The notes under the pieces are model-generated. The model made no database searches and was not told the DNA's origin. It was given only the letters and a program-made list of their open reading frames with translations. A program made the position numbers and the translations under genes. A stretch of 64,000 nt of DNA. Source: Bacteroidales bacterium UBA5382 (GTDB taxonomy: Bacteria; Bacteroidota; Bacteroidia; Bacteroidales; Dysgonomonadaceae). Of this stretch, positions 1-64,000 are shown piece by piece (position 1 is the stretch's first letter; every line of letters starts with the position of its first letter). The stretch spans positions 39,945 to 103,944 of the forward strand of contig DHOU01000010.1 of assembly GCA_002409745.1 (NCBI GenBank), in the 5' to 3' direction.

Positions 1-130
1 CCCCCGTTAATCTTTATTAACAAAAGGATTGCAAAAGAATCTCTTTCCGCTAGAATAATATTGTTCAAATCTTTTTTTATCATTGTTCTTCAAGATCAAA
101 ATGATCCGTTCTCTCAAAATTTTCACTATA

Positions 131-167
131 AAACAAAAAACTCCACCGAAGCTATATCGGTGGAGTT
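131..167 (-). terminator. Intrinsic terminator / candidate attenuator
   Basis: A perfect 11-bp inverted repeat (139-149 and 157-167, arm AACTCCACCGA) with a 7-nt loop is followed on the minus strand by TTTTTTGTTTT. It lies 26 nt downstream of the stop codon of the Cys-rich leader ORF at 193-294. No minus-strand gene lies between it and the window edge, so it may attenuate a gene beyond position 1. Confidence 0.75.
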
Positions 168-192
168 CTCTATATGTAAATATAATTCTTCC

Positions 193-294
193 CTACCCGA
201 TAGGACTTCGTCTTATCGACATACACATACAGCAACACATCATCGAAACTGTATTTTTGTTTGTACCGGCAATCGGGAAGAAATATTTATTCAT
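193..294 (-). CDS. Candidate Cys/Met-rich leader peptide (33 aa)
   Basis: This is a short ATG-to-TAG reading frame of 33 codons, too short for ordinary gene calling. Residues 17-26 read SMMCCCMCMS, a dense run of Cys and Met codons, and the peptide ends RRSPIG. A well-formed minus-strand promoter (379-409) lies about 80 nt upstream of the ATG and an intrinsic terminator (131-167) begins 26 nt after the stop. The order promoter, short peptide rich in one or two amino acids, terminator is the classical layout of a transcription attenuator. The RNA of codons 4-6 (TTCTTCCC) can pair with GGGAAGAA just after the stop codon, which could form an alternative structure. The regulated gene would be off the left edge. 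I infer sensing of cysteine, methionine or their tRNAs; no family match is claimed. It could instead be a free small protein or chance. Confidence 0.5.
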   Translation of the reverse strand: MNKYFFPIAGTNKNTVSMMCCCMCMSIRRSPIG

Positions 295-378
295 TATTAT
301 ATAAATCTATAACCTATTAAAAACTTACAAAGAAAAATCGTATAACAATCTTTAATTTGAATTCATTAATAATTTTGA

Positions 379-409
379 CAAAAGTAATGGATAATCGACA
401 TCGCATCAA
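379..409 (-). promoter_or_regulatory. Bacteroidota-type promoter for the leader RNA
   Basis: On the minus strand, TTG (407-409) is separated by 20 nt from TACTTTTG (379-386), matching the phylum consensus TTG-N19-21-TAnnTTTG. The predicted transcript would start near 372 and run through the Cys-rich leader ORF into the terminator at 131-167. Confidence 0.6.
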
Positions 410-611
410 TACCACAATTATGGTATTTTGATACTTTCAAGGCGTTTTTCATAAGAAAAGATATAAAGAGTTTGAGAATAGGAGATCTTTAAAAAGAAGT
501 AATAGACTCGTAATCAATCGATGAATACGGAACGCTGAAAATTAGAGACCGTTGATTATTTTTCAACCGTAAACTCAATATTTATCTATAAGTGACAAAA
601 TTCTTTAATTG
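410..611. other. Intergenic, nothing recognised
   Basis: This AT-rich stretch separates the 3' end of the wbqC-like gene from the minus-strand leader promoter. I see no convincing ORF, repeat or RNA in it. Confidence 0.5.
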
Positions 612-1253
612 TCATCCTAAATACAACCGGGCCTCGTTGCCCATATTGAAAAGCAAGTCAATGATGCTCAGATTTTCCAGAAATCCCTGTTTTTGTTTGA
701 AAACCTGATAATAAGGTTTCGGGAAAAAGCCGGTTTCGCCCGAGTGCAAAGGCTGCTTCGGATCGATTGTCTCGCGATAATCAATCCATCCGGACGGAAC
801 AGCGTCGATATACGACGGCGTATAGATAACCGGCTCCGGAATACCGAGCAAACGGCACACCAATAAACGCAACTCCTCGTTGAAATCATGAAGAAAAGGA
901 TATGTCTTATGATAGAACGGCTCGAAATCATCGCGATAATAATCGAAAAACGGCGTGGAATTATAAGCCGATACAAGGGCATTCCAATGCAGATGCCGCC
1001 AATTTCCATGATCGGCAATGCGCATATCTTTCATCGCCGTGTGCGGCGAAGGAGGCTTTTCGACGGGTACGCTCAATGCCATCGGGCCGTTTGCCCCGGC
1101 TATGACACACCGGTTCCGGTACGACTGCTTTCGATAGGTATCGTGCACTTCCATCCAGACCTCCCGCGCACGAAACAGCACGCTGTAGTATTCAATGGGG
1201 GCTAAATAGAATGAAGAGAGAAGAACGGTTCCCGCCGAACCTGTTCCCGTCAT
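612..1253 (-). CDS. WbqC-like family protein
   Basis: The product is about 213 residues and resembles the WbqC-like family, whose founding member lies in an O-antigen cluster; the biochemical role is not settled. Supporting features are the N-terminal LLSSFYLAPIEYYS segment, the TYRKQSYRNRC motif and the closing GFLENLSIIDLLFNMG block typical of Bacteroidota members. The frame is open further upstream to 1385, but that part lies inside lepB. I chose the ATG at 1253 because it overlaps the lepB stop as ATGA, a sign of translational coupling. It is the last gene of the dapB-lepB-wbqC operon, and this adjacency is common in Bacteroidales. Assignment to the family is fairly sure; function is not. 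Confidence 0.85.
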   Translation of the reverse strand: MTGTGSAGTVLLSSFYLAPIEYYSVLFRAREVWMEVHDTYRKQSYRNRCVIAGANGPMALSVPVEKPPSPHTAMKDMRIADHGNWRHLHWNALVSAYNSTPFFDYYRDDFEPFYHKTYPFLHDFNEELRLLVCRLLGIPEPVIYTPSYIDAVPSGWIDYRETIDPKQPLHSGETGFFPKPYYQVFKQKQGFLENLSIIDLLFNMGNEARLYLG

Positions 1254-2722
1254 GCGGGTATTTTCGCACTTCGGAACAACCGTTTCCAACGGATCTTCCC
1301 ATTGAACCACCCTTTGTCTTTTTCTAACGAAAGCCAGATGAGAATCGGACGGCCTACGATATGATCTTCCGGCACAAAACCCCATACGCGGGAGTCGGCC
1401 GAATTATGACGGTTATCCCCCATCATAAAGTAATAATCCAAGGAAAAGGTATAAGAATCGACCTGTTGACCATTTATAGATACTTTTCCGTCGCGGTATT
1501 CCAACTGATTCCCCTCGTAGTTCTCGATACAGCGGCGGTAAGCAGCGACTTTAAAGTCGACATCGGTATCGAACGTAACCGTTTGCCCTTTTTTAGGGAT
1601 CCATAGCGGCCCGAAGGTATCGCGGGTCCAGCCGGTTTCATAGCCGAACGGATAATAGGACGACATTCCGACTTGTTCTTTTTCCTTGATGATGTTCCAT
1701 ATAAATGGTTTCGATTTTAATTTATCCACCATTTCGTTGGTCATGGGAATATTATAATAAAGCCTTCCGTTATTTCCATTGCGTTGTTGAAGACTGTACA
1801 AAGCCATATTAAGACTATCTAATTGGGAGAGATCCTGCATCTTGAGCATCGATTGTCCGTACCCATTGTCCGAAAAGTAATCGCCAATATTGATTCCGAT
1901 CTCTTCAAACACCTGCGGCGATATCACCGAACCATCGGTTTGAATCATATAATTGTGTTGCGATAACTTGGGGTTCGGCTGGAATTGGCCATCGATAAAC
2001 ACACTATCGTTTCTTAAAGCGACGGTTTCGCCCGGCAGGCCGATACAACGCTTCACATAATTTTCGCGACGATCTACGGGACGGTACACAATATCGCCAT
2101 ACGTCCTTTTATCGGAGCGGATCCCTTCCCGGCCATTCGGGTTGTAGGAACTGAGCGTATAATAATCGACGCCCTGCATATTCAACGCTACGGTATCGCC
2201 CACCGGAAAATTGAAGACCACAATATCATTTCTTTTCACGTTTCCAAAGCCTTTCAACCGGCGGTATTTCCACTGCGGCTTATCCAGGTACGATTTGCCT
2301 CCGACAACCGGCATGGTGTGTTGCGCCAGCGGAAACGACAAGGGCGTCATCGGCGCACGAGGACCGTAACTAAGTTTACTGACCGCCAAAAAATCGCCCA
2401 CAAGCAACGACTTCTCCAGTGAAGAGGTCGGTATCTGATAGTTTTGGAAGAAAAAGACATTGATGAAATATACGGCAATCAATGCAAAAATAATCGCATC
2501 GACCCATTCCATTACTTTCCGGAACGACTTATTTTTGGACTTTTTCCAAAAAGTCCAGGGTATATATTTGGTAATATAGGCATCGAAGAAGAGCACGATA
2601 AGTAACAATATCCACGGGTTTCCGTACCATACGGAAAACAGCAGAATCGCGATAGTCCACACGGCAAACCAAATCCATTGACGACGTGTAGCTTTTGAAA
2701 ATCTTTCTTTGAGTGATATCAT
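1250..2722 (-). CDS. lepB: Signal peptidase I
   Basis: This inner-membrane serine protease removes signal peptides from exported proteins. The protein has 490 residues, larger than the roughly 320 of E. coli LepB, as is usual in Bacteroidota. Two hydrophobic segments lie near residues 17-50 and 73-92. The catalytic serine motif IPTSSLEKSLLVGD places Ser101 as nucleophile, and NYVKRCIGLPGE gives the general base Lys224. The C-terminal FMMGDNRHNSADSR box is also present. A long insertion separates the Ser and Lys boxes from the last box. It lies 25 nt downstream of dapB and overlaps the wbqC-like gene by four bases, so the three are probably cotranscribed. The start is an ATG before a basic N-terminus followed by the first membrane segment. 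Confidence 0.95.
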   Translation of the reverse strand: MISLKERFSKATRRQWIWFAVWTIAILLFSVWYGNPWILLLIVLFFDAYITKYIPWTFWKKSKNKSFRKVMEWVDAIIFALIAVYFINVFFFQNYQIPTSSLEKSLLVGDFLAVSKLSYGPRAPMTPLSFPLAQHTMPVVGGKSYLDKPQWKYRRLKGFGNVKRNDIVVFNFPVGDTVALNMQGVDYYTLSSYNPNGREGIRSDKRTYGDIVYRPVDRRENYVKRCIGLPGETVALRNDSVFIDGQFQPNPKLSQHNYMIQTDGSVISPQVFEEIGINIGDYFSDNGYGQSMLKMQDLSQLDSLNMALYSLQQRNGNNGRLYYNIPMTNEMVDKLKSKPFIWNIIKEKEQVGMSSYYPFGYETGWTRDTFGPLWIPKKGQTVTFDTDVDFKVAAYRRCIENYEGNQLEYRDGKVSINGQQVDSYTFSLDYYFMMGDNRHNSADSRVWGFVPEDHIVGRPILIWLSLEKDKGWFNGKIRWKRLFRSAKIPA

Positions 2723-2747
2723 ACGTTTTGTAAGTTTATAAACGGCA

Positions 2748-3464
2748 TTAAAAATTCAACAGATCCTGCATTCCTAAAAAGCCGTTTTTACCGGCCGTAA
2801 ACTCGGCGGCGACAACAGCTCCCAAGGCAAATCCCCGACGGCTCTTCGCCTCGTGTTCAATGCGGATCACATCTTCCTCCGACTCGTACGTAACGGCATG
2901 TATACCGGGAACTTCCTCTTTGCGAAAAGCCTTCACGAGCAATTGGTCTTCGCGATCGACACGATCGAGCTTCCACTCCCGCTTTCTATCGAGAGAAGCC
3001 AGAATCTCTTCGGCGAGCGTAATGGCCGTGCCGCTCGGAGCATCGAGTTTGTGAATGTGATGCGTTTCTTCAAGCCGGACATCATAGGCCGGAAAGCCGT
3101 TCATTATCTTGGCCAGATAACGGTTGACGACAAAAAAGATATTGACTCCCAAGCTGAAATTCGAGGCATAGAAGAAGGTGTTGCCTCCGTTTTGGCAAGC
3201 TTTCTTTATCTCATCGAGATGTTCGAGCCATCCGGTGGTTCCCGAAACAACGGGTACGCCGGCGGCAAATGCCCGGCGGTAATTTTGCAGCGCGCTTTGC
3301 GGAGAGGTAAACTCAATGGCTACATCCGCCCGCTTGAATTCGGGCGAATCGAATTTATTTTCTTCGTTCAAGTCAATAATACAGACAATGGTATGTCCTC
3401 TCTCCCGGGCGATCTTTTCGATTTCGTGCCCCATTTTACCGTAGCCGATCAGCGCAATATTCAT
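2748..3464 (-). CDS. dapB: 4-hydroxy-tetrahydrodipicolinate reductase
   Basis: DapB reduces the cyclic product of DapA with NAD(P)H in the lysine/diaminopimelate pathway, in the cytoplasm. The 238-residue protein shows the Rossmann motif GYGKMGHEI near residues 7-15, the GTTGW cofactor-site motif at 75-79, the active-site cluster ETHHIHKLDAPSGTA at 133-147 with His135/His136 and Lys139, and a short C-terminal NAD-fold closing segment. Length is slightly below that of the E. coli enzyme (273) and normal for Bacteroidales. It is the first gene of the operon with lepB and the wbqC-like gene. A promoter-like -7 box is 23 nt upstream of the ATG. Confidence 0.95.
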   Translation of the reverse strand: MNIALIGYGKMGHEIEKIARERGHTIVCIIDLNEENKFDSPEFKRADVAIEFTSPQSALQNYRRAFAAGVPVVSGTTGWLEHLDEIKKACQNGGNTFFYASNFSLGVNIFFVVNRYLAKIMNGFPAYDVRLEETHHIHKLDAPSGTAITLAEEILASLDRKREWKLDRVDREDQLLVKAFRKEEVPGIHAVTYESEEDVIRIEHEAKSRRGFALGAVVAAEFTAGKNGFLGMQDLLNF

Positions 3465-3486
3465 TCTTCTGTTTCATTTAGAACAA

Positions 3487-3494
3487 CAAAAATA
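3487..3494 (-). promoter_or_regulatory. Probable -7 element of the dapB operon
   Basis: TATTTTTG on the minus strand matches TAnnTTTG and lies 23 nt before the dapB ATG. A clear TTG at -33 was not found, so confidence is moderate. Confidence 0.4.
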
Positions 3495-3646
3495 TAAAAA
3501 ATACCTGTGTAAGTCGTTTTCAGACCGTTATTTGTTCTTAATTTTAAGGATTAACGGCCGGCATATCCGCAAAGTGTTATCGGCTTCGGCCCTTATCGCG
3601 AAGCAATATCGCCGAAGACATTATCACAAAGTCCTATCGAAGACCT

Positions 3647-4657
3647 TTACAACCAGCCCTTTTCTTTATACCAACGAACGGTTTCTTCCACCCCGCGGCG
3701 CAAAGGATATTCGGGTTTAAATGACAAACCGGTACGGATCGGTTCGATATCGCAATTCCAATTGCGCTGCTCCATAATGTTGTATTTATCCGTGTTGAAA
3801 GTGGAAGCCCTTCCCAGCAAGGAAGCCACCTTCTCACTCACCCATGCAGCGCCTTTCACCACCCCGAGCGGAATCTTCAATCGCAGCACGCGCTTTTTGT
3901 GCAAAACCTCCTGCACGATTCGGTTAAACTCCTCATCGGTATACACATCCCCGTCAGCGACGATATATTCGACTCTTTTCACCTGTTTTTCGATGCAAAG
4001 GAAAATAACCCGGGCAAGATCTTCGGAATAAATAAAAGTCAGGAGTTGCCGTTTCATGCCGGCGCCGACATTCAACCCGTTTTTTACGGATTTAACCAGG
4101 ATATAATAATCTTTATCGCGAGGGCCATACACGCCCGTGGGACGCAAGATGACATACGGGAAACCGGGGAGGCTCTTCAGGTAATTCTCGGCTTTGAGCT
4201 TGCTGCGTCCGTAAGTCGTGGTGGGATTAGGCTCTTGTTCGGCGCGAAGGGGCGCGTAATTTTCCTCATCGCCCTTGCCGATGGCACTCAGGCTACTCAT
4301 AAAAATAAAACTATCGGGAACCGTGCCGGTTTCGATTAGCGCATCGGCTAAATGGCGGGTGTATCCATCGTTTACCCTGTCGAAATCGGCTTTGTGCAGC
4401 GCTTTGGTCATCCCCGCAATATGCACGATGGCATCGAATCGACCGTTGTCGCGGGCAAACAGCCGCAATTGCTCCGTCAACTTTTCTTTATTGGAGTACG
4501 TAAGGTCGATAAACCGGATGCGGGGGTCTGTCAGATACTCTCGGCTGCTGGAAGTGCGAACTCCCGCCCAGGTTTCATATCCCAGTTCAAGGGCCTTGTC
4601 TACCACCGTGCTCCCGATAAAACCGCTGGCTCCGGTGATGAGTATTTTCTTTTGCAT
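3647..4657 (-). CDS. NAD-dependent epimerase/dehydratase (SDR family)
   Basis: This is a 336-residue extended short-chain dehydrogenase/reductase. The nucleotide-binding motif TGASGFIG is at residues 8-15, the catalytic Tyr149 and Lys153 sit in TYGRSK, and a serine pair at 121-122 (MSSLSAIG) fits the SDR triad. The substrate cannot be read from sequence: related proteins act on nucleotide sugars or on dihydroflavonol-like compounds. It is a single-gene unit: dapB lies 182 bp away and the upstream Rpn gene has its own promoter. The ATG is preceded by a promoter-like box. Confidence 0.85.
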   Translation of the reverse strand: MQKKILITGASGFIGSTVVDKALELGYETWAGVRTSSSREYLTDPRIRFIDLTYSNKEKLTEQLRLFARDNGRFDAIVHIAGMTKALHKADFDRVNDGYTRHLADALIETGTVPDSFIFMSSLSAIGKGDEENYAPLRAEQEPNPTTTYGRSKLKAENYLKSLPGFPYVILRPTGVYGPRDKDYYILVKSVKNGLNVGAGMKRQLLTFIYSEDLARVIFLCIEKQVKRVEYIVADGDVYTDEEFNRIVQEVLHKKRVLRLKIPLGVVKGAAWVSEKVASLLGRASTFNTDKYNIMEQRNWNCDIEPIRTGLSFKPEYPLRRGVEETVRWYKEKGWL

Positions 4658-4681
4658 AGACGTTTAATGGATTGTTTCATG

Positions 4682-4713
4682 CAAAAATAGTGGAATTATC
4701 TAAGATTGAGAAA
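4682..4713 (-). promoter_or_regulatory. Promoter of the SDR-family gene
   Basis: On the minus strand TTT (4711-4713), a 21-nt spacer and TATTTTTG (4682-4689) fit the Bacteroidota promoter. The start codon at 4657 would be about 18 nt from the predicted transcription start. Confidence 0.5.
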
Positions 4714-4730
4714 CGGGTGCTTCGATTTCT

Positions 4731-5345
4731 TTACAGCTTTTCGATTTCTTCGACAGACAGGCCGCTCACTTTAGAGATCACCTTCACCGGAATGCCCTCG
4801 GCTTTCATATTCCGCACCATTTCGATCTGCTTATTTCTTTCGCCTTTTGCCCGGCCTTCTGCTTCTCCTTCAGCTCTCCCTTCAGCCCGTCCTTCAGCTT
4901 TGCCTTCCCTCATTGCTTTCCGTTTTGCAGAATTAATCTGGGCTAACCGATCGCGGTAGGCCCTGATATCGGCATCGTACATTCTGCGCTCTTCCTTGCT
5001 CAAGGAAGTAAGATCAGCAATCTTCTCCAGTTTTTTAAAAATAGGCTTTTCCTCCTTAAAAGGAATTTCTTTTAATGTTTGCATATTCTTTAATGTATAA
5101 ATCCATTTATCCAAACCTGTCACACATTCCGTTTTCGTTTTCGAGAAAAACGGAAGTTCCACGAAAATAAAACGCAGCTTATCGCTGAATTGTTCGTGGG
5201 TATCACGGTCGGCAAGAATGACATCCGTCCGCAATTTGCCTTCCAACAAGTCATTCAAAAAGTCGAGCAGCAAATCTTTGCTGTCTTCCTGACCGAAAAT
5301 CCGCTTGAATGCTACGTCGTATGCGGGATTAACAAACCTTGTCAT
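4731..5345 (-). CDS. Rpn-family protein lacking its nuclease core
   Basis: The 204-residue product begins with the conserved FVNPAYDVAFKRIFG motif of Rpn / PD-(D/E)XK recombination-promoting nucleases and has the later family segment DTHEQFSDKLRFIFVELPFF. Typical members are about 280-300 residues, and the catalytic PD-(D/E)XK part (D followed by an E-x-Q strand) lies between these two segments. Here they are joined after only about a dozen residues, so an in-frame internal deletion of roughly 90 residues is inferred. The C-terminal part has a run of GRAEGRAEGEAEGRAKGE repeats from tandem short DNA repeats. It is probably inactive as a nuclease. It has its own -7 box and a good AAGGAAGA ribosome site, so it may still be expressed. 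Confidence 0.75.
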   Translation of the reverse strand: MTRFVNPAYDVAFKRIFGQEDSKDLLLDFLNDLLEGKLRTDVILADRDTHEQFSDKLRFIFVELPFFSKTKTECVTGLDKWIYTLKNMQTLKEIPFKEEKPIFKKLEKIADLTSLSKEERRMYDADIRAYRDRLAQINSAKRKAMREGKAEGRAEGRAEGEAEGRAKGERNKQIEMVRNMKAEGIPVKVISKVSGLSVEEIEKL

Positions 5346-5368
5346 GTGTCTTCCTTTATTTTAATCTT

Positions 5369-5376
5369 CAAAGATA
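5369..5376 (-). promoter_or_regulatory. Probable -7 element for the Rpn-family gene
   Basis: TATCTTTG on the minus strand fits TAnnTTTG and lies 23 nt before the ATG at 5345. The -33 match is weak. Confidence 0.45.
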
Positions 5377-5429
5377 CGAAACAATTACGAAAAATGAGAC
5401 AAAAAATCGAAGACCGGTTCGGCGCCGAT

Positions 5430-5474
5430 AAAAAAAGCCCGGAAAAGCTTCTATAAGGGAAACTTTTCCGGGCT
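5430..5474 (-). terminator. Intrinsic terminator after the SusC/SusD pair
   Basis: A perfect 12-bp inverted repeat (5436-5447 and 5463-5474, AGCCCGGAAAAG) is followed on the minus strand by TTTTTTTAT. It lies 47 nt after the SusD stop codon. Confidence 0.85.
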
Positions 5475-5521
5475 CGCATTACCGTCATTTCAGGAAACCA
5501 GGGGTGTTTCCCATACAAAAA

Positions 5522-7093
5522 TTATTGAAATTTAGGATACCCCTGATTTTGCACCAAATTAGGGTTGGTTTGCCAAGCGTCCTGCGATATCGGATAAAGT
5601 TTGAGATGCTCTCCTGTCGCCCGTTCGCAGTTGGAAGCCTTCCACATGGTTTTCCCGAATTCGCCGAAACGAATATCGTCCTGGCGGGACGAACCTTCCC
5701 ATGCCAATTCGAGCCGGCGTTCCAACAAGATTTTCGCCAAATCGACGGTTTTGTAATCGTGATCTCTATTACCATACGCCCGTGCACGAACATCGTCGAC
5801 CCACTTAGCTGCGTCCGCACCGCCGCCTCCCGAACGGAGAACGGCTTCGGCTTTCATTAGGTACACATCGGCAAGCCGGAAGATATGGAAGTCGTTTTCC
5901 ATCGCATTGACCAAATCCTGGGCATACGGCCATTTCAGGCAGCGGGCGCCGTCGTGCTGATTAACCGCGCCCCAAGGCGTACCGTCGTATTCCGTATTGG
6001 GAAGCATGGTGACGGCAACGGTGTGATTGAGTTCCAACCCGTGATCGGTGATAATCACTTTCCCGGTGGCACGGTCGTACTGTTTTCCTATCAGGAACGA
6101 ACCGGCATAACGGGGATCCTCAACATCGAAAAGCTCCACATATTCGGGTTGGGCGCAAATACCGTTCCATGCGGAGAAATTGCCGCCCAATGACAATTGG
6201 TCTTTATAATGCAACGTCCGGTTCATCATTTGATTCTGGTTTTCGGTGTCCGTCTTAGAGAAAGCCACGGCAAAGATGGCCTCGCGCGAGTTGTGGTTGG
6301 TTAACGAAAAATTATCCTTCCATACCGGTTCGAGAATATAATCCATCCCCAATACCAAATCGCAATAATCGGAGGCTTCCTTATACGCATCGCCGCCGTA
6401 CGTTACGCCCCAAGCTTCGGCATTGAGCAACAACTTCGCGAGCAACGTATATGCGGCGCCCTTCGTAAAGCGGGCATACGCAGAAGCATCGGGGCAAGAA
6501 GGGGCAATTTCTTTAACCTCTTCCACAAGCCAGTCGAAGACCACCTGCCGGGAACTGTTTGTAGGCAACGTTTTACCCGCCGGCACATATTCGGTAACCA
6601 GAGGAACGTTTCCGAAATAATCGAGCATGGTATAGTACCAGAAAGCCCTTACGCCCCGGACTTCCGCCGTCAGGATTTTTTTCACGTCATCCGACACCAC
6701 ATCGGTTTGTTCGATAATATAAAGGGTGGCGTTACATTTTCCGATACTGTTGGAGGCATTGCTCCAACCCGTTTTCACCTGGCTGGTTTGCGCCGTCCAG
6801 GTATGCATGAACAGTTCGCGGTATTGACCGCCGTCGTACCAGTCGCCGCCGAGGCGGGTAGGCGTCACAGCCATCGAGCCGGCACATTCCGACAGATAAA
6901 GATAGTTGCCCGGCCAATACGTCCTTAACGAATTATATACATCGCCGATAACGGCATTGAGTTGTTTTTCGGTTTCCGGGAAATCTCCGGCAAGCTGATC
7001 GTATATCTCCTCATCGAGGTTCGTACAAGAGAAGGAGACCGCCATCCATAAAATTCCGGATAAAACAGAGAGTATGATTGTTTTTTTATTCAT
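5522..7093 (-). CDS. SusD/RagB-like nutrient-binding lipoprotein
   Basis: SusD proteins are outer-membrane lipoproteins that form the lid over a SusC TonB-dependent channel. This 523-residue protein has a signal peptide with lipobox (VSFSC, Cys23) followed by TNLDEEIYDQLAGDFP, a typical mature SusD N-terminus. Later family marks are RGVRAFWYYTML, KGAAYTLLAKLLLNAEAW and ADVYLMKAEAVLR, corresponding to the TPR-like helices. The C-terminal ERRLELAWEGSSRQDDIRFG block is the usual SusD signature. It is 30 nt downstream of its SusC partner and followed by a strong terminator, so the pair forms a two-gene unit. No enzyme or regulator accompanies it, so the substrate cannot be inferred. Confidence 0.92.
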   Translation of the reverse strand: MNKKTIILSVLSGILWMAVSFSCTNLDEEIYDQLAGDFPETEKQLNAVIGDVYNSLRTYWPGNYLYLSECAGSMAVTPTRLGGDWYDGGQYRELFMHTWTAQTSQVKTGWSNASNSIGKCNATLYIIEQTDVVSDDVKKILTAEVRGVRAFWYYTMLDYFGNVPLVTEYVPAGKTLPTNSSRQVVFDWLVEEVKEIAPSCPDASAYARFTKGAAYTLLAKLLLNAEAWGVTYGGDAYKEASDYCDLVLGMDYILEPVWKDNFSLTNHNSREAIFAVAFSKTDTENQNQMMNRTLHYKDQLSLGGNFSAWNGICAQPEYVELFDVEDPRYAGSFLIGKQYDRATGKVIITDHGLELNHTVAVTMLPNTEYDGTPWGAVNQHDGARCLKWPYAQDLVNAMENDFHIFRLADVYLMKAEAVLRSGGGGADAAKWVDDVRARAYGNRDHDYKTVDLAKILLERRLELAWEGSSRQDDIRFGEFGKTMWKASNCERATGEHLKLYPISQDAWQTNPNLVQNQGYPKFQ

Positions 7094-7123
7094 AACGTCG
7101 TTTTTTTAAATCAATGAAACCTA

Positions 7124-10084
7124 TTAAAAAGTCAGATTAACGCCAAAAGTGAAAGAACGCGCCTTCGGCATATAATTACGCGCCTCGATACCCGGCGAAA
7201 GGCCGGCGCCGTCGTCGGAAGGTTCACCGCGGAAGAGTTCCACTTCGGGATCGAGTCCTTTGTAACCGGTGATCACAAAGAGGTTTTGCCCGGCTACATA
7301 CACGCGCGCCCTTTCCAGCCAACCGGTTGATTTGGTATTGAATGTATATCCGATAGCCATATTATCCAACCGGATGTGCGAGGCGTCTTCGACATAAAAA
7401 GAGGTTACGCGCGAGTTTTCGCGCAAGATGCTCACCAGCTCGTCGTTCAAAGCGTTTGCGCCGCTGAGGTAGGTGTTGTTGCCATAAGCGGCGCGAGGAT
7501 TGTTGAGCACTTTATTCCCGGCGGTTCCACGGAAAAAGATGCTGGCATCCCAATTTTTCCAGGAAAAAGAATGATTCCATCCGAACGTCAGGTCGGGTTG
7601 CGAATCGCCCACGTAGGTACGGTCGTCATCGGTGATTTGCCCGTCTTTATTCCTATCCTCGATAATGTATTTGCCGTCTTCGGTGAGTCCCGTACACTTC
7701 AGCATATAAAACTGCCCTACGGGATATCCGACCTCCACCACATGCGAGGTAACGCCCGAAGCGCCGCGAATCCACGGATCCCCCGTATAGATACGGCCGG
7801 TGGAATACAACTCGTTGGACAGTTTGGTAACCTTATTGATATTATGAGCCAGATTGACCGTTGTGGTATAGGTGAATGTTTTGTTTTTCACCACATCGAT
7901 ATTCAGCATCAGCTCGACACCCTTATTACTCATATTCCCCACATTGGCCTGCATTTTATCGTAAACATACGTCGGCGTGGAGACGGCATACGTATATAAC
8001 ATGTCGGATGTTTGCTTGTCATACCATTCGATGGTCCCGTTGAGGCGGTTGTTGAACAGCGAAAAATCGAGGCCGATGTTCAACATGGCGGTCGATTCCC
8101 ACTTGAGGTCGGGATTGGCATTTTGCGAAATCTTATACGCGGTGAGTTGCGACCCGTCGCTGTAATACGTTCCCGCGGCCGAATAAAGTTCGAGCGACTT
8201 GTAAGGCTGCAACCCGTCCTGGTTTCCCGTCACGCCATAACCGACACGCAACTTGAGGTCTTTCACCCAATCGATCTCTTCCATAAACGGTTCCTGCGAA
8301 ATACCCCAGGCGGCCGAAGCGGAAGGGAACGTCCCCCATTTATGGTTTTTACCGAACTTCGACGAACCGTCACGGCGCACCGTAGCGGTAACCATATAAC
8401 GGTCTTGATAACTATAATGCGCGCGGCCGAAGAACGAAATCAATTTATAGGCATTTTTACTGGAAGTAACCTCCCCTATTTTCAACGAGTTTCCCGACTG
8501 GATATTGTCGGCGCCCATGGAGTTGACCACAAAGTCGGTCGCTTGCGACCGCTGACTGGAGAAGACATTGTTTTCCCAGGAATACCCGAGGATCGCATCG
8601 AATTTATGCGTTTTGTCGGCGCCGAAAGTCGTTTCATAGTTGGCCGTCCATTCCATCAGTTCCCGATCCCATTTCCGGGCTTGCCGCACCGCCAGGCCGT
8701 TGTTACCGTCGCCGCGTGAGTTGCGGGGATCCTCCCACTCGCTGTAGTCACTGGAAAAACGGCTCTTGTAGAGGGAAGCCTTTAGGTTAAGCCCTTCGAC
8801 GATGTCGAATTGGAGATCACCCGCGCCGTAAAAATAGTTATTGCTCGCCTTACGGTAGTTCTGATCCTGGTTTTGCACGGGATTACCCTGGTCGTAAGCG
8901 TTATTGGCGGCGGTAAAATACGAGCCGTCTTCGTTATACACCGGATACACCGGCGGCATATTATAGGCAAGGATAAAATCGTCCCGGAACGGGAAGCGCA
9001 TATCGGTCAACGTTCCGGAACCCGTCAAGCCCACCCGCAAACGGTCGTTGATGGCGCGCTGCTGGAGTTGGAAGCGGAATGAATGGCGCGTCATCTCGTT
9101 ATCGCGTGCGATACCCGTACGATCCAAAAAGGTGTAGGAAGCCCGGTAGTTGTGTTTGGGGCCTCCCCCCGAAAGCGAGATGGAATGGTTGGTGGATATT
9201 CCCGTGCGAAGCATTTCGCCGAACCAATCGGTATCGGCCGTGTACCCGTCGAAATTGCTGATATCGTTCCCCAACTCCTTATTGGTTGCGCGCCATTCGG
9301 CGGCATTCATCATATCGGGTTTATTGGCAACCTGGTCGACCGACACATAGCCGTCGTATTGCAACAGGTTTTTGGCGCCCGAACCGCGTTTCGTGGTAAT
9401 GAGAATAACGCCTCCGGCAGCGCGGGATCCGTAAATGGCAGCCGACGAAGCATCTTTCAACACCGAGATCGATTCGATATCGGAAGGCGATACCGTAGAC
9501 ATGTCGCCCCCGGGTATGCCGTCGATGACGATCATCGGCCCCTGGTCGTTTTGCAAAGTCGATGTCCCGCGCAGGCGGATTTGCGAGCCGCGCGTCACAT
9601 CGCCCGATCCGGACGTGACGATCAATCCGGCAACTTTCCCCTGCAACAAGTCGGAGGCATCGCGGTTAATTCCTTTATTAAAGTTCTCTTCGGATACGTT
9701 GGCGATGGAGCCGGTAATCTCGCGACGCGTTTGCGTACCGTAACCGACCACCACCACTTCATCCAGCAACTCGGCATCTTCCTCCAGCACCACATTCAAC
9801 GTGGTACGCCCGTTCAATTCAATCGTTTGCGTACGCATCCCCATATACGATACTACCAGAGTGGCGTTTCCGGGCACGTTGGGCAAAGTGAAATTTCCAT
9901 CGGCATCGGTAACGGTTCCGGCCGTCGAACCCTCGGCCTGAACCGTTACCCCTACCAACGGATCTCCCTTGGTGTCGGAGACATTCCCTCGCAAGGTAAT
10001 ATTCTGTGCAAAAGAACATAAAGAGACTGCCCACACGAAAAGCAATAGCATCCCCTTATAGAAAATGATTTTTTGTTTTTTCAT
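7124..10084 (-). CDS. SusC/RagA-like TonB-dependent outer-membrane transporter
   Basis: The 986-residue protein is an outer-membrane beta-barrel that imports a ligand delivered by SusD, using TonB energy. It has a signal peptide (residues 1-26, ending SFAQ), a carboxypeptidase-regulatory-like domain (about 28-105, GNVSDTKGDPLVGVTV), a TonB-box-like stretch ELLDEVVVVGYGTQ, the plug domain with GVILITTKRGS, then the barrel ending in a typical SFTFGVNLTF terminus. The size is normal for SusC. It is followed 30 nt later by its SusD. An imperfect promoter (TTTG, 19-nt spacer, TATCCTTT) can be seen upstream on the minus strand. Ligand unknown. Confidence 0.93.
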   Translation of the reverse strand: MKKQKIIFYKGMLLLFVWAVSLCSFAQNITLRGNVSDTKGDPLVGVTVQAEGSTAGTVTDADGNFTLPNVPGNATLVVSYMGMRTQTIELNGRTTLNVVLEEDAELLDEVVVVGYGTQTRREITGSIANVSEENFNKGINRDASDLLQGKVAGLIVTSGSGDVTRGSQIRLRGTSTLQNDQGPMIVIDGIPGGDMSTVSPSDIESISVLKDASSAAIYGSRAAGGVILITTKRGSGAKNLLQYDGYVSVDQVANKPDMMNAAEWRATNKELGNDISNFDGYTADTDWFGEMLRTGISTNHSISLSGGGPKHNYRASYTFLDRTGIARDNEMTRHSFRFQLQQRAINDRLRVGLTGSGTLTDMRFPFRDDFILAYNMPPVYPVYNEDGSYFTAANNAYDQGNPVQNQDQNYRKASNNYFYGAGDLQFDIVEGLNLKASLYKSRFSSDYSEWEDPRNSRGDGNNGLAVRQARKWDRELMEWTANYETTFGADKTHKFDAILGYSWENNVFSSQRSQATDFVVNSMGADNIQSGNSLKIGEVTSSKNAYKLISFFGRAHYSYQDRYMVTATVRRDGSSKFGKNHKWGTFPSASAAWGISQEPFMEEIDWVKDLKLRVGYGVTGNQDGLQPYKSLELYSAAGTYYSDGSQLTAYKISQNANPDLKWESTAMLNIGLDFSLFNNRLNGTIEWYDKQTSDMLYTYAVSTPTYVYDKMQANVGNMSNKGVELMLNIDVVKNKTFTYTTTVNLAHNINKVTKLSNELYSTGRIYTGDPWIRGASGVTSHVVEVGYPVGQFYMLKCTGLTEDGKYIIEDRNKDGQITDDDRTYVGDSQPDLTFGWNHSFSWKNWDASIFFRGTAGNKVLNNPRAAYGNNTYLSGANALNDELVSILRENSRVTSFYVEDASHIRLDNMAIGYTFNTKSTGWLERARVYVAGQNLFVITGYKGLDPEVELFRGEPSDDGAGLSPGIEARNYMPKARSFTFGVNLTF

Positions 10085-10148
10085 AAAATTCTCGTATTTA
10101 ATTATTTAATTCAGAAAAAAAGGATATTGTTTAGGATAAATATTCCAA

Positions 10149-10180
10149 ACCGGAGCGCCGCATGGCGCGGCACTTCCGGT
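10149..10180 (-). terminator. GC-rich hairpin after the DUF6261 gene
   Basis: ACCGGAGCGCCGC (10149-10161) can pair with GCGGCACTTCCGGT (10167-10180), leaving small bulges. The minus-strand sequence that follows is TTTGGAATATTT, a weak U-rich tract, so termination is plausible but not certain. Confidence 0.45.
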
Positions 10181-10185
10181 ATTCG

Positions 10186-10902
10186 TTACTTTTTGTCGCG
10201 GGTTTTTTCGTCCTCGTCATTTTTGTCGTGAATCGACCGCTTGGCGGCTTTCAACACTTCGTCCAGATCGTGGTATAAGTCGCTCCAACCGGACTGTTTA
10301 CGCAAGGCCGACACCATCCCGTAATAATCACGCAGCGCATCTTCCAATTGGTGACGGATGGTGCTGGCCGAAGGTTGCTGACGCAGCGCCGAATTGGCAT
10401 CGACTTGCTTAAGGAACTGAACGTCGAAATCCTCTTGCGCCTTTTTCAGGGCTTCATAATGCGGCACCAATCCCACGGTGGTCAACAAAGCCTGATTCTC
10501 TTCCGATGAAAACGTTTCGATTTTTTTATGCAGCACCTCCGTTTCGTCGCCGTAATTCAAGCCCGAAACAGCGCCTAAATCATCCCACACCTCTAACAGT
10601 TGTCTGGCAGCCAATCCTTTTTCATCATCGAAAGCCGCAAAGCCGGTCAACAGATCATGAAAGCCCGCATCCAGCCGGTCACGCACCAAATCCTGAGACT
10701 TCACTTCCGGCCCCAACCCGCTATAGATATTTTTCAACACCGAACGCTCGTATCCGGTATGTGCATTTACTACCTCCAGATAAAGGGGGGCTTCCTGTAC
10801 CGTTGCATTGGTACTCTTTTTCGAGACTTCCAGAGTGTTCCGCCCCAGCGTCCCCAATCCGGTTGTTGTCAACCGGGAAAAACTAATTAATAATTTTTCC
10901 AT
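10186..10902 (-). CDS. DUF6261-like protein of unknown function
   Basis: The likely product is 238 residues starting MEKLLISFSRLTTTGLGTLG. It is soluble, mostly helical, and ends in a very charged tail (KNDEDEKTRDKK). It resembles the Bacteroidota family DUF6261, whose members begin in this way; the role is unknown. I placed the start at the ATG at 10902. The frame continues upstream to 11373, but that extension crosses the 41-bp repeat array and has the odd Arg/Pro/Cys-rich composition of translated repeats. No signal peptide is present. It appears to be transcribed alone, perhaps from a minus-strand promoter-like box at 11579-11586, which would put the array in its long leader. Confidence 0.7.
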   Translation of the reverse strand: MEKLLISFSRLTTTGLGTLGRNTLEVSKKSTNATVQEAPLYLEVVNAHTGYERSVLKNIYSGLGPEVKSQDLVRDRLDAGFHDLLTGFAAFDDEKGLAARQLLEVWDDLGAVSGLNYGDETEVLHKKIETFSSEENQALLTTVGLVPHYEALKKAQEDFDVQFLKQVDANSALRQQPSASTIRHQLEDALRDYYGMVSALRKQSGWSDLYHDLDEVLKAAKRSIHDKNDEDEKTRDKK

Positions 10903-10970
10903 GATTTTCAAAATTTTGATATATAACAGATCGATATAAATAGAAATTCGATTTTCGCGCTTTAGGAAAG

Positions 10971-11298
10971 AATGCGGAAAGGCGGGAAGGCGTTTTTTTC
11001 GCCTCCGCAGACAAACGAAGAGCCGGATAACACGGTTTTTCGTTCTCGCAGCGCCCCGGAGAGCCGGACAAGTCCGATTGTAAGTTTCGCAGACGGGCAA
11101 AAGTCCGGATATCTTCTTTTTCCACTTCCGCGGCCATGCGGAACGGGCGAAAGGTAATTTTTTTCCCTTCCGCATAGGCGCGAAACGTCGGATAGAAGTC
11201 GTTTTCTCTTCCGCGGCGCTGCGGAGAGGCGGATGGGTCTGGCCGGAGCTTCCGCAGAGAAGCGGAACCCAAAACCTTTTCCGTTGTCTTTTCCGCAG
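10971..11298. repeat. 41-bp imperfect tandem repeat array, eight units
   Basis: Eight consecutive units can be laid out at 10971-11010, 11011-11051, 11052-11092, 11093-11133, 11134-11175, 11176-11216, 11217-11257 and 11258-11298; lengths are 40-42 bp, mostly 41. A degenerate ninth follows. Shared features are an early GCGGAA or CGGAGAG, a central GCCGGATA-like block, a T-rich tract and a final TTCCGCAG. Several units carry GCGGAA near the start and TTCCGC near the end, so each can fold as a hairpin. 41 is not a multiple of three, yet all three minus-strand frames are open across it. The GC content is clearly above the AT-rich sequence around it. Confidence 0.85.
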
Positions 11299-11578
11299 GT
11301 AATGGAGACACACAAAACGATAACAAGCCCTTAAAAGAAGAAACGGGCAATGGATATAATTCGTTTTTTTCAAAAACCGGTGGGTAGAAAAACAAGATTG
11401 CGGTAGCGATAGAGTCCTCGAACGGGAACATATATCTCCCTGCTCTCTTTTGAATGAAAATGGGTGGTAAAAGAGACTCGATGACTTGCGTATATATACC
11501 GCTCTTACTCATTGTATTAGTAATTCATTTTTTCGGCCGTTATCCGTCAGTTCTGTGGCGGAATCCGACGATCTGTCA

Positions 11579-11586
11579 CAAAGATA
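11579..11586 (-). promoter_or_regulatory. Possible minus-strand -7 element upstream of the repeat array
   Basis: TATCTTTG on the minus strand fits TAnnTTTG. Nearby TTG triplets are 15 or 23 nt away, outside the ideal spacing. If active, the transcript would cross the 41-bp array before reaching the DUF6261 gene. Confidence 0.3.
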
Positions 11587-11665
11587 ACGATTTTCTTCGA
11601 ACAAGGGATCAACAAATTCAAAAAAAAATTCGGCATAACCCTGTTTTTTTATTGAAAAAAATAAA

Positions 11666-11673
11666 TACCTTTG
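11666..11673 (+). promoter_or_regulatory. -7 element for the 6S-like RNA
   Basis: TACCTTTG matches TAnnTTTG and is preceded by T-rich sequence. Transcription would begin near 11680, upstream of a long rod-shaped hairpin with no ORF. Confidence 0.5.
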
Positions 11674-11679
11674 CCGCGA

Positions 11680-11890
11680 TACGCGTAGAAGCGTAATCTA
11701 TTAGAAATAAAACGAGAAGCGTTTTAGATATTACCCTGTTCATAAAATCTACCAAATTTTTCTTGCAAGGGGTAATAGCAACAAACGCTCCGCGCCTGTT
11801 TGGCGTGGGGCTGTTGCTTTACTCTTGCAAGGGCTTTGGTAGAGCCTTATGAACGGGTAAAGACTAACAGTTCCCATGCCTCTTTTTTTT
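11680..11890 (+). ncRNA. ssrS: Probable 6S RNA
   Basis: The sequence folds as one long interrupted hairpin, the hallmark of 6S RNA, which binds the housekeeping RNA polymerase. The outer stem pairs TACCC-GTTCATAA (11732-11745) with TTATGAACGGGTA (11847-11859). Inner stems pair CTACCAAA with TTTGGTAG, TTGCAAG with CTTGCAA, and AGCAAC with GTTGCT. The apical helix pairs GCTCCGCGCC (11787-11796) with GGCGTGGGGC (11802-11811). A -7 box lies just upstream and a T8 run (11883-11890) downstream. No protein frame explains the region. I did not run a covariance search; another structured RNA is possible. Exact ends are estimates. Confidence 0.6.
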
Positions 11891-11952
11891 AAATCATACC
11901 GACCTTGGGGAACGGCGAGGTAACGACCTGTATCGATTGAGGAAAAGAATGA

Positions 11953-12366
11953 ATGACGATGAAAAAATATGCCGGGAAACCGAACCGGAAACAACCCGTT
12001 GAACCGCTGTTTCCACACACTTGCATTTACCGGACGCACTGCCCCCATTGCGGCGCGGAAGTAGATTATACGCTCGAAATGCAATACCACCAAAAACTCA
12101 TTTGCCTGTCGTGCGGCAAAAACGTACCCAATCCGCTTTACGATCCCGCCGATCCGCACAATGTCCGTCGAAGAGCCCGCCGTGATTTCGGTTGGTTCAT
12201 TACCGCAATGGCGTTGCTCGCGCTGCTATGGATAGCCCTCAGCTACATTTATCGCGATTACCCACCCAAGGCGAAACCGCATATCACTATCGACAGGGAC
12301 GAATGGTTTGACAACCCTCGCGATTACCGTAAAAATCCGGACAGCATGCCTTGGCGCTCGAGGTAG
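11953..12366 (+). CDS. Small zinc-ribbon membrane protein
   Basis: This 137-residue protein has two CxxC pairs (THCPHCGAE near residues 27-35 and CLSCGKN near 54-60) that would bind one zinc ion as a zinc ribbon. One transmembrane segment follows (about 78-97, FITAMALLALLWIALSYIY), with a short polar C-terminal tail rich in Asp, Asn and Pro. I do not recognise a named family. The N-terminal zinc ribbon is probably cytoplasmic, judging by the arginine-rich RRRARRD just before the membrane segment. It sits between the 6S-like RNA and the TPR/AraC regulator, which has its own promoter. The first ATG follows GAGGAAAAGAATG and was chosen; a second ATG lies two codons later. Confidence 0.65.
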   Translation: MTMKKYAGKPNRKQPVEPLFPHTCIYRTHCPHCGAEVDYTLEMQYHQKLICLSCGKNVPNPLYDPADPHNVRRRARRDFGWFITAMALLALLWIALSYIYRDYPPKAKPHITIDRDEWFDNPRDYRKNPDSMPWRSR

Positions 12367-12398
12367 GGGGAAGATGGCTATTTATCAAAAAAAATTTC

Positions 12399-12406
12399 TA
12401 CCTTTG
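12399..12406 (+). promoter_or_regulatory. -7 element for the first TPR/AraC regulator
   Basis: TACCTTTG fits TAnnTTTG. The predicted transcription start is only about 11 nt before the ATG at 12424. The -33 region has no clear TTG. Confidence 0.45.
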
Positions 12407-12423
12407 ACCGTCAAGTCTGTAAA

Positions 12424-14316
12424 ATGGATAGAAAAAAAAGAGATAGTCGTTTACGTAAGTTGTGTTGCAAATGGGCTCTTTTAGGAATCGGTCTTATTCT
12501 TATTTTCCCTTCTGCCCATGCCGGAAACAACCGCCACATAGAGCGTAAAATTTTAAAATTACTCGAGCTGGCGGAAGAATATGCCGATACATCCGGCCGG
12601 GAAGCGTTGTCGTATGCCGATTCGGCGCTGCTCTTGTCTCAAACGATCGATGCGCCGGAACTGACCATGGCTGCCTTAAAATATTTAACGATGGCCAATC
12701 TCCATATCGGAGACTACGACCGCTGCATAGACGTGTCCGATCAATTATTAAAAATGAGCCGCACCTATCGCCACGATACCTATAAAACGTATGCGTTTAT
12801 CGGCTTAGGGCAGGCGAATATCATGCAAGACCGTTTTCCGGTGGCAAAGCAAAACCTCGATTCGGCTTATACCTTAGCCGCCGGAGCAAAGGATGACTTC
12901 GCTCTCTCTTCGGTATATAACGGACTGGGCATTTATCATATGAACGCCGATGCCAATTACTACCGGGCCATCTATTATTTACTGCAAGGGATAGAGGCCG
13001 CCGAACGCTCGGCTAACGAACGCCTTCATTCCCTGCTTTTGTGTAATTTGTCCGTCGTTTATTATTCCAAAAAAGATGTCGCCGGCTTATCGTACGCCCT
13101 CGAATGCTACCGGCGGGGACACGACCTGAATCAGTCGTACCTGATATTTATCGGGGCGAGCACGACGGCGTATTGCCTTTTCCTTCAGAAAAAATACGAC
13201 GAAGCGCTTCGTTTTTTGCAAGAAGCGGAGCTATTGATGATCGAAAAAAAATATTTGAACCAAGCCAACGTATATGTTTTATTCGGACATATCGATTTTG
13301 AGAGGGGCTATCTCGACAAAGCAAAAGCGTATTATCAAAAAGCGCTCAACGAATCCGACCAGACCCAAACGTCGAATATCCTGGATGCTTATTTAGGACT
13401 GGGTAAAGTGGCCCTCCGGACAAAGCATTACGACCAGGCGCTTGCCTTCCTGCAAAAGGGCATCGATATCGCTTCCGTTAATAAAGACAATACCCAAACC
13501 CGGCGCGACTTGTATTACGCTTTATCACAATATTATCAAGAAACCGGCGCTTATTCCGACGCGCTCGAGGCGTTTAAGCTTTTCTTCCGGGAGCATGACA
13601 ACATCTTCCATCAGGATAGAGAATATCATTTATCGGAATTGATGATGAAGTTTGAAGCGGAAAAAACAAAAAACTTATTAAAGGAACAGGATATCCTGCT
13701 CTTGAAAAAAGAACGCAAACTCCAAATCCTTTACATTGCTATTTTCATTATTCTCGTCGCCGGCATCCTGCTATATCTTTCAAACCGCCGCCGCAACAAG
13801 CGGTACATGGAGATTGTTCGCCGCAATTTCTATCAGGCCGAACAAGAAAAAGCGTTAAAAAAAACAAGCCCTTCCTCCGGGATATCCCCTCAAAGCGCAG
13901 AAAACATCCATCCTGAAAAATATGTTACGTCGGCCCTTTCCGAAGAGAAAAGCGCTGAACTCTATGCCAAACTGCATCAACTCATGACCGACGATAAATT
14001 GTATAAAGACAATATGCTCACCAAAGATAAATTAGCCGAAAAATTGAATACAAACCGGAGTTATTTATCGCAAGTAATTAATCACCACACCGGATTGTCG
14101 TATAATCATTATATCAACCGGCTCCGCATAGAAGAGGCCTTGCGCATCATTTCCGATCCGGAAGATGATACGCCTTTGAAAGCGATTGCCGTAGATACCG
14201 GCTTCAATACGTTGGGAACATTCTATAGCGCCTTTCAATCCATCGTCGGGATGCCTCCTTCCGCCTACCGCACAAAGATGCGTGAACTATTCTATAAAAA
14301 CAATCACAAAGATTAA
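12424..14316 (+). CDS. TPR-transmembrane-AraC-type regulator (copy 1)
   Basis: The 630-residue protein joins an N-terminal signal/anchor (about residues 18-36), a tetratricopeptide-repeat region (about 60-420), a transmembrane segment (about 436-454, YIAIFIILVAGILLYL) and a C-terminal AraC-type DNA-binding domain (about 530-625; NRSYLSQVINHHTGLSYNHY and GFNTLGTFYSAF). There is no kinase or receiver domain. The likely topology is a periplasmic TPR sensor linked directly to a cytoplasmic HTH, a one-component membrane regulator. It lies just before a SusC/SusD/TlpA cluster, which it probably controls. A clear paralog with the same layout stands before the second such cluster (60632-62404): shared stretches include SSVYNGLG, QGIEAA and YALECY. 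Confidence 0.88.
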   Translation: MDRKKRDSRLRKLCCKWALLGIGLILIFPSAHAGNNRHIERKILKLLELAEEYADTSGREALSYADSALLLSQTIDAPELTMAALKYLTMANLHIGDYDRCIDVSDQLLKMSRTYRHDTYKTYAFIGLGQANIMQDRFPVAKQNLDSAYTLAAGAKDDFALSSVYNGLGIYHMNADANYYRAIYYLLQGIEAAERSANERLHSLLLCNLSVVYYSKKDVAGLSYALECYRRGHDLNQSYLIFIGASTTAYCLFLQKKYDEALRFLQEAELLMIEKKYLNQANVYVLFGHIDFERGYLDKAKAYYQKALNESDQTQTSNILDAYLGLGKVALRTKHYDQALAFLQKGIDIASVNKDNTQTRRDLYYALSQYYQETGAYSDALEAFKLFFREHDNIFHQDREYHLSELMMKFEAEKTKNLLKEQDILLLKKERKLQILYIAIFIILVAGILLYLSNRRRNKRYMEIVRRNFYQAEQEKALKKTSPSSGISPQSAENIHPEKYVTSALSEEKSAELYAKLHQLMTDDKLYKDNMLTKDKLAEKLNTNRSYLSQVINHHTGLSYNHYINRLRIEEALRIISDPEDDTPLKAIAVDTGFNTLGTFYSAFQSIVGMPPSAYRTKMRELFYKNNHKD

Positions 14317-14532
14317 AAATAGACGCATTCAACGGGTTATCCTTTTACAAAATCGGAAATTGCCGTATTCCGAAAAAATAACAATCTATTATTTTTCGGG
14401 TATCCCTGCTTTCTATTATCACGGGTTAAAGGCTAAAATACAGACAGTTTATCAACAAAACGGGCGGCTCGCTTTCCGTACTTGTTTTCCGCATACCACA
14501 TCAACGGTATTTTTATATTTTTCAAAATTGTT

Positions 14533-14540
14533 TAGTTTTG
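14533..14540 (+). promoter_or_regulatory. -7 element for the second SusC gene
   Basis: TAGTTTTG fits TAnnTTTG, and a T-rich -33 region lies about 20 nt upstream. Transcription would begin near 14547, leaving about 25 nt before the ATG at 14572. The remaining 14317-14520 gap holds nothing else I recognise. Confidence 0.5.
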
Positions 14541-14571
14541 TTCCTCCTATCTTTATATAACGACAAAAATT

Positions 14572-17500
14572 ATGAGTTCCAATTTTTTCCCCAACTTACA
14601 TCCGGCCGGCAAACGGCTTGAAAGAAACTCCGACAGTTCCCATCAATCTGTGCATACGGCGTACGATGCATTCACAAACGGAAGAAACGCCAGAGAAAAG
14701 TTCATCCGGACGGTACTGGTTTTTATTTCGTTGTTTGTATGCGGAACGATGACCTATGCACAATCCTCCGACCGAACCATCTACGGTATCGTCGTCGATG
14801 AAAACGGAGAACCGCTCCCCGCGGCCCGTGTGGAACAGGTAAGGCAAACCAAAGACGAAGCCCTAACGGCGGTCGTTACCGATATAAACGGACACTTCCG
14901 GTTAACGTTGCTCGGTACGGCCAAGGAAATAGAAGTTTCTTATTTAGGGTATGAAACGAAGAAGGTAAACCTGACCGACGCTGAAAGTTATAAAATCGAC
15001 TTGCAACCGAACATCGAATTATTGAGCGAGGTTGTTGTCACCGGATATCAAACGATTTCCCGCGAACGGGCTACCGGTTCTTTTGCCAAAGTTGATGCCA
15101 AGAAACTGGAAACGCAGCGGCTCAGCAACATCAGTTCCCTTATGGAAGGAAGAATAGCGGGTTACCGCGATGGGAGAATCCGGGGGGTTACAACGATGAA
15201 CGGCGTATCGACTCCGCTCTATGTGATCGACGGATTTCCGGTAGAAAAAACCACCACTAAAGGATACGGATGGGAGGAAAGCATTCCGGATGTGAATATG
15301 GAAGATATCGAAAGCATTACCGTATTGAAAGATGCCGCGGCGGCGTCCATCTACGGGGCGCGTGCGGCCAACGGAGTGGTCGTTATCACCACAAAAAGAG
15401 CGAAGATGAACCGTTTGGATATTTCTTTCTCCGCTACGCTCACCACGCAACCGTATAATTATTATACGGGGCATTTGGCCGATGCCGCCACCATGATCGG
15501 GCTGGAAAAAGAATGGGCGGAGATGAATCCGGAACTGCAAGGGTCTAAAGCAAAAGATTATGCGCAAAACTTATTGGACAATGCCGTTTATTCCGCACAA
15601 GGCATCCGGGCCATCTTGAATAACGCTGCCGGAAAAATAAGCCCGGAAGAAATGAACCGGACACTGGATGAACTGGCTTCGCAAGGATACCGGTATTATA
15701 ACGATGTGGAAAAATACGGTAAAAGAAATCCTTTTTCGCAACAATACAACCTGAGCATCGGGAAAAGCAACGAGAGAAACACTTTCAATGCTTCTTTCTC
15801 TTATCGGCATAATAGCCTTGAAGACAGGTATTCGAACAACGAAAGTTTCGGTTTGAACATGCAAAACACCACCGGAATCACCTCCTGGTTGAGTATGGAT
15901 CTGGGGACTTATTTGAATTACGGCGATGGCGCGACACAAAGTTACAGCGTGACCTCGCCGGGATATACTTATATGCCTTACAATACGCTCCTCAATGCGG
16001 ACGGGAGTCCTTATACCAACACAGAAGCCGACCGTTACAGCAAATCGCAGCAGGGAACGCTTCGGGACAACGGCCTCTATCATCTCGATATCACTCCGCT
16101 GGAAGAAATGAAGATGAACCTGCAGAAGAACAAGGATTTCAGCAACCGGACTTTTGCCCGCCTGAATTTCAAACTCACCGATTGGCTGAAATACGCCGCT
16201 TCTTTCCAATACGAAGTGGGTGAATACAAAAGCGACCAACTGAAAGATAAAAGCTCCTACGAAGTACGCAATAAGGTAAATACTTTTGCTACGTCCAACA
16301 AAAATGCTCCGGCGACCTTTAACTTGCCCTACGGGAATATATATGCCACGGCAACCAACAGCAGCCGCGCGTACAATTTCCGCCAACAGTTCGATTTTCA
16401 GAAAACGTTTGCCGGAGCGCATGACGTGACCGCTATCCTGGGTACGGAAACCCGGGAAAACAAACTGGAATATAACCGCCGTCATTTATACGATTACGAC
16501 CCGGATCTCTTAACGTACAGTTTAATAAACGAACAATTATTGAGTAAAACCTCCGGCTTGTGGGGATGGGCTTCCTTCTCTAAAAACGATGTTTTCGTGA
16601 CGCAGGAATTAGTGAACCGTTACGTTTCTTTCTATGGAAATGCGGCGTATACGTATGCCGGCAAATATATGGTTACGGGAAGTATCCGCTGGGATCGGAC
16701 TAATTTGTTTGCGACCGGTTCCAAATATCAGAATAAACCCATCTGGTCGGCAGGAGCGGGATGGAATATCGATAAGGAAGACTTTTTTGAAGTGGACTTT
16801 GTCGATATGCTCAAGCTGCGTACCAGTTATGGCATCGGGGGTAACATCGCCAAAGATTCCGCCCCTTACATGACGGCCTATTACAGTTCCAATATTCATG
16901 TGGGCGGGATAAGCGGGTCGATCAGCAGCCGCCCGAATCCCGAACTCCGGTGGGAAAAAACAACGACCGCCAATATCGGGATTGATTTTGCCCTGCTCAA
17001 AAACCGCCTGACCGGGACGATCGAATATTACAACAAAAAGGGAGAAGACTTATTGGCCAACACAAACGGCGTCCCCACCGAAGGTTGGGGATACAGCACC
17101 TATACCATGAACAATGGAAAAATGAGAAACCGGGGGGTTGAACTCTCCTTATCGGGAGAAGTCTTTTCCACCAAAGACTGGAGCTGGAACGTAACGGGCG
17201 TTCTGGGCTACAATAAGAATAAAGTAACGTATGTCAATGTAAAAGCGCCGGCCTTATACCTGGTGTTCGATCATGCCGGCGCCTATCCCCGCGTTGGAAA
17301 TCCTTTCAATGCCATCTACGGTTATCAGTGGGCGGGCTTGAACGAAAAAGGACTGCCGCAGGTATACGATTCGGAAGGAACTCTTTTTTCCGAATCGGAA
17401 CCGACCAAGATCGAGGATGCCGTATATCTGGGTACGACGATCCCCATCTATAACGGCGCCATCAACACGAACCTGCGCTATAAACAGTGGGAACTGGCCG

Positions 17501-17916
17501 CACAATTCCTCTTCGAAGGCGGGCATAAAATGCGGAACACCAATATTGCGTTCTTATCGGGAATGGTTCCGGTAAGCAAAAATATTGAAAAACGTTGGAG
17601 GCAACCCGGCGACGAGGCTCATACCGATATCCCGCGCTATGTGCCCTCGGAAAACCCCGATTACAACTCCTCCTCGAAAGAAATATATTCCAAATCCTCG
17701 GCCAACATTTTGGACGCTTCACACGGCCGTTTGAGAAATTTATCCCTCACCTATCGTGTTCCCGACGACTTCTCTCAGAAGTTCCATCTGAAAAATGTCC
17801 GGATCATGTTTGGGATGGAGAATGTATTCCTGATAGCCAAGAACCGAGACTCCAAATGGAGTTTGGGCGGTTATTCCAAACCGAATTATTTGTGTAGTAT
17901 TAATGTGAATTTTTAA
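14572..17916 (+). CDS. SusC/RagA-like TonB-dependent transporter
   Basis: This is a 1114-residue outer-membrane transporter. It has a carboxypeptidase-regulatory-like domain (about 68-140; IYGIVVDENGEPLPAARVEQ), the TonB-box-like SEVVVTGYQTISRERATGSF, the plug with ITVLKDAAAASIYGARAANG, and a beta-barrel ending in SINVNF. The N-terminus is unusual: about 45 polar residues precede the hydrophobic signal core (VLVFISLFVCGTMTYAQ). The true start may lie downstream, but no ATG is available before the core. It follows the TPR/AraC regulator and is 14 nt upstream of its SusD. Its nearest relative in the window by context and layout is the frameshifted SusC at 57082-60410. Confidence 0.92.
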   Translation: MSSNFFPNLHPAGKRLERNSDSSHQSVHTAYDAFTNGRNAREKFIRTVLVFISLFVCGTMTYAQSSDRTIYGIVVDENGEPLPAARVEQVRQTKDEALTAVVTDINGHFRLTLLGTAKEIEVSYLGYETKKVNLTDAESYKIDLQPNIELLSEVVVTGYQTISRERATGSFAKVDAKKLETQRLSNISSLMEGRIAGYRDGRIRGVTTMNGVSTPLYVIDGFPVEKTTTKGYGWEESIPDVNMEDIESITVLKDAAAASIYGARAANGVVVITTKRAKMNRLDISFSATLTTQPYNYYTGHLADAATMIGLEKEWAEMNPELQGSKAKDYAQNLLDNAVYSAQGIRAILNNAAGKISPEEMNRTLDELASQGYRYYNDVEKYGKRNPFSQQYNLSIGKSNERNTFNASFSYRHNSLEDRYSNNESFGLNMQNTTGITSWLSMDLGTYLNYGDGATQSYSVTSPGYTYMPYNTLLNADGSPYTNTEADRYSKSQQGTLRDNGLYHLDITPLEEMKMNLQKNKDFSNRTFARLNFKLTDWLKYAASFQYEVGEYKSDQLKDKSSYEVRNKVNTFATSNKNAPATFNLPYGNIYATATNSSRAYNFRQQFDFQKTFAGAHDVTAILGTETRENKLEYNRRHLYDYDPDLLTYSLINEQLLSKTSGLWGWASFSKNDVFVTQELVNRYVSFYGNAAYTYAGKYMVTGSIRWDRTNLFATGSKYQNKPIWSAGAGWNIDKEDFFEVDFVDMLKLRTSYGIGGNIAKDSAPYMTAYYSSNIHVGGISGSISSRPNPELRWEKTTTANIGIDFALLKNRLTGTIEYYNKKGEDLLANTNGVPTEGWGYSTYTMNNGKMRNRGVELSLSGEVFSTKDWSWNVTGVLGYNKNKVTYVNVKAPALYLVFDHAGAYPRVGNPFNAIYGYQWAGLNEKGLPQVYDSEGTLFSESEPTKIEDAVYLGTTIPIYNGAINTNLRYKQWELAAQFLFEGGHKMRNTNIAFLSGMVPVSKNIEKRWRQPGDEAHTDIPRYVPSENPDYNSSSKEIYSKSSANILDASHGRLRNLSLTYRVPDDFSQKFHLKNVRIMFGMENVFLIAKNRDSKWSLGGYSKPNYLCSINVNF

Positions 17917-17930
17917 AGGAGAGTCGATAT

Positions 17931-19361
17931 ATGAAACGTATGAAAAAAAACAGCATTCTTCTCATCATGATCCTGGCATGCATCAGCCTGGGTTCCTGCG
18001 ATGACTATTTAAACATTGTGCCTAAAGGAAAGAAGGTTCCCACCACTTTGGCCGATTTTGAAGCGTTCTTACGGGATGAATACACCATCGGACAAACTCC
18101 GATCTACAATGCCCTTTACTTGTTGAACGACCAATATGTATGGAAATCAAGCCTCAATAATATGACGCTGACGCGCGCCAATTACCTGTGGGACGAGTCG
18201 GCCGACAGAATTACATTGAATAAGGCGGACGAAGGAACCTATTATCTCCTTTATGCAGCGATCTCGTCCTGCAATCTGATTTTGGAGAATGTCCCGACGG
18301 CCACCGAAGCGACCGATGCGCAACGCCGGGAAATAATGGCTTACGCAAAGGTAATCCGTTCGCTGTGCTATTTTGTCCTGGTCAACTACTATGCCGATAC
18401 ATATGAGGCGGCCACCGCAGCTACAACACCCGGCGTGCCTCTGATTACCAGTTCAATCATCAATGCCCCTTCCCGGCAGGTTACGGTGCAAGAGTTGTAT
18501 GATTTTATTATACAGAATATCAAAGAGGCAATCGAGCAGGGGCTGCCCCAACAGTCCATGACCGTCATCCATCCCAACCTCGGTGCGGGATATGCTTTGT
18601 TGGCCCGGATATACCTGCAAATGGCAAACTATCCCGAAGCGTTACGGTATGCCGGGTTGGCATTGGCGCAAAACGATGAATTGTATGACTGGAACGATTA
18701 TTATAACCGCTACAGCGACATCATCGAAGATCCCGAAAAATTCGACAAATTACCGACTCCTACCGATTATGCCTATGTGGAAAACTATTATTTCCGTCAC
18801 GGCAATGGGTCTCCGAATTATGCCACTGCTGAAATAACGATTCCTGTAGAACGCGCCGAACGCTTCGAGGAAGGGGATGCCCGTTTCCTTTCGCGTTGGA
18901 AACGGCGCACCGTCAACCAGGACACCTATTATACAGGAATCGGATCGGGTTATTTCAACTGGGGCGGTTTGACAACCTGCGAGATGTACCTGATCAAAGC
19001 GGAATGCCTGGCCCGGCAAGCCGGAAACAATGACTTCTCCAAAGCCATGGATGCGTTGAACGCGGTACGCCGCACCCGGATTCGTCCGGATGCTTACCAA
19101 CCGTTGCAGGCGACGACCGAAGCGGCCGCCATTGAGCTGATACGACGCACAAAAGACAATGAACTGATTTTTACAATTGTCCCGTTTGCCGATGCGCGGC
19201 GTTTCAATGCCGAAGGTACTTATGCCCGCACAATGACCAAGACGGTGGACGGAAAAACGTACACGTTGACTCCCGATTCCCATCTCTGGACAATGCCTTT
19301 CCCGGCAGGTGCAACTCAGAACCCGGGTAATGGAACGATTACTCAAAATGTACCGAAATAA
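17931..19361 (+). CDS. SusD-like lipoprotein
   Basis: The 476-residue protein has a lipoprotein signal (LACISLGSC), a mature start DDYLNIVPKGKKVPTTLADF, TPR-type helices (GYALLARIYLQMANYPEALRY) and the late ECLARQAG and DALNAVRRTR segments of SusD proteins. It would be the lid of the SusC encoded 14 nt upstream. A clear AAAGGAGAG ribosome site precedes its ATG, unusually strong for this phylum. Right after the stop codon the sequence becomes a heptamer repeat array. The substrate is unknown; the linked TlpA-like protein argues against an ordinary polysaccharide. Confidence 0.9.
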   Translation: MKRMKKNSILLIMILACISLGSCDDYLNIVPKGKKVPTTLADFEAFLRDEYTIGQTPIYNALYLLNDQYVWKSSLNNMTLTRANYLWDESADRITLNKADEGTYYLLYAAISSCNLILENVPTATEATDAQRREIMAYAKVIRSLCYFVLVNYYADTYEAATAATTPGVPLITSSIINAPSRQVTVQELYDFIIQNIKEAIEQGLPQQSMTVIHPNLGAGYALLARIYLQMANYPEALRYAGLALAQNDELYDWNDYYNRYSDIIEDPEKFDKLPTPTDYAYVENYYFRHGNGSPNYATAEITIPVERAERFEEGDARFLSRWKRRTVNQDTYYTGIGSGYFNWGGLTTCEMYLIKAECLARQAGNNDFSKAMDALNAVRRTRIRPDAYQPLQATTEAAAIELIRRTKDNELIFTIVPFADARRFNAEGTYARTMTKTVDGKTYTLTPDSHLWTMPFPAGATQNPGNGTITQNVPK

Positions 19362-19362
19362 T

Positions 19363-19425
19363 GGAGTTAGGAACTATGAGTTATGAACTATGAGTTATGA
19401 ACTATGAACTATGAATTATGAAGTC
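19363..19425. repeat. Heptamer tandem repeat after SusD
   Basis: Nine seven-base units in a row follow the SusD stop codon: ggagtta, ggaacta, tgagtta, tgaacta, tgagtta, tgaacta, tgaacta, tgaatta, tgaagtc. The array ends 29 nt before the next ATG. Related period-7 stretches occur at three other gene ends in this window. Confidence 0.85.
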
Positions 19426-19454
19426 ATTAAATTATAAAATTAAACTAGTTGAAT

Positions 19455-20624
19455 ATGAAAAGTAAGTGGATTATGACGGCTCTTGTTGTAGGGCTGATGG
19501 CCGGATGTTCTTCGTCGCCGAAGTATACGTTAACCGGCAAATTAACCGGCATTGCTGACGGTACGGAAATCCTTCTGGTTCCCGGTGCGACGCATAAAGA
19601 TGTATTGCCGGAAGACACGGCTGTCGTTCGCGACGGTACATTTAAATTTACGGGTGATGTGCCCGAACCGCGCTTTTATTATCTTCGGGTGAACGGCTAT
19701 TACGGCGGGACTTCCCTGTTTATCGAAAACAGCAAGATAGAACTCACAGCCGACGTGAAGCTGGAGGATACGGACGGCAGGAAATGGGCCGGCTTCGAAA
19801 ATGTGCAGGTCAAAGGGTCTCCTACACACGATTTGTATGTAGAAAAAATGAAATTTAAAGAAGAACTGAATGCCCAGTATAAAGCGTACATGGATGCCGG
19901 CGCGGACATTCTTTCACAGACCAATCAGGCGAAAGCCGAAAACAATCAATCCAAGATGGATTCGTTAGGGAAGACGGAAGCCGCATTAAAATTCCAAAGA
20001 GAGGAAAAAGCGTTTTTCGAAAATGTCAATTCCACTTATCAAAAAGCGTTTTCGGATAATAAGGATACTTGGTGGGGGCCTTTCCTCATGCTCAACGTGA
20101 TGTCTTATTTTACCCCTGAGCAACAACCGTGGTTCGAACAGTTTTCCGATGAAGCTAAAAACAGTTATTACGGAAAAATCCTCCACGATCAACTTTACCC
20201 GAAGTCTTTTGTCGGTGAACAGGCGCCTGCTTTTTCCCTGACGGACGAGAAGGCCGAAAAGATTTCATTCGCCGAATTATCGAAAGGAAAAAAATACATC
20301 CTTATCGATTTCTGGGCTTCCTGGTGCGCTCCATGCCGGAAAGAAATTCCCAACTTAAAAAAGATTTACGCCGAATATGCCTCCCAAGGATTTGAAATCG
20401 TGAGCATATCCATCGATGACGACGCCGAAGCCTGGAAGAAAGCGATGGAAAAGGAACAAATGCAATGGCCCAATTTCCTGGATGCGGACAAATCATTAAG
20501 TAATCTGTTCAATATTAAAGCCATTCCGGCTTGCTTCCTTGTCGATGAAAAAGGACAGATTATTTTGGAAAATTTCAAAAGCGATGAATTGGAAAAGAAT
20601 CTGAAAACATTCTTCAAGAGATAA
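19455..20624 (+). CDS. TlpA-like thioredoxin lipoprotein with DUF4369-type N-terminus
   Basis: The protein has 389 residues from the ATG at 19455; a TTG two codons upstream is less likely. A lipoprotein signal (GLMAGC) is followed by a beta-rich N-terminal domain of the DUF4369 type (about 25-130, YTLTGKLTGIADGTEILLV), a helical middle, and a thioredoxin domain (about 255-389) with the active site WASWCAPC (Cys291/Cys294) and the cis-proline AIPACF. It should be a periplasmic-side, membrane-anchored thiol-disulfide oxidoreductase. It is probably the last gene of the regulator-SusC-SusD cluster. Three TlpA-like proteins occur in the paralogous cluster at 47452-60410. Confidence 0.88.
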   Translation: MKSKWIMTALVVGLMAGCSSSPKYTLTGKLTGIADGTEILLVPGATHKDVLPEDTAVVRDGTFKFTGDVPEPRFYYLRVNGYYGGTSLFIENSKIELTADVKLEDTDGRKWAGFENVQVKGSPTHDLYVEKMKFKEELNAQYKAYMDAGADILSQTNQAKAENNQSKMDSLGKTEAALKFQREEKAFFENVNSTYQKAFSDNKDTWWGPFLMLNVMSYFTPEQQPWFEQFSDEAKNSYYGKILHDQLYPKSFVGEQAPAFSLTDEKAEKISFAELSKGKKYILIDFWASWCAPCRKEIPNLKKIYAEYASQGFEIVSISIDDDAEAWKKAMEKEQMQWPNFLDADKSLSNLFNIKAIPACFLVDEKGQIILENFKSDELEKNLKTFFKR

Positions 20625-20662
20625 GAATCCGTTTAAAATTGTTTCACGATTGGTTATTACGG

Positions 20663-20737
20663 GCTTGACCCGCAATCTTCTTCAATCTTTCTCAATCTTT
20701 TCCAATCTCCATCAATCTTTGCGAGCTTGACCCGCAA
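20663..20737. repeat. Decamer repeats between 13-bp direct repeats
   Basis: Five ten-base units with core CAATCTT (20671-20720) are flanked by two copies of GCTTGACCCGCAA (20663-20675 and 20725-20737). The rest of the 20625-20903 gap before rnr shows no gene; T-rich sequence near 20815-20845 probably holds the rnr promoter. Confidence 0.6.
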
Positions 20738-20903
20738 ACCCCAACCGCCGGCTCCCGATCCCCGTATGGAGAGTCGACGGTTATTTATTTCTCTATTCTA
20801 TCGCAACGGATTACATTTTTTTGTTTCTTTGTATCAACTAAAATCACGTTCTGTTGTTTTTAACCGTGAGGAATTACAACATCGAACATAGAAAGTAAAA
20901 AAT

Positions 20904-23048
20904 ATGAGCAAAAAAGAAACGGTTTCAAATCCCGTAAATAAACCTAAAAAGAAAGACCTCGCCGAGGGCGTCATTGGCTTCCTTACACAAAATAAAGATA
21001 AACAATTCAATTATAAACAGCTCTCCGCCGCTTTAAACGTGCGTGGCGAAGAGGCGCGCAAGGTGCTTGTAAAAGTCCTCGACAAACTGCGCGATGAAGA
21101 TATGCTGCTCGAAACCTCGCGCGGCAGATACCGCATCAACGACCGCGGCCTCGTACTCGAAGGACGCTTTGAACGCCGCAGCAACGGGAAAAACTTTTTC
21201 GTCCCCGACGATGACGCCAACACGGTGTTCATTTCCGAACGCAACTCGAAGCACGCCATGAACGGCGACCGTGTGAAAGTGCAACTACTCGCCAAACGAA
21301 AGCGCGCCGATACCGAGGGCACGGTGATCGAAATCCTCCATCGGGCCAAAACGCGCTTCGTGGGCACGCTGCAATTGGATAAACATTTCGCCTTTGTGGT
21401 GCTCGACAGCAAGATTCTCGCGAACGACATCTTCATTCCTCAAGACGCCCTCAACGGCGGCAAGAATGGAGACAAAGTAGTCGCAGAGATCATCGAATGG
21501 CCCGAAAAAGTCAATAACCCCGTGGGGCGGGTCATCGACATCCTCGGCAAGCCGGGCAACAACAACACCGAAATGCATGCCATTCTGGCGCAATATGACC
21601 TCCCCTTCCGCTATCCCGAAAAGGTAGAGAAATTCGCCGCGCTTATTCCCGATAAAATATCGGAGAAGGAAATCGCGGCGCGCGAAGACCTCCGCGAGGT
21701 GTTTACCATGACCATCGACCCGAAGGATGCGAAAGATTTCGACGATGCCTTGTCGCTCCGCCAACTATCGCCCACGACATGGGAGGTCGGCGTGCATATC
21801 GCCGATGTGACGCATTACGTAAAGCCGGGCGACCTGATCGATACCGAAGCCGAAAACCGGGCGACATCGGTCTATTTGGTCGACCGTACCATCCCCATGC
21901 TGCCGGAACGCCTCAGCAACGAACTTTGCTCGCTTCGCCCGCATGAAGACAAACTCTGTTTTTCCGCCATCTTCACGCTCAACGATAAAGCCGAAGTGAA
22001 AAAGTCACGCATCGCCCGCACGGTCATTCACTCCAATAGCCGCCTCACCTACGAAGACGCTCAGGCCGTCATCGAAACAGGCAAAGGCGATTTTTCTTCG
22101 GAGATACTCACTCTCAACAATCTGGCAAAGCAACTCCGCAGCCGGCGTTTCGCCCACGGCGCCATCAACTTCGAACGCTATGAAGTCAAATTCAATCTCG
22201 ATGAAAACGGCAAACCGTTAGGGGTGTATTTCAAAGAATCGAAGGAGTCGAACCACCTGATCGAGGAATTCATGCTGCTGGCCAACCGCACCGTAGCGGA
22301 AACCATCGGAAAAGTACCCAAAGGACGGCACGCCAAAACATTCGTTTACCGTATACACGATGTGCCGGATCCCGAAAAGCTCGACACCTTAAATACATTC
22401 ATTCTGCGCTTCGGCCATAAAATCAAAACGGAAGGTTCGAAGGTAGAAGTCGCCAAGAGTATCAATTCACTGCTCGATAAAATACAGGGGCGTCCCGAAG
22501 AAAACCTGGTGGAAACCATCGCCATCCGCACCATGTCGAAAGCGGTTTATTCGACCAAAAACGTAGGCCATTACGGGTTGGCGTTCGATTACTACACGCA
22601 TTTCACCTCTCCCATCCGCCGTTATCCCGATATGCTGGTGCATCGGCTGTTGGAAAAATATCTCGAAGGGGGGCGCAGCGTCGAACAGGCGCCGCTGGAA
22701 GAAGAGTGCAAGCATTGCTCCAACATGGAACAACTGGCTGCCAACGCCGAGCGCGACTCCATCAAATATAAACAAGTGGAATTTATGTCCGATAAACTCG
22801 GAAAGGTTTACGACGGCGTGGTATCGGGCGTCACCGAATGGGGATTGTATGTCGAAATCAACGAAAACAAATGCGAGGGAATGATTCCTATCCGCGAACT
22901 CGACGACGACTTTTACGAACTCGATGAGAAGAACTACCGGTTGGTAGGCCGACGCAAAAAACGCGAGTACCGCCTTGGTCAAGCGGTTACAATACAAGTT
23001 GCCCGGGCGAATCTCGAACGCAGACAGTTGGATTTCACGTTCGCCTAA
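20904..23048 (+). CDS. rnr: Ribonuclease R
   Basis: This 3'-5' exoribonuclease degrades structured RNA in the cytoplasm. The 714-residue protein has an N-terminal winged-helix-like region (about 18-80), cold-shock OB domains (about 85-230), the RNB catalytic domain beginning at the metal-binding cluster DPKDAKDFDDAL near residues 271-282, the SPIRRYPDMLVHRLL motif near 570-585, and a C-terminal S1 domain (about 635-714, GVVSGVTEWGLYVEI). Length and order are normal for the RNase II/R family; presence of the S1 domain and N-terminal helix-turn-helix favours RNase R. It is not in an obvious operon with its neighbours. GC is somewhat higher than in the flanking regions. Confidence 0.95.
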   Translation: MSKKETVSNPVNKPKKKDLAEGVIGFLTQNKDKQFNYKQLSAALNVRGEEARKVLVKVLDKLRDEDMLLETSRGRYRINDRGLVLEGRFERRSNGKNFFVPDDDANTVFISERNSKHAMNGDRVKVQLLAKRKRADTEGTVIEILHRAKTRFVGTLQLDKHFAFVVLDSKILANDIFIPQDALNGGKNGDKVVAEIIEWPEKVNNPVGRVIDILGKPGNNNTEMHAILAQYDLPFRYPEKVEKFAALIPDKISEKEIAAREDLREVFTMTIDPKDAKDFDDALSLRQLSPTTWEVGVHIADVTHYVKPGDLIDTEAENRATSVYLVDRTIPMLPERLSNELCSLRPHEDKLCFSAIFTLNDKAEVKKSRIARTVIHSNSRLTYEDAQAVIETGKGDFSSEILTLNNLAKQLRSRRFAHGAINFERYEVKFNLDENGKPLGVYFKESKESNHLIEEFMLLANRTVAETIGKVPKGRHAKTFVYRIHDVPDPEKLDTLNTFILRFGHKIKTEGSKVEVAKSINSLLDKIQGRPEENLVETIAIRTMSKAVYSTKNVGHYGLAFDYYTHFTSPIRRYPDMLVHRLLEKYLEGGRSVEQAPLEEECKHCSNMEQLAANAERDSIKYKQVEFMSDKLGKVYDGVVSGVTEWGLYVEINENKCEGMIPIRELDDDFYELDEKNYRLVGRRKKREYRLGQAVTIQVARANLERRQLDFTFA

Positions 23049-23120
23049 TGCATCATCCGACCCGGGAGCGCCGCCGCCGGGCGACACCCCCTCGGTCAAA
23101 ACGAACAGCAGAGAGCTAAA

Positions 23121-24011
23121 ATGAATATGCACTCCAATTATATCATACATGAGATAACGCCTTTGTCCGACAAGGATTGTTTTTATATTGCCGACCGGAG
23201 AAAGACCGAGTTCACCTATCCGCTACACTCGCATAACGAATGTGAGATCAATTACATCGAAAATGCCGAAGGGGTGCGGCGCATCGTGGGCGACTCCGTC
23301 GAAACTATCGGTAAATATGACTTGACTCTTATTACGGGCGAGGAGTTAGAGCATGTATGGGAGCAACATGAATGTCAGTCGAAAGACATTCGTGAAATTA
23401 CCATTCAATTTTCGCAAGACCTGTTTTTCGGCAATTTCCTTCATAAGAATCAATTCGCAAGCATCCGGAAAATGCTCGACAATGGCCGCAAAGGAATCAA
23501 CTTCCCGATGAATACCATTATGAAAGTCTATCCGATGATCGACTCGCTGTCGAGTGAAGAGTCGGGATTTCATGCGGTCATCAAGTTCCTGAACATCCTT
23601 TACGAGCTTTCTCTCTGCGACAATTACCGGACGTTGGCCAGTTCCTCGTTCGCCCAAATCGATGACGGCTCCGACAGTCGCCGTGTGCGCAAAATATATC
23701 AATACATCAATACCCATTACAAAAAAGAAATCCGCCTAGACGAATTGTCCGACCAGATCGGTATGACTCCGGTCGCCTTCAGCCGTTTCTTCAAGTTACG
23801 ATCGGGCAAAACCGTATCGGATTACATTATCGACATTCGTTTAGGCCACGCCACGCGTTTGCTGGCCGACACCACCAATTCGATCGCCGAAATTTGCTTC
23901 GATTGCGGGTTCAACAATCTATCCAACTTCAACCGGATATTTAAAAAAAGAAAGGGCTGCTCACCAAAAGAATTCCGCGAGAATTACCGGAAAAAGAAAA
24001 TGATCATTTAG
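23121..24011 (+). CDS. AraC-family regulator of the mannan locus
   Basis: The 296-residue protein has an N-terminal cupin-like sensing domain (about 20-110, FTYPLHSHNECEINYIENAEG) and a C-terminal AraC/XylS DNA-binding domain with two helix-turn-helices (about 192-292; RLDELSDQIGMTPVAFSRFF and FDCGFNNLSNFNRIFKK). It is cytoplasmic. It stands directly upstream of, and in the same direction as, the mannan SusC, so I infer that it regulates this locus in response to a manno-oligosaccharide; this is inference from position. Two ATGs are possible (23121 or 23127). Confidence 0.88.
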   Translation: MNMHSNYIIHEITPLSDKDCFYIADRRKTEFTYPLHSHNECEINYIENAEGVRRIVGDSVETIGKYDLTLITGEELEHVWEQHECQSKDIREITIQFSQDLFFGNFLHKNQFASIRKMLDNGRKGINFPMNTIMKVYPMIDSLSSEESGFHAVIKFLNILYELSLCDNYRTLASSSFAQIDDGSDSRRVRKIYQYINTHYKKEIRLDELSDQIGMTPVAFSRFFKLRSGKTVSDYIIDIRLGHATRLLADTTNSIAEICFDCGFNNLSNFNRIFKKRKGCSPKEFRENYRKKKMII

Positions 24012-24228
24012 GATTGACCGTTCCCGATAGAAGGGAGGATGTCGTTTTGCGTTAAAATAATACCATTTCCCAACAAACTACATCTATTAATTGACTTCTA
24101 CGCTTATTGAGCAACAAGTTTATTGTTAAATCTAAAACAAAAAGGCCAGCAATAAACGGCATTTTTTAGGAAACAATCCGTTTAATTTCCGCAAGTTAAA
24201 AAAGTACATATATAAGATAAAATAATAC

Positions 24229-24259
24229 TTGAATATACGATTTCAAGCCACTACTTTTG
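24229..24259 (+). promoter_or_regulatory. Promoter of the mannan utilization operon
   Basis: TTG (24229-24231), a spacer of exactly 20 nt and TACTTTTG (24252-24259) match the Bacteroidota consensus closely. Transcription would start near 24266, 38 nt before the SusC ATG. The preceding 24012-24228 stretch is AT-rich and is the likely place for the AraC-type operator, although no clear direct repeat was identified. Confidence 0.7.
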
Positions 24260-24303
24260 TAACATATATGTAATATTTTTTTATTTATAATAGTTCACAT
24301 TGT

Positions 24304-27300
24304 ATGAAAAACATTAGTATGTTATGTATGGCTCTGTTAATGAGCTTCTCAATGATGGCACAACAACGCAGTGTAAGTGGCTCCGTAACGGACAGCAACG
24401 ACAAATCTGCGATGATTGGAGTCAGTATCATGGAAAAAGGAACGACGAACGGTACTATAACGGACATCGACGGGAATTTTTCCTTGAATGTAACGACGGA
24501 AAATCCGATACTGGTTTTTTCGAGTATCGGGTATAAGACACAGGAAATCAACATCGGCGATCAAACCCATTTAACGGTTTTAATGAACCAAGACACCGAA
24601 CAGTTAGACGAATTGGTGGTCGTGGGATACGGATCCATGCGCAAGAGCGACCTGACCGGATCGCTTTCTTCTCTGAAAAGCGATCAATTGACGAAACTGT
24701 CGGCGGTGGATGTCACGCAGGCTATTCAAGGGCGGGCTCCGGGTGTAAGTGTCGTCAACAACTCCGGCGAACCGGGCGCCGGAACCAAAATCCGCATCCG
24801 CGGAACGGGTAGCGTCAACAACTCCGACCCTTTATTTGTAGTCGACGGATTCCCGGTAAACGACATTAGTCACATTGCTCCTCAGGACATCGAGTCGATG
24901 GAAATTCTCAAGGATGCTTCCGCGGTAGCGATTTATGGTTCTCGTGGGGCAAACGGCGTAATATTGGTCAAAACGAAAAGCGGCGCTTTCGATAAGAAAA
25001 CGCAAATCAATGTCAATGTATTTGCCGGAACGACACAAGCCACGAAGCAATTGCAGATGCTCAATGCGTCGGAATTTGCCACCCTGAAACTCGAATCGTA
25101 TGCAAATGCAAATTTGACGCCCTCGCAAACTATGCAATCCATTCTTGACTATGCGATTCAGAACAATAGCGTCGGAACGAACTGGCAGGATGAAATCATG
25201 CGTACCGGAACGACGCAAAATTATAATCTGAATGTTTCCGGAGGATCCGAACGCAATAAGTATGATATCGGCGGAACGTACTCAAAAGAGGAAGGAATTA
25301 TCAAAAACACCTACCTCGATAAATTTATGTTTCACTTAAATAATGAATACAAGTTGTATGACAATGTTCATATCGGCATCAACGCATCTTATACGACGTA
25401 TCAAAAATCGGGAAATAACGGAGACTTTTATTCAGGCTCTCTGACATCGGCTTTAAAAGCCGACCCGGTATCGGCAGCTTGGGACTCTTATACCGATCAA
25501 TTCGGCGAAATTTATTTTTCTTACGGGACAAATCCGGCGCTGTCGGCCTATGAAAATCAATTCAGAAAGACCTCCGAAGACCGCTTTATCGCCAACGCTT
25601 ATCTGCAAATAGACGATATTCTGTTCAAAGGGTTATCTTTCAGAGCTCAATTCGGACAACACTTTGCTTACGGACTCTCCAAAAATTATTCTCCGCAATA
25701 TTATATTACGGCAGATCAACAACGGAATCGAAGCGAATTAACGGAGAACAGAAGTCAAAACATTTATTGGAATACCAACGAATATTTCAGCTATGTAAAC
25801 ACTTTCGGCAAGCATAGCATCAATGCGACGCTCGGGATGGAAGCTCAAAAATCGAAATCGAACAATATCTTCGGGAAAGTATATGATGTTCCCCAAGATG
25901 CCGATTTACGATACCTGAGCATGTCGCCCAACAAGGAGAATTTGGAAGTATCGGGAAGCGGCGATCATAATGCTTTGTTGTCCGGTTTCTTCCGAATGAA
26001 TTACAGCTTTGACGGAAGATATCTTTTCACCGGAACCTATCGTGCCGACGGCACTTCGAAATTCAAGAAGAAATGGGGCTATTTTCCTTCTTTCTCAGCA
26101 GGATGGAATATGTTGGAAGAAGCATTTATGGAAGATTTGAAAAGTAATTCCCCTCTTTCTCAATTGAAGCTTCGCGCAGGTTGGGGACATGTGGGAAATC
26201 AGGCAAGCGCCGGCAACTTCGACTATCTGACCCTTATGACAAACGGTTATACGGCAGTATTCGGCGGCTCGCAGGTGGATGGCGTCATCCAAGAGAAACT
26301 CGCCAACGAGGAACTATCGTGGGAAACGTCGGAACAATATAATATAGGACTCGATTACAGCCTATTCAACGGCGGATTATCGGGAAATATAGACTATTTC
26401 ATCCGGAACACCAATGATATGATTCTCGATACGCCCATTCCTATTTATGCCGGTAAAGCGCGGCCGAAAACCAATGCCGGATCGGTTCAAAACAAGGGCG
26501 TGGAGTTCAGTATCAATTATGACACGACCTTAGGGAAAGATTTCTATTTAAATGCCGCTTTCAATATTTCGGCGATTAAAAATAAAGTCACTTCGTTGGG
26601 AGGAGGAGAACCCCTCTACGGCACCTACAGCAAAACCGAAGAAGGACGTGAAATCGCTTCGTTTTTCGGCTTGCAAACGGCAGGTATTTTCAAAACGGAG
26701 GAACAATTGAAAGCTCATACCTATATCAATGCAGGCGGCAATGAAATGCCGATACAACCGGACGCCAAACTGGGAGATGTCATTTTTGTCGACCGAAATA
26801 ACGACGGGAAGATCGACGATAATGACCGCATTCACCTGGGCAGCCCCAATCCCGACTTTACGTATGGATTCTCTCTTTCGGCCGCTTACAAGGGATTTGA
26901 CTTCAACGCCTTTATTCAGGGGTCGCAAGGAAATGAAATCGCGAATTACATGTATTCGGTATTATATAGTTCACACATGCGGGAATGGAGTAACTCAAAG
27001 GATATGATGAACCGATGGACTCCCGATAATCCGAATTCCGATTTACCGAGGGTCAATCAAAACGATAAAAACGAAAACGATCGCTTTTCCGACCGGTATA
27101 TAGAAGACGGATCTTATCTTCGGTTAAAAACGTTACAGTTAGGCTATACACTACCGTCTCATCTTTCCAGGAAAATTCATTTAAGCAAGGCGCGTATTTA
27201 TGTTTCCGCCGATAACCTCCTGACATTTACGAAATACTCCGGATATAATCCCGAAATGGGAGATTTGTGGAGCAGCCCGCTGAATGCCGGAGTCGACATG

Positions 27301-27354
27301 GCCAGCTATCCGACTCCGCGTGTGTTTACGGTTGGCTTGAATCTTAGTTTTTAA
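24304..27354 (+). CDS. SusC-like TonB-dependent transporter, mannan locus
   Basis: The 1016-residue outer-membrane transporter would import manno-oligosaccharides. A signal peptide (1-19, MSFSMMAQ) is followed by a carboxypeptidase-regulatory-like domain (about 22-98), the TonB-box-like LDELVVVGYGSMRKSDLTGS, the plug (VDGFPVNDI, AIYGSRGANGVILV) and the barrel ending in FTVGLNLSF. It is the first gene of the operon, behind a strong promoter, and is followed 25 nt later by SusD. The assignment to mannan rests on the enzymes downstream. Confidence 0.93.
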   Translation: MKNISMLCMALLMSFSMMAQQRSVSGSVTDSNDKSAMIGVSIMEKGTTNGTITDIDGNFSLNVTTENPILVFSSIGYKTQEINIGDQTHLTVLMNQDTEQLDELVVVGYGSMRKSDLTGSLSSLKSDQLTKLSAVDVTQAIQGRAPGVSVVNNSGEPGAGTKIRIRGTGSVNNSDPLFVVDGFPVNDISHIAPQDIESMEILKDASAVAIYGSRGANGVILVKTKSGAFDKKTQINVNVFAGTTQATKQLQMLNASEFATLKLESYANANLTPSQTMQSILDYAIQNNSVGTNWQDEIMRTGTTQNYNLNVSGGSERNKYDIGGTYSKEEGIIKNTYLDKFMFHLNNEYKLYDNVHIGINASYTTYQKSGNNGDFYSGSLTSALKADPVSAAWDSYTDQFGEIYFSYGTNPALSAYENQFRKTSEDRFIANAYLQIDDILFKGLSFRAQFGQHFAYGLSKNYSPQYYITADQQRNRSELTENRSQNIYWNTNEYFSYVNTFGKHSINATLGMEAQKSKSNNIFGKVYDVPQDADLRYLSMSPNKENLEVSGSGDHNALLSGFFRMNYSFDGRYLFTGTYRADGTSKFKKKWGYFPSFSAGWNMLEEAFMEDLKSNSPLSQLKLRAGWGHVGNQASAGNFDYLTLMTNGYTAVFGGSQVDGVIQEKLANEELSWETSEQYNIGLDYSLFNGGLSGNIDYFIRNTNDMILDTPIPIYAGKARPKTNAGSVQNKGVEFSINYDTTLGKDFYLNAAFNISAIKNKVTSLGGGEPLYGTYSKTEEGREIASFFGLQTAGIFKTEEQLKAHTYINAGGNEMPIQPDAKLGDVIFVDRNNDGKIDDNDRIHLGSPNPDFTYGFSLSAAYKGFDFNAFIQGSQGNEIANYMYSVLYSSHMREWSNSKDMMNRWTPDNPNSDLPRVNQNDKNENDRFSDRYIEDGSYLRLKTLQLGYTLPSHLSRKIHLSKARIYVSADNLLTFTKYSGYNPEMGDLWSSPLNAGVDMASYPTPRVFTVGLNLSF

Positions 27355-27379
27355 ACACAACACCATTATTATTTCCATT

Positions 27380-29047
27380 ATGAAAAAGATAATATATATT
27401 CTATCAATCGCCTTGTTTTTGGCTTCCTGTAATGATTTTCTCGACCTCAAACCGCAGGGACAGGAAAACAGCGGGAATTATATGAATACCGACGAAAATG
27501 CGATAAAAGTCATCAACAGTATTTACGACATCCTCTCGCAAACGGAAGGCCACGGGCCTGACGGCAATTGGATGGACCATCACTACGATTTTATGCTGGC
27601 GAGTATCGCCACCGACGATGCCGTAAAGGGAAGCAATCTTTCCGATATGGCGCCTCTTGTACAGATTGAAGATTTCAGCGCGCAGCAAGGCAACGGCATT
27701 GCAACGGCATTTTGGATTCACGGCTTCTGGGGAGTCTCCCGCTGTAATTATGCCGTTCAGAATCTTCCGGAATCGCCCATCTCGGAAGATCTGAAAAACA
27801 GGTTGCTGGGAGAGAGTTATTTTTTGAGGGCATACCATTACATTTATTTACTCCGTCATTTCGGAGGAGTCCCTTTATTCTCTCAACCGTTAAGTCCATC
27901 CGAATTCGGCAAGGTTTCGCGGGCAAGCATTCACGAAACGTTCGAATTCATCAACGCCGATTTGCAAAAAGCCATCGAATTGCTTCCGGAAAGGAGCGAA
28001 TATGAAGCCTCGGATTTAGGGCGTGCCACGAAAGGCGCGGCAAAAGCCTTCCTTGCCAAATCTTTGATGTATCAGATCGGGATCGATAATGAAAACGCCC
28101 ATACATGGGATGAAGTGTATGCGTTGACTTCAGATATAATCAATTCCGGGGAGTATAGCTTGGCAAGCAACTTCGCCACCTTATTTGAATATGAAAATAA
28201 AAACAGTTCCGAATCGATATTCGAAATACAAGCGGCGGAGGGCACGGCGATCGATCCGCCAAAATCGGTAGGAAATGCCTACCCGCTCTTCCAAGGCAAT
28301 CGCGAAGAAAATGAAGGTGCGAACACCGGATGGGGGTTCCATAATCCGACGCAAGACCTTGTGAATGCATTCGATGCTTCTGACCCGCGCCTTTCGAGTA
28401 CGGTTTACGGCATCGGGTTTAATAATGAAATATTGTATGGTGTGCAGATGAAGTTTAACCGGTCGGAGCAAGGCAGTAATTACCTGAACCGGAAAGCGGC
28501 AATTCCTTTTAAACCGTCCTTGGACAAAGCGGCGAACAAGAATATTATCGTGATGCGCTATGCCGATGTGCTGCTCATCCATGCCGAAGCGGCTTACCAT
28601 AAGGGAAGCGAAGCCGAAGCACGGCAATACGTCAATATGGTAAGGGAGCGGGCGCGGAAAAGCTCTTATTGCAAAGGATATGTCAGCGGGAACCCCGAGG
28701 GATACACCCTGCCGGCAAGTACACCGAACATACCGAATGTCACGGCTTCGGGAACCGCATTGCTTGACGCCATCCTCAACGAACGCCGACTCGAATTGGC
28801 GATGGAATCGAATCGTATGTGGGACTTGATTCGCACCGGGAAGCTCATCGATGCGGTGTCGAAAGTGAAAGACTCCGACTTGATCGGAACGGAAAAAGAT
28901 AGCAACGCCGAATATCGACATGAAGGAATTGCGGAAAGAATTAAGAACCACGCTTTCGTAGGGAAAGATAATAAATATATTCCGGTCCTTCCTATTCCGC
29001 TGGACGAAGTGCAAAACTGGAATATCGAACAAAATCCGAACTATTAA
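27380..29047 (+). CDS. SusD-like lipoprotein, mannan locus
   Basis: The 555-residue surface lipoprotein has a lipobox (FLASC, Cys17), the mature motif NDFLDLKPQGQENSGNY, helical repeats (GESYFLRAYHYIYLLRHFGG, GAAKAFLAKSLMYQIG) and the closing ERRLELAMESNRMWDLIRTG signature of SusD. It pairs with the SusC 25 nt upstream and should bind manno-oligosaccharides at the lid of the transporter. Gene spacing to the next lipoprotein is only 15 nt, consistent with a common transcript. Confidence 0.92.
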   Translation: MKKIIYILSIALFLASCNDFLDLKPQGQENSGNYMNTDENAIKVINSIYDILSQTEGHGPDGNWMDHHYDFMLASIATDDAVKGSNLSDMAPLVQIEDFSAQQGNGIATAFWIHGFWGVSRCNYAVQNLPESPISEDLKNRLLGESYFLRAYHYIYLLRHFGGVPLFSQPLSPSEFGKVSRASIHETFEFINADLQKAIELLPERSEYEASDLGRATKGAAKAFLAKSLMYQIGIDNENAHTWDEVYALTSDIINSGEYSLASNFATLFEYENKNSSESIFEIQAAEGTAIDPPKSVGNAYPLFQGNREENEGANTGWGFHNPTQDLVNAFDASDPRLSSTVYGIGFNNEILYGVQMKFNRSEQGSNYLNRKAAIPFKPSLDKAANKNIIVMRYADVLLIHAEAAYHKGSEAEARQYVNMVRERARKSSYCKGYVSGNPEGYTLPASTPNIPNVTASGTALLDAILNERRLELAMESNRMWDLIRTGKLIDAVSKVKDSDLIGTEKDSNAEYRHEGIAERIKNHAFVGKDNKYIPVLPIPLDEVQNWNIEQNPNY

Positions 29048-29062
29048 ATTATCACGTAGGAT

Positions 29063-30733
29063 ATGCAAACAATAAAAACTATAAAAATACTCTGCGGTGT
29101 GCTTTTTATGATGCTATGGACCGCATGTGATGAAAAGGATTTTTCCGAAGATTACGACATCAATTTGCCGGTATCGGAAATTGTGGATTTTAATCCCAAA
29201 ACCGGGGCTGTGGGGAGTGAAGTAACGTTATATGGAGAAAATATGGATCTCGTAACGTCGGTATATATCGGAAATGCTTCCGGTACCATTATCAGTCAAG
29301 ACGAAGAAAAACTGGTCTTTCAGGTACCCCGCACCGCCGAAGCCAGCGGCATTACGGTGAGAAATAACTATAAAAGGGAATTTTCTTCGGAAGAATCATT
29401 TATTCCTCACTATTTGGATGTAACCATCACTCAATGGCCGGCCGAAATCGAACGGGGACTGACCATCAAACTCCTCGGAGAGAATGTGGATATGATTCGT
29501 TCCGTCAAATTCGAGAACTTGCCATTAAGCAAATCGGCGGCAAACGAAACATCCGCCACGTATGCGACTTCCGGATTGACGTTACCGGCAAGCGGGAAAT
29601 TAACCGTTACCACAAAGACCGGGCAAATTCTTACGTCGCCCGATATCAATGTGGTTGAAGCGAAAGATACGTATGTTCCCGAACAGACTATTTTGCTCTG
29701 GGATTTCGAAACCGACCCGATAACCGCGGATGGCTGGGGTAGTTCTTCCTATACGGCAGAAGTCGTCAACAATGGATTCTTCGGAAAAGGATATCAAGTA
29801 AAAGCCGCCGCCGGAAATGGTTGGGATGGTTGCTATATCAAACTGACGTCCGATAACGGCGGAAAGGGATTTGATTTCTCGGCATTTAAAAAGCCCCATA
29901 TCACGTTCCTTGTGAATACCAATGGTAAGAGCGGGTACATGAATCCGGCCATCACCATCGGAGGAACCGAATCGGACAAGCATTTTAAAGGACAATCCGG
30001 CGATGACCATAAGTTCACAACCAATGGATGGGAATGGCGTTCGTATGACTTGGAAGCAATGGGATGGACGGATATCAAAGGGAACGTAGATAAAATCGAT
30101 CTTTGGTTCAGAGGAGGAAATGTATCCTCTGCCGAACCCTTCGATATTATGATCGACCAAGTGATGATTACCGACGGGCCGTTGAATCCGACTCTCATTT
30201 GGGATGCCGAAGCTCCTGCCGGCGGCGATTTGCCTATTGCCTTCAATGGCGGAGCAAATTTGACCGGCTACTATCAGGGCCAAAAGTACGTAACATACAA
30301 TTATACCGTAGGTAGCGATCCTTGGGCATGGTTAGGGAATATCATGAGTGTGGATGTTCCGGGGCTCGATCCCGAAAAGTACAACAACGCGATGTACCTC
30401 AACTTTCTGGTAAACACCGGAGACAGTGAAGGATATGCCGGGTTCCAACTCCTTCAGGGCGATAATAAGCTGGCGAATCAGAAATTGGACGGTTCTTATG
30501 GTGATAACTATAAATTCGCGTCCACCAACAGCAAATGGGTGTGGCGCTCCATGCTTGTCAACATTTCCACATGGGATGTATGGGGAGGCTCGGCCGATGC
30601 GTTCAACCTTTCCCAATCCTTTAACTTCAGCGTGTACGCTCGTGGCGGAAACATTCAAAGCGGTACGAATGCCAAACTGAACATGGATTATTTCATTTTC
30701 ACTTCCGTGCCGTTGGATACAACTAAAGAATAA
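29063..30733 (+). CDS. Surface glycan-binding lipoprotein with IPT/TIG domains
   Basis: The 556-residue protein has a lipobox (MMLWTAC) and, after it, two IPT/TIG-like Ig domains (about 33-112 and 115-205; FNPKTGAVGSEVTLYGENMD). Two similar beta-sandwich modules follow (about 212-375 and 378-550). Each starts with an ILLWDFE/TLIWDAE motif and contains an LVNTG/NG stretch, which suggests duplication of a carbohydrate-binding module. It occupies the usual third position after SusC and SusD, where surface glycan-binding proteins lie. It is followed immediately by an intrinsic terminator, so it ends the strongly expressed first part of the operon. Binding to mannan is inferred from context. Confidence 0.82.
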   Translation: MQTIKTIKILCGVLFMMLWTACDEKDFSEDYDINLPVSEIVDFNPKTGAVGSEVTLYGENMDLVTSVYIGNASGTIISQDEEKLVFQVPRTAEASGITVRNNYKREFSSEESFIPHYLDVTITQWPAEIERGLTIKLLGENVDMIRSVKFENLPLSKSAANETSATYATSGLTLPASGKLTVTTKTGQILTSPDINVVEAKDTYVPEQTILLWDFETDPITADGWGSSSYTAEVVNNGFFGKGYQVKAAAGNGWDGCYIKLTSDNGGKGFDFSAFKKPHITFLVNTNGKSGYMNPAITIGGTESDKHFKGQSGDDHKFTTNGWEWRSYDLEAMGWTDIKGNVDKIDLWFRGGNVSSAEPFDIMIDQVMITDGPLNPTLIWDAEAPAGGDLPIAFNGGANLTGYYQGQKYVTYNYTVGSDPWAWLGNIMSVDVPGLDPEKYNNAMYLNFLVNTGDSEGYAGFQLLQGDNKLANQKLDGSYGDNYKFASTNSKWVWRSMLVNISTWDVWGGSADAFNLSQSFNFSVYARGGNIQSGTNAKLNMDYFIFTSVPLDTTKE

Positions 30734-30743
30734 TGGATAGCAT

Positions 30744-30795
30744 GATAGAAGAGGATGCCTTTTTAAAACAGGGCATGCCCTCTTCTATCTTTTTT
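30744..30795 (+). terminator. Intrinsic terminator inside the mannan locus
   Basis: GATAGAAGAGG-ATGCC pairs with GGCAT-GCCCTCTTCTATC and is followed by TTTTTTG. It lies between the glycan-binding lipoprotein stop (30733) and the mannanase start (30827), all in the same direction. Partial read-through would give less enzyme than transporter transcript. Confidence 0.85.
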
Positions 30796-30826
30796 GATTC
30801 AGACGAAAGAAAAGATAAAACAGAAA

Positions 30827-31936
30827 ATGAGAATAATAGGAATGTTGTTGTTAGGGGCGTTTTTCACCTATTCCTGTACATCGCCCGTACAAAAAACGGT
30901 CGATAAAAAAGCGACTTGGGAAACCCTATCGCTATATACTAATTTGGTGAAAATACAGGGGAAAAGCATTCTATTCGGACATCAAGACGACACTTCTTAC
31001 GGCATTGGATGGATGGGCGAAAGCGGACAGTCGGACGTAAAAAAAGTTACGGGCGATTATCCGGCAGTATATGGCTGGGATTTGGGACATATCGAAACAG
31101 GCAGTCCCCAGAATATCGACAACGTGCCTTTTGAGCAAATGCGTAGCCACATCATCGAAGCCTATGAAAGAGGGGGCGTCAATACGTTAAGCTGGCATGT
31201 GCAGAATCCGTTTACGGGAGGCTCGTCATGGGATGTTTCCTCGAAAGAAGTCGTAAAATCCATTCTCCCCGATGGAGAAAAGCATGCCCTATTCCTCGAA
31301 TGGCTGGATCATGTGGCGGCATTTATCGCCTCTCTGAAGACTGGTAATGGCACGGCTGTTCCCGTGCTGTTCCGCCCCTATCACGAACATACGGGAAATT
31401 GGTTCTGGTGGGGCCGAGAGTTATGCGAAAAAGACGACTATCTCGCTTTATGGCATTTTACGGTAACCTATCTACGGGATAAAAAAGACCTCCACAATAT
31501 TTTATATGTGTACTCTCCTGATTTTGTAACGGGCGAACAGGAATATTTCGACCGTTATCCGGGCGATGAGTTTGTCGATATTCTGGGGCTCGATTTATAT
31601 CATCGCGGCGCAGAAGATTCTGCCGGTAAATTCATCTCGGATGTAAATAAGATCATGGAGTTTCTCTCCCGATATGCAGCGGCACACAAGAAAGCCTTCG
31701 TTTTCAGCGAAACCGGATTGGAACAAATTCCCATGAACAAATGGTTTACCGAGGTATTATATAAAGCCGTCGCCCCGTATAAACCGGCTTATGTATTGTT
31801 GTGGCGTAACGCTTACGACCGCCCGGAGCATTTCTTCGTCCCTTATCCGGCACATCCGGCGACGGACGACTTTATAAAATTCAAAAACCTGCCGGATATT
31901 TTATTTGGAAACGACTTACCCAACCTCTATAAATAA
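30827..31936 (+). CDS. GH26 beta-mannanase lipoprotein
   Basis: Glycoside hydrolase family 26 enzymes cut beta-1,4-mannan by a retaining mechanism. From the ATG at 30827 the protein has 369 residues, with a lipobox (FFTYSC) and one catalytic domain. The acid/base glutamate lies in FRPYHEHTGNWFWWG (Glu187) and the nucleophile in FVFSETGLEQ (Glu295). GHQDDTSYG and SWHVQNPF are further family marks. The frame can be read from a TTG at 30794, but that codon touches the terminator T-run. It resembles the family of mannobiose-releasing mannanases found in Bacteroides mannan operons; endo versus mannobiohydrolase action cannot be told from sequence alone. Confidence 0.9.
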   Translation: MRIIGMLLLGAFFTYSCTSPVQKTVDKKATWETLSLYTNLVKIQGKSILFGHQDDTSYGIGWMGESGQSDVKKVTGDYPAVYGWDLGHIETGSPQNIDNVPFEQMRSHIIEAYERGGVNTLSWHVQNPFTGGSSWDVSSKEVVKSILPDGEKHALFLEWLDHVAAFIASLKTGNGTAVPVLFRPYHEHTGNWFWWGRELCEKDDYLALWHFTVTYLRDKKDLHNILYVYSPDFVTGEQEYFDRYPGDEFVDILGLDLYHRGAEDSAGKFISDVNKIMEFLSRYAAAHKKAFVFSETGLEQIPMNKWFTEVLYKAVAPYKPAYVLLWRNAYDRPEHFFVPYPAHPATDDFIKFKNLPDILFGNDLPNLYK

Positions 31937-31944
31937 TAAAAGCG

Positions 31945-33246
31945 ATGCAAAGACTTCTTTACATTCTCTTACTCCTTTTTGCCGCACTGGCCGTTTCGGC
32001 TCAAAATCCCATCGTGCCCGGCTATTTCGCCGACCCGAGTATCCGTTATATGGACGGGAAATATTACCTGTCGATTACAAGCGACGGCTACGAAGACCAT
32101 AACGGCGAACCCTTCCTCTGGGTATCCGAAGACTTGGTCAACTGGGATATCCATTATCTGGATATCAATGACCGCTTTTTCTGGGCGCCGAGTATGCTCA
32201 AAGGCGACAACGGCAAATATTATATGGTACATCAGCAAGGCGTGGATTATCTGGCTTATATGATGGAAGCCGATTCGCCCTTCGGCCCGTGGAAAGAGAC
32301 CTTTCAAATCAAGGACTTCGATGTGGAACTGTTCCGCGACCCGGTGAGCAACCAAATTTTGGGCGTCGGCTCCTGGAAAAACCTGCTGACGTTCGATAAC
32401 GATGTGAACTCGCCTACGTATATGCGTAAAGTAATCAGTAGCGAGCCCTTGGAAGGCGACTTTACCGATTTCACCGAAGGCCCGTACCTCTTTTTTAAAG
32501 ATAAAAAATATTATTTGGTATGGGCGGGCGGCCATTGCTGGCTCGACACCTACAATGTCCGTTACGCCATGGCCGATGCTCCGCGAAAAACGTACCACGA
32601 ACCGACTCCCGACCCGATACTCGACACCACACCAGAAAAAAAAATATTCGGCCCCGGACATTCTTCCGTTATCGAAGTGAACGGACGATGGTTCCTGTTC
32701 TATCACCGTCAAGACCAACAACGCTATCCTACCTGCAACTACCGCTTTTCTTCGGCAGCCGAGCTGTTCTTTAATCCGCAGGGCGAAATCGTGAAAGTCG
32801 AAACCATCGACGACTTTTCATCGTTGGGATTGAGCAAATCCCCCTACCGCAACCTTGCGCTGAACAAAACGGTGACGACCAATTCCCTCGAATCGGACTA
32901 TCCCCCGGCAGGAGCGGTGGACGGACGAAACGACTCGCGTTGGCAGGCTCAATTGGGAGAAGACAAATGGATTAACATCGACTTGGGAAAAGAAGAAGCG
33001 ATATCGAAAGTGCAAGTCGATTTCGAATACTTCGACAAATATTATTTGTATAAAATAGAATATTCGAACGATAACGACGAATGGTCGGTCTATGCCGATT
33101 ATTCGAAGCGAGCTCGAAAAGCATACGAAACTCGCGTCTCGGAAAAAGAAGTCTCGGCGCGATATATCCGTATCAACGTCATAAGAGCCGAGGCGAAATC
33201 GGCCCCAATTTCTATTTGGGAAATAAAAGTATTATCACAATCATAA
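31945..33246 (+). CDS. GH43-like beta-propeller protein with C-terminal F5/8 type C domain
   Basis: The 433-residue secreted protein has a signal peptide (1-19, ALAVSAQ), a five-bladed beta-propeller domain of GH43 type (about 22-300) and a discoidin/CBM32-like domain (about 305-433; LALNKTVTTNSLESDYPPAGAVDG and WINIDLGKEEAISKV). Candidate catalytic residues are the Asp in YFADPSIRY, the Asp in ELFRDPVSN and the Glu in FTEGPYLF. GH43 enzymes are best known on arabinan and xylan. A role on mannan side chains or a new specificity is open. It starts 8 nt after the GH26 gene and is 18 nt before the second GH26. Confidence 0.8.
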   Translation: MQRLLYILLLLFAALAVSAQNPIVPGYFADPSIRYMDGKYYLSITSDGYEDHNGEPFLWVSEDLVNWDIHYLDINDRFFWAPSMLKGDNGKYYMVHQQGVDYLAYMMEADSPFGPWKETFQIKDFDVELFRDPVSNQILGVGSWKNLLTFDNDVNSPTYMRKVISSEPLEGDFTDFTEGPYLFFKDKKYYLVWAGGHCWLDTYNVRYAMADAPRKTYHEPTPDPILDTTPEKKIFGPGHSSVIEVNGRWFLFYHRQDQQRYPTCNYRFSSAAELFFNPQGEIVKVETIDDFSSLGLSKSPYRNLALNKTVTTNSLESDYPPAGAVDGRNDSRWQAQLGEDKWINIDLGKEEAISKVQVDFEYFDKYYLYKIEYSNDNDEWSVYADYSKRARKAYETRVSEKEVSARYIRINVIRAEAKSAPISIWEIKVLSQS

Positions 33247-33264
33247 ACTCATACCTGTATCATT

Positions 33265-34968
33265 ATGAAAAAAATAAGTTATTGGCTATCGGCATTGCTA
33301 ATGCTGTTCGTTTGGTCTTCTTGCGAGAAAGACAATCCCGGGGAAACTCCCGATGTGAAATTTCCGAAGTTTTTATATGCCACTCCTGCCGACCAAAGTG
33401 TGGATGTGCTGCTCGACACGGAAATATCAGCCGTGTACAATACCGATATCGCCTTGGATGAAACGATTCCGGTAACGGTCAACGACCAACAAGCAACCGT
33501 GACCGTGCAGGCTCGGAAATTGATTTTCACCATTGCATTGGAAAAGAATAAGACGTATCAAATATCTATTCCGAAAGGCGCGGTGAAAAACGCCAAAGGC
33601 GAAGCCGCGGAGGCCGTATCGTTTTCCTTCTCTACGGTAGCCGACTCGAAGCGTTACGAAGCCGAAGAGGCGGCGTTAACCAACGGCGCGGTGGTAGAAA
33701 GTGCTCTAAGCGGTTACTCAGGAACCGGATATGTGAATCAAAAAGACGGCGATATTTCGTTCAAAGTGACGCTTCCCGAAGAGGGAAAATATACGCTCTC
33801 TTTCCGTTATTCCAACGGGAACAGTAAGAAAGAGAACGATTTGGTGGTGAACGGAACGCCATTATCGACGGTTGTTTTCGATGCCACGAATGAATGGCGA
33901 ACGATCTCCGTGAATAAGGTTTCGCTGAAAACCGGGGAAAACACGATTCTCATCAAAAAGAATTGGGGATGGATCAACCTCGATTATATCGAAATTGCTC
34001 CGGCCGGCGAAGATATTCCTTTTCATATCGCGGCGAATTTGGTGACCCCGTCGGCCTCCAAAGAAGCCGTAAACGTATATGAATTTCTGAAGGAGAACTT
34101 CGGACAAAAAGTGATTTCCGGCGCGATGGCGAATTACAGCACGGGCATTGAAGAGGCACAATGGATGTTTGACAACACGGGCAAATGGCCGGCATTAGCG
34201 GGGTTCGACCTCATCAATTACACGACCTCTTGGGGTGTAAGCCCTTATACGCAGATGACCGCCAACGTGAAAAACTGGTGGAACGAAAACGGCCTTGTTT
34301 CCATTATGTGGCATTGGCGCGACCCGCTGAAACAGTCCGATGAATTTTATACGGAAAAAACAACCTTCGACGTGTCGAAAATCAGCGATACGAACTCGGA
34401 GGAATATCAAGCGATGATAACCGATATCGATGCGATAGCAGGGTATCTAAAACAATTTAAAGAGGCCGGTATTCCCATTCTCTGGCGGCCGTTGCACGAA
34501 GCGGCGGGCGCATGGTTCTGGTGGGGCGCCAAGGGAGCCGGGCCGTGTAAAACGTTGTGGAAACTCATGTTCGACCGGCTGGTTCATCATCACGGACTGA
34601 ACAATCTGATTTGGGTATGGACGAGCGATGCGTCCGACACGGCGTTGGACTGGTATCCGGGAGATGAGTATGTCGATATTATCGGCATGGATATTTATCC
34701 GGGAGAAAATCAACACGGTTCACAGTATATCGCTTTCGATAAGGTAAAAAGCTTGTACGAAGGACGAAAAATAGTCACGCTTAGCGAATGCGGATCGATC
34801 CCTTCCATCGAATCGATGTTTGAATACGGCGACACATGGTCGTGGTTCATGCCGTGGAACGGCGATTACACCCGATCGGACAGTCATAACGGCGCGACCT
34901 ATTTCTCGAGCCTGCTCACTAACGAAAAAGTGATTACAAGAGATAAAATGCCGAGCTTGAAAGAATAA
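33265..34968 (+). CDS. GH26 mannanase with Ig-like and CBM35-like domains
   Basis: The 567-residue lipoprotein (lipobox FVWSSC) has an Ig-like domain of the Big_5 type (about 30-125), a CBM35-like carbohydrate-binding module (about 129-246; RYEAEEAALTNGAVV and WGWINLDYIEI) and a GH26 catalytic domain (about 258-560). The acid/base is Glu412 in WRPLHEAAGAWFWWG and the nucleophile Glu508 in TLSECGSIPS. The binding module and lipid anchor suggest a surface endo-mannanase that makes the first cuts, complementing the single-domain GH26 upstream. GH26-linked CBM35 modules that bind mannan are known; specificity here is inferred. Confidence 0.9.
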   Translation: MKKISYWLSALLMLFVWSSCEKDNPGETPDVKFPKFLYATPADQSVDVLLDTEISAVYNTDIALDETIPVTVNDQQATVTVQARKLIFTIALEKNKTYQISIPKGAVKNAKGEAAEAVSFSFSTVADSKRYEAEEAALTNGAVVESALSGYSGTGYVNQKDGDISFKVTLPEEGKYTLSFRYSNGNSKKENDLVVNGTPLSTVVFDATNEWRTISVNKVSLKTGENTILIKKNWGWINLDYIEIAPAGEDIPFHIAANLVTPSASKEAVNVYEFLKENFGQKVISGAMANYSTGIEEAQWMFDNTGKWPALAGFDLINYTTSWGVSPYTQMTANVKNWWNENGLVSIMWHWRDPLKQSDEFYTEKTTFDVSKISDTNSEEYQAMITDIDAIAGYLKQFKEAGIPILWRPLHEAAGAWFWWGAKGAGPCKTLWKLMFDRLVHHHGLNNLIWVWTSDASDTALDWYPGDEYVDIIGMDIYPGENQHGSQYIAFDKVKSLYEGRKIVTLSECGSIPSIESMFEYGDTWSWFMPWNGDYTRSDSHNGATYFSSLLTNEKVITRDKMPSLKE

Positions 34969-35050
34969 CGGCTCGGGGATTCCCAAGAATTTCACCCCTC
35001 ATAATTAGTTGAAGGAAACAAAAAGTTAATTACGAATAAACAGGAAAAAA

Positions 35051-36229
35051 ATGAGCGATTCTATAAAAAGACGTTTAGAAAGTATTACGGCGGAATATGA
35101 AAAACTGCTTTCTATAAAGAACGAACCGGAATTATACGGCAACGGAATCTTTGAGCGATATAAAAACCCCGTCCTTACGGCCGCCCATGTGCCCGTTTTT
35201 TGGAAATACGATTTCGATGAAACCTCGAATCCTTTTTTCATGGAACGCATCGGCATCAATGCGACCATGAATGCAGGGGCCATCAAATGGCAGGGAAAAT
35301 ATTTGTTAGTCGTGCGGGTGGAAGGCGCCGACCGGAAGTCGTTTTTCGCGATGGCCGAAAGCCCCAACGGAATCGATAATTTCCGGTTTTGGGATTATCC
35401 AATCAGCATTCCCGAAAACGGCGATCCGGCAACCAACCTGTATGATATGCGCCTCACGCAGCATGAGGACGGCTGGATCTACGGCCTGTTCTGCGTGGAA
35501 CGTTTCGACGAAACCGCCGAACAGGGGGATTTGTCGAAGGCGAAGGCTACCGCCGGCATCGTGCGCACAAAAGACTTTAAAACGTGGGAGCGTCTGCCGG
35601 ATGTGGAATCGACCAGCCAGCAACGCAATGTGGTTCTTCATCCGGAATTCGTAAACGGCAAATACGCCCTATATACGCGTCCGCAAGACGGATTTATCAA
35701 TGCCGGAAGCGGATTGGGCATCGGCTGGGCGTTGGTGGACGATATCACCCGCGCCGTCATCACCGAGGAAACCATCGTCGACCGACGGTTTTATCATACC
35801 ATCAAAGAACTGAAAAACGGCGAGGGTCCTGCACCGATTAAAACCCCGAAAGGATGGGTTCATTTGGCCCATGGTGTGAGAGCATGTGCCGCGGGACTCA
35901 GATATGTATTATATTTGTATATGACTTCGCTGGAAGACCCTTCGAAGTTGATCGCCTCGCCCGGTGGTTATTTCATGGCGCCCGAGGGGGAAGAACGGAT
36001 CGGGGACGTGTCGAATGTATTGTTCAGTAACGGTTGGATTGCAGACAATGACGGCACCGTCTTCATCTATTATGCCTCGTCCGACACCCGCATGCATGTG
36101 GCGACATCGTCGGTGGAACGCCTGGTCGATTATTGCTTGCATACGCCGGAAGACGGTTTAAGCAGTCACGCTTCGGTGGAGACATTAAGCCGGCAAATCA
36201 GGAAAAATCTAGCAATGGATAATGGATAA
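35051..36229 (+). CDS. GH130 4-O-beta-D-mannosyl-D-glucose phosphorylase
   Basis: The enzyme phosphorolyses beta-1,4-mannosyl-glucose to alpha-mannose-1-phosphate and glucose in the cytoplasm. The 392-residue protein has no signal peptide. Family marks are RYKNPVLTAAHVPVFWKYDF, RIGINATMNAGAI, VVRVEGADRKSFFA and NLYDMRLTQHEDGW, whose Asp near residue 132 corresponds to the proton donor of GH130 enzymes. Length matches mannosyl-glucose phosphorylase of Bacteroides fragilis. The next genes, a symporter and a 2-epimerase, complete the known mannobiose route. The last codons and stop lie inside a heptamer repeat array. Confidence 0.92.
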   Translation: MSDSIKRRLESITAEYEKLLSIKNEPELYGNGIFERYKNPVLTAAHVPVFWKYDFDETSNPFFMERIGINATMNAGAIKWQGKYLLVVRVEGADRKSFFAMAESPNGIDNFRFWDYPISIPENGDPATNLYDMRLTQHEDGWIYGLFCVERFDETAEQGDLSKAKATAGIVRTKDFKTWERLPDVESTSQQRNVVLHPEFVNGKYALYTRPQDGFINAGSGLGIGWALVDDITRAVITEETIVDRRFYHTIKELKNGEGPAPIKTPKGWVHLAHGVRACAAGLRYVLYLYMTSLEDPSKLIASPGGYFMAPEGEERIGDVSNVLFSNGWIADNDGTVFIYYASSDTRMHVATSSVERLVDYCLHTPEDGLSSHASVETLSRQIRKNLAMDNG

Positions 36230-36261
36230 TGGACAATGAGGGCTGAAGACCGGAGACTGGA
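36213..36261. repeat. Heptamer tandem repeat across the GH130 stop codon
   Basis: Seven period-7 units run from the last codons of the GH130 gene into the gap: caatgga, taatgga, taatgga, caatgag, ggctgaa, gaccgga, gactgga. The array ends 10 nt before the symporter ATG at 36272. It shares GACCGGAGAC with the array at 38817-38893. Confidence 0.8.
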
Positions 36262-36271
36262 GACAAATAAT

Positions 36272-37672
36272 ATGATAAAATTGAAAGAGAAGATAGGATA
36301 TGGTTTCGGCGACGCGGCATCGTCGATGTTCTGGAAACTGTTCGGGATGTACTTGCTGTTTTTCTATACGGATGTGTTCGGGATGGAAGCGGCAGCCGTG
36401 GGTACGATGTTTCTCATCACCCGCGTGTGGGACTCGTTTTTCGACCCGGTGGTGGGCGTGGTAGCCGACCGCACACAAACGCGCTGGGGAAAATTCCGTC
36501 CCTATCTGCTGTTTTTAGCGATTCCTTTCGCGGTAATCGGTATCTTCACTTTTTTCACTCCCGCGTTCTCTTCTTCCGGTAAGGCCGTTTACGCCTACGT
36601 CACCTACTCGTTGATGATGATTGTTTATTCCGGCATCAATGTGCCTTACGCCTCGTTGTTGGGGGTAATGAGCCCGGATCCGAAAGACCGGAACGTGCTC
36701 TCGACCTTCCGCATGACTTTCGCTTATATCGGAAGCTTTGTCACGCTGTTGATGTTTATGCCGATGGTCAACTATTTCAGCGGAAACAGTAAAGCGATAG
36801 AAGACCAACAACACGGATGGTTTATGGCCGTTGTCGTCATCGGGATTGCCTGCGCTCTTTTGTTCCTCCTTTGTTTCGCCCTGACCAACGAACGGGTGAA
36901 GCCGATTAAGGAAAAGCAGGCGCCGTTGATCGACGACTTAAAAGACCTGATCAAAAACCGGCCGTGGTGGATCCTGCTGGGTGCGGGTGTCTCGGCGCTC
37001 ATCTTCAATTCTATCCGCGACGGTGCAACGATTTATTATTTTAAATATTTTGTCGATGAGGATGCTTTCGGCACCATTCGATTGCTAAATATACCCTTCG
37101 TGCTGAGCGGACTCTATTTGGCCTTGGGACAAGCGGCAAACATACTGGGTGTGATTCTCGCCGCGCCGATCAGTAACCGAATCGGTAAACGCTACACCTA
37201 TATGAGCGCCATGGCGCTCGCCACCGTCTTGAGCATCCTCTTTTACAGCCTCGACAGCAACGATATCACCCTCATCTTTACGCTTCAGGTGTTGATAAGC
37301 ATCTGTGCGGGAAGTATCTTTCCGTTGCTTTGGTCGATGTATGCCGACTGCGCCGATTATTCCGAAGTTAAGACCGGCAACCGGGCAACCGGATTGATAT
37401 TCAGTTCGTCTTCCATGAGCCAGAAATTGGGATGGGCCATCGGAACGGCTATGACGGGATGGTTGCTGGCTTACTTCGGCTTCGAAGCCAATCAGGTGCA
37501 AAACGCCTCGGTCATCAGCGGCATCAAAATGTTCATGAGCATATTCCCGGCCGTAGGGACGCTTCTTTCGGTAGTCTTTATCTATTTTTATCCGCTGACG
37601 GAAAATAAATTGAAAGAGATTACGGCGGAGTTGGAAATAAGAAGAAACAAATCAACCGATGAACGGATTTAA
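36272..37672 (+). CDS. GPH/MFS-type sugar:cation symporter
   Basis: The 466-residue inner-membrane protein has about twelve hydrophobic segments and the marks of the glycoside-pentoside-hexuronide symporters: KIGYGFGDAASSMFWKLFG at the N-terminus, TRVWDSFFDPVVGVVADRT, and a SSSMSQKLGWAIG stretch late. It probably carries mannobiose into the cytoplasm; equivalent symporters lie between phosphorylase and epimerase genes in Bacteroides mannan operons. I chose the ATG at 36272 instead of 36236 because the earlier one would add twelve residues encoded by heptamer repeats. It overlaps the next gene by 14 nt. Confidence 0.88.
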   Translation: MIKLKEKIGYGFGDAASSMFWKLFGMYLLFFYTDVFGMEAAAVGTMFLITRVWDSFFDPVVGVVADRTQTRWGKFRPYLLFLAIPFAVIGIFTFFTPAFSSSGKAVYAYVTYSLMMIVYSGINVPYASLLGVMSPDPKDRNVLSTFRMTFAYIGSFVTLLMFMPMVNYFSGNSKAIEDQQHGWFMAVVVIGIACALLFLLCFALTNERVKPIKEKQAPLIDDLKDLIKNRPWWILLGAGVSALIFNSIRDGATIYYFKYFVDEDAFGTIRLLNIPFVLSGLYLALGQAANILGVILAAPISNRIGKRYTYMSAMALATVLSILFYSLDSNDITLIFTLQVLISICAGSIFPLLWSMYADCADYSEVKTGNRATGLIFSSSSMSQKLGWAIGTAMTGWLLAYFGFEANQVQNASVISGIKMFMSIFPAVGTLLSVVFIYFYPLTENKLKEITAELEIRRNKSTDERI

Positions 37673-38849
37673 AAAGGAACTGACGGAAAATATCCTGCCC
37701 TTCTGGTCGGAGAAAATGATCGACAACGAGCACGGCGGCTTTTACGGCCGCATCGACGGACACGACGTGCTGCATCGTCAGGCAAACAAAGGCGCCATCC
37801 TCAACGCGCGTATATTATGGACCTTTTCGGCCGCCTACCGCTTGTTGAAAAACGAGAAATACCGCCGCACGGCGCAACGCGCCTTTGACTATATCGTCCG
37901 GCATTTCATCGACAAGGAATACGGCGGCGCTTACTGGGAACTGGATTACCAGGGGAACCCCGTAAACACCAAAAAACAAACGTACGTGCAGGGGTTTATG
38001 CTCTATGGTTTTTCGGAATTTTACCGCGCTACGGGCGATTCGCAAGCCTTGCAACGCGCCGTCGATTGTTTTCATTGGATAGAAGATTATCGCGACCGGC
38101 AGCACGGGGGCTATTTCGAGGCGTTTACCCGCGACTGGCAACCGATAGACGATATGCGCCTGAGCGATAAAGATGCCAACGAGAAGAAGAGCATGAACAC
38201 GCACTTGCATATCCTGGAACCCTACACCAACCTGCTGCGTGTGTGGAAAAACGACGAACTGGCAACGGCGCAGCGCCGGCTCATCGACTTGTTTACGCAA
38301 AAGATTCTCGACCGGCGCACTCATCACTTGAGTTTGTTTTTCGATGAAGCATGGCAGGTAAAATCGTCGGTCATATCGTATGGTCACGATATCGAATGTT
38401 CTTGGCTTCTTTACGAAGCCGCCGAAGTATTAAGCGACACCACGCTTATGGAACCGATACGGCAACGGTCGCTGGAAATAGCCGAGGCGGCGACGGAAGG
38501 CTTACAGTCCGACGGAAGCTTACTGTACGAAAAAGACGGGAATCATGAAGACCGTGAGCGGCACTGGTGGGTGCAGGCCGAGGCGGTCGTCGGATTCATG
38601 ACCGCTTACGCTAATTCCGGCGAAAGCCGCTATAAGGACGCAGCCGCCGGTGCCTGGCGATATATCCGCACGCAGCTCATCGACCCGCAGCACGGAGAAT
38701 GGTATTGGAGCCGCCTTGCCGACGGGAGCATCAACTGCAAGGATGATAAAGCCGGGTTCTGGAAATGTCCTTACCATAACGGCCGCTTATGCATGGAAAT
38801 GATTGAGCGGTTTCAATCAAGACAGGCGACCGATGACCGGAGACATTAG
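37659..38849 (+). CDS. Cellobiose/mannobiose 2-epimerase (AGE superfamily)
   Basis: The enzyme converts the reducing-end mannose of beta-1,4-mannobiose to glucose, giving mannosyl-glucose. The 396-residue cytoplasmic protein is an (alpha/alpha)6 barrel of the N-acylglucosamine 2-epimerase superfamily. Motifs with catalytic or binding histidines are NTHLHILE (180-187), SYGHDIECSWLL (240-251) and RHWWVQAEA (301-309). The N-terminal ENILPFWSEKMIDNEHGGFYG is typical of cellobiose 2-epimerases. It overlaps the symporter stop by 14 nt and so is translationally coupled. Its last residues (RQATDDRRH) are encoded by the start of a heptamer repeat array. Confidence 0.92.
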   Translation: MNGFKKELTENILPFWSEKMIDNEHGGFYGRIDGHDVLHRQANKGAILNARILWTFSAAYRLLKNEKYRRTAQRAFDYIVRHFIDKEYGGAYWELDYQGNPVNTKKQTYVQGFMLYGFSEFYRATGDSQALQRAVDCFHWIEDYRDRQHGGYFEAFTRDWQPIDDMRLSDKDANEKKSMNTHLHILEPYTNLLRVWKNDELATAQRRLIDLFTQKILDRRTHHLSLFFDEAWQVKSSVISYGHDIECSWLLYEAAEVLSDTTLMEPIRQRSLEIAEAATEGLQSDGSLLYEKDGNHEDRERHWWVQAEAVVGFMTAYANSGESRYKDAAAGAWRYIRTQLIDPQHGEWYWSRLADGSINCKDDKAGFWKCPYHNGRLCMEMIERFQSRQATDDRRH

Positions 38850-38893
38850 ACATTAGACATCATACTTCTTACTTCATACTTCATACTTCATAC
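38817..38893. repeat. Heptamer tandem repeat across the epimerase stop codon
   Basis: Eleven units of seven bases, each ending in AC, run without a break: tcaagac, aggcgac, cgatgac, cggagac, attagac twice, atcatac, ttcttac and ttcatac three times. The array begins within the last codons of the epimerase gene and ends eight nt before the next ATG (38902). Confidence 0.88.
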
Positions 38894-38901
38894 ATCGAAA
38901 C

Positions 38902-40083
38902 ATGAACCTATTTAGAATCCCCCTTTTCATTGTTTGTGGCCTGCTCACCCTGACGGCGAGCAACGCCCAAATCTCCGCCGGCACACCTCCCGGAATCGTT
39001 GTGAATCATATCGGTAAGGAAACCGGACGATACATCGGCTCGCCGTCGTTGTGCGTACTGCCCGACGGCGCCTATATCGCTTCGCACGATGAGTTCGGCC
39101 CGCGCTCGTCGGAATACCGGTCGGCTCAGACGCTCGTGTTTGAGTCGAAAGACAAAGGCGCTACATGGACAAAGATTGCGCAAATTGACGGACAGTTCTG
39201 GTCGAATTTGTTCTTTCACCACGGCGCACTCTATCTGATGGGAACGAATAAGCATCACGGCAACCTCATTATCCGACAATCGCGCGATGGCGGCCGCAGT
39301 TGGACGACACCCTATCTGAAATCGAACGGGCTTATCCTCGAAGGCGAATACCATACGGCGCCCATGCCGATGGTCATCCATAACGGCCGAATCTGGCGCG
39401 CCGTAGAGTATGCCACCGCCTCTACTTCCGATTGGGGAAAGCGGTACAGCGCCATGATGGTGTCGGCGCCCGTCGATACCGATTTGCTTCAGGCCGACAG
39501 TTGGCGGAAAACGAATTTCCTGCCGTTCGACTCGACTTATTTAAACGGAAATTTCCGGGCATGGCTGGAAGGCAATGCCGTTGTCGATCCTCACGGAAAT
39601 ATGGTGGATATTTTGCGCGTCGATATCCCGGCAGGCACCTCGGAACAAGCCGCCATCGTACAGATATCGAAAGACGGCACGACCGCTTCGTTCGATCCCG
39701 AAACGGGATTCGTCCCATTCCCCGGAGGAAGCAAAAAGTTCACCATCCGCTATGATGCGAAATCGAAAAAATATTGGACGCTGACGAACGTTCTTTCGCC
39801 CGAAAACAAAGACCGCCATCCCGCCGGCGTGCGCAATCGTCTGGCGTTATGCCACTCGAAAGACTTGCGGAAATGGACGGTCGGGCCCATCATCCTCGAA
39901 CATCCCGATGTGGAAAAGCACGGCTTCCAATATATCGATTGGCTCTTCGAAGGCGACGATATCATTTTCCTTTCGCGCACGGCTTACGAGGATGCGGAAG
40001 GGGGCGCCAACAACAATCACGATGCCAACTTCCTTACTTTTCACCGTATCCCTGATTTCCGGAAGACAGCCGGGAAAAAGTGA
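38902..40083 (+). CDS. Secreted sialidase-fold (BNR repeat) protein
   Basis: The 393-residue protein has a signal peptide (1-23, TASNAQ) and a six-bladed-propeller pattern with two clear Asp boxes, SKDKGATWTK and SRDGGRSWTT, plus a weaker SKDLRKWT. These mark the sialidase/BNR superfamily, but the arginine triad of true sialidases could not be assigned with confidence. It is the last gene in the mannan locus, separated by a heptamer array. It might remove a substituent or act on a different glycan; I would not call it a sialidase. No transmembrane segment or lipobox is present. Confidence 0.72.
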   Translation: MNLFRIPLFIVCGLLTLTASNAQISAGTPPGIVVNHIGKETGRYIGSPSLCVLPDGAYIASHDEFGPRSSEYRSAQTLVFESKDKGATWTKIAQIDGQFWSNLFFHHGALYLMGTNKHHGNLIIRQSRDGGRSWTTPYLKSNGLILEGEYHTAPMPMVIHNGRIWRAVEYATASTSDWGKRYSAMMVSAPVDTDLLQADSWRKTNFLPFDSTYLNGNFRAWLEGNAVVDPHGNMVDILRVDIPAGTSEQAAIVQISKDGTTASFDPETGFVPFPGGSKKFTIRYDAKSKKYWTLTNVLSPENKDRHPAGVRNRLALCHSKDLRKWTVGPIILEHPDVEKHGFQYIDWLFEGDDIIFLSRTAYEDAEGGANNNHDANFLTFHRIPDFRKTAGKK

Positions 40084-40119
40084 AGCGATATCCGGGCAAG
40101 CCAGGCATGTCGTACCGTG

Positions 40120-40283
40120 CGGAAGAACATTCTGTTCACAAGATGTTGCATAAAGTCATGCATCGCTTTACTTGTGTCAGAGAAAGGGCTTTCGGAGGAT
40201 GCGACGGCACTTCTTGTAAGCAGGACTTTACAAAAAGGCACGCGACGATTTACTTATGTTAGAAAAAGGGCTTTTGCAATGAG
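40120..40283. repeat. 82-bp imperfect duplication (2 x 41 bp)
   Basis: 40120-40201 and 40202-40283 align with about 65 percent identity without gaps. The best part is tttacttgtgtcagag/aaagggcttt against the sequence 82 bp further on (29 of 41 bases). The spacing is twice 41, and the parts can be written as alternating 41-bp subunits. It fills the gap after the sialidase-fold gene. Small ORFs through it look like products of the repeat. Confidence 0.6.
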
Positions 40284-40400
40284 CGAAAAGACTTTTTTCG
40301 AAGAAAACGCGGTATAAACGCCTTTTCCCTCACGCCCGGCACGGAACACACCGCATCACACAACCGATACCGGACTATTATTCCATTCTTTCTTCCTTTT

Positions 40401-40433
40401 TTGGAAAAAGAAAAACTAATTTTAGTACCTTTG
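40401..40433 (+). promoter_or_regulatory. Promoter of the deoxyaminosugar genes
   Basis: TTG (40401-40403) and TACCTTTG (40426-40433) are separated by 22 nt, slightly longer than ideal. The ATG of the aminotransferase is at 40458. Confidence 0.5.
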
Positions 40434-40457
40434 AACCGTTACTAATTTTTCGTTCCA

Positions 40458-41588
40458 ATGCAACGTCAACAAGACACTAAAAAAATAACGGTCACGTCAC
40501 CGCTGTTGCCTCCGCTGGAAGAATTCATCCCCTATCTCGAGGATATATGGCGGCGGAAATGGATTACCAACAACGGGCATTATCATCAAGAGCTCGAAAA
40601 GGCGCTATGCGAATATCTGCACGTGCCTTATATCAGCCTCTTCACCAATGGCACGCTCCCCCTCATCGCCTCACTGCAAGCCCTGCGCATTACCGGCGAA
40701 GTCATCACCACCCCCTACAGTTTCGTCGCCACGACGCACTCGCTTTGGTGGAACGACATCCGCCCGGTATTCGTAGATATCGACCCGCAGACGGGAAACA
40801 TCGATCCGGAGCGCATCGAGGCAGCCATCACCCCCAAAACGACGGCCATCATGCCCGTACATGTCTACGGCACCCCTTGCGATACGGAAAGGATTCAACG
40901 CATCGCCGATATTTACGGACTGAAAGTCATTTATGATGCCGCCCATGCTTTCGCCGTCACCGTCAACGGCCAATCGATACTAAAGGCCGGCGACCTGAGC
41001 ACGCTCAGCTTCCATGCCACCAAAACATACAACACCATCGAGGGCGGCGCTTTGATTTGCCACGACCCTAAAACAAAGCAGCGCATCGATTATCTGAAAA
41101 ACTTCGGATTTGCGGGCGAAACAACCGTCGTGGCGCCGGGAATCAACGGCAAAATGGATGAGGTACGCGCCGCCTACGGGTTACTCGAACTGAAATATGT
41201 GGGCGGGGCCATCGAAAAACGGCAACTCCTCGACACGCTCTATCGCGAGCAGTTAGCGGACGTCACCGGCATCTCGTTCTTCGACCGCCAGCCAGGCGTG
41301 CAGCCCAATTATTCCTACTTCCCGGTCTTCGTCGATGCGGCGGCCTACGGCATGTCGCGCGACATACTCTACGCCAGATTGCAGGAACGAAACATTTACG
41401 GACGGCGGTATTTTTACCCCCTGATCAGCGAGTTCCCGACGTACAAAGGGCTCCCATCGGCGGCAAAAGACAATTTACCCAATGCCCACCGCCTGGCCGA
41501 CAGCGTTATCTGCCTGCCCATCTATCATGACCTCGACCCGCAGGATGTGAAAAGGACTTGCGATGTGATTAAAGAAAATGCAAGATGA
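40458..41588 (+). CDS. DegT/DnrJ/EryC1-family sugar aminotransferase
   Basis: PLP-dependent enzymes of this family aminate keto-sugar nucleotides. The 376-residue protein shows the N-terminal substrate region RKWITNNGHYHQELEKAL, the cofactor Asp160 in YDAAHAF and the Schiff-base Lys189 in SFHATKTYNTIEGG. It is most like VioA/WecE-type enzymes, which make dTDP-4-amino-4,6-dideoxyglucose or -galactose from dTDP-4-keto-6-deoxyglucose. The following acetyltransferase and WecF-like transferase support a dTDP-4-acetamido-4,6-dideoxyhexose. The stop overlaps the next ATG as ATGA. Confidence 0.88.
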   Translation: MQRQQDTKKITVTSPLLPPLEEFIPYLEDIWRRKWITNNGHYHQELEKALCEYLHVPYISLFTNGTLPLIASLQALRITGEVITTPYSFVATTHSLWWNDIRPVFVDIDPQTGNIDPERIEAAITPKTTAIMPVHVYGTPCDTERIQRIADIYGLKVIYDAAHAFAVTVNGQSILKAGDLSTLSFHATKTYNTIEGGALICHDPKTKQRIDYLKNFGFAGETTVVAPGINGKMDEVRAAYGLLELKYVGGAIEKRQLLDTLYREQLADVTGISFFDRQPGVQPNYSYFPVFVDAAAYGMSRDILYARLQERNIYGRRYFYPLISEFPTYKGLPSAAKDNLPNAHRLADSVICLPIYHDLDPQDVKRTCDVIKENAR

Positions 41589-42229
41589 TTATTATCGGCG
41601 CCAAAGGATTTGCGAAAGAGTTGCTCGAGATAGCCGCCCAAAACGGCGAGCTGGAGAATCTGGCTTTTTACGATGATATCAGTCCCGATATGCCGGTGAT
41701 TTTGTACGGCCGCTTCCCCGTCTTACGCAACGAAGCGTCGGTGAGGAAGTATTTCGCCGAAACCGACCCGCGTTTTACGATCGGCATCGGGAATCCGTTG
41801 CTCAGAAAAAAGATGTATGACCTCTTTACGGGCTGGGGCGGACAGTGTACGGCCACGATTAGCCGCCAGGCCGAAATAGGTAGTTTCAGCGCCGCGGTGG
41901 GCGAAGGATGCAATATCCTCTCGGGCGCTAAAATCTCAAACGGGGCATCCATCGGGAAAGCCTGCATTGTGTATTACAACAGTATTATCACCCACGATGT
42001 CACGGCAGGCGATTTTGTGGAAATATCGCCCGGGGCTGTGCTCCTGGGCCATTGCCACATCGGGGACTACACGCACGTCGGCGGTGGAGCCATCGTCCTG
42101 CCCAACCTCACTGTGGGCAAGCATGTAAAGATTGCCGCCGGAGCCGTAGTTACCAAAGATGTCCCCGACCACGTGACGGTAGCCGGAGTACCCGCCGTCA
42201 TCAAAAACAATCCCGTTACAAACGGGTAG
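41585..42229 (+). CDS. NeuD/PglD-type sugar O/N-acetyltransferase
   Basis: The 214-residue protein has an N-terminal Rossmann-like PglD domain (MIIIGAKGFAKELLEIA) and a C-terminal left-handed beta-helix of hexapeptide repeats (about 95-210; ISPGAVLLGHCHIGDYTHVG, IAAGAVVTKDVPDHVTVAGV). This architecture uses acetyl-CoA to acetylate an amino sugar nucleotide. Being coupled (ATGA) to the aminotransferase, it probably acetylates the 4-amino group of its product, as VioB and PglD do. In E. coli the same step is done by the unrelated GNAT enzyme WecD. Confidence 0.88.
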   Translation: MIIIGAKGFAKELLEIAAQNGELENLAFYDDISPDMPVILYGRFPVLRNEASVRKYFAETDPRFTIGIGNPLLRKKMYDLFTGWGGQCTATISRQAEIGSFSAAVGEGCNILSGAKISNGASIGKACIVYYNSIITHDVTAGDFVEISPGAVLLGHCHIGDYTHVGGGAIVLPNLTVGKHVKIAAGAVVTKDVPDHVTVAGVPAVIKNNPVTNG

Positions 42230-42257
42230 CATTCGTTTCATTCAACATCCGCACGTC

Positions 42258-43427
42258 ATGAACTATCATTTAATGATCGACGAGAAATTTATCGACGACT
42301 TTATAGCCGACGCCGAACGCGCTGCGCCCGGAAACAATACCTACCTCGTGTCGTTATATACGCCCGAACCGCGCTATACCCGTTCGCCGCTGATCACCTA
42401 CGTCAAATCGGTGGAGCGGTATTGGTTCGACCATATTGCCGCATCGCTGTCCGATAACGACCGGGTGTTCATCCATTGGCTCGACCGCCGCGTGTACCGC
42501 ATCCTTCTTGCGCTTCCTCCGCACATCACGACGGGCATCTTCTGTTGGATGGGCGATTTGGTCACCACCCCGCTATATCTGTTCGACAAAGATATTCTGG
42601 AGCCGCAAAGTTATGCGTTCTTCCGGAAGTATAAGAAAGGAAAGTTCCAGCCTTTCGCCCATCACGGCAAACTGAAGAATGCGCTCTTGCGCCTGCGCCA
42701 TATCTATCGGCGGCTGCATGCCCCGGCCGAATGGCGGACAAAAAAGAAGGTGATGCAACGCCTCGATCTGTTTTTCCATTGGAGCGAAATCGATTACCGG
42801 TGGGTCGAAGAACGTTACCCGGGGTTCGGGGCCGCGTTTGTCTATTTCTTTTACGGCGTAGGGACACAGTCCATCGCTTCCGGCACCGTCCGTACCGCCC
42901 CCGGCGGGGAAAAGCCGGTAACGATCTGGCTGGGCAATTCCGCCACCATCGAAAACAACCATTTCGAAGCATTGGACGCGCTGTCCGGATTGCAAAACGA
43001 AAACATCGAAATCATTTGCCCTCTGAGCTATGGCGAGCCGGTCGATTCGAAATACACCACCGATGTCATCCGTAAAGGACACGCGTTGTTCGGCAACCGT
43101 TTCCGCCCGTTGCTGGAGTTTCTCGACCGCGACAACTATTACGCCCTTTTCGAGCGGGTCGACTTCGTCGTCATGAATCACATCCGCAGTCAGGCGGCGG
43201 GAAATATATTCGCGTTCCTGGCGGCCGGGAAGCCTCTCTTCATGAACGAGAAGAGCAGCTTGTACCGGCTGCTGATCGAAAAACGAATCCCGAACGTCGA
43301 CACGATCCGCCATTTACAGAGCCTTTCTTTTAAAGAGATGACTGCGAAGCCGGACAATCACGAAGCCCTGCAAAATCTTTTGGATGAACGCCAGAAAGAA
43401 GCGAATCTGAAAAAACATCTCGGATAA
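42258..43427 (+). CDS. WecF-like 4-acetamido-4,6-dideoxyhexose transferase (GT56)
   Basis: The 389-residue protein resembles the TDP-Fuc4NAc:lipid II transferase family (WecF, GT56). Supporting motifs are HWLDRRVYRILLALP, FCWMGDLV, WLGNSATIENNHFEALDAL, CPLSYG and VVMNHIRSQAAGNIFAFLA. It would transfer the acetylated aminosugar made by the two upstream genes to a lipid-linked glycan at the cytoplasmic face. The gap after the acetyltransferase is 28 nt. The chain of three genes mirrors WecE-WecD-WecF of enterobacterial common antigen, although the full polymer genes are not here. No signal peptide. Confidence 0.82.
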   Translation: MNYHLMIDEKFIDDFIADAERAAPGNNTYLVSLYTPEPRYTRSPLITYVKSVERYWFDHIAASLSDNDRVFIHWLDRRVYRILLALPPHITTGIFCWMGDLVTTPLYLFDKDILEPQSYAFFRKYKKGKFQPFAHHGKLKNALLRLRHIYRRLHAPAEWRTKKKVMQRLDLFFHWSEIDYRWVEERYPGFGAAFVYFFYGVGTQSIASGTVRTAPGGEKPVTIWLGNSATIENNHFEALDALSGLQNENIEIICPLSYGEPVDSKYTTDVIRKGHALFGNRFRPLLEFLDRDNYYALFERVDFVVMNHIRSQAAGNIFAFLAAGKPLFMNEKSSLYRLLIEKRIPNVDTIRHLQSLSFKEMTAKPDNHEALQNLLDERQKEANLKKHLG

Positions 43428-43452
43428 CGGTTGCCCGGGGCCGGGAATGACT

Positions 43453-44904
43453 TTAAGCGGAGCGCTTTTTTTTCGAATCGAACCAGTGTTTGATTTCTTC
43501 GCTCATCTCCAGCTTAAGAAGGCGGCATATAAACAAATACGCGAAGCCGGTCAAGACCGCATTTGCCAAAATATAAAGGAGATTGTTTTCGACGGGACGG
43601 GTAATCCAATAGGATGCGGCGGCACAAACGAACGCCACCAGCATATACGGCAGAATATCGCATACAAAGCGGCCGGGAGTATATGAGACCGCCTTTTTGG
43701 CCATAACCGACGAAATAACAAGGATAATGAGTACGTAGACCACCCAACTGGCAGCCAATCCCATGATACCTTCCCGAAAAAACAAGACGATTAACATCAA
43801 CAGCACCACGCCTTTCACCACTTCGAGCCCTAAAAAGAAATCCGATCGTTCGCGCGCGATAAACAGTTCGTTGAAAATAAAGGTAAACGGAAAAAACATC
43901 CCGCCCAATGTCAACACCTGGAAATACGGAACCGATGCGAGCCATTTCTCTCTGAAGAAGAGAAAGAAAGTGGGTTCGGCAACGACAATCATCACAAAGC
44001 CGATGGGAAATGAAAGAAAGGCTATTGATTTCATCATTTTACTCACCACCCGTTTCAGTCGTTCGGTTTGGTCGTTGATTTCCGAAAGAATCAGCACCGA
44101 TACCGATCGAAACGTGTCGGACAACATCGTGAAAGGGATCTCCTGATACTTTTTTGCCCGATCGAAGAAAGCCACCTGGTTCATCGGATAAAACACCGCA
44201 ATCAAACTGGGATAGATATTGTTGACGACCGACTGGATAATGGACGTCAGCAATAATTTGTTACTGAATCCGAAAAGGGATTGCAGGGCTTTCTTCTCGA
44301 AACTGCGGGACGGTCGCCAGGGCGAATAAATCCACAAAAACACGGTCCGTAAAAAAGCGTATAACGTCTGCTGGACAACCAACGCCCACACCCCGCAATG
44401 CAACAACGCCATCGTTACAGCCACGATATTGGCGACGAGCAAGGCCCACATATTGGTCTTGGTCAACCCTTTGAAGTCAGCTTTTTTTGTAAGGCGGGTA
44501 TATTGGACCGTCCGAAAAGCATTGAAAACAATTCCTAAAAATAAGACACGCGACACGGCGGACAGCAAGGGAGCGTTAAAAAGCGATGCAATGGCCGGGG
44601 CAGCAAAAAAGAGTACGGCATATAAGAGAACACTCAGTCCGACATTAAAATAAAATACCGAACTGTATTCTTCTTCGCCGACATTTTTTCGGTTAATCAA
44701 CGCCCGTCCGAAACCGCTATCGATGAGGATCGGGATAAAAGCCATGAAGACACTGAGCGAGCCGATCAATCCGTAATCCTCCGTAGAGACGATATTCATC
44801 AGCACCAGCATGCTCACAAAATTGAGCAGTTGCTGCCCGAATTTATCGAGGAAACTCCACAAAAGCGAAGAGATCGTCTTTTTCTTTAACGCAGAATCTG
44901 CCAT
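43453..44904 (-). CDS. Wzx-like polysaccharide flippase
   Basis: The 483-residue membrane protein has about fourteen hydrophobic segments and belongs to the polysaccharide synthesis/flippase family (KKKTISSLLWSFLDKFGQQL start, DYGLIGSLSVFMAFIPILID). It would flip lipid-linked sugars across the inner membrane. The ATG at 44904 was chosen; an upstream TTG at 44937 adds a segment with no family support. It converges on the WecF-like gene with only 25 nt between stops. The C-terminus is basic (DSKKKRSA). Confidence 0.88.
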   Translation of the reverse strand: MADSALKKKTISSLLWSFLDKFGQQLLNFVSMLVLMNIVSTEDYGLIGSLSVFMAFIPILIDSGFGRALINRKNVGEEEYSSVFYFNVGLSVLLYAVLFFAAPAIASLFNAPLLSAVSRVLFLGIVFNAFRTVQYTRLTKKADFKGLTKTNMWALLVANIVAVTMALLHCGVWALVVQQTLYAFLRTVFLWIYSPWRPSRSFEKKALQSLFGFSNKLLLTSIIQSVVNNIYPSLIAVFYPMNQVAFFDRAKKYQEIPFTMLSDTFRSVSVLILSEINDQTERLKRVVSKMMKSIAFLSFPIGFVMIVVAEPTFFLFFREKWLASVPYFQVLTLGGMFFPFTFIFNELFIARERSDFFLGLEVVKGVVLLMLIVLFFREGIMGLAASWVVYVLIILVISSVMAKKAVSYTPGRFVCDILPYMLVAFVCAAASYWITRPVENNLLYILANAVLTGFAYLFICRLLKLEMSEEIKHWFDSKKKRSA

Positions 44905-44976
44905 ATTGACCGGTTTTCGTTTTGCAAAAATAAGCAACTTTTTCTTATCTGTCGCCCCAAAGAAGAGAGAATCGTG

Positions 44977-44984
44977 TATCTTTG
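44977..44984 (+). promoter_or_regulatory. Possible -7 element upstream of queG
   Basis: TATCTTTG fits TAnnTTTG but lies 183 nt before the queG ATG and lacks a clear -33 partner. The leader includes a 9-bp hairpin (45067-45075 with 45086-45094, CTCCCCTTA) that is not followed by a T-run. Confidence 0.3.
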
Positions 44985-45167
44985 AACTTATTTTTACCCC
45001 CTCCGGGTTATCGCCTTCGCCCGTTTTAAATCAAGAGGACCCTTGCAGTAGCCGCATCCTCTCGCTCTCCCCTTAACGTAAAGCGTAAGGGGAGTATCCG
45101 GGGACGGGGTAAATAACAAATCGTTGAGTTCGCAATTAAAACTGTTTTATGTTTGGTAGATAAGTTG

Positions 45168-46091
45168 ATGACATTCTCTGAAGAAATAAAACAACAAGCG
45201 TTTGCGCTGGGGTTTGATGCCTGCGGTATCTGCCGGGCCGAAGACAGCGGCCGTGAAGCCGAGTACATGCGTTGGCTCGCCGACGAATGCCATGCCGACA
45301 TGGGATATCTGGAACGGAATATCGATAAGCGGCTCGACCCTCGGTTGTTGATAGAAGGAGCGAAATCGGTCATCTGCGTCGCCCTGAATTATTATCCGCA
45401 ACGCACGTTACCCGACAACGTGCCGCAATTCGCCTATTATGCTTACGGACAAGATTATCACGACGTCCTGCGCGACAAATTGAAACGGCTGTTCGATTTT
45501 ATCAAGCAGCGTGCACCGGAAGCGGAAGGCCGTTATTTCAGCGACTCGGCGCCGGTGTTGGAACGCTATTGGGCGGCGCAATCCGGATTGGGGTTTGTGG
45601 GAAAAAACAGTCTCCTGATCATTCCCCGCAAAGGTTCGTATTTCTTTTTAGGCGAACTGATTCTCAACCTGGAACTCGAATACGATGCCCCGTTAACCCG
45701 CTCGTGCGGTAAGTGCCGCCGGTGCATGGATGCCTGTCCCACGCAAGCCATTGAAGCGCCTTACCGCATCAATGCCAAACGGTGCATTTCGTATCAAACC
45801 ATCGAGAACAAAGGAGAAATCGATGAAGAACTTGCGCCTTGCTTGCATAATAATGTCTACGGTTGCGATATCTGTCAGAAGGTATGCCCTTGGAACCGTT
45901 TTGCAACGCCCCACCATACCCCTGAGTTTAATCCGTCGGATGAATTTTTATCGCTCGACGCCGACAAACTGCTGGAAATGAATGTAGAAGATTATCAGCG
46001 TATCTTTAAAAAATCGCCGGTAAAACGGGCTAAGTTCGAAGGATTAAAAAGAAATATCCGCACGCTCGATGGTGCGACGGGAAAAAAATGA
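45168..46091 (+). CDS. queG: Epoxyqueuosine reductase
   Basis: QueG reduces epoxyqueuosine to queuosine at the tRNA wobble base, using cobalamin and two [4Fe-4S] clusters. The 307-residue protein shows the N-terminal catalytic region, the FVGKNSLLI motif, the first cluster motif CGKCRRCMDACP, RCISYQTIENKG, and the second cluster CDICQKVCPWN. The ATG at 45168 is preferred to the TTG at 45153. Length is slightly shorter than E. coli QueG (379), as in many Bacteroidota. It is followed by ruvB, which has its own promoter. Confidence 0.93.
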   Translation: MTFSEEIKQQAFALGFDACGICRAEDSGREAEYMRWLADECHADMGYLERNIDKRLDPRLLIEGAKSVICVALNYYPQRTLPDNVPQFAYYAYGQDYHDVLRDKLKRLFDFIKQRAPEAEGRYFSDSAPVLERYWAAQSGLGFVGKNSLLIIPRKGSYFFLGELILNLELEYDAPLTRSCGKCRRCMDACPTQAIEAPYRINAKRCISYQTIENKGEIDEELAPCLHNNVYGCDICQKVCPWNRFATPHHTPEFNPSDEFLSLDADKLLEMNVEDYQRIFKKSPVKRAKFEGLKRNIRTLDGATGKK

Positions 46092-46104
46092 CAAAGAGAC
46101 TTTT

Positions 46105-46251
46105 GGGACAAGGAGACCGGGGGACGGGGAGAAGGAGATGATAATGCCTGCGGCGATACACGCGCTACGCGTGATAATGGCTAACGCCGATAGTGGAAGA
46201 CAAAAAGTGCGGGAGACAGAGAAAATCCATTCATAACTCATAATTCAAAAC
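46105..46251. repeat. Period-7 low-complexity sequence after queG
   Basis: Two stretches show seven-base periodicity: gggacaa, ggagacc, gggggac, ggggaga, aggagat (46105-46139), and aatccat, tcataac, tcataat, tcaaaac (46224-46251). They flank unrelated sequence in the queG-ruvB gap. The periodicity is weaker than in the arrays at 19363, 36213 and 38817. Confidence 0.5.
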
Positions 46252-46281
46252 TCTTTTTTTCTGCAAGTCAGGATTATTCGC

Positions 46282-46289
46282 TATTTTTG
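46282..46289 (+). promoter_or_regulatory. -7 element of ruvB
   Basis: TATTTTTG fits TAnnTTTG; transcription would begin near 46296, leaving only about six nt before the ATG at 46302. This also argues against the TTG at 46287, which lies inside the element. Confidence 0.45.
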
Positions 46290-46301
46290 CAAACAATAGA
46301 T

Positions 46302-47327
46302 ATGGAAGAAACCTTTGATATACATAGCAACCGACAATTTCAAGAACCCGAACGGGAATTTGAGAATGCATTGCGCCCGCTCACTTTTGCCAGCTTCAAC
46401 GGTCAGGAGAAGATCGTCGAGAACCTCAATATATTCGTCCGTGCCGCCCGCTTACGGGGCGAATCGCTCGATCATGTGTTATTGCACGGCCCTCCCGGGC
46501 TGGGAAAGACCACGCTTTCCAACATTATCGCCAATGAGTTGGGCGTCGGGTTCAGGGTGACTTCCGGGCCGGTGTTGGACAAGCCGGGCGACTTGGCCGG
46601 TATCCTGACCTCCCTCGAAGCGAACGATGTATTGTTCATCGACGAAATACACCGGTTAGCCCCGGTGGTAGAAGAATATCTATATAGTGCGATGGAAGAT
46701 TACCGTATCGATATCCTCATCGATAAAGGCCCCAGCGCACGTTCCATCCAGATTGACTTGAACCCGTTCACCCTGATCGGGGCGACAACGCGCAGCGGAT
46801 TGCTCACCAGCCCCTTGCGCGCGCGTTTCGGCATCAATATGCACTTGGAATATTATGATATGGAAACGCTTACGGGCATTGTATTACGATCGGCCGGCAT
46901 CTTAAAAATCGGCTGCGACCGCCGGGCCGCCGAAGAAATCGCTTCCCGTAGCCGCGGCACGCCTCGCGTTGCGAATGCCCTTTTGCGACGGGTGCGTGAC
47001 TTTGCGCAAATCAAAGGCACGGGTAAGATCGATCACGCCATCGCATCGTATGCCCTGGAAGCATTGAATATCGACGTTCATGGATTGGACGAAATAGACA
47101 ACAAAATCCTACTGACCATCATCGACAAATTCAACGGCGGACCGGTAGGCATTACCACCATCGCCACCGCGGTAGGTGATGATGCCGGAACAATCGAAGA
47201 GGTTTACGAACCTTTCCTGATTAAGGAAGGATTTATTAAACGAACGCCCCGAGGCCGCGAAGCCACAGACCTGGCTTATCGTCATTTAGGACGTAAACGT
47301 CAAGAAGAACAAGGACTGCTCTTTTAA
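46302..47327 (+). CDS. ruvB: Holliday junction branch migration helicase RuvB
   Basis: RuvB is the hexameric AAA+ motor that drives branch migration with RuvA in recombination. The 341-residue protein has Walker [10 protein letters not shown] (63-71), Walker [10 protein letters not shown] (about 111-119), the sensor motif [18 protein letters not shown], the arginine-rich [20 protein letters not shown] and the C-terminal winged helix ending [17 protein letters not shown]. Length is standard. It is followed by a bidirectional terminator shared with the convergent operon. Confidence 0.97.
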
Positions 47328-47377
47328 AAAAGAGGCGGGGATTTGCAAGCTCGACTCACAATTCCCCGCCTCTTCTT
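47324..47377. terminator. Bidirectional intrinsic terminator
   Basis: AAGAGGCGGGGA (47330-47341) pairs with TCCCCGCCTCTT (47363-47374). The minus-strand side is followed by TTTTTAA and the plus side by a CTTTCT tract. It separates ruvB from the convergent thioredoxin/peptidase operon. Confidence 0.8.
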
Positions 47378-47451
47378 TCTATCTTATCGTACCGTGCCCC
47401 TTTATCATGGGATTGCGAATTGCATCCGCAAGGATACATTATACTCATTTC

Positions 47452-48624
47452 TCAATTCAACGCTTTTTCCAACGCTTCATCTAAGAATTTTCCCCGCAGA
47501 TTGCGAAGAATTATCGTTCCGTCGCCATCGATAAGAATTAGAAACGGGATGGCGCTAATTCCGTAATCTTTCGTGATTTTACTCTCGAAGCCCTGTAAGT
47601 CCGATATTTGTACCCAAGGCGTATTATGCTTCTTCAAAGCGGCCGTCCAGGCATCCTTGTCGGTATCCAACGATACGCCGAAGATCAGGAAACCCTTGTC
47701 TTTATATTTTTCCTGCAATTCCTTCAGGGCCGGTATTTCCTGTATACAGGGGCCGCACCATGACGCCCAGAAGTCCACGAGCACCACGTTTCCTTTTCCT
47801 GCGTAATCCGAAAGGTTCACGGTTGTTCCATCTTCCGTTTTCCCGGTTATTTCGCGGAAAGGAAATCCTTCCTTTGTTTGCTGCATCGATTCCTGAAAAT
47901 AACGATTCGCTTCGTCCTTTTCATTTTCCTTCGTTCTGAAACGCGCACGGGTCTCTTCCGACATCGATTCAAACAGTCTCTTTCCATCCTCCGCCGGATA
48001 ACGGTCCAAAGCGTACTGAAAAAAGAAATATTCGCCCACCCGTGTTCCCTTATACTCTTCGACAAAACGGATATGGTCAGTGATGGAATTTTTATAAAGA
48101 GCCTTAATCCGGCCATTGAAAGACTCGCTTTCTTCGGTAGAAAGCACTCTTTCCGCTTCTATCTTCGCTCTTTCTGCCGTGATGGCCTTATTGTCCCGGA
48201 CAATCTCTCTGTTTTTCGTCAATATCGTTTCATTATACCGGTCATTTATGGGCGTTCCTTTCACCGTAGCTCCTAAGCTATCATACGTGACGATAATCTT
48301 TCCGGATTCAATGATGACGGGGAAATCCAGAATCTGATAATTGTCCCCGTCTTTCATTTCCCGAATGACCAAATCATAGACCACCGGTTCTGACGGCGTC
48401 TTTCCGGTAAATTGAAATGATTTGTTTTCGATGGGGATACTATCCAACGTCTCTTCGGGGTTTTGGTTCAACACATCTTTCTTTACCAGATACATATATC
48501 GGCCGTCATACCTCGAATCCGGCAGCGACCCTTCGATTACGAAAGCCGGATTCCCGGTGCAACTTATTGCCACCAGGGCAACGAAGATATTCACGTATAC
48601 GTTATTCAATGCTTTTAATTTCAT
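47452..48624 (-). CDS. TlpA-like thioredoxin lipoprotein with DUF4369-type domain
   Basis: The 390-residue protein has a lipobox (LVAISC, Cys22), a DUF4369-like beta domain (about 26-125, FVIEGSLPDSRYDGRYMYLV), a charged helical middle with many Glu/Lys, and a C-terminal thioredoxin domain (about 255-390). The active site is WASWCGPC (Cys290/Cys293) and the cis-proline loop is SAIPFL. It is a membrane-anchored thiol-disulfide oxidoreductase. It is the last gene of the seven-gene transport/peptidase operon, three nt after the S9 peptidase. Confidence 0.88.
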   Translation of the reverse strand: MKLKALNNVYVNIFVALVAISCTGNPAFVIEGSLPDSRYDGRYMYLVKKDVLNQNPEETLDSIPIENKSFQFTGKTPSEPVVYDLVIREMKDGDNYQILDFPVIIESGKIIVTYDSLGATVKGTPINDRYNETILTKNREIVRDNKAITAERAKIEAERVLSTEESESFNGRIKALYKNSITDHIRFVEEYKGTRVGEYFFFQYALDRYPAEDGKRLFESMSEETRARFRTKENEKDEANRYFQESMQQTKEGFPFREITGKTEDGTTVNLSDYAGKGNVVLVDFWASWCGPCIQEIPALKELQEKYKDKGFLIFGVSLDTDKDAWTAALKKHNTPWVQISDLQGFESKITKDYGISAIPFLILIDGDGTIILRNLRGKFLDEALEKALN

Positions 48625-48627
48625 ATT

Positions 48628-50862
48628 TCAGAATTTTATATCCGCTCCTTGTTGCGGGTCATTTAACAGATGTTCCACAAAATAATACCGTACCAGATGG
48701 TTGTAATAGGGCGGCATGCCGTGGGGTGCGCGGGGAATAACCATCATGTCGAAGCGCTTGCCGGCCTCAATGAGGGCGTTTGCCAGGCGCAAGGTTTGCG
48801 CAGGATGTACATTATCGTCGAAATCGCCGGTAACCAGCAAGAGTTTGCCCTTCAGATTTTTCGCCAGTTCCATATTGGTGGGTACGGGGCCTTTGCCGTG
48901 ATAATTTTCCGCCCACCACTTCATATAAATGTTATTGTCGTGGTTTCCCGAAGCGGCGACGGCCGCCTTATAAAAATCAGGATAGGTAAGGATGGATGCG
49001 GCAGCCATAAATCCTCCGCCGGAATGTCCGTATATCCCCACCCGTTCCAAGTCGATAAAAGAATACCGGGCGGCTAACTGTTCGACGATCGATTTACCGT
49101 CCGCCAAAGGATAATCGCGCAAGTTGCCGTGTCCGAAAGCATGGAAATCCTTCCCGCGGTAATAACAACTACCTCGGGTTTCGACGTTAAGGACGATAAA
49201 GCCCAACTGCGCTAAAGATTGATCGTCATTGGCCAATTCGAACGATTGGGGGACGCCGTTGTCCTGCGGTCCCGGATAAACGTGGGTAATCACCGGGTAT
49301 TTCTTGGTCGAATCCATCTCAAACGGGCGGTACATCACTCCGTAGAGGTCGGTTACGCCGTCGGCCGCTTTCACTTTCACCCGCACGGGCTTTTTCCATC
49401 CTGAGGTATACAGCGCGCTCAAGTCGGCCGTTTCCAGCGTCATGATTTTCCGGCCCCGAAGATCCCTTAATTCCGACACCGGTTCTTGGTCGGCGCGCGA
49501 ATATACATCGACAAAAAAGTTCTTGCTAAAAGAAAAGACAGCAGAATGATACCCGTCGCCGGGGGTAAGAAGCGTCAGGCCCGACCCGTCGAAATTCACC
49601 TTATAATAGAGGCGGTATTCGGGATGGATGCCTTTTTCGCGACCGTACCCCTCAAAAATAAAACTCCGGGCAATCGTATCGATATTCACGATTTTGCAGG
49701 CGAGGAAATCTCTCGGGGTAATCGCATTTTTGAGCTGTCCGTCCCTGTCATACAGGTAATATTGTCCCCAACCGTTTCGTTCCGACCACCAGATAAACTC
49801 TTGGCCGCCGTTCACCACATGACACTCGAAGAGTTGGTCGGTAAAGTGGGGCTTGCAGGTTTCGTGAATCAACTCCGTCACTTTACCCGTTTGCACATCC
49901 ACCCGGCAGAGATCCATCTCGTCGAAAGTGCGGCTTTTGCGGGTGAAGTAGAGCGCATCGGGATAGCGTAGGAAATCGAATTCGAGCATCTTGACCTCCT
50001 GATCGGGATATTTATCGATATCGATGACCGCGTGGCGTTTGCCGGCGGGATAAAATAAGTGCAAGTCGTACGTATAAACGGCCGTATCATGCGGCATGGG
50101 ATATTTATACGTCTTGAGGATAGGGCGGGGTTCGGCCAGCGCATCGATGAGCCAAAGCTTCCCGACGTTACGTTCGTCTTTGCGCAGGCAGTAAAAAGCT
50201 TTCGAATCGCCCGACCACATAATGTCGGGCCTGACTTTTTCCTTGCTTTCCTGATAACGCGGGTAAGCGAAGGAATGCTCGGGATCGCCGTCTTCGGTCA
50301 TCCGATAAACCGCCTCATCTCCCTTTTCCTGAAGATACAGATTGTTTTTGTACGCATACACCGTATATTTTTCGTCGGGCGAACGGCGTTCCCAGAACGG
50401 AGGATAAGCCGAATAGTCGAAGGCTTGCTTTTTACCTTCGTAGGCTTTTATTTTTCTTGTTTTTATGTAATAGATAAAATCTTTTCCTTCGGCGGAAAAA
50501 ACGAACGCTTGGGGATTATCATCCGGAAAACGAATGCCGCTTTGCATTATTTGCCTTGCATCGGCCTTTTTTCCGGTCAATGCGGATAATTGGGCGGCGA
50601 AATCAGCTTTGTCGATCAACTTCTCTTTCCTGCCGCGTTTAGCATCCACCAGATAGTATTCCGTTTCCGTTTTCGATGTAAACTCATACCAAAAGAAATC
50701 GGACTTCCCTATCCAGTTCGACATTACGGACAAACTTCCGGTCAAGCGGTTCACATCGAGTCCGGCATATCGGCGGTAAGCCTCCACGTCGGCTTTTTGG
50801 GCGTAGGAAAAAGCCGTGTTCAACGACACGCATATAATCAGTAGAAAATTTTTGATAACCAT
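48628..50862 (-). CDS. S9-family prolyl oligopeptidase / dipeptidyl peptidase IV-like
   Basis: The 744-residue secreted protein has a signal peptide (1-22, AFSYAQ), an N-terminal beta-propeller (about 60-480) and an alpha/beta-hydrolase domain. The catalytic serine is Ser614 in GIYGHSGGGF, the acid is in GDFDDNVHP (Asp682 or 683) and the histidine is His714 in RAPHGM. The domain order is that of DPP IV-like exopeptidases, which release N-terminal dipeptides. Specificity for proline at P1 cannot be confirmed here. Its operon position suggests trimming of imported or surface-cut peptides in the periplasm. Confidence 0.9.
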   Translation of the reverse strand: MVIKNFLLIICVSLNTAFSYAQKADVEAYRRYAGLDVNRLTGSLSVMSNWIGKSDFFWYEFTSKTETEYYLVDAKRGRKEKLIDKADFAAQLSALTGKKADARQIMQSGIRFPDDNPQAFVFSAEGKDFIYYIKTRKIKAYEGKKQAFDYSAYPPFWERRSPDEKYTVYAYKNNLYLQEKGDEAVYRMTEDGDPEHSFAYPRYQESKEKVRPDIMWSGDSKAFYCLRKDERNVGKLWLIDALAEPRPILKTYKYPMPHDTAVYTYDLHLFYPAGKRHAVIDIDKYPDQEVKMLEFDFLRYPDALYFTRKSRTFDEMDLCRVDVQTGKVTELIHETCKPHFTDQLFECHVVNGGQEFIWWSERNGWGQYYLYDRDGQLKNAITPRDFLACKIVNIDTIARSFIFEGYGREKGIHPEYRLYYKVNFDGSGLTLLTPGDGYHSAVFSFSKNFFVDVYSRADQEPVSELRDLRGRKIMTLETADLSALYTSGWKKPVRVKVKAADGVTDLYGVMYRPFEMDSTKKYPVITHVYPGPQDNGVPQSFELANDDQSLAQLGFIVLNVETRGSCYYRGKDFHAFGHGNLRDYPLADGKSIVEQLAARYSFIDLERVGIYGHSGGGFMAAASILTYPDFYKAAVAASGNHDNNIYMKWWAENYHGKGPVPTNMELAKNLKGKLLLVTGDFDDNVHPAQTLRLANALIEAGKRFDMMVIPRAPHGMPPYYNHLVRYYFVEHLLNDPQQGADIKF

Positions 50863-50888
50863 ATCTTACAAAACAATACGCTACGATA

Positions 50889-52034
50889 TTAATTACCGAA
50901 AAGCTCCTGTAGTTTTTCCTGTAAACCATCCCCTCTTAAATCGCGGGCGATGATTTTACCTTCGGGATCGACCAGGAAATTAAACGGTATCATCGATACT
51001 TTATATAATAAAGCCGCCTCGTTCTCCCACCCTTTCAGGTCGCCTACTTGTTTCCAGGTCAGTCCGTCGTCTTCAATCGCCTTCAACCATTTGGCTTTAT
51101 CTTTCTCGCTATCCATCGATACGCCCAGTATTTCGAAGCCTTTCCCCTGATACTTCTCATAGGTTTTAACCAGCGCAGGATTTTCCCTGCGACAAGGCGC
51201 ACACCACGATGCCCAAAAGTCCACCAAGACATATTTACCGTGGTAATCCGACAGTTTAACGGGATGGCCGTTCACGTCGGGCTGGGTGAAATCGGGAGCT
51301 TCGATGCCGGCCAGTTCTTTGAGCGCCTGATCTAATTTTGCGCCCGCCTGGCATCCCAGTTCCGTTTGTTTCACCGGCTCTTCGAGAGCGTTATAAGTCT
51401 GTGCCAGGACTTTTATATCGTAATCGGTATTCAACAACGAGTTTAACGCCATCAGAGAAATAAAACTTCCGGGATTTTTCCCTATATAATCGAGCCGGGC
51501 CTCAATGGTTTCTTTCGTTATCGCTGCCGCCCGGTCTTCGAGTGTTTGGATGTAAGCCTTGTCTTGTTGCTCTTCGAGCGACTTGGATAAATATTCGGTA
51601 TTCAGATCGTTCAGTTTTTTGTATATCGGCTTTAAAAGCGCATTCAGGCGATCCACTTCCTCGTTTAAGGGCGACCCCGTAATGACCGCATTCTTAATCG
51701 AGTCTTTGGAGGTAAAAGTGATGGTAGCGCCTTCCAATAAAAAGCCTTTTATATCTTGCGGCGCCGGATTGAGCGGATTAAAGGGTTTGTCGTCATGAAT
51801 AATGCGGATGTGCACTTCCATGGGCGACGGTACCGTTCCCTTGAATTCAAACCGCCCTTTGTCCATCCATGTGGAATCGATATGCACCTCGCCCCCGTAT
51901 GCGGTCCTTAAATAAATTTTCGCCGGTTTATCCAGTTTCCCTATTTGCCCGTTAAGGATATAGTTTTCTTGCGAAAAACAGACAAAGGGCGCCAATAGCG
52001 CCGTTAAAAGGATTATTTCTTTCAGTTTTTTCAT
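50889..52034 (-). CDS. TlpA-like thioredoxin with DUF4369-type domain
   Basis: The 381-residue exported protein has a signal peptide (PFVCFSQ), a DUF4369-like N-terminal domain (about 24-120, YILNGQIGKLDKPAKIYLRT), a helical linker and a thioredoxin domain (about 245-381). The active site is WASWCAPC (Cys278/Cys281), and MIPFNFLVDPEG contains the cis-proline. It is probably periplasmic. It lies between the S41 protease (14 nt) and S9 peptidase (26 nt) in the operon. Confidence 0.88.
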   Translation of the reverse strand: MKKLKEIILLTALLAPFVCFSQENYILNGQIGKLDKPAKIYLRTAYGGEVHIDSTWMDKGRFEFKGTVPSPMEVHIRIIHDDKPFNPLNPAPQDIKGFLLEGATITFTSKDSIKNAVITGSPLNEEVDRLNALLKPIYKKLNDLNTEYLSKSLEEQQDKAYIQTLEDRAAAITKETIEARLDYIGKNPGSFISLMALNSLLNTDYDIKVLAQTYNALEEPVKQTELGCQAGAKLDQALKELAGIEAPDFTQPDVNGHPVKLSDYHGKYVLVDFWASWCAPCRRENPALVKTYEKYQGKGFEILGVSMDSEKDKAKWLKAIEDDGLTWKQVGDLKGWENEAALLYKVSMIPFNFLVDPEGKIIARDLRGDGLQEKLQELFGN

Positions 52035-52048
52035 TTTTATTCCTATTT

Positions 52049-53668
52049 TTATCGCTTGCCTTTCTTCTGTTTCGAAGAGGGTTGTTCGTTTAATAATTTC
52101 CTGTATAGGTTTTCGTCATTCAAAATCTTCATTGCCGCCTGAAAGCTCCGGTCGGCTTCATTATGCACGCGTGCGCCGTAATGCGCATCGGCATACAACA
52201 GGGAAGCTATCCGGCTTTTCAGTTCGACATCGATACTTTCCTTTGCCGACTTGTCCGCATTCGGGACAGCAATGCCGACAGCTTCCGCCTCTGCAATCAA
52301 TTTATTCCTTAACGAATCCGTCACGGCAAAGTTTGCCGAAAATGCAGCGAAATCAGGATGCGATGCCGTAAGAGGCGTCCGGTTTTGCTCTACGTACTCG
52401 AAGCACAAGTTGGTAACCAAACCGCTGTTCATCAGGTTGGTCATCCAGTCGCTGTATAAATGGATGTTGATGGGGACGAAATAATCGGGCATGATGCCTC
52501 CGCCGCCATATACGATTCGTTTGTTCGTCAGCGTACTGAATTTCAATGAATCGGCAAATGATACATGCCCCTCTTCCAGGAGTTCTTTCGATTCCATCCG
52601 CCGGTTGAACTCATTGTAATAGTCTTCCCTGCCTTTGTCGTACGGCCTTTGTATCGAACGGCCGGAAGGGGTGTAATAGCGTGCGCCGGTAAGATGCAGT
52701 TCCGATCCGTCGGGCAGCGGAAAGGTGCGTTGCATGAGTCCCTTGCCGAAACTCCGGCGCCCTACGATAACCGCCCGGTCCCAATCCTGAAGCGCTCCGG
52801 CGACAATTTCGCTCGATGAGGCCGTGATCTCGTCTATCAATACAACCATTTCGCCGTCGTAGAAACGTCCGAATCCTCCCGTAAAATAGTAATCTTTTGC
52901 TCCGGTATTGGATACGGAATAAAAGACGATTTTTCCTTTCGGAAGAAATTCATCCGCTACCCCTATGGCCGCTTCCACGTAACCGCCGCGATTGCCTTGC
53001 AGGTTGAAAATTAATTTTTTCATGCCCTGGTCTTGCAATTTTTCTATTGCTTCGTCGATTTCTTTCCGCGTAGTGTTGTTAAAAATGGCAAGCGAGAGGT
53101 AGCCGGTTTCTTTATCGACCATATAGGCTTCCTGTACCGACCGCTCGATGATGTTTTCCCGTATGATCGGCACCAGCCGCACGGCTTCCGCATTGGAAGA
53201 CCGTATCCCCAACACGACTTCGGAGCCGCGTTCGCCCCGCAATTTCGTTAAGATGTCTTGATTCTTCACCTCGATGCCCGTAATATCTTCCCCGTCGATG
53301 GTGACGATTCGGTCGCCCACTTTAACTCCCGCCCGCATGGCCGGCCCGTCGGGATTTACCTGTATGATGCGCGTCGATTCGTTATCTTTAAGATATTGAA
53401 TTCCGATACCGGCAAAAACACCTTCCATCGCCGATTTCATGGCCTCCGCCTCCTCCCGGCTCACGTACTGCGAGTGCGGATCCAAATCGGTGAGCATCGC
53501 CCCGATCGCGACATCCACCAAATGCTCGTCATCGACCGGATCGACATAATGGTTTTGAACGAGTTTAAGCGCTTCCTCAAACTTTACTTTGGGGTTCATC
53601 TGTGCAAATGCCGCCGGATCCATCAAGACAAGCGCGCAAAGAATAAACAAGATGGATTTATTTTTCAT
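52049..53668 (-). CDS. S41-family C-terminal-processing-like protease
   Basis: The 539-residue exported protease has a signal peptide (1-22), a PDZ domain (about 85-165, GIGIQYLKDNESTRIIQVNP) and a C-terminal S41 domain. The Ser/Lys dyad is Ser286 in ITASSSEIVAGAL and Lys309 in GRRSFGKGLMQ. The usual DLRGNPGG stretch is NLQGNRGGY here, a mild departure. Members cut proteins near C-termini in the periplasm. Its start overlaps the preceding TlpA-like gene by 11 nt, so the two are coupled. The C-terminal tail is very basic (SKQKKGKR). Confidence 0.9.
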   Translation of the reverse strand: MKNKSILFILCALVLMDPAAFAQMNPKVKFEEALKLVQNHYVDPVDDEHLVDVAIGAMLTDLDPHSQYVSREEAEAMKSAMEGVFAGIGIQYLKDNESTRIIQVNPDGPAMRAGVKVGDRIVTIDGEDITGIEVKNQDILTKLRGERGSEVVLGIRSSNAEAVRLVPIIRENIIERSVQEAYMVDKETGYLSLAIFNNTTRKEIDEAIEKLQDQGMKKLIFNLQGNRGGYVEAAIGVADEFLPKGKIVFYSVSNTGAKDYYFTGGFGRFYDGEMVVLIDEITASSSEIVAGALQDWDRAVIVGRRSFGKGLMQRTFPLPDGSELHLTGARYYTPSGRSIQRPYDKGREDYYNEFNRRMESKELLEEGHVSFADSLKFSTLTNKRIVYGGGGIMPDYFVPINIHLYSDWMTNLMNSGLVTNLCFEYVEQNRTPLTASHPDFAAFSANFAVTDSLRNKLIAEAEAVGIAVPNADKSAKESIDVELKSRIASLLYADAHYGARVHNEADRSFQAAMKILNDENLYRKLLNEQPSSKQKKGKR

Positions 53669-55667
53669 TTTTCAATGTTTCAATAACCAATGATAATTCG
53701 TCGGATAATTCGCTCGGACTTCCCGAATATCCTTCCGATGAATAGCGGATAATTCCGTTTTTAAGCACAATCTTCCGGGGAATGGACGAATCGGAAAAGA
53801 CAGGGCCTACCAACTGTTTGAACAATACGTTTTGTGATTTTGTATCCGCATTAAAGCCGTCATGCAGATGGTTGAACCGGTATCCTTCTTCCCGTAAGAA
53901 ATGAACCGATTTACTTTTATAATCGCCATTCTGCATGGTACCTATCAAATAAACTTCCACTTGCGGATCGGCGGCGTATTTATCCGCCAGCAGTTGCATT
54001 CCCGGTAAGGCGCGCAGGCAGGGAGCGCACCAGGTGGCCCAGAAATCGACGACGACGATCTTATCTTTCCATTCACTCAACGACACAAAGTTTCCGTCGG
54101 CGGCTTCCAACTGGAAGTCGGGCATCGGATAATCGACCTTATGCTTTTCGACGTAGGCTTTCAGGCGGTTTTGCTCTTCACCGGATTTAAGCGATGCGAG
54201 GTACGCTTCGTAACCTTCGTCGCTGCCGCCATGCAAGCCGGAATAGATGCTCTTGAGTTTTGCGAACATCTCCGGCGTTACGGCATTGGCGTTGACGCTT
54301 TTTTCCAGCAAGGATTGTATTTCGCTATCCCGGCCGGTCTTTTCGAGTATCTGCATGGCGATCTGATTCAGATCCGAGTTGCTGTAACGCCCCTTAGCGG
54401 ACAACTGCGCGAGATATTTATACGCCGCTTCATATTCTCCTACATCGTTCAGCAGGGAGATATGCGTAAATAAGCGATCGTCCAATTGTTCTTGGGCGGT
54501 TCTTAAGGCCCTTTCCTTAGTCGTTTCGGGATTATCGGCGTAGGAATAGTCCTTTTTTCGAGAAATAAGCAACGGGAGTACTTGCTCGGAGATATGATAG
54601 AGCGTATCCTTTCCGACCGTATTCAGCATGTAGGCCCGGGTGATACTCCAACGCATCAGTTCGTTCCCCGTTTTGAAATCGACCTCTTGGAAAAGATCGA
54701 CAAACTTGTCGAATTGTTTGGAATCGAAATAAGCTGCTCCTAAACTGCGGTGTATCGTATAATAAATAAATCCCTGATTGTTCGGATGCTTTTTCCATGC
54801 ATCGTAAGGGAATCGCCGCAGGAAATCTTCATGCGAAGCAATGGTGCTTTTCAGGTCTCTGCCCGAATTCATGAGATTGCCGTGTGCAATAAGCCTTGCA
54901 GGAGCGCTGTGCGGAAAATCGTTAATGATATGCTGCTCCACCTCTTGCGACAACAAGCTGTCTTTTGCCTGAAATTTCACATAAAGATGAATATCCGTCA
55001 ACAGTTGCTCTTGAAGTTGCGGACGGGTGAACAACGCCTGCACTTGCTTCTGCAAATAAGCGGGAAACGCTTCGCGGCGGAATGCCTTTTGCAAATTCAT
55101 ATAAGCCGCAAAGCGATGCGTCTTGGCTTCCGGTTCGTTTTTATCGACCTCCTTCAATAGCTCCTCCAGATAAACGCGGTCAACGGAGGGAGCCTGCATA
55201 TAGTAATCCGTCAATTCTACCTCTGCGGACGGGGTAATGAAAGAAGCCTCTGCCAAATAGGCGCCTTGCGCGGGTTTTCCCGCCGCCGTAAAAACCCTTG
55301 TCGCATATCCCTTGTCTTTGTTGTTGTCCGAAGCATCCGGCCGGGCGAAATCTCCCTGAGCAAACTTGACTGCCACGAAAGAGGTTCCTTCGGGAATTGT
55401 AAAACTCAGGCGCCACCGGCCGTCGGCATTTTTTTGCGGGGAAAAAGGTTGTTTTATCCATTGAAAGTCACGGAAGGAATATACCAGCGCACGTACTTCG
55501 TCGCTAAATTCGAGATCGGTACCCCGGGCATTATATAAAATGGTCACTTCCTGCCCTTGCACAGGTTTCTGCGGGATAAACAGGGATGAGTCGCATCTTT
55601 CCCCACCCGACATGCGGGCAAAAGAAAACAATACGGCGCATAAAATGAAAATGTTCTTATTCATCAT
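53658..55667 (-). CDS. Large TlpA-like thioredoxin protein
   Basis: The 669-residue exported protein has a signal peptide (1-23), an N-terminal Ig-like region (about 25-165), a long helical TPR-like middle (about 165-510) and a C-terminal thioredoxin domain with active site WATWCAPC (Cys547/Cys550) and SIPRKIVL cis-proline loop. The helical middle may bind a partner protein or peptide. It lies 28 nt after SusD and overlaps the S41 protease by 11 nt. This is a different architecture from the two DUF4369 thioredoxins in the same operon. Confidence 0.85.
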   Translation of the reverse strand: MMNKNIFILCAVLFSFARMSGGERCDSSLFIPQKPVQGQEVTILYNARGTDLEFSDEVRALVYSFRDFQWIKQPFSPQKNADGRWRLSFTIPEGTSFVAVKFAQGDFARPDASDNNKDKGYATRVFTAAGKPAQGAYLAEASFITPSAEVELTDYYMQAPSVDRVYLEELLKEVDKNEPEAKTHRFAAYMNLQKAFRREAFPAYLQKQVQALFTRPQLQEQLLTDIHLYVKFQAKDSLLSQEVEQHIINDFPHSAPARLIAHGNLMNSGRDLKSTIASHEDFLRRFPYDAWKKHPNNQGFIYYTIHRSLGAAYFDSKQFDKFVDLFQEVDFKTGNELMRWSITRAYMLNTVGKDTLYHISEQVLPLLISRKKDYSYADNPETTKERALRTAQEQLDDRLFTHISLLNDVGEYEAAYKYLAQLSAKGRYSNSDLNQIAMQILEKTGRDSEIQSLLEKSVNANAVTPEMFAKLKSIYSGLHGGSDEGYEAYLASLKSGEEQNRLKAYVEKHKVDYPMPDFQLEAADGNFVSLSEWKDKIVVVDFWATWCAPCLRALPGMQLLADKYAADPQVEVYLIGTMQNGDYKSKSVHFLREEGYRFNHLHDGFNADTKSQNVLFKQLVGPVFSDSSIPRKIVLKNGIIRYSSEGYSGSPSELSDELSLVIETLKNEK

Positions 55668-55695
55668 TTTTAATTTTGAATGTTTCCGACCAGTC

Positions 55696-57051
55696 TTATC
55701 GGGGGTTTTGCCCGATTTCGGGGTTTAACTCCAATACGGTTTCCACAATCGGATAGACATACCTCGGACTATTAGGCTCTAACGTATAGGTTTGCTCTTG
55801 ATAGCTACGGGTGACCGTTTTAGTATATCCCGGGTCGAGGTTCAACCGGCGTTGGTCGAACCAGCGGAGGTCGGTTCCGACAAACTCGCGACGGCGTTCG
55901 TCTATAACCGCTTGCAACAAATCTTTATCGATGTCGGTCTCTTTGAGAGGAACATATTTGTCTGTTTCAAACCGTTTGATACGTATTTTGTTCAACATTT
56001 CTACGGTTTTTCCGGCATTTCCCTCTCGGGCGTACAGTTCCGCCCGGTTCAAGATAAGTTCCGGAACCCGTAAACCAGCATCAATCCCTTGTCCGGTAAA
56101 ATTGGGACGCAGGAAGGCATAGCCTTGCAAATACTGATCTATACCCAGATACATTTGAAAACGCAAATCATCTTCGCTGTACAAGTCGATCAATTCTTCA
56201 TTTATCGGCGCTTTTAAATTCGTTGCCGCCTTTTTCGAGAGAATGATTTCAGGATCGTCCAGCGTACGCGGAAAAGTAGAGATGTTTCCGTTATATACCT
56301 GCAAATCGTTCAACTCTTGGCTCAAATCCAATCCCAGATCGGTATATTCAGCCGCTTTGTTGAAGTCGCGCAAAACCAGATACGTCCGGGACAATAAGGC
56401 ATAGGCAGCCAGTTTGGAAGGATGATAGTTGTGTGTGGGTAAATCCGGCAGGCTTGGAAGGGCGGTTAAGACATCATCCAGAATTGTCTCATACACCTTT
56501 TGCAGTGTAACCCGCGAAAGGTCTTGAAAAAGATCCACTTTCAACAATAAAGGCAATCCCTGTTGTTCACCGGCTTTGGCGGGATCGTAAATGGGGGCGT
56601 ATTGGTTGGCTAATGACAAATAAGCAAAGGCGCGGTGTATTTTGGCCTCCGCCGCAATTAGGTTTTTATGCTCCGATGTACCGCCTTTGCTCTCCATTAC
56701 GCCGTCGAGCACCTGATTGCTAATATAAATATGTTTGTACAGATTATCCCATCCCAGATCCTGCTGATTGTCGCCATAATACGATTTCGCCCAAATAAAA
56801 GCGTTGTAAAATTCGGAATTATACCAGATATTCTTAACATCGCCAGCATGGGCGGCAACATCGTCGCTTGTGAGGAGGGGAAATACACAGGTCGTTTCGA
56901 AATTCGACTTGTAGTTTATCACGTATTCGTAATCTCTTGTATATTGCAACGTTCTGGTCGTATAGGTATCCACTTCCACATAGTCGCGGCAAGATACGGC
57001 GGCGAGTGCGATAACCGCCGTTAAACTATATAATGTATTTTTTAATTTCAT
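55696..57051 (-). CDS. SusD-like lipoprotein of the peptidase operon
   Basis: The 451-residue lipoprotein has a lipobox (LAAVSC, Cys21) followed by RDYVEVDTYTTRTLQYTRDY, helical repeats (KIHRAFAYLSLANQYAPIYD, AYALLSRTYLVLRDFNKAAEY) and the late ERRREFVGTDLRWFDQRRLN signature of SusD. It is shorter than the others here, as are many SusD proteins not tied to glycans. It sits 30 nt after the frameshifted SusC and is its presumed lid. Confidence 0.88.
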   Translation of the reverse strand: MKLKNTLYSLTAVIALAAVSCRDYVEVDTYTTRTLQYTRDYEYVINYKSNFETTCVFPLLTSDDVAAHAGDVKNIWYNSEFYNAFIWAKSYYGDNQQDLGWDNLYKHIYISNQVLDGVMESKGGTSEHKNLIAAEAKIHRAFAYLSLANQYAPIYDPAKAGEQQGLPLLLKVDLFQDLSRVTLQKVYETILDDVLTALPSLPDLPTHNYHPSKLAAYALLSRTYLVLRDFNKAAEYTDLGLDLSQELNDLQVYNGNISTFPRTLDDPEIILSKKAATNLKAPINEELIDLYSEDDLRFQMYLGIDQYLQGYAFLRPNFTGQGIDAGLRVPELILNRAELYAREGNAGKTVEMLNKIRIKRFETDKYVPLKETDIDKDLLQAVIDERRREFVGTDLRWFDQRRLNLDPGYTKTVTRSYQEQTYTLEPNSPRYVYPIVETVLELNPEIGQNPR

Positions 57052-57081
57052 AATGCGTTTACTTTTATTTTGAACGAGACT

Positions 57082-60000
57082 TTATAATGACGTATTGACA
57101 CTGATAAAAAATGCCGGCGACGGGGCTAAGTTGGTATACTTGTTCGTTACCCTGTAGTTAGGATCCACCCCATCCTTGTTTTTACGCCATAAGATTCCCA
57201 TATTTCGGATGCTTCCGGTAATATTCAACGATTTGAAAGGAGTTCTTTGCAAAAGCGATACCGGGAAATTATAGCCGAAATTAATCTGCTGCAAACGGAC
57301 GTGACTGCCGCTTATCACCAGCAGGTCCGAATTGCTGTACCGGGAGGTACTATTGAATTGATTCGGGTCATTGGTTATTCCGGGAACGTTGGTGTGCGCT
57401 TCATCGCCCGGTTTTTGCCAACGTAATGCCAGCTCCCGCTGCGCGCCGATCCGGCCGCTGTATTCGCCATCGAATGTAGGATAATTCTGGATGGATAAAC
57501 GGCGCATTACGTGCCCCAGTGAATACGACAGACGAATGCCTAACGTAAAATTCTTATAGGAAAAACTGTTCATCAGTCCTCCGAAGTATGGCGGCGTGGA
57601 GCGTCCCATATAACGAAGGTCGTCGACGTCCAGTTCGTTCATCTGCTGACCGGAAGATAGTATTTCTCCGTCTTTCGTATAAATCTGCGATTGGCCTTTA
57701 TTATCGAGTCCCGCCCAACGGTATGCATATAAGTAATCGACGGGAAGCCCTACAATGGGTCGGGAACCGCCTAAGAGCTCCGCGATATAGTCGGACTTTT
57801 CAAAACGGGAATCGGTTACTTCATTATCATTATATCCGAAATTGAATAACGTGTTCCATTTAAAGTTTCCCCGGAACCAATTTACATTTACGCCCAGATC
57901 TACGCCGTGGCTTTTCATCGTGGCGCTGTTAAATAAAAGCCTTGACCATCCGTAAGTCGGATTGAACGGTAAATTATAGAGAATATCGGAGGTCTTTTTG
58001 GTGTAATAGTCGATTGCGAAAGAAAGGCGGTTATCCCAAGTGCTGTAGTCTAATCCGACATTAAAACTCTTGACTTTTTCCCACGTAACGGTACTATTGG
58101 CGGGCGAGTCGATATAAGCTGTTTTTTCATTCGTGTCGTTATCCCTGCTTAGATTAATGACCGCCTTGTGGCCAACGCCCATGGGTACGGTTCCGTTCAC
58201 GCCATAGGTCAGCCTTAATGCCAGCGTATTTATCCAGTTGAGATCCTCCATAAAACGTTCTTTTTTGATATTCCACTTACCGCCTAACGACCAGAGGGGC
58301 TGCGCGCGTTGCTCGCGGGAAGCGCCTACCATGGTGAAATCATCGAAACGCAAACTGCCCGAAAGGACATACTTTCCATTCAGAATCGAAAAGGCCGCAT
58401 TGGAGTAATAAGAAAGCGCCCGGTGCAAATTCCTGCTGTTAGCTGTGCCGCTCCCTATCGTCATTCCCCATCCGTCGATTGTTTGGTATGACACATTGGG
58501 GTTGACGGTCGCCACTTCATACGTATCTTCGTCAAATCCGTAATATTTGTCCGAAACATTTCTGTAATCGTTTTGCCGGAATTCCGCTCCTGCCACAAAC
58601 GCCAGATTATGCCGGGCATCGGAGCCGCCGAAATTTTTATCCACATTAAATTGCGTTCTCAATACATATTGCCATCCGTTATAATTCCTGACGGATATCG
58701 CGCCGCCGAGGGGAACGCCATAGACGAATTTACCCTTCGAATCGAAGTCGTACCATAATTGATCATATTACGCATGACGTAGCTGGATTGATAGTCTATA
58801 TTTTCGCCGTTTTCAATATCGCGTTGCAGTTGCCCCTGGATGGAAAAATCAGCCCAGGAAGTCAATTTGGTATTGATATCCAAATTAAAACGGAAGCGGT
58901 TTGATTGCGAAACATAGTTTGTCGCGTCCAATTCTTCGATGGCATTATAATGCCAGTCGAGATATCCTTTATTCTCAAAGTCTTCTATCACTTCTTTCCG
59001 GTAACGCAGATAGTGTTTAATATTGTTTCCCTGCGCATCTTTAAGCAGTTCGTAGGGACGTAATCCTTCGAGCCCGGATATGGCATTAATAGCGGCCGCG
59101 TTACTGACAGTGTTGCTGTAATTGTAATTAAAGCCGGTTGTCACCCGAACGCGATTGTCGAATAAGTTGTTGACGATATTCGTCGTCAAAAACATGCTTT
59201 CGCCCTTGTTGCCTTTGAATACGGGAACATCTTTGCTGTAATTTCCGGAAATGAAATACGTGGTATTGTTTCCCCCGCCGGAAATAGAAAGGTTGTATTG
59301 TTGCGATGTCGCATTCTGCAACAGGTAATCGCGTATCTGGCTGAAATTATTAACCGATGCAAGCGAAGCCAAAGCGGCATCCCTTTCAGCCTCGGTCGCC
59401 GTTCCGCGGCGAACTTTAAACATCCATTCGTTGGCTTCGCTAAGGGGAGGATTGCGATTAAAGGCCGCCCAGGGATCTTTTATAGACGTATCTTTAATCA
59501 TCCCTTTATCGAACAATTCCTGTTCCAAATCGATGTATTGGGCCGAAGTCATTTGGTCGAGTTTACTCACGCTCACCGGCGCGGAAAAGTTCAGACTGGT
59601 GCTGAAATTGATGCTCGGCCGTTCATTCCGTCCGCGTTTGGTTTCTATGACAATCACGCCGTTAGCAGCTTTCGCACCCCAAATAGAAGACGCCGCAGCA
59701 TCTTTTAAGACAGTGATGCTCGCGATATCGTTCGGATTCAGCATACTCAGAATGGAGCTTCCGGTGAACGTTTCGTTAGCACTCGTCAATTTAAAGGGTT
59801 TGTCATCGGTTTCCGCCATGGGAAAACCATCCACGACTATAAGAGGGTCCTTGGTGGCGCCTCGGCCAAAACTATTAATACCCCTTATCTGTATGGAGTT
59901 GCTGGCCGGATCGACATACATTCCGGGAGCTAAATCCTGGATACGTTCCATAATATTGATGGTGGGGATTTCTTGTAATTCTTTGGCGGTTATTACCGAA

Positions 60001-60410
60001 GCAGCTCCGGTAACACGTTCTTTGGGTAACTTGAAGTATCCCGAGGAAACCACCGTTATTTCTTCCAGGACATTTTCCGTCGGATACAACGTAACATTCA
60101 TATGATCGGATTCTCCTATCTCCTTACGTTGCGGTTCCATGCCGATAAAGCTAAAATTTAAGGCTTTGGTCGGCTGCGTCAAGCGGATATGATAGCTTCC
60201 GTCGCTGCTGGAAATAACGCCCATGCGTACCCCCACGCCTTCGGCGGTAACGGTGGCTCCGATAAGAGGATTTCCCTCGTGATCTTTGATAAATCCCGTA
60301 ATGGTACGCCATATTTGATCCTGCTGTTGTCCGGTTGAGGACTGCGCTCCTACAGACTCAGATAGTATAATAAAGAGTCCCATTAGAAAAATAAATAAAT
60401 TCTTTTTCAT
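57082..60410 (-). pseudogene. SusC-like TonB-dependent transporter, frameshifted
   Basis: Two overlapping frames together make one SusC of about 1109 residues. The first part (from ATG 60410; ATG 60416 is also possible) holds the signal peptide, the carboxypeptidase-regulatory-like domain (TITGFIKDHEGNPLIGATV) and the plug (DAAASSIWGAKAANGVIVIE). It runs to MRNMINYG and then goes out of frame near 58752-58754. The correct barrel sequence continues one base over as YDFDSKGKFVYGVPLGG and on to the end at 57082, closing with FFISVNTSL. A single missing base explains this. It may be a true mutation, phase variation or a sequencing error; there is no long homopolymer at the site. The rest of the gene looks fully conserved, so the change is recent or technical. 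Confidence 0.85.
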
Positions 60411-60631
60411 AAACATTTTATTTGAATAGGATGAATATTTTGTCGATAACCTTTCAAGCAATAAGCTTGTTTTATAAATCTCCCCGCGTAATTAACAATC
60501 TATTTATATTGGCGGCTAATAGGGCCTTAATTGTTACGGAAAGCAAAGTAAATAAAAAGAATTGTTATGATAAGCAGCCACAACATATCAATATCGACAA
60601 TTGATGTTTCAGTGATATTTTTTTGTTGTTT
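60411..60631. other. Intergenic between regulator and SusC
   Basis: This AT-rich gap separates the TPR/AraC gene end (60632) from the SusC start on the minus strand. A near-consensus -7 box TTACTTTG (60544-60551, minus) is the only promoter candidate. The likely regulator operator would be here but no obvious repeat is visible. Confidence 0.35.
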
Positions 60632-62404
60632 TTATATTCCGTATTTGCCCGATGTCTGTATTTTTTTTCGGTAAAGTGACGGCGTCATCCCGACAGCCGC
60701 CCTGAAAGCGGAATAAAAGGTATTGATCGATTTAAAGCCCAAATTTGCCGATAAGGTTTTAAGCGGAATATCATTATCGGGATCGGAGAGAATAGCGACC
60801 GCTTCCTCGATACGGAACAAATTAATGAAACGGTTAAAAGATAAGTTGGTGTGTTTATTGATGACCTGAGACAGATACGTTCTATTCGTATGAAGAAGCG
60901 TTGCTAACTTTTCTTGCGTTAAATTATTCTGCCTGTATATATATTCTTCGCGCATAAGCTTATTCAGCTCTTCATACAATTTCTTTTCCTTCTCATCGGA
61001 AAGAGAAGAAACGGAATATTTTTCTACGACAAGGTCTTCTTCCCGGGTTTGTTCCGAAGTATTTACTTGTGAGCTTAAAACATCGCCTCTATTCGTCGAA
61101 GGCCCCTGATGTTGCACGGCAACCTGAAGGAACTGTTTTTTCTTTCTATTATACACTAAAAGCGCTCCGCAGAAGGTAATGATACAGATTGCGAATGCAA
61201 GAAACAACAGTCCCGCATTCCGGCCGGAGATGGATAAAAACGACTCGCTTTGATCCGATTCGTCATTATTCGCCTTTTCAATCGTATATTTTATATTCAA
61301 TTCACTAAGATGACGTTCTTTATCGGAATCAAAAATGCTGTCGGACAGATTGAAAAATGTTTTATAATATTTCAAGGCATTTTGATAATCGCCTTGGCGT
61401 TCATACGCTTTTGACAAATATTCATATAGCTCGAAAATATAAATGGTGTTATTATTTTGCAAAGAAACATTCAAGCCTTCCTGCAATAGCCGTATGGACT
61501 CTTGATACTCGTTCTTGTTTAAGAGCGCTTTGGCAAAATTCAAATAGGTATTCGCCACGGAAGAAGCTTTCGAGATATCTTTATATTGCAGCGCTTCGGT
61601 AAAGGTTTTGATGGCGGAATCGTAATCGCCTAATTCCAATAATATATTTCCATACAAATTATAGACATTCGTTTTATCATAAAAGTCATCTTTTGTCATA
61701 AGATATTCTGCCTCTTTTATATATTTCAACGAGTTCTCAAAATCCTTCATCAGGAAATACATATATGCCGAATTAACGGCTCCACAGAAAATAAGGAAAT
61801 CATCTTTTTTGGAATGCCCTAATTCATAGCATTCCAGCGCATATTTGAGGCCTTGAGGATCTTTCTTTAAATAATATATTCCTGCTATATTGCACAGCAA
61901 GACGGAATATAAACGGCTATTCGAACTTCTTTTGGCGGCTTCGATGCCTTGAAAAAAATAATCGACGGACCGATAATAGTCCATATCGACATTTGCCGCA
62001 TAAAGCCCTAACCCATTATAGACAGAAGAAAGAGCCGAATCATTGGACAGGGCGATTGCCTGCTTCTCCGATTTATCGAGGTAATATTTCGCATCCTGTT
62101 CTTGTCCATGCATCAAGAAGGCTTGCCCTAAATATACCGATGCATACATTTCGGAAACCAGATCGTTTGTTTTCCTGGCAATGCTGTCCAAAGCACGCGC
62201 ATAGAATATGGTCTGCGGATAATCGCCCCTATTGAGAAGCAACCCGGCAATGCGATTTAAATATATTTTATTGCCCTTATCTTTCTCTAATTTGATTTTC
62301 AGTTGAGTTATAGCATCTCCGGGAGCTTCATCCTTGTTGGAAAAAACGCCCCATGAATTATAGAATAACATCATTAAAACTAAAAATACAATCCGAGATT
62401 TCAT
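60632..62404 (-). CDS. TPR-transmembrane-AraC-type regulator (copy 2)
   Basis: The 590-residue protein has a signal/anchor at residues 1-20, a TPR region (about 35-375), a transmembrane segment (about 396-416, LLFLAFAICIITFCGALLVY) and an AraC-type DNA-binding domain (about 490-585; LLHTNRTYLSQVINKHTNLS and NLGFKSINTFYSAFRAAVG). No histidine kinase or receiver domain is present. It is a clear paralog of the protein at 12424-14316 over the whole length, including SSVYNGLGLY and YALECYELGH. It lies directly upstream of the frameshifted SusC operon and presumably senses its substrate from the periplasm. Confidence 0.88.
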   Translation of the reverse strand: MKSRIVFLVLMMLFYNSWGVFSNKDEAPGDAITQLKIKLEKDKGNKIYLNRIAGLLLNRGDYPQTIFYARALDSIARKTNDLVSEMYASVYLGQAFLMHGQEQDAKYYLDKSEKQAIALSNDSALSSVYNGLGLYAANVDMDYYRSVDYFFQGIEAAKRSSNSRLYSVLLCNIAGIYYLKKDPQGLKYALECYELGHSKKDDFLIFCGAVNSAYMYFLMKDFENSLKYIKEAEYLMTKDDFYDKTNVYNLYGNILLELGDYDSAIKTFTEALQYKDISKASSVANTYLNFAKALLNKNEYQESIRLLQEGLNVSLQNNNTIYIFELYEYLSKAYERQGDYQNALKYYKTFFNLSDSIFDSDKERHLSELNIKYTIEKANNDESDQSESFLSISGRNAGLLFLAFAICIITFCGALLVYNRKKKQFLQVAVQHQGPSTNRGDVLSSQVNTSEQTREEDLVVEKYSVSSLSDEKEKKLYEELNKLMREEYIYRQNNLTQEKLATLLHTNRTYLSQVINKHTNLSFNRFINLFRIEEAVAILSDPDNDIPLKTLSANLGFKSINTFYSAFRAAVGMTPSLYRKKIQTSGKYGI

Positions 62405-62433
62405 TCAGTTAAATGAATAAATAGAACCAACTA

Positions 62434-62441
62434 CAAAAATA
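62434..62441 (-). promoter_or_regulatory. -7 element for the second TPR/AraC regulator
   Basis: TATTTTTG on the minus strand fits TAnnTTTG and lies 30 nt before the ATG at 62404. A T-rich region is found about 20 nt further upstream. The rest of 62442-62586 shows nothing recognisable. Confidence 0.45.
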
Positions 62442-62586
62442 ACGGATTTATTCGGTCTGTAAAAAAGGATGGGCAACTAATCTATAAATGTCTATTAAAT
62501 AAAACAATAATGTCATGATAAATCCGTCCGTAATGCATGCTTGCTTCCCGGAGAGACACAGAAGAGACTCGATCAGCTTATCCGTT

Positions 62587-63972
62587 TCAGAACTTACTGA
62601 AAATCATTTCGAGCTTCATATTCTCCGGTTGTTTATCGAGCCGTACGGCTGTCGGCATCATCTGATTGGAGACACTCGTCACTTCAACTTGTCCTGTACG
62701 GCTATTCGTTTGGGTAGTAACATCTACGGGAATAAGATAATATTCCAAATCAAACGCCTTGTAATTGTTTTGTTCGTTATAATAATTGACTAACGCCGAT
62801 ATATTATTGAAACTATACGAATAGGTCGTCGCATTGAATGCTGCGGAAAGAAAACCGGTTCGGTTATCGGGCATCTTTCCTTCCTCGAAGAAGCCTTGTA
62901 ACGAATCTTTATGAATCAACAACAGATAAGAAGGCGGACTCAGCTTGACGGCCGCATCTTCATAGACTTCCGGATCGGCATATAAGGTAAGCGCGGCCAG
63001 ATTTATCGATTGCCCTTCACCTAAACGCGAGTGTATATCGGAGAAAGGGAATTTTAATTTGGTATATACTCCTGCAGGACTTTTGATATAAGAATGCGCG
63101 GAACCGGGAGCAAGCAACTGCTCATTGTTATTCTCAACCGTATTGACCTGAGCCACTTCCGGGGTAATATTCAACTGCAAAGCAGTACTGCGAATCGTAT
63201 CGGTTTTCTGCGAAGAACCTTTCGGATCGTTATACTTATAGTGCACATACAACGAAGAGAGACTCACATTGAGGATGGTACTGCTGCCGAAACCGGTTGT
63301 CACATATACTCCGGGGAAGAACTTGCGGAAACTATCAGCATCGGAAAAGCTCCCATGCCCTGTCTTTTTATATTCGGTGAGGAATTTTTCACCTAACTCC
63401 AACGGCAATTTCACCCCGATTTCATAAATCAACATCGTATCGACAGTGTACGCCGACGTGTAATACGCTTCTTTGCGATACACGGCATTCTTTCCGGTAA
63501 AGGTTGCGGAGCCCAATTCCGGCGACTGATAATACTCATCCGGAGAGACATTCGTATAATTGTTATTCGGGAGTTGTTTATTCAAGCCGTATACCAATAC
63601 CTGCATGGGCGACAACGAGTCTCCGATGATCGACGTATACGAAACCAACAAGCGGACGGAATCGATCGCCCGCACGTCATCGTGAAAACCGATGCCTTCC
63701 GGGAGATAAAATTCTCCCATATAATCGGATTTGATGGACCCGAACACCGGGTCGACATATTCGCCCAACACCGGATATTTTGTGCGGGAGAAAATCGAAT
63801 CGACCTGAACCGTTTCAGCCGACAAGGTGAGGGTATCGACATTCATCGCAAGCCCTTCGCCATCAGGCTGAATGCTAAAGCCTATTTTTTCGAGATTATC
63901 GTTACAAGCAAAGGCGAGCATCACGAAAAAAGAGATGCAAACCGCTTTGTATATCAGTGAGGGAACTTTCAT
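62587..63972 (-). CDS. DUF4270-family lipoprotein
   Basis: The 461-residue protein has a lipobox (VMLAFAC, Cys23) followed by NDNLEKIGFSIQPDGEG and belongs to the Bacteroidota family DUF4270, whose members begin with this lipoprotein start and the segment VDSIFSRTKYPVLGEYVDPVFG. It is beta-rich and should be anchored on an outer membrane face. Function unknown. It reads toward the TPR/AraC gene but is separated from it by 182 nt with a promoter-like box, so it is a separate unit. The ATG lies 28 nt from the window edge, so its promoter is outside. Confidence 0.85.
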   Translation of the reverse strand: MKVPSLIYKAVCISFFVMLAFACNDNLEKIGFSIQPDGEGLAMNVDTLTLSAETVQVDSIFSRTKYPVLGEYVDPVFGSIKSDYMGEFYLPEGIGFHDDVRAIDSVRLLVSYTSIIGDSLSPMQVLVYGLNKQLPNNNYTNVSPDEYYQSPELGSATFTGKNAVYRKEAYYTSAYTVDTMLIYEIGVKLPLELGEKFLTEYKKTGHGSFSDADSFRKFFPGVYVTTGFGSSTILNVSLSSLYVHYKYNDPKGSSQKTDTIRSTALQLNITPEVAQVNTVENNNEQLLAPGSAHSYIKSPAGVYTKLKFPFSDIHSRLGEGQSINLAALTLYADPEVYEDAAVKLSPPSYLLLIHKDSLQGFFEEGKMPDNRTGFLSAAFNATTYSYSFNNISALVNYYNEQNNYKAFDLEYYLIPVDVTTQTNSRTGQVEVTSVSNQMMPTAVRLDKQPENMKLEMIFSKF

Positions 63973-64000
63973 TGTTTCAAAAATATATGTTTTAACCGCG

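Follow-up and report, generated by a model that had tools for sequence, protein, structure and literature searches.

In the classical trp, his and thr attenuators of Enterobacteria, the leader RNA can adopt the alternative helices 1:2, 2:3 and 3:4. The locus described here resembles them in its alternative helices, in the position of the stall codons upstream of region 2 and in that of the stop codon near region 2; it differs in that other amino acids are encoded, the stall codons are placed between region 1 and region 2 instead of within region 1, and tandem copies occur at several loci. Polycysteine short ORFs were reportedly described by Canestrari in 2020 as cysteine-responsive attenuators in mycobacteria. 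They share with our locus a short ORF with a Cys codon run located before sulfur amino acid genes; however, they have no conserved terminator hairpin (Rho has been proposed) and their Cys run lies near the stop codon, whereas the leader described here has an intrinsic terminator and a conserved alternative pairing, eight codons separate its run from the stop codon, Met codons are mixed in, the phylum is a different one, and outer-membrane uptake systems are among the targets.

Leaders with Cys runs have been described in Actinobacteria, according to the available part of the source without terminators (PMC1262725). The uORFC-8-2 motif, found upstream of cysS in Rhodobacterales and proposed to act by ribosome-mediated attenuation, likewise has Cys codons in tandem in an upstream ORF, and its end resembles a terminator; as far as the available part of that text goes, it differs in having a single target (cysS) and only two Cys codons, located inside the first stem, and in belonging to another phylum (PMC8632094). 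Within Bacteroidota, amino acid biosynthesis operons of Flavobacterium psychrophilum were said to show strong clues of leader-peptide attenuation in their upstream regions, the same general mechanism being proposed; in the portion of the text available, supplementary tables apart, neither the amino acids nor the peptides concerned are specified, and no Cys/Met leader is named (PMC9723704). Small ORFs in long 5' UTRs of Bacteroides thetaiotaomicron, a member of the same phylum, were likened to attenuator leader peptides, and the accessible part of that paper describes neither a Cys/Met leader nor a mechanism (PMC7366714). A search of open full texts found no Cys or Met leader described in Bacteroidota. 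The statement of a first-pass annotation of our locus that such control is little described in this phylum is a fair one, although not absolute in view of the F. psychrophilum clues, as far as these are given in the available part of the paper (PMC9723704).

The locus occupies positions 131..409, on the minus strand, of a 64-kb stretch of DNA that was analysed as a whole and is referred to below as the window. Its features are the following.

407..409, minus strand: TTG upstream promoter element (-33 type), by direct reading, 20 nt ahead of the TACTTTTG box
379..386, minus strand: TACTTTTG box, -7 type (TAnnTTTG), by direct reading
193..294, minus strand: leader peptide ORF MNKYFFPIAGTNKNTVSMMCCCMCMSIRRSPIG, 33 codons, from the ORF list
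268..289, minus strand: region 1, ORF start, pairing with region 2 absent ribosome interference (MFE fold, duplex test)
220..243, minus strand: Met/Cys codon run MMCCCMCM, proposed stall codons; unique in the window, conserved in the aligned leaders
190..204, minus strand: region 2, CCTATCGGGTAGGGA, ORF end including the stop codon (193-195), antiterminator strand (alignment and pairing tests)
155..160, minus strand: region 3, CCGATA, belonging to the 5' arm of the terminator and the edge of its loop; pairing partner of region 2 (pairing tests, simulated-stall fold)
133..173, minus strand: intrinsic terminator hairpin and T-run (regions 3:4), 17 pairs, 7-nt loop; paired with covariation across 15 leaders

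The first-pass annotation had listed a consensus promoter, a 33-codon ORF with a Cys/Met run and a perfect intrinsic terminator, and all three are present as described; the TTG and TAnnTTTG elements are of the type of the Bacteroidota -33/-7 promoter consensus. Nowhere else in the six frames of the window do 12 residues contain 3 or more Cys together with 7 or more Cys+Met; no such place occurred in 60 dinucleotide shuffles of the window or in 5000 shuffles of positions 121-612. Rfam 15 covariance models gave no match in the leader region when run against window positions 1-5000, where the sole match (sR39, 17.8 bits against a gathering score of 50, 4253-4273) is a chance one outside the leader region. 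No NCBIfam leader peptide model matched the leader peptide of the window or of locus L072 at E up to 0.1; that of L074 had one chance match below the cut-off.

Anatomy, conservation, pairing and gene context, as read from the sequences, make it very probable that the leader of the window is a transcription attenuator of the trp/his type, mediated by the ribosome and with a peptide that would report the supply of sulfur amino acids. It combines a short ORF carrying a run of codons for what would be the regulated amino acid with an intrinsic terminator between this ORF and the structural genes. Translation, stalling and read-through, which we infer, would proceed as follows. With ample supply, the ribosome would pass the Cys/Met codons, reach the stop codon and cover region 2, whereupon the terminator (3:4) would form and transcription would stop before SusC/SusD. 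Under a shortage of Cys-tRNA (and/or Met-tRNA), it would stall on the Cys/Met codons, so that region 2 could pair with the terminator 5' arm (2:3) and RNA polymerase would read through. If the ORF were not translated at all, region 1 would hold region 2 (1:2), and the terminator would form.

The folding of the leader RNA (MFE -68.5 versus a shuffle mean of -45.3, z -5.3) is far better than that of shuffled sequences, partly because the start of the ORF pairs with the region around and after the stop codon. This pairing had been noticed in the first-pass annotation and is real; however, it represents the 1:2 anti-antiterminator helix, and the switch itself lies in a second pairing, between the ORF end and the terminator 5' arm. 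The 1:2 duplex was significant for the window (p = 0.007) and reached p ≤ 0.05 in only 8 of 15 leaders.

To compare the helices among leaders, the two leaders of L048, near-copies of those of L047, were omitted from the alignments, and L152, where no terminator was found by the script, was omitted from the duplex test; L174 and L193 were in neither, and in alignment A4 the region 2 of L146 is out of register by a few bases. Across 15 leaders, the terminator helix has 96.4% of cells paired and 18 both-side changes, above all 500 shuffles. The antiterminator helix formed by region 2 and the terminator 5' arm is paired in 92.7% of cells, versus 26-48% when the strands are slid; the 92.7% was reached by 2 of 500 shuffles. 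Its covariation (both-side changes in 4 cells, in 3 pairs) is not above shuffles, which reached the score in 63 and the number of both-side-change pairs in 39 of 500 cases. The duplex between upstream sequence and the 5' arm had a mean z of -1.68 in 22 leaders versus -0.03 in 33 ordinary terminators of the same loci (Mann-Whitney p 2e-6), although, the leaders being related, tests across them are not independent. Taken singly, 13 of 15 leaders were at p ≤ 0.05 in the narrow duplex test, and only 6 of 22 reached p 0.05 with the longer region; the antiterminator of the window is not significant alone (p 0.133 and 0.675, respectively), and this element of an attenuator is supported for the leaders as a group.

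The core of region 2 is GUAUCGG-like, exactly so in some leaders and CUAUCGG in the window, and is encoded as I-G, as V-S-D or V-L-D, and as Y-R (L147), i.e., in three frames, which indicates that it is kept as RNA. All gaps inside the Cys/Met run in the alignment of 23 leaders are multiples of three. Together, the frame shifts at region 2 and the gaps in threes point to an RNA constraint at region 2 and a codon constraint at the run. In 15 of 15 leaders, the main Cys run lies upstream of region 2, where a stalled ribosome would leave region 2 free, and the stop codon lies 8-18 nt after the start of region 2, where a ribosome would cover it. The Cys codons of the window are 22-34 nt before region 2. 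Eleven of the 15 leaders, the window's excepted, have extra Cys codons 1-6 nt before region 2; a ribosome stalled on these would cover region 2, and the simple picture does not explain them.

The leader was also folded with simulated ribosomes. With a ribosome on the Cys codons and before the 3' arm is made, the antiterminator is the MFE structure of the window leader (-14.5 and -11.8 kcal/mol); with a ribosome at the stop codon, there is almost no competing structure (-0.2) and then the terminator, and in the absence of a ribosome the fold contains both the terminator and the 1:2 helix. Once the 3' arm is present, the terminator is the MFE structure again even with a stalled ribosome, and therefore the switch must be kinetic, operating during transcription.

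The target operon was placed beyond the left edge by the first-pass annotation, and after N gaps it was found there, on the strand of the leader; a downstream gene on the opposite strand, named in advance as evidence against attenuation, is not what the locus contains.

1..132, minus strand: stretch leading to the target operon, its edge being a scaffold gap
L002:7765-7945: N gap of 181 bases, left of window position 1
L002:7404-7546: N gap of 143 bases, left of window position 1
L002:7645-7679, minus strand: second terminator-like hairpin and T-run, between gaps and SusC, with no readable Cys/Met ORF before it
L002:4174-7347, same strand as the leader: SusC, beyond the left window edge
L002:2680-4167, same strand as the leader: SusD, beyond the left window edge

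About 730 nt separate the terminator from the start of SusC. N accounts for 324 of them, and 20 consecutive C also lie in this interval, near the left edge of the window. Since the assembly is broken between leader and SusC, a second leader could be hidden there. SusC and SusD are followed by a glutamyl-tRNA-synthetase-like gene (identity by reading). Upstream of the leader, on the same strand, lies a WbqC-family gene, whose protein has a Prevotella relative, and then lepB- and dapB-like genes (by reading). This relative, the SusC/SusD pair and the promoter type all point to Bacteroidota. Compared with the proteins of the leader loci, the SusC of this genome is nearest to operon SusCs of genera g11, g7 and g12 (34.7-37.5%), followed by the second SusCs of those loci (28.5-31.2%) and the g6 operon SusCs (25-27%, or short matches only), and the SusD matches at 28-32%; the likeness is suggestive only, since the comparison set was picked around leaders.

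Two covariance models based on the window's leader and its relatives were used to find further leaders: R1, built from 15 leaders (alignment A2) and searched over 101 genomes of the family, and R2, built from 23 leaders and run on the window's own genome alone and later over the order. They revealed at least four Cys/Met leaders with terminators in this genome, the window's included. Two were found by R1 outside its training set. The first, MNSSFTVYSNSLRISLRAMCCCMSMDMPRLRYRKKKRIVGLF, precedes with its terminator cysteine synthase A (cysK; TIGR01139, 462.9 bits, cut-off 350.95) and O-acetylhomoserine sulfhydrylase (metY; TIGR01326, 662.3 bits, cut-off 495.1). The second, MNTNFSAYVPVCMGSEKMSCCMCMSMPQG (or with a start nine codons earlier), is likewise followed by a terminator and precedes metN (best match TIGR02314, 417.6, below the cut-off of 499.7) and metI (NF008049, 367, cut-off 212), with metQ 4.4 kb further on. 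The fourth leader, MVTTSIRIPGAYHTSFSVSMCCMCMPFFKGDIGWSM, was found by R2 (E 2.7e-6) and is followed by a terminator and genes for a DUF4369/thioredoxin protein, SusC and SusD. Among the 13 R2 matches in this genome at E up to 5, 4 have the run and 2 correspond to leaders already known, on their reverse strand; another two that were read contain no Cys/Met run.

The window's leader would accordingly be read as one of at least four in its genome, set before cysK-metY, metN-metI and two SusC/SusD systems, and the targets of this set include genes that make or import the encoded amino acids. The attenuation layout proposed in the first-pass annotation, with cysteine or methionine as the probable amino acid, gains support from the leaders before cysK, metY and the methionine ABC transporter, as well as from the conserved codons described below. 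A tiny gene rich in Cys/Met codons and an RNA stop hairpin would probably let this bacterium switch on genes of sulfur amino acid uptake and synthesis only under shortage. No metN-metI leader was found by threshold in 11 other family genomes with metI, which counts against a general rule, nor in G113 (about 350-480 nt upstream of the metN frame).

The DNA of the window's leader is matched in 5 of 61 genomes, its own included. The match in G014 is 29 bases long; in three matching genomes, which belong to g11, another genus of the same family, the leader match precedes the gene of a periplasmic binding protein.

L071:1715-2629 and homologues: periplasmic binding protein without a Pfam family, encoded at the head of SusC/SusD operons in several genera

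This protein, which has a weak PstS match below the cut-off, is predicted to take a cysteine or methionine source. It is absent from the window's genome at E 1e-20 and at 1e-15. A survey of the family on its basis gave matches in 26 of 101 genomes, at 27 places, and a Cys/Met-rich small ORF was detected by threshold upstream of the gene at 18 of these 27 loci. All ten g11 loci (L043-L052) have an internal run, and six of them (L045-L048, L050, L052) carry two leaders in tandem. The terminator is present in 17 of 17 cases, i.e., the 16 leaders of L043-L052 and the window's.

The other eight threshold loci belong to genera g6, g7 and g12 and have the run at or near the ORF end (GMRMSMCCC, CCPHMRMCMPC, ARMCMCCCMC), often with CC or CCC before the stop codon. 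Three more Cys/Met ORFs were found by eye (L053, L059, L060). No Cys/Met ORF was seen by eye upstream of the binding-protein gene at L064 and L066, nor by threshold at L067-L069, and L058 has only 43 nt of upstream sequence. The ORFs with a C-terminal run showed no clear terminator in folds and look more like the actinobacterial ones; this type is possibly Rho-dependent. The small ORFs before the binding-protein gene of L053-L057, L059-L063 and L065 often carry ATGCGAATG ahead of this terminal or near-terminal run. Several of them have C/T-rich sequence past the stop codon and lack a clear intrinsic terminator.

Scanning 16 larger loci (about 280 kb) on both strands yielded 15 matches between genes, all on the operon strand before a binding-protein or SusC gene, and one further match inside a coding frame; the scan flagged the window's own ORF as overlapping an artefact frame across the gap, and L081-L083 had no intergenic Cys/Met match. 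The operons have, with variation, the order binding protein, SusC, SusD, DUF4369/thioredoxin protein, M14 carboxypeptidase (tested in L071), and may also contain an M20 amidohydrolase and an SDF symporter (tested in L074). G426 departs from this order, with MetQ, an M14-like gene and two Cys/Met PLP enzymes as neighbours and no SusC. R1 matched 65 of 101 family genomes at E 0.05; among 16 of its places that were read, only L146-L152 have a Cys/Met run. Further g11 leaders precede a Cys/Met PLP enzyme (L149, tested; L151, by likeness) and second SusC/SusD sets (L148, L150, by reading). The remaining places read with R1, L153-L161, were rejected as leaders, since they have at most 4 Cys+Met in 12 residues and look like ordinary terminators.

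Loss of the Cys/Met codons among relatives, which would speak against attenuation, was not observed: the codons are kept while the rest of the peptide changes, as in MNKYFFPIAGTNKNTVSMMCCCMCMSIRRSPIG, MTDRQIASTMMCCCYMGMCMFIKRCRIGNR and VKVYTKMCCCKMVMCMTIRNCCIGIV. In the 24 listed leader peptides, for which the start codons were chosen by us, both Cys codons are in use (100 TGT and 31 TGC from the run onward). In 14 of 24 leaders, the 100 nt ahead of the chosen start contain a TAnnTTTG box; this interval lacks one in all six second leaders of tandems and in four others.

Over the order, R2 matched 9 of 388 genomes, with nine weak places in 8 genomes outside the window's own. Only one of these, L193, in another family, has a Cys run, MLKRIVKHMFCCCMASQTGLCFDLYD, with a terminator, and it directly precedes a serine O-acetyltransferase-like gene (TIGR01172, 143.3 bits, below the cut-off of 210.65). 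At another weak match, L192 (G059:C7:9940-10065), a WCCMW-like reading is followed by a terminator and a gene without assigned function. The 30 loci at which homologues of the binding protein in other families were examined include the G005 place a second time. In three families, small ORFs with Cys-Cys or more precede the gene (RMRMCCCCNE, MKRCC, GRCCQ; loci L089, L090 and L088, with L088 and the MKRCC of L090 found by eye). One family is without such an ORF, and none was found at L087; L091 gave an ambiguous picture, L092, L099, L103 and L105 have low-scoring matches at least 500 nt upstream, and no ORF of this kind turned up at the other loci. L090 has another small ORF besides the nearer MKRCC one; it lies 459-600 nt before the binding-protein gene, and its last seven codons are for Cys (NDSLCCCCCCC). 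A loose sequence pattern with 3 mismatches was rejected as unspecific in the window's genome (596 matches versus 389 in a reversed control). A strict pattern, in 393 genomes of the order (few of the window's family and no g11), found the window's own copy and one match in G315, which was discarded because its halves are in different frames and no small Cys-run ORF is listed there.

The amino acid sensed may be Cys, Met or both. A variant of the attenuator in which cysteine alone is sensed and the Met codons serve, e.g., for spacing or re-initiation is plausible, though less likely than not: the Met part shrinks and Cys-Cys stays in the candidate leaders of other families, and the terminal CC or CCC of g6, g7 and g12 fits it as well, whereas each of the 24 family leaders has 4-10 Met (the initiator counted where it is ATG) and one target is a methionine transporter. 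A different signal would be involved if the nascent Cys/Met-rich chain arrested translation on binding a metal, such as copper, or a thiol oxidant inside the ribosome exit tunnel, the RNA switch then being the same. Cys/Met motifs are typical of Cu(I) ligands, and thioredoxin-fold proteins occur in some operons; however, no metal gene is among the downstream genes tested, which include cysK, metY, metN, metI, metQ and Cys/Met PLP enzymes, C and M differ widely in order and spacing, and Cys predominates in some of the candidate leaders from other families (MKRCC, RMRMCCCCNE), which makes such sensing quite unlikely.

An incidental ORF, in what is either a free small RNA or the 3' end of wbqC mRNA, would account for a stable fold and a terminator that come after wbqC on the same strand, and is nevertheless highly improbable, given the recurrence of Cys/Met ORFs before operons of related function in several genera, the run gaps in threes while region 2 shifts frame, and the lack of an Rfam match at the leader. 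No more credible is a small metallothionein-like protein acting as such: the ORF is open and Cys-rich, but the peptide outside the run varies strongly, and the terminator and second pairing are kept.

If the attenuator reading is extended beyond this genome, one could propose a Bacteroidales-wide sulfur amino acid attenuation regulon, in which Cys/Met leaders, often in tandem, gate TonB-dependent SusC/SusD outer-membrane systems together with Cys/Met synthesis and import. Of the two forms that this control would take, one would use an intrinsic terminator, and the other would have a Cys run at the ORF end and no clear terminator (perhaps Rho). The SusC/SusD pairs would then import Cys/Met-bearing peptides, not glycans. 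We consider this wider proposal about as likely as not; import of sulfur amino acid sources by these pairs is in itself something we infer. While the general kind of control is known, the mixed Cys/Met run, its occurrence in Bacteroidota, the several operons in one genome, the tandem copies and the outer-membrane uptake targets appear to be new. In this phylum, with its few descriptions of leader-peptide attenuation, such a leader could serve as a sequence-readable sign that genes are controlled by sulfur amino acids. It would also name cysteine/methionine sources as the likely class of nutrient for SusC/SusD systems otherwise annotated as glycan importers.

Elsewhere in the window, an ORF at 4731-5345 on the minus strand presumably resembles the Rpn/PD-(D/E)XK nuclease-transposase family, and it contains a stretch rich in Gly, Ala, Glu and Arg.
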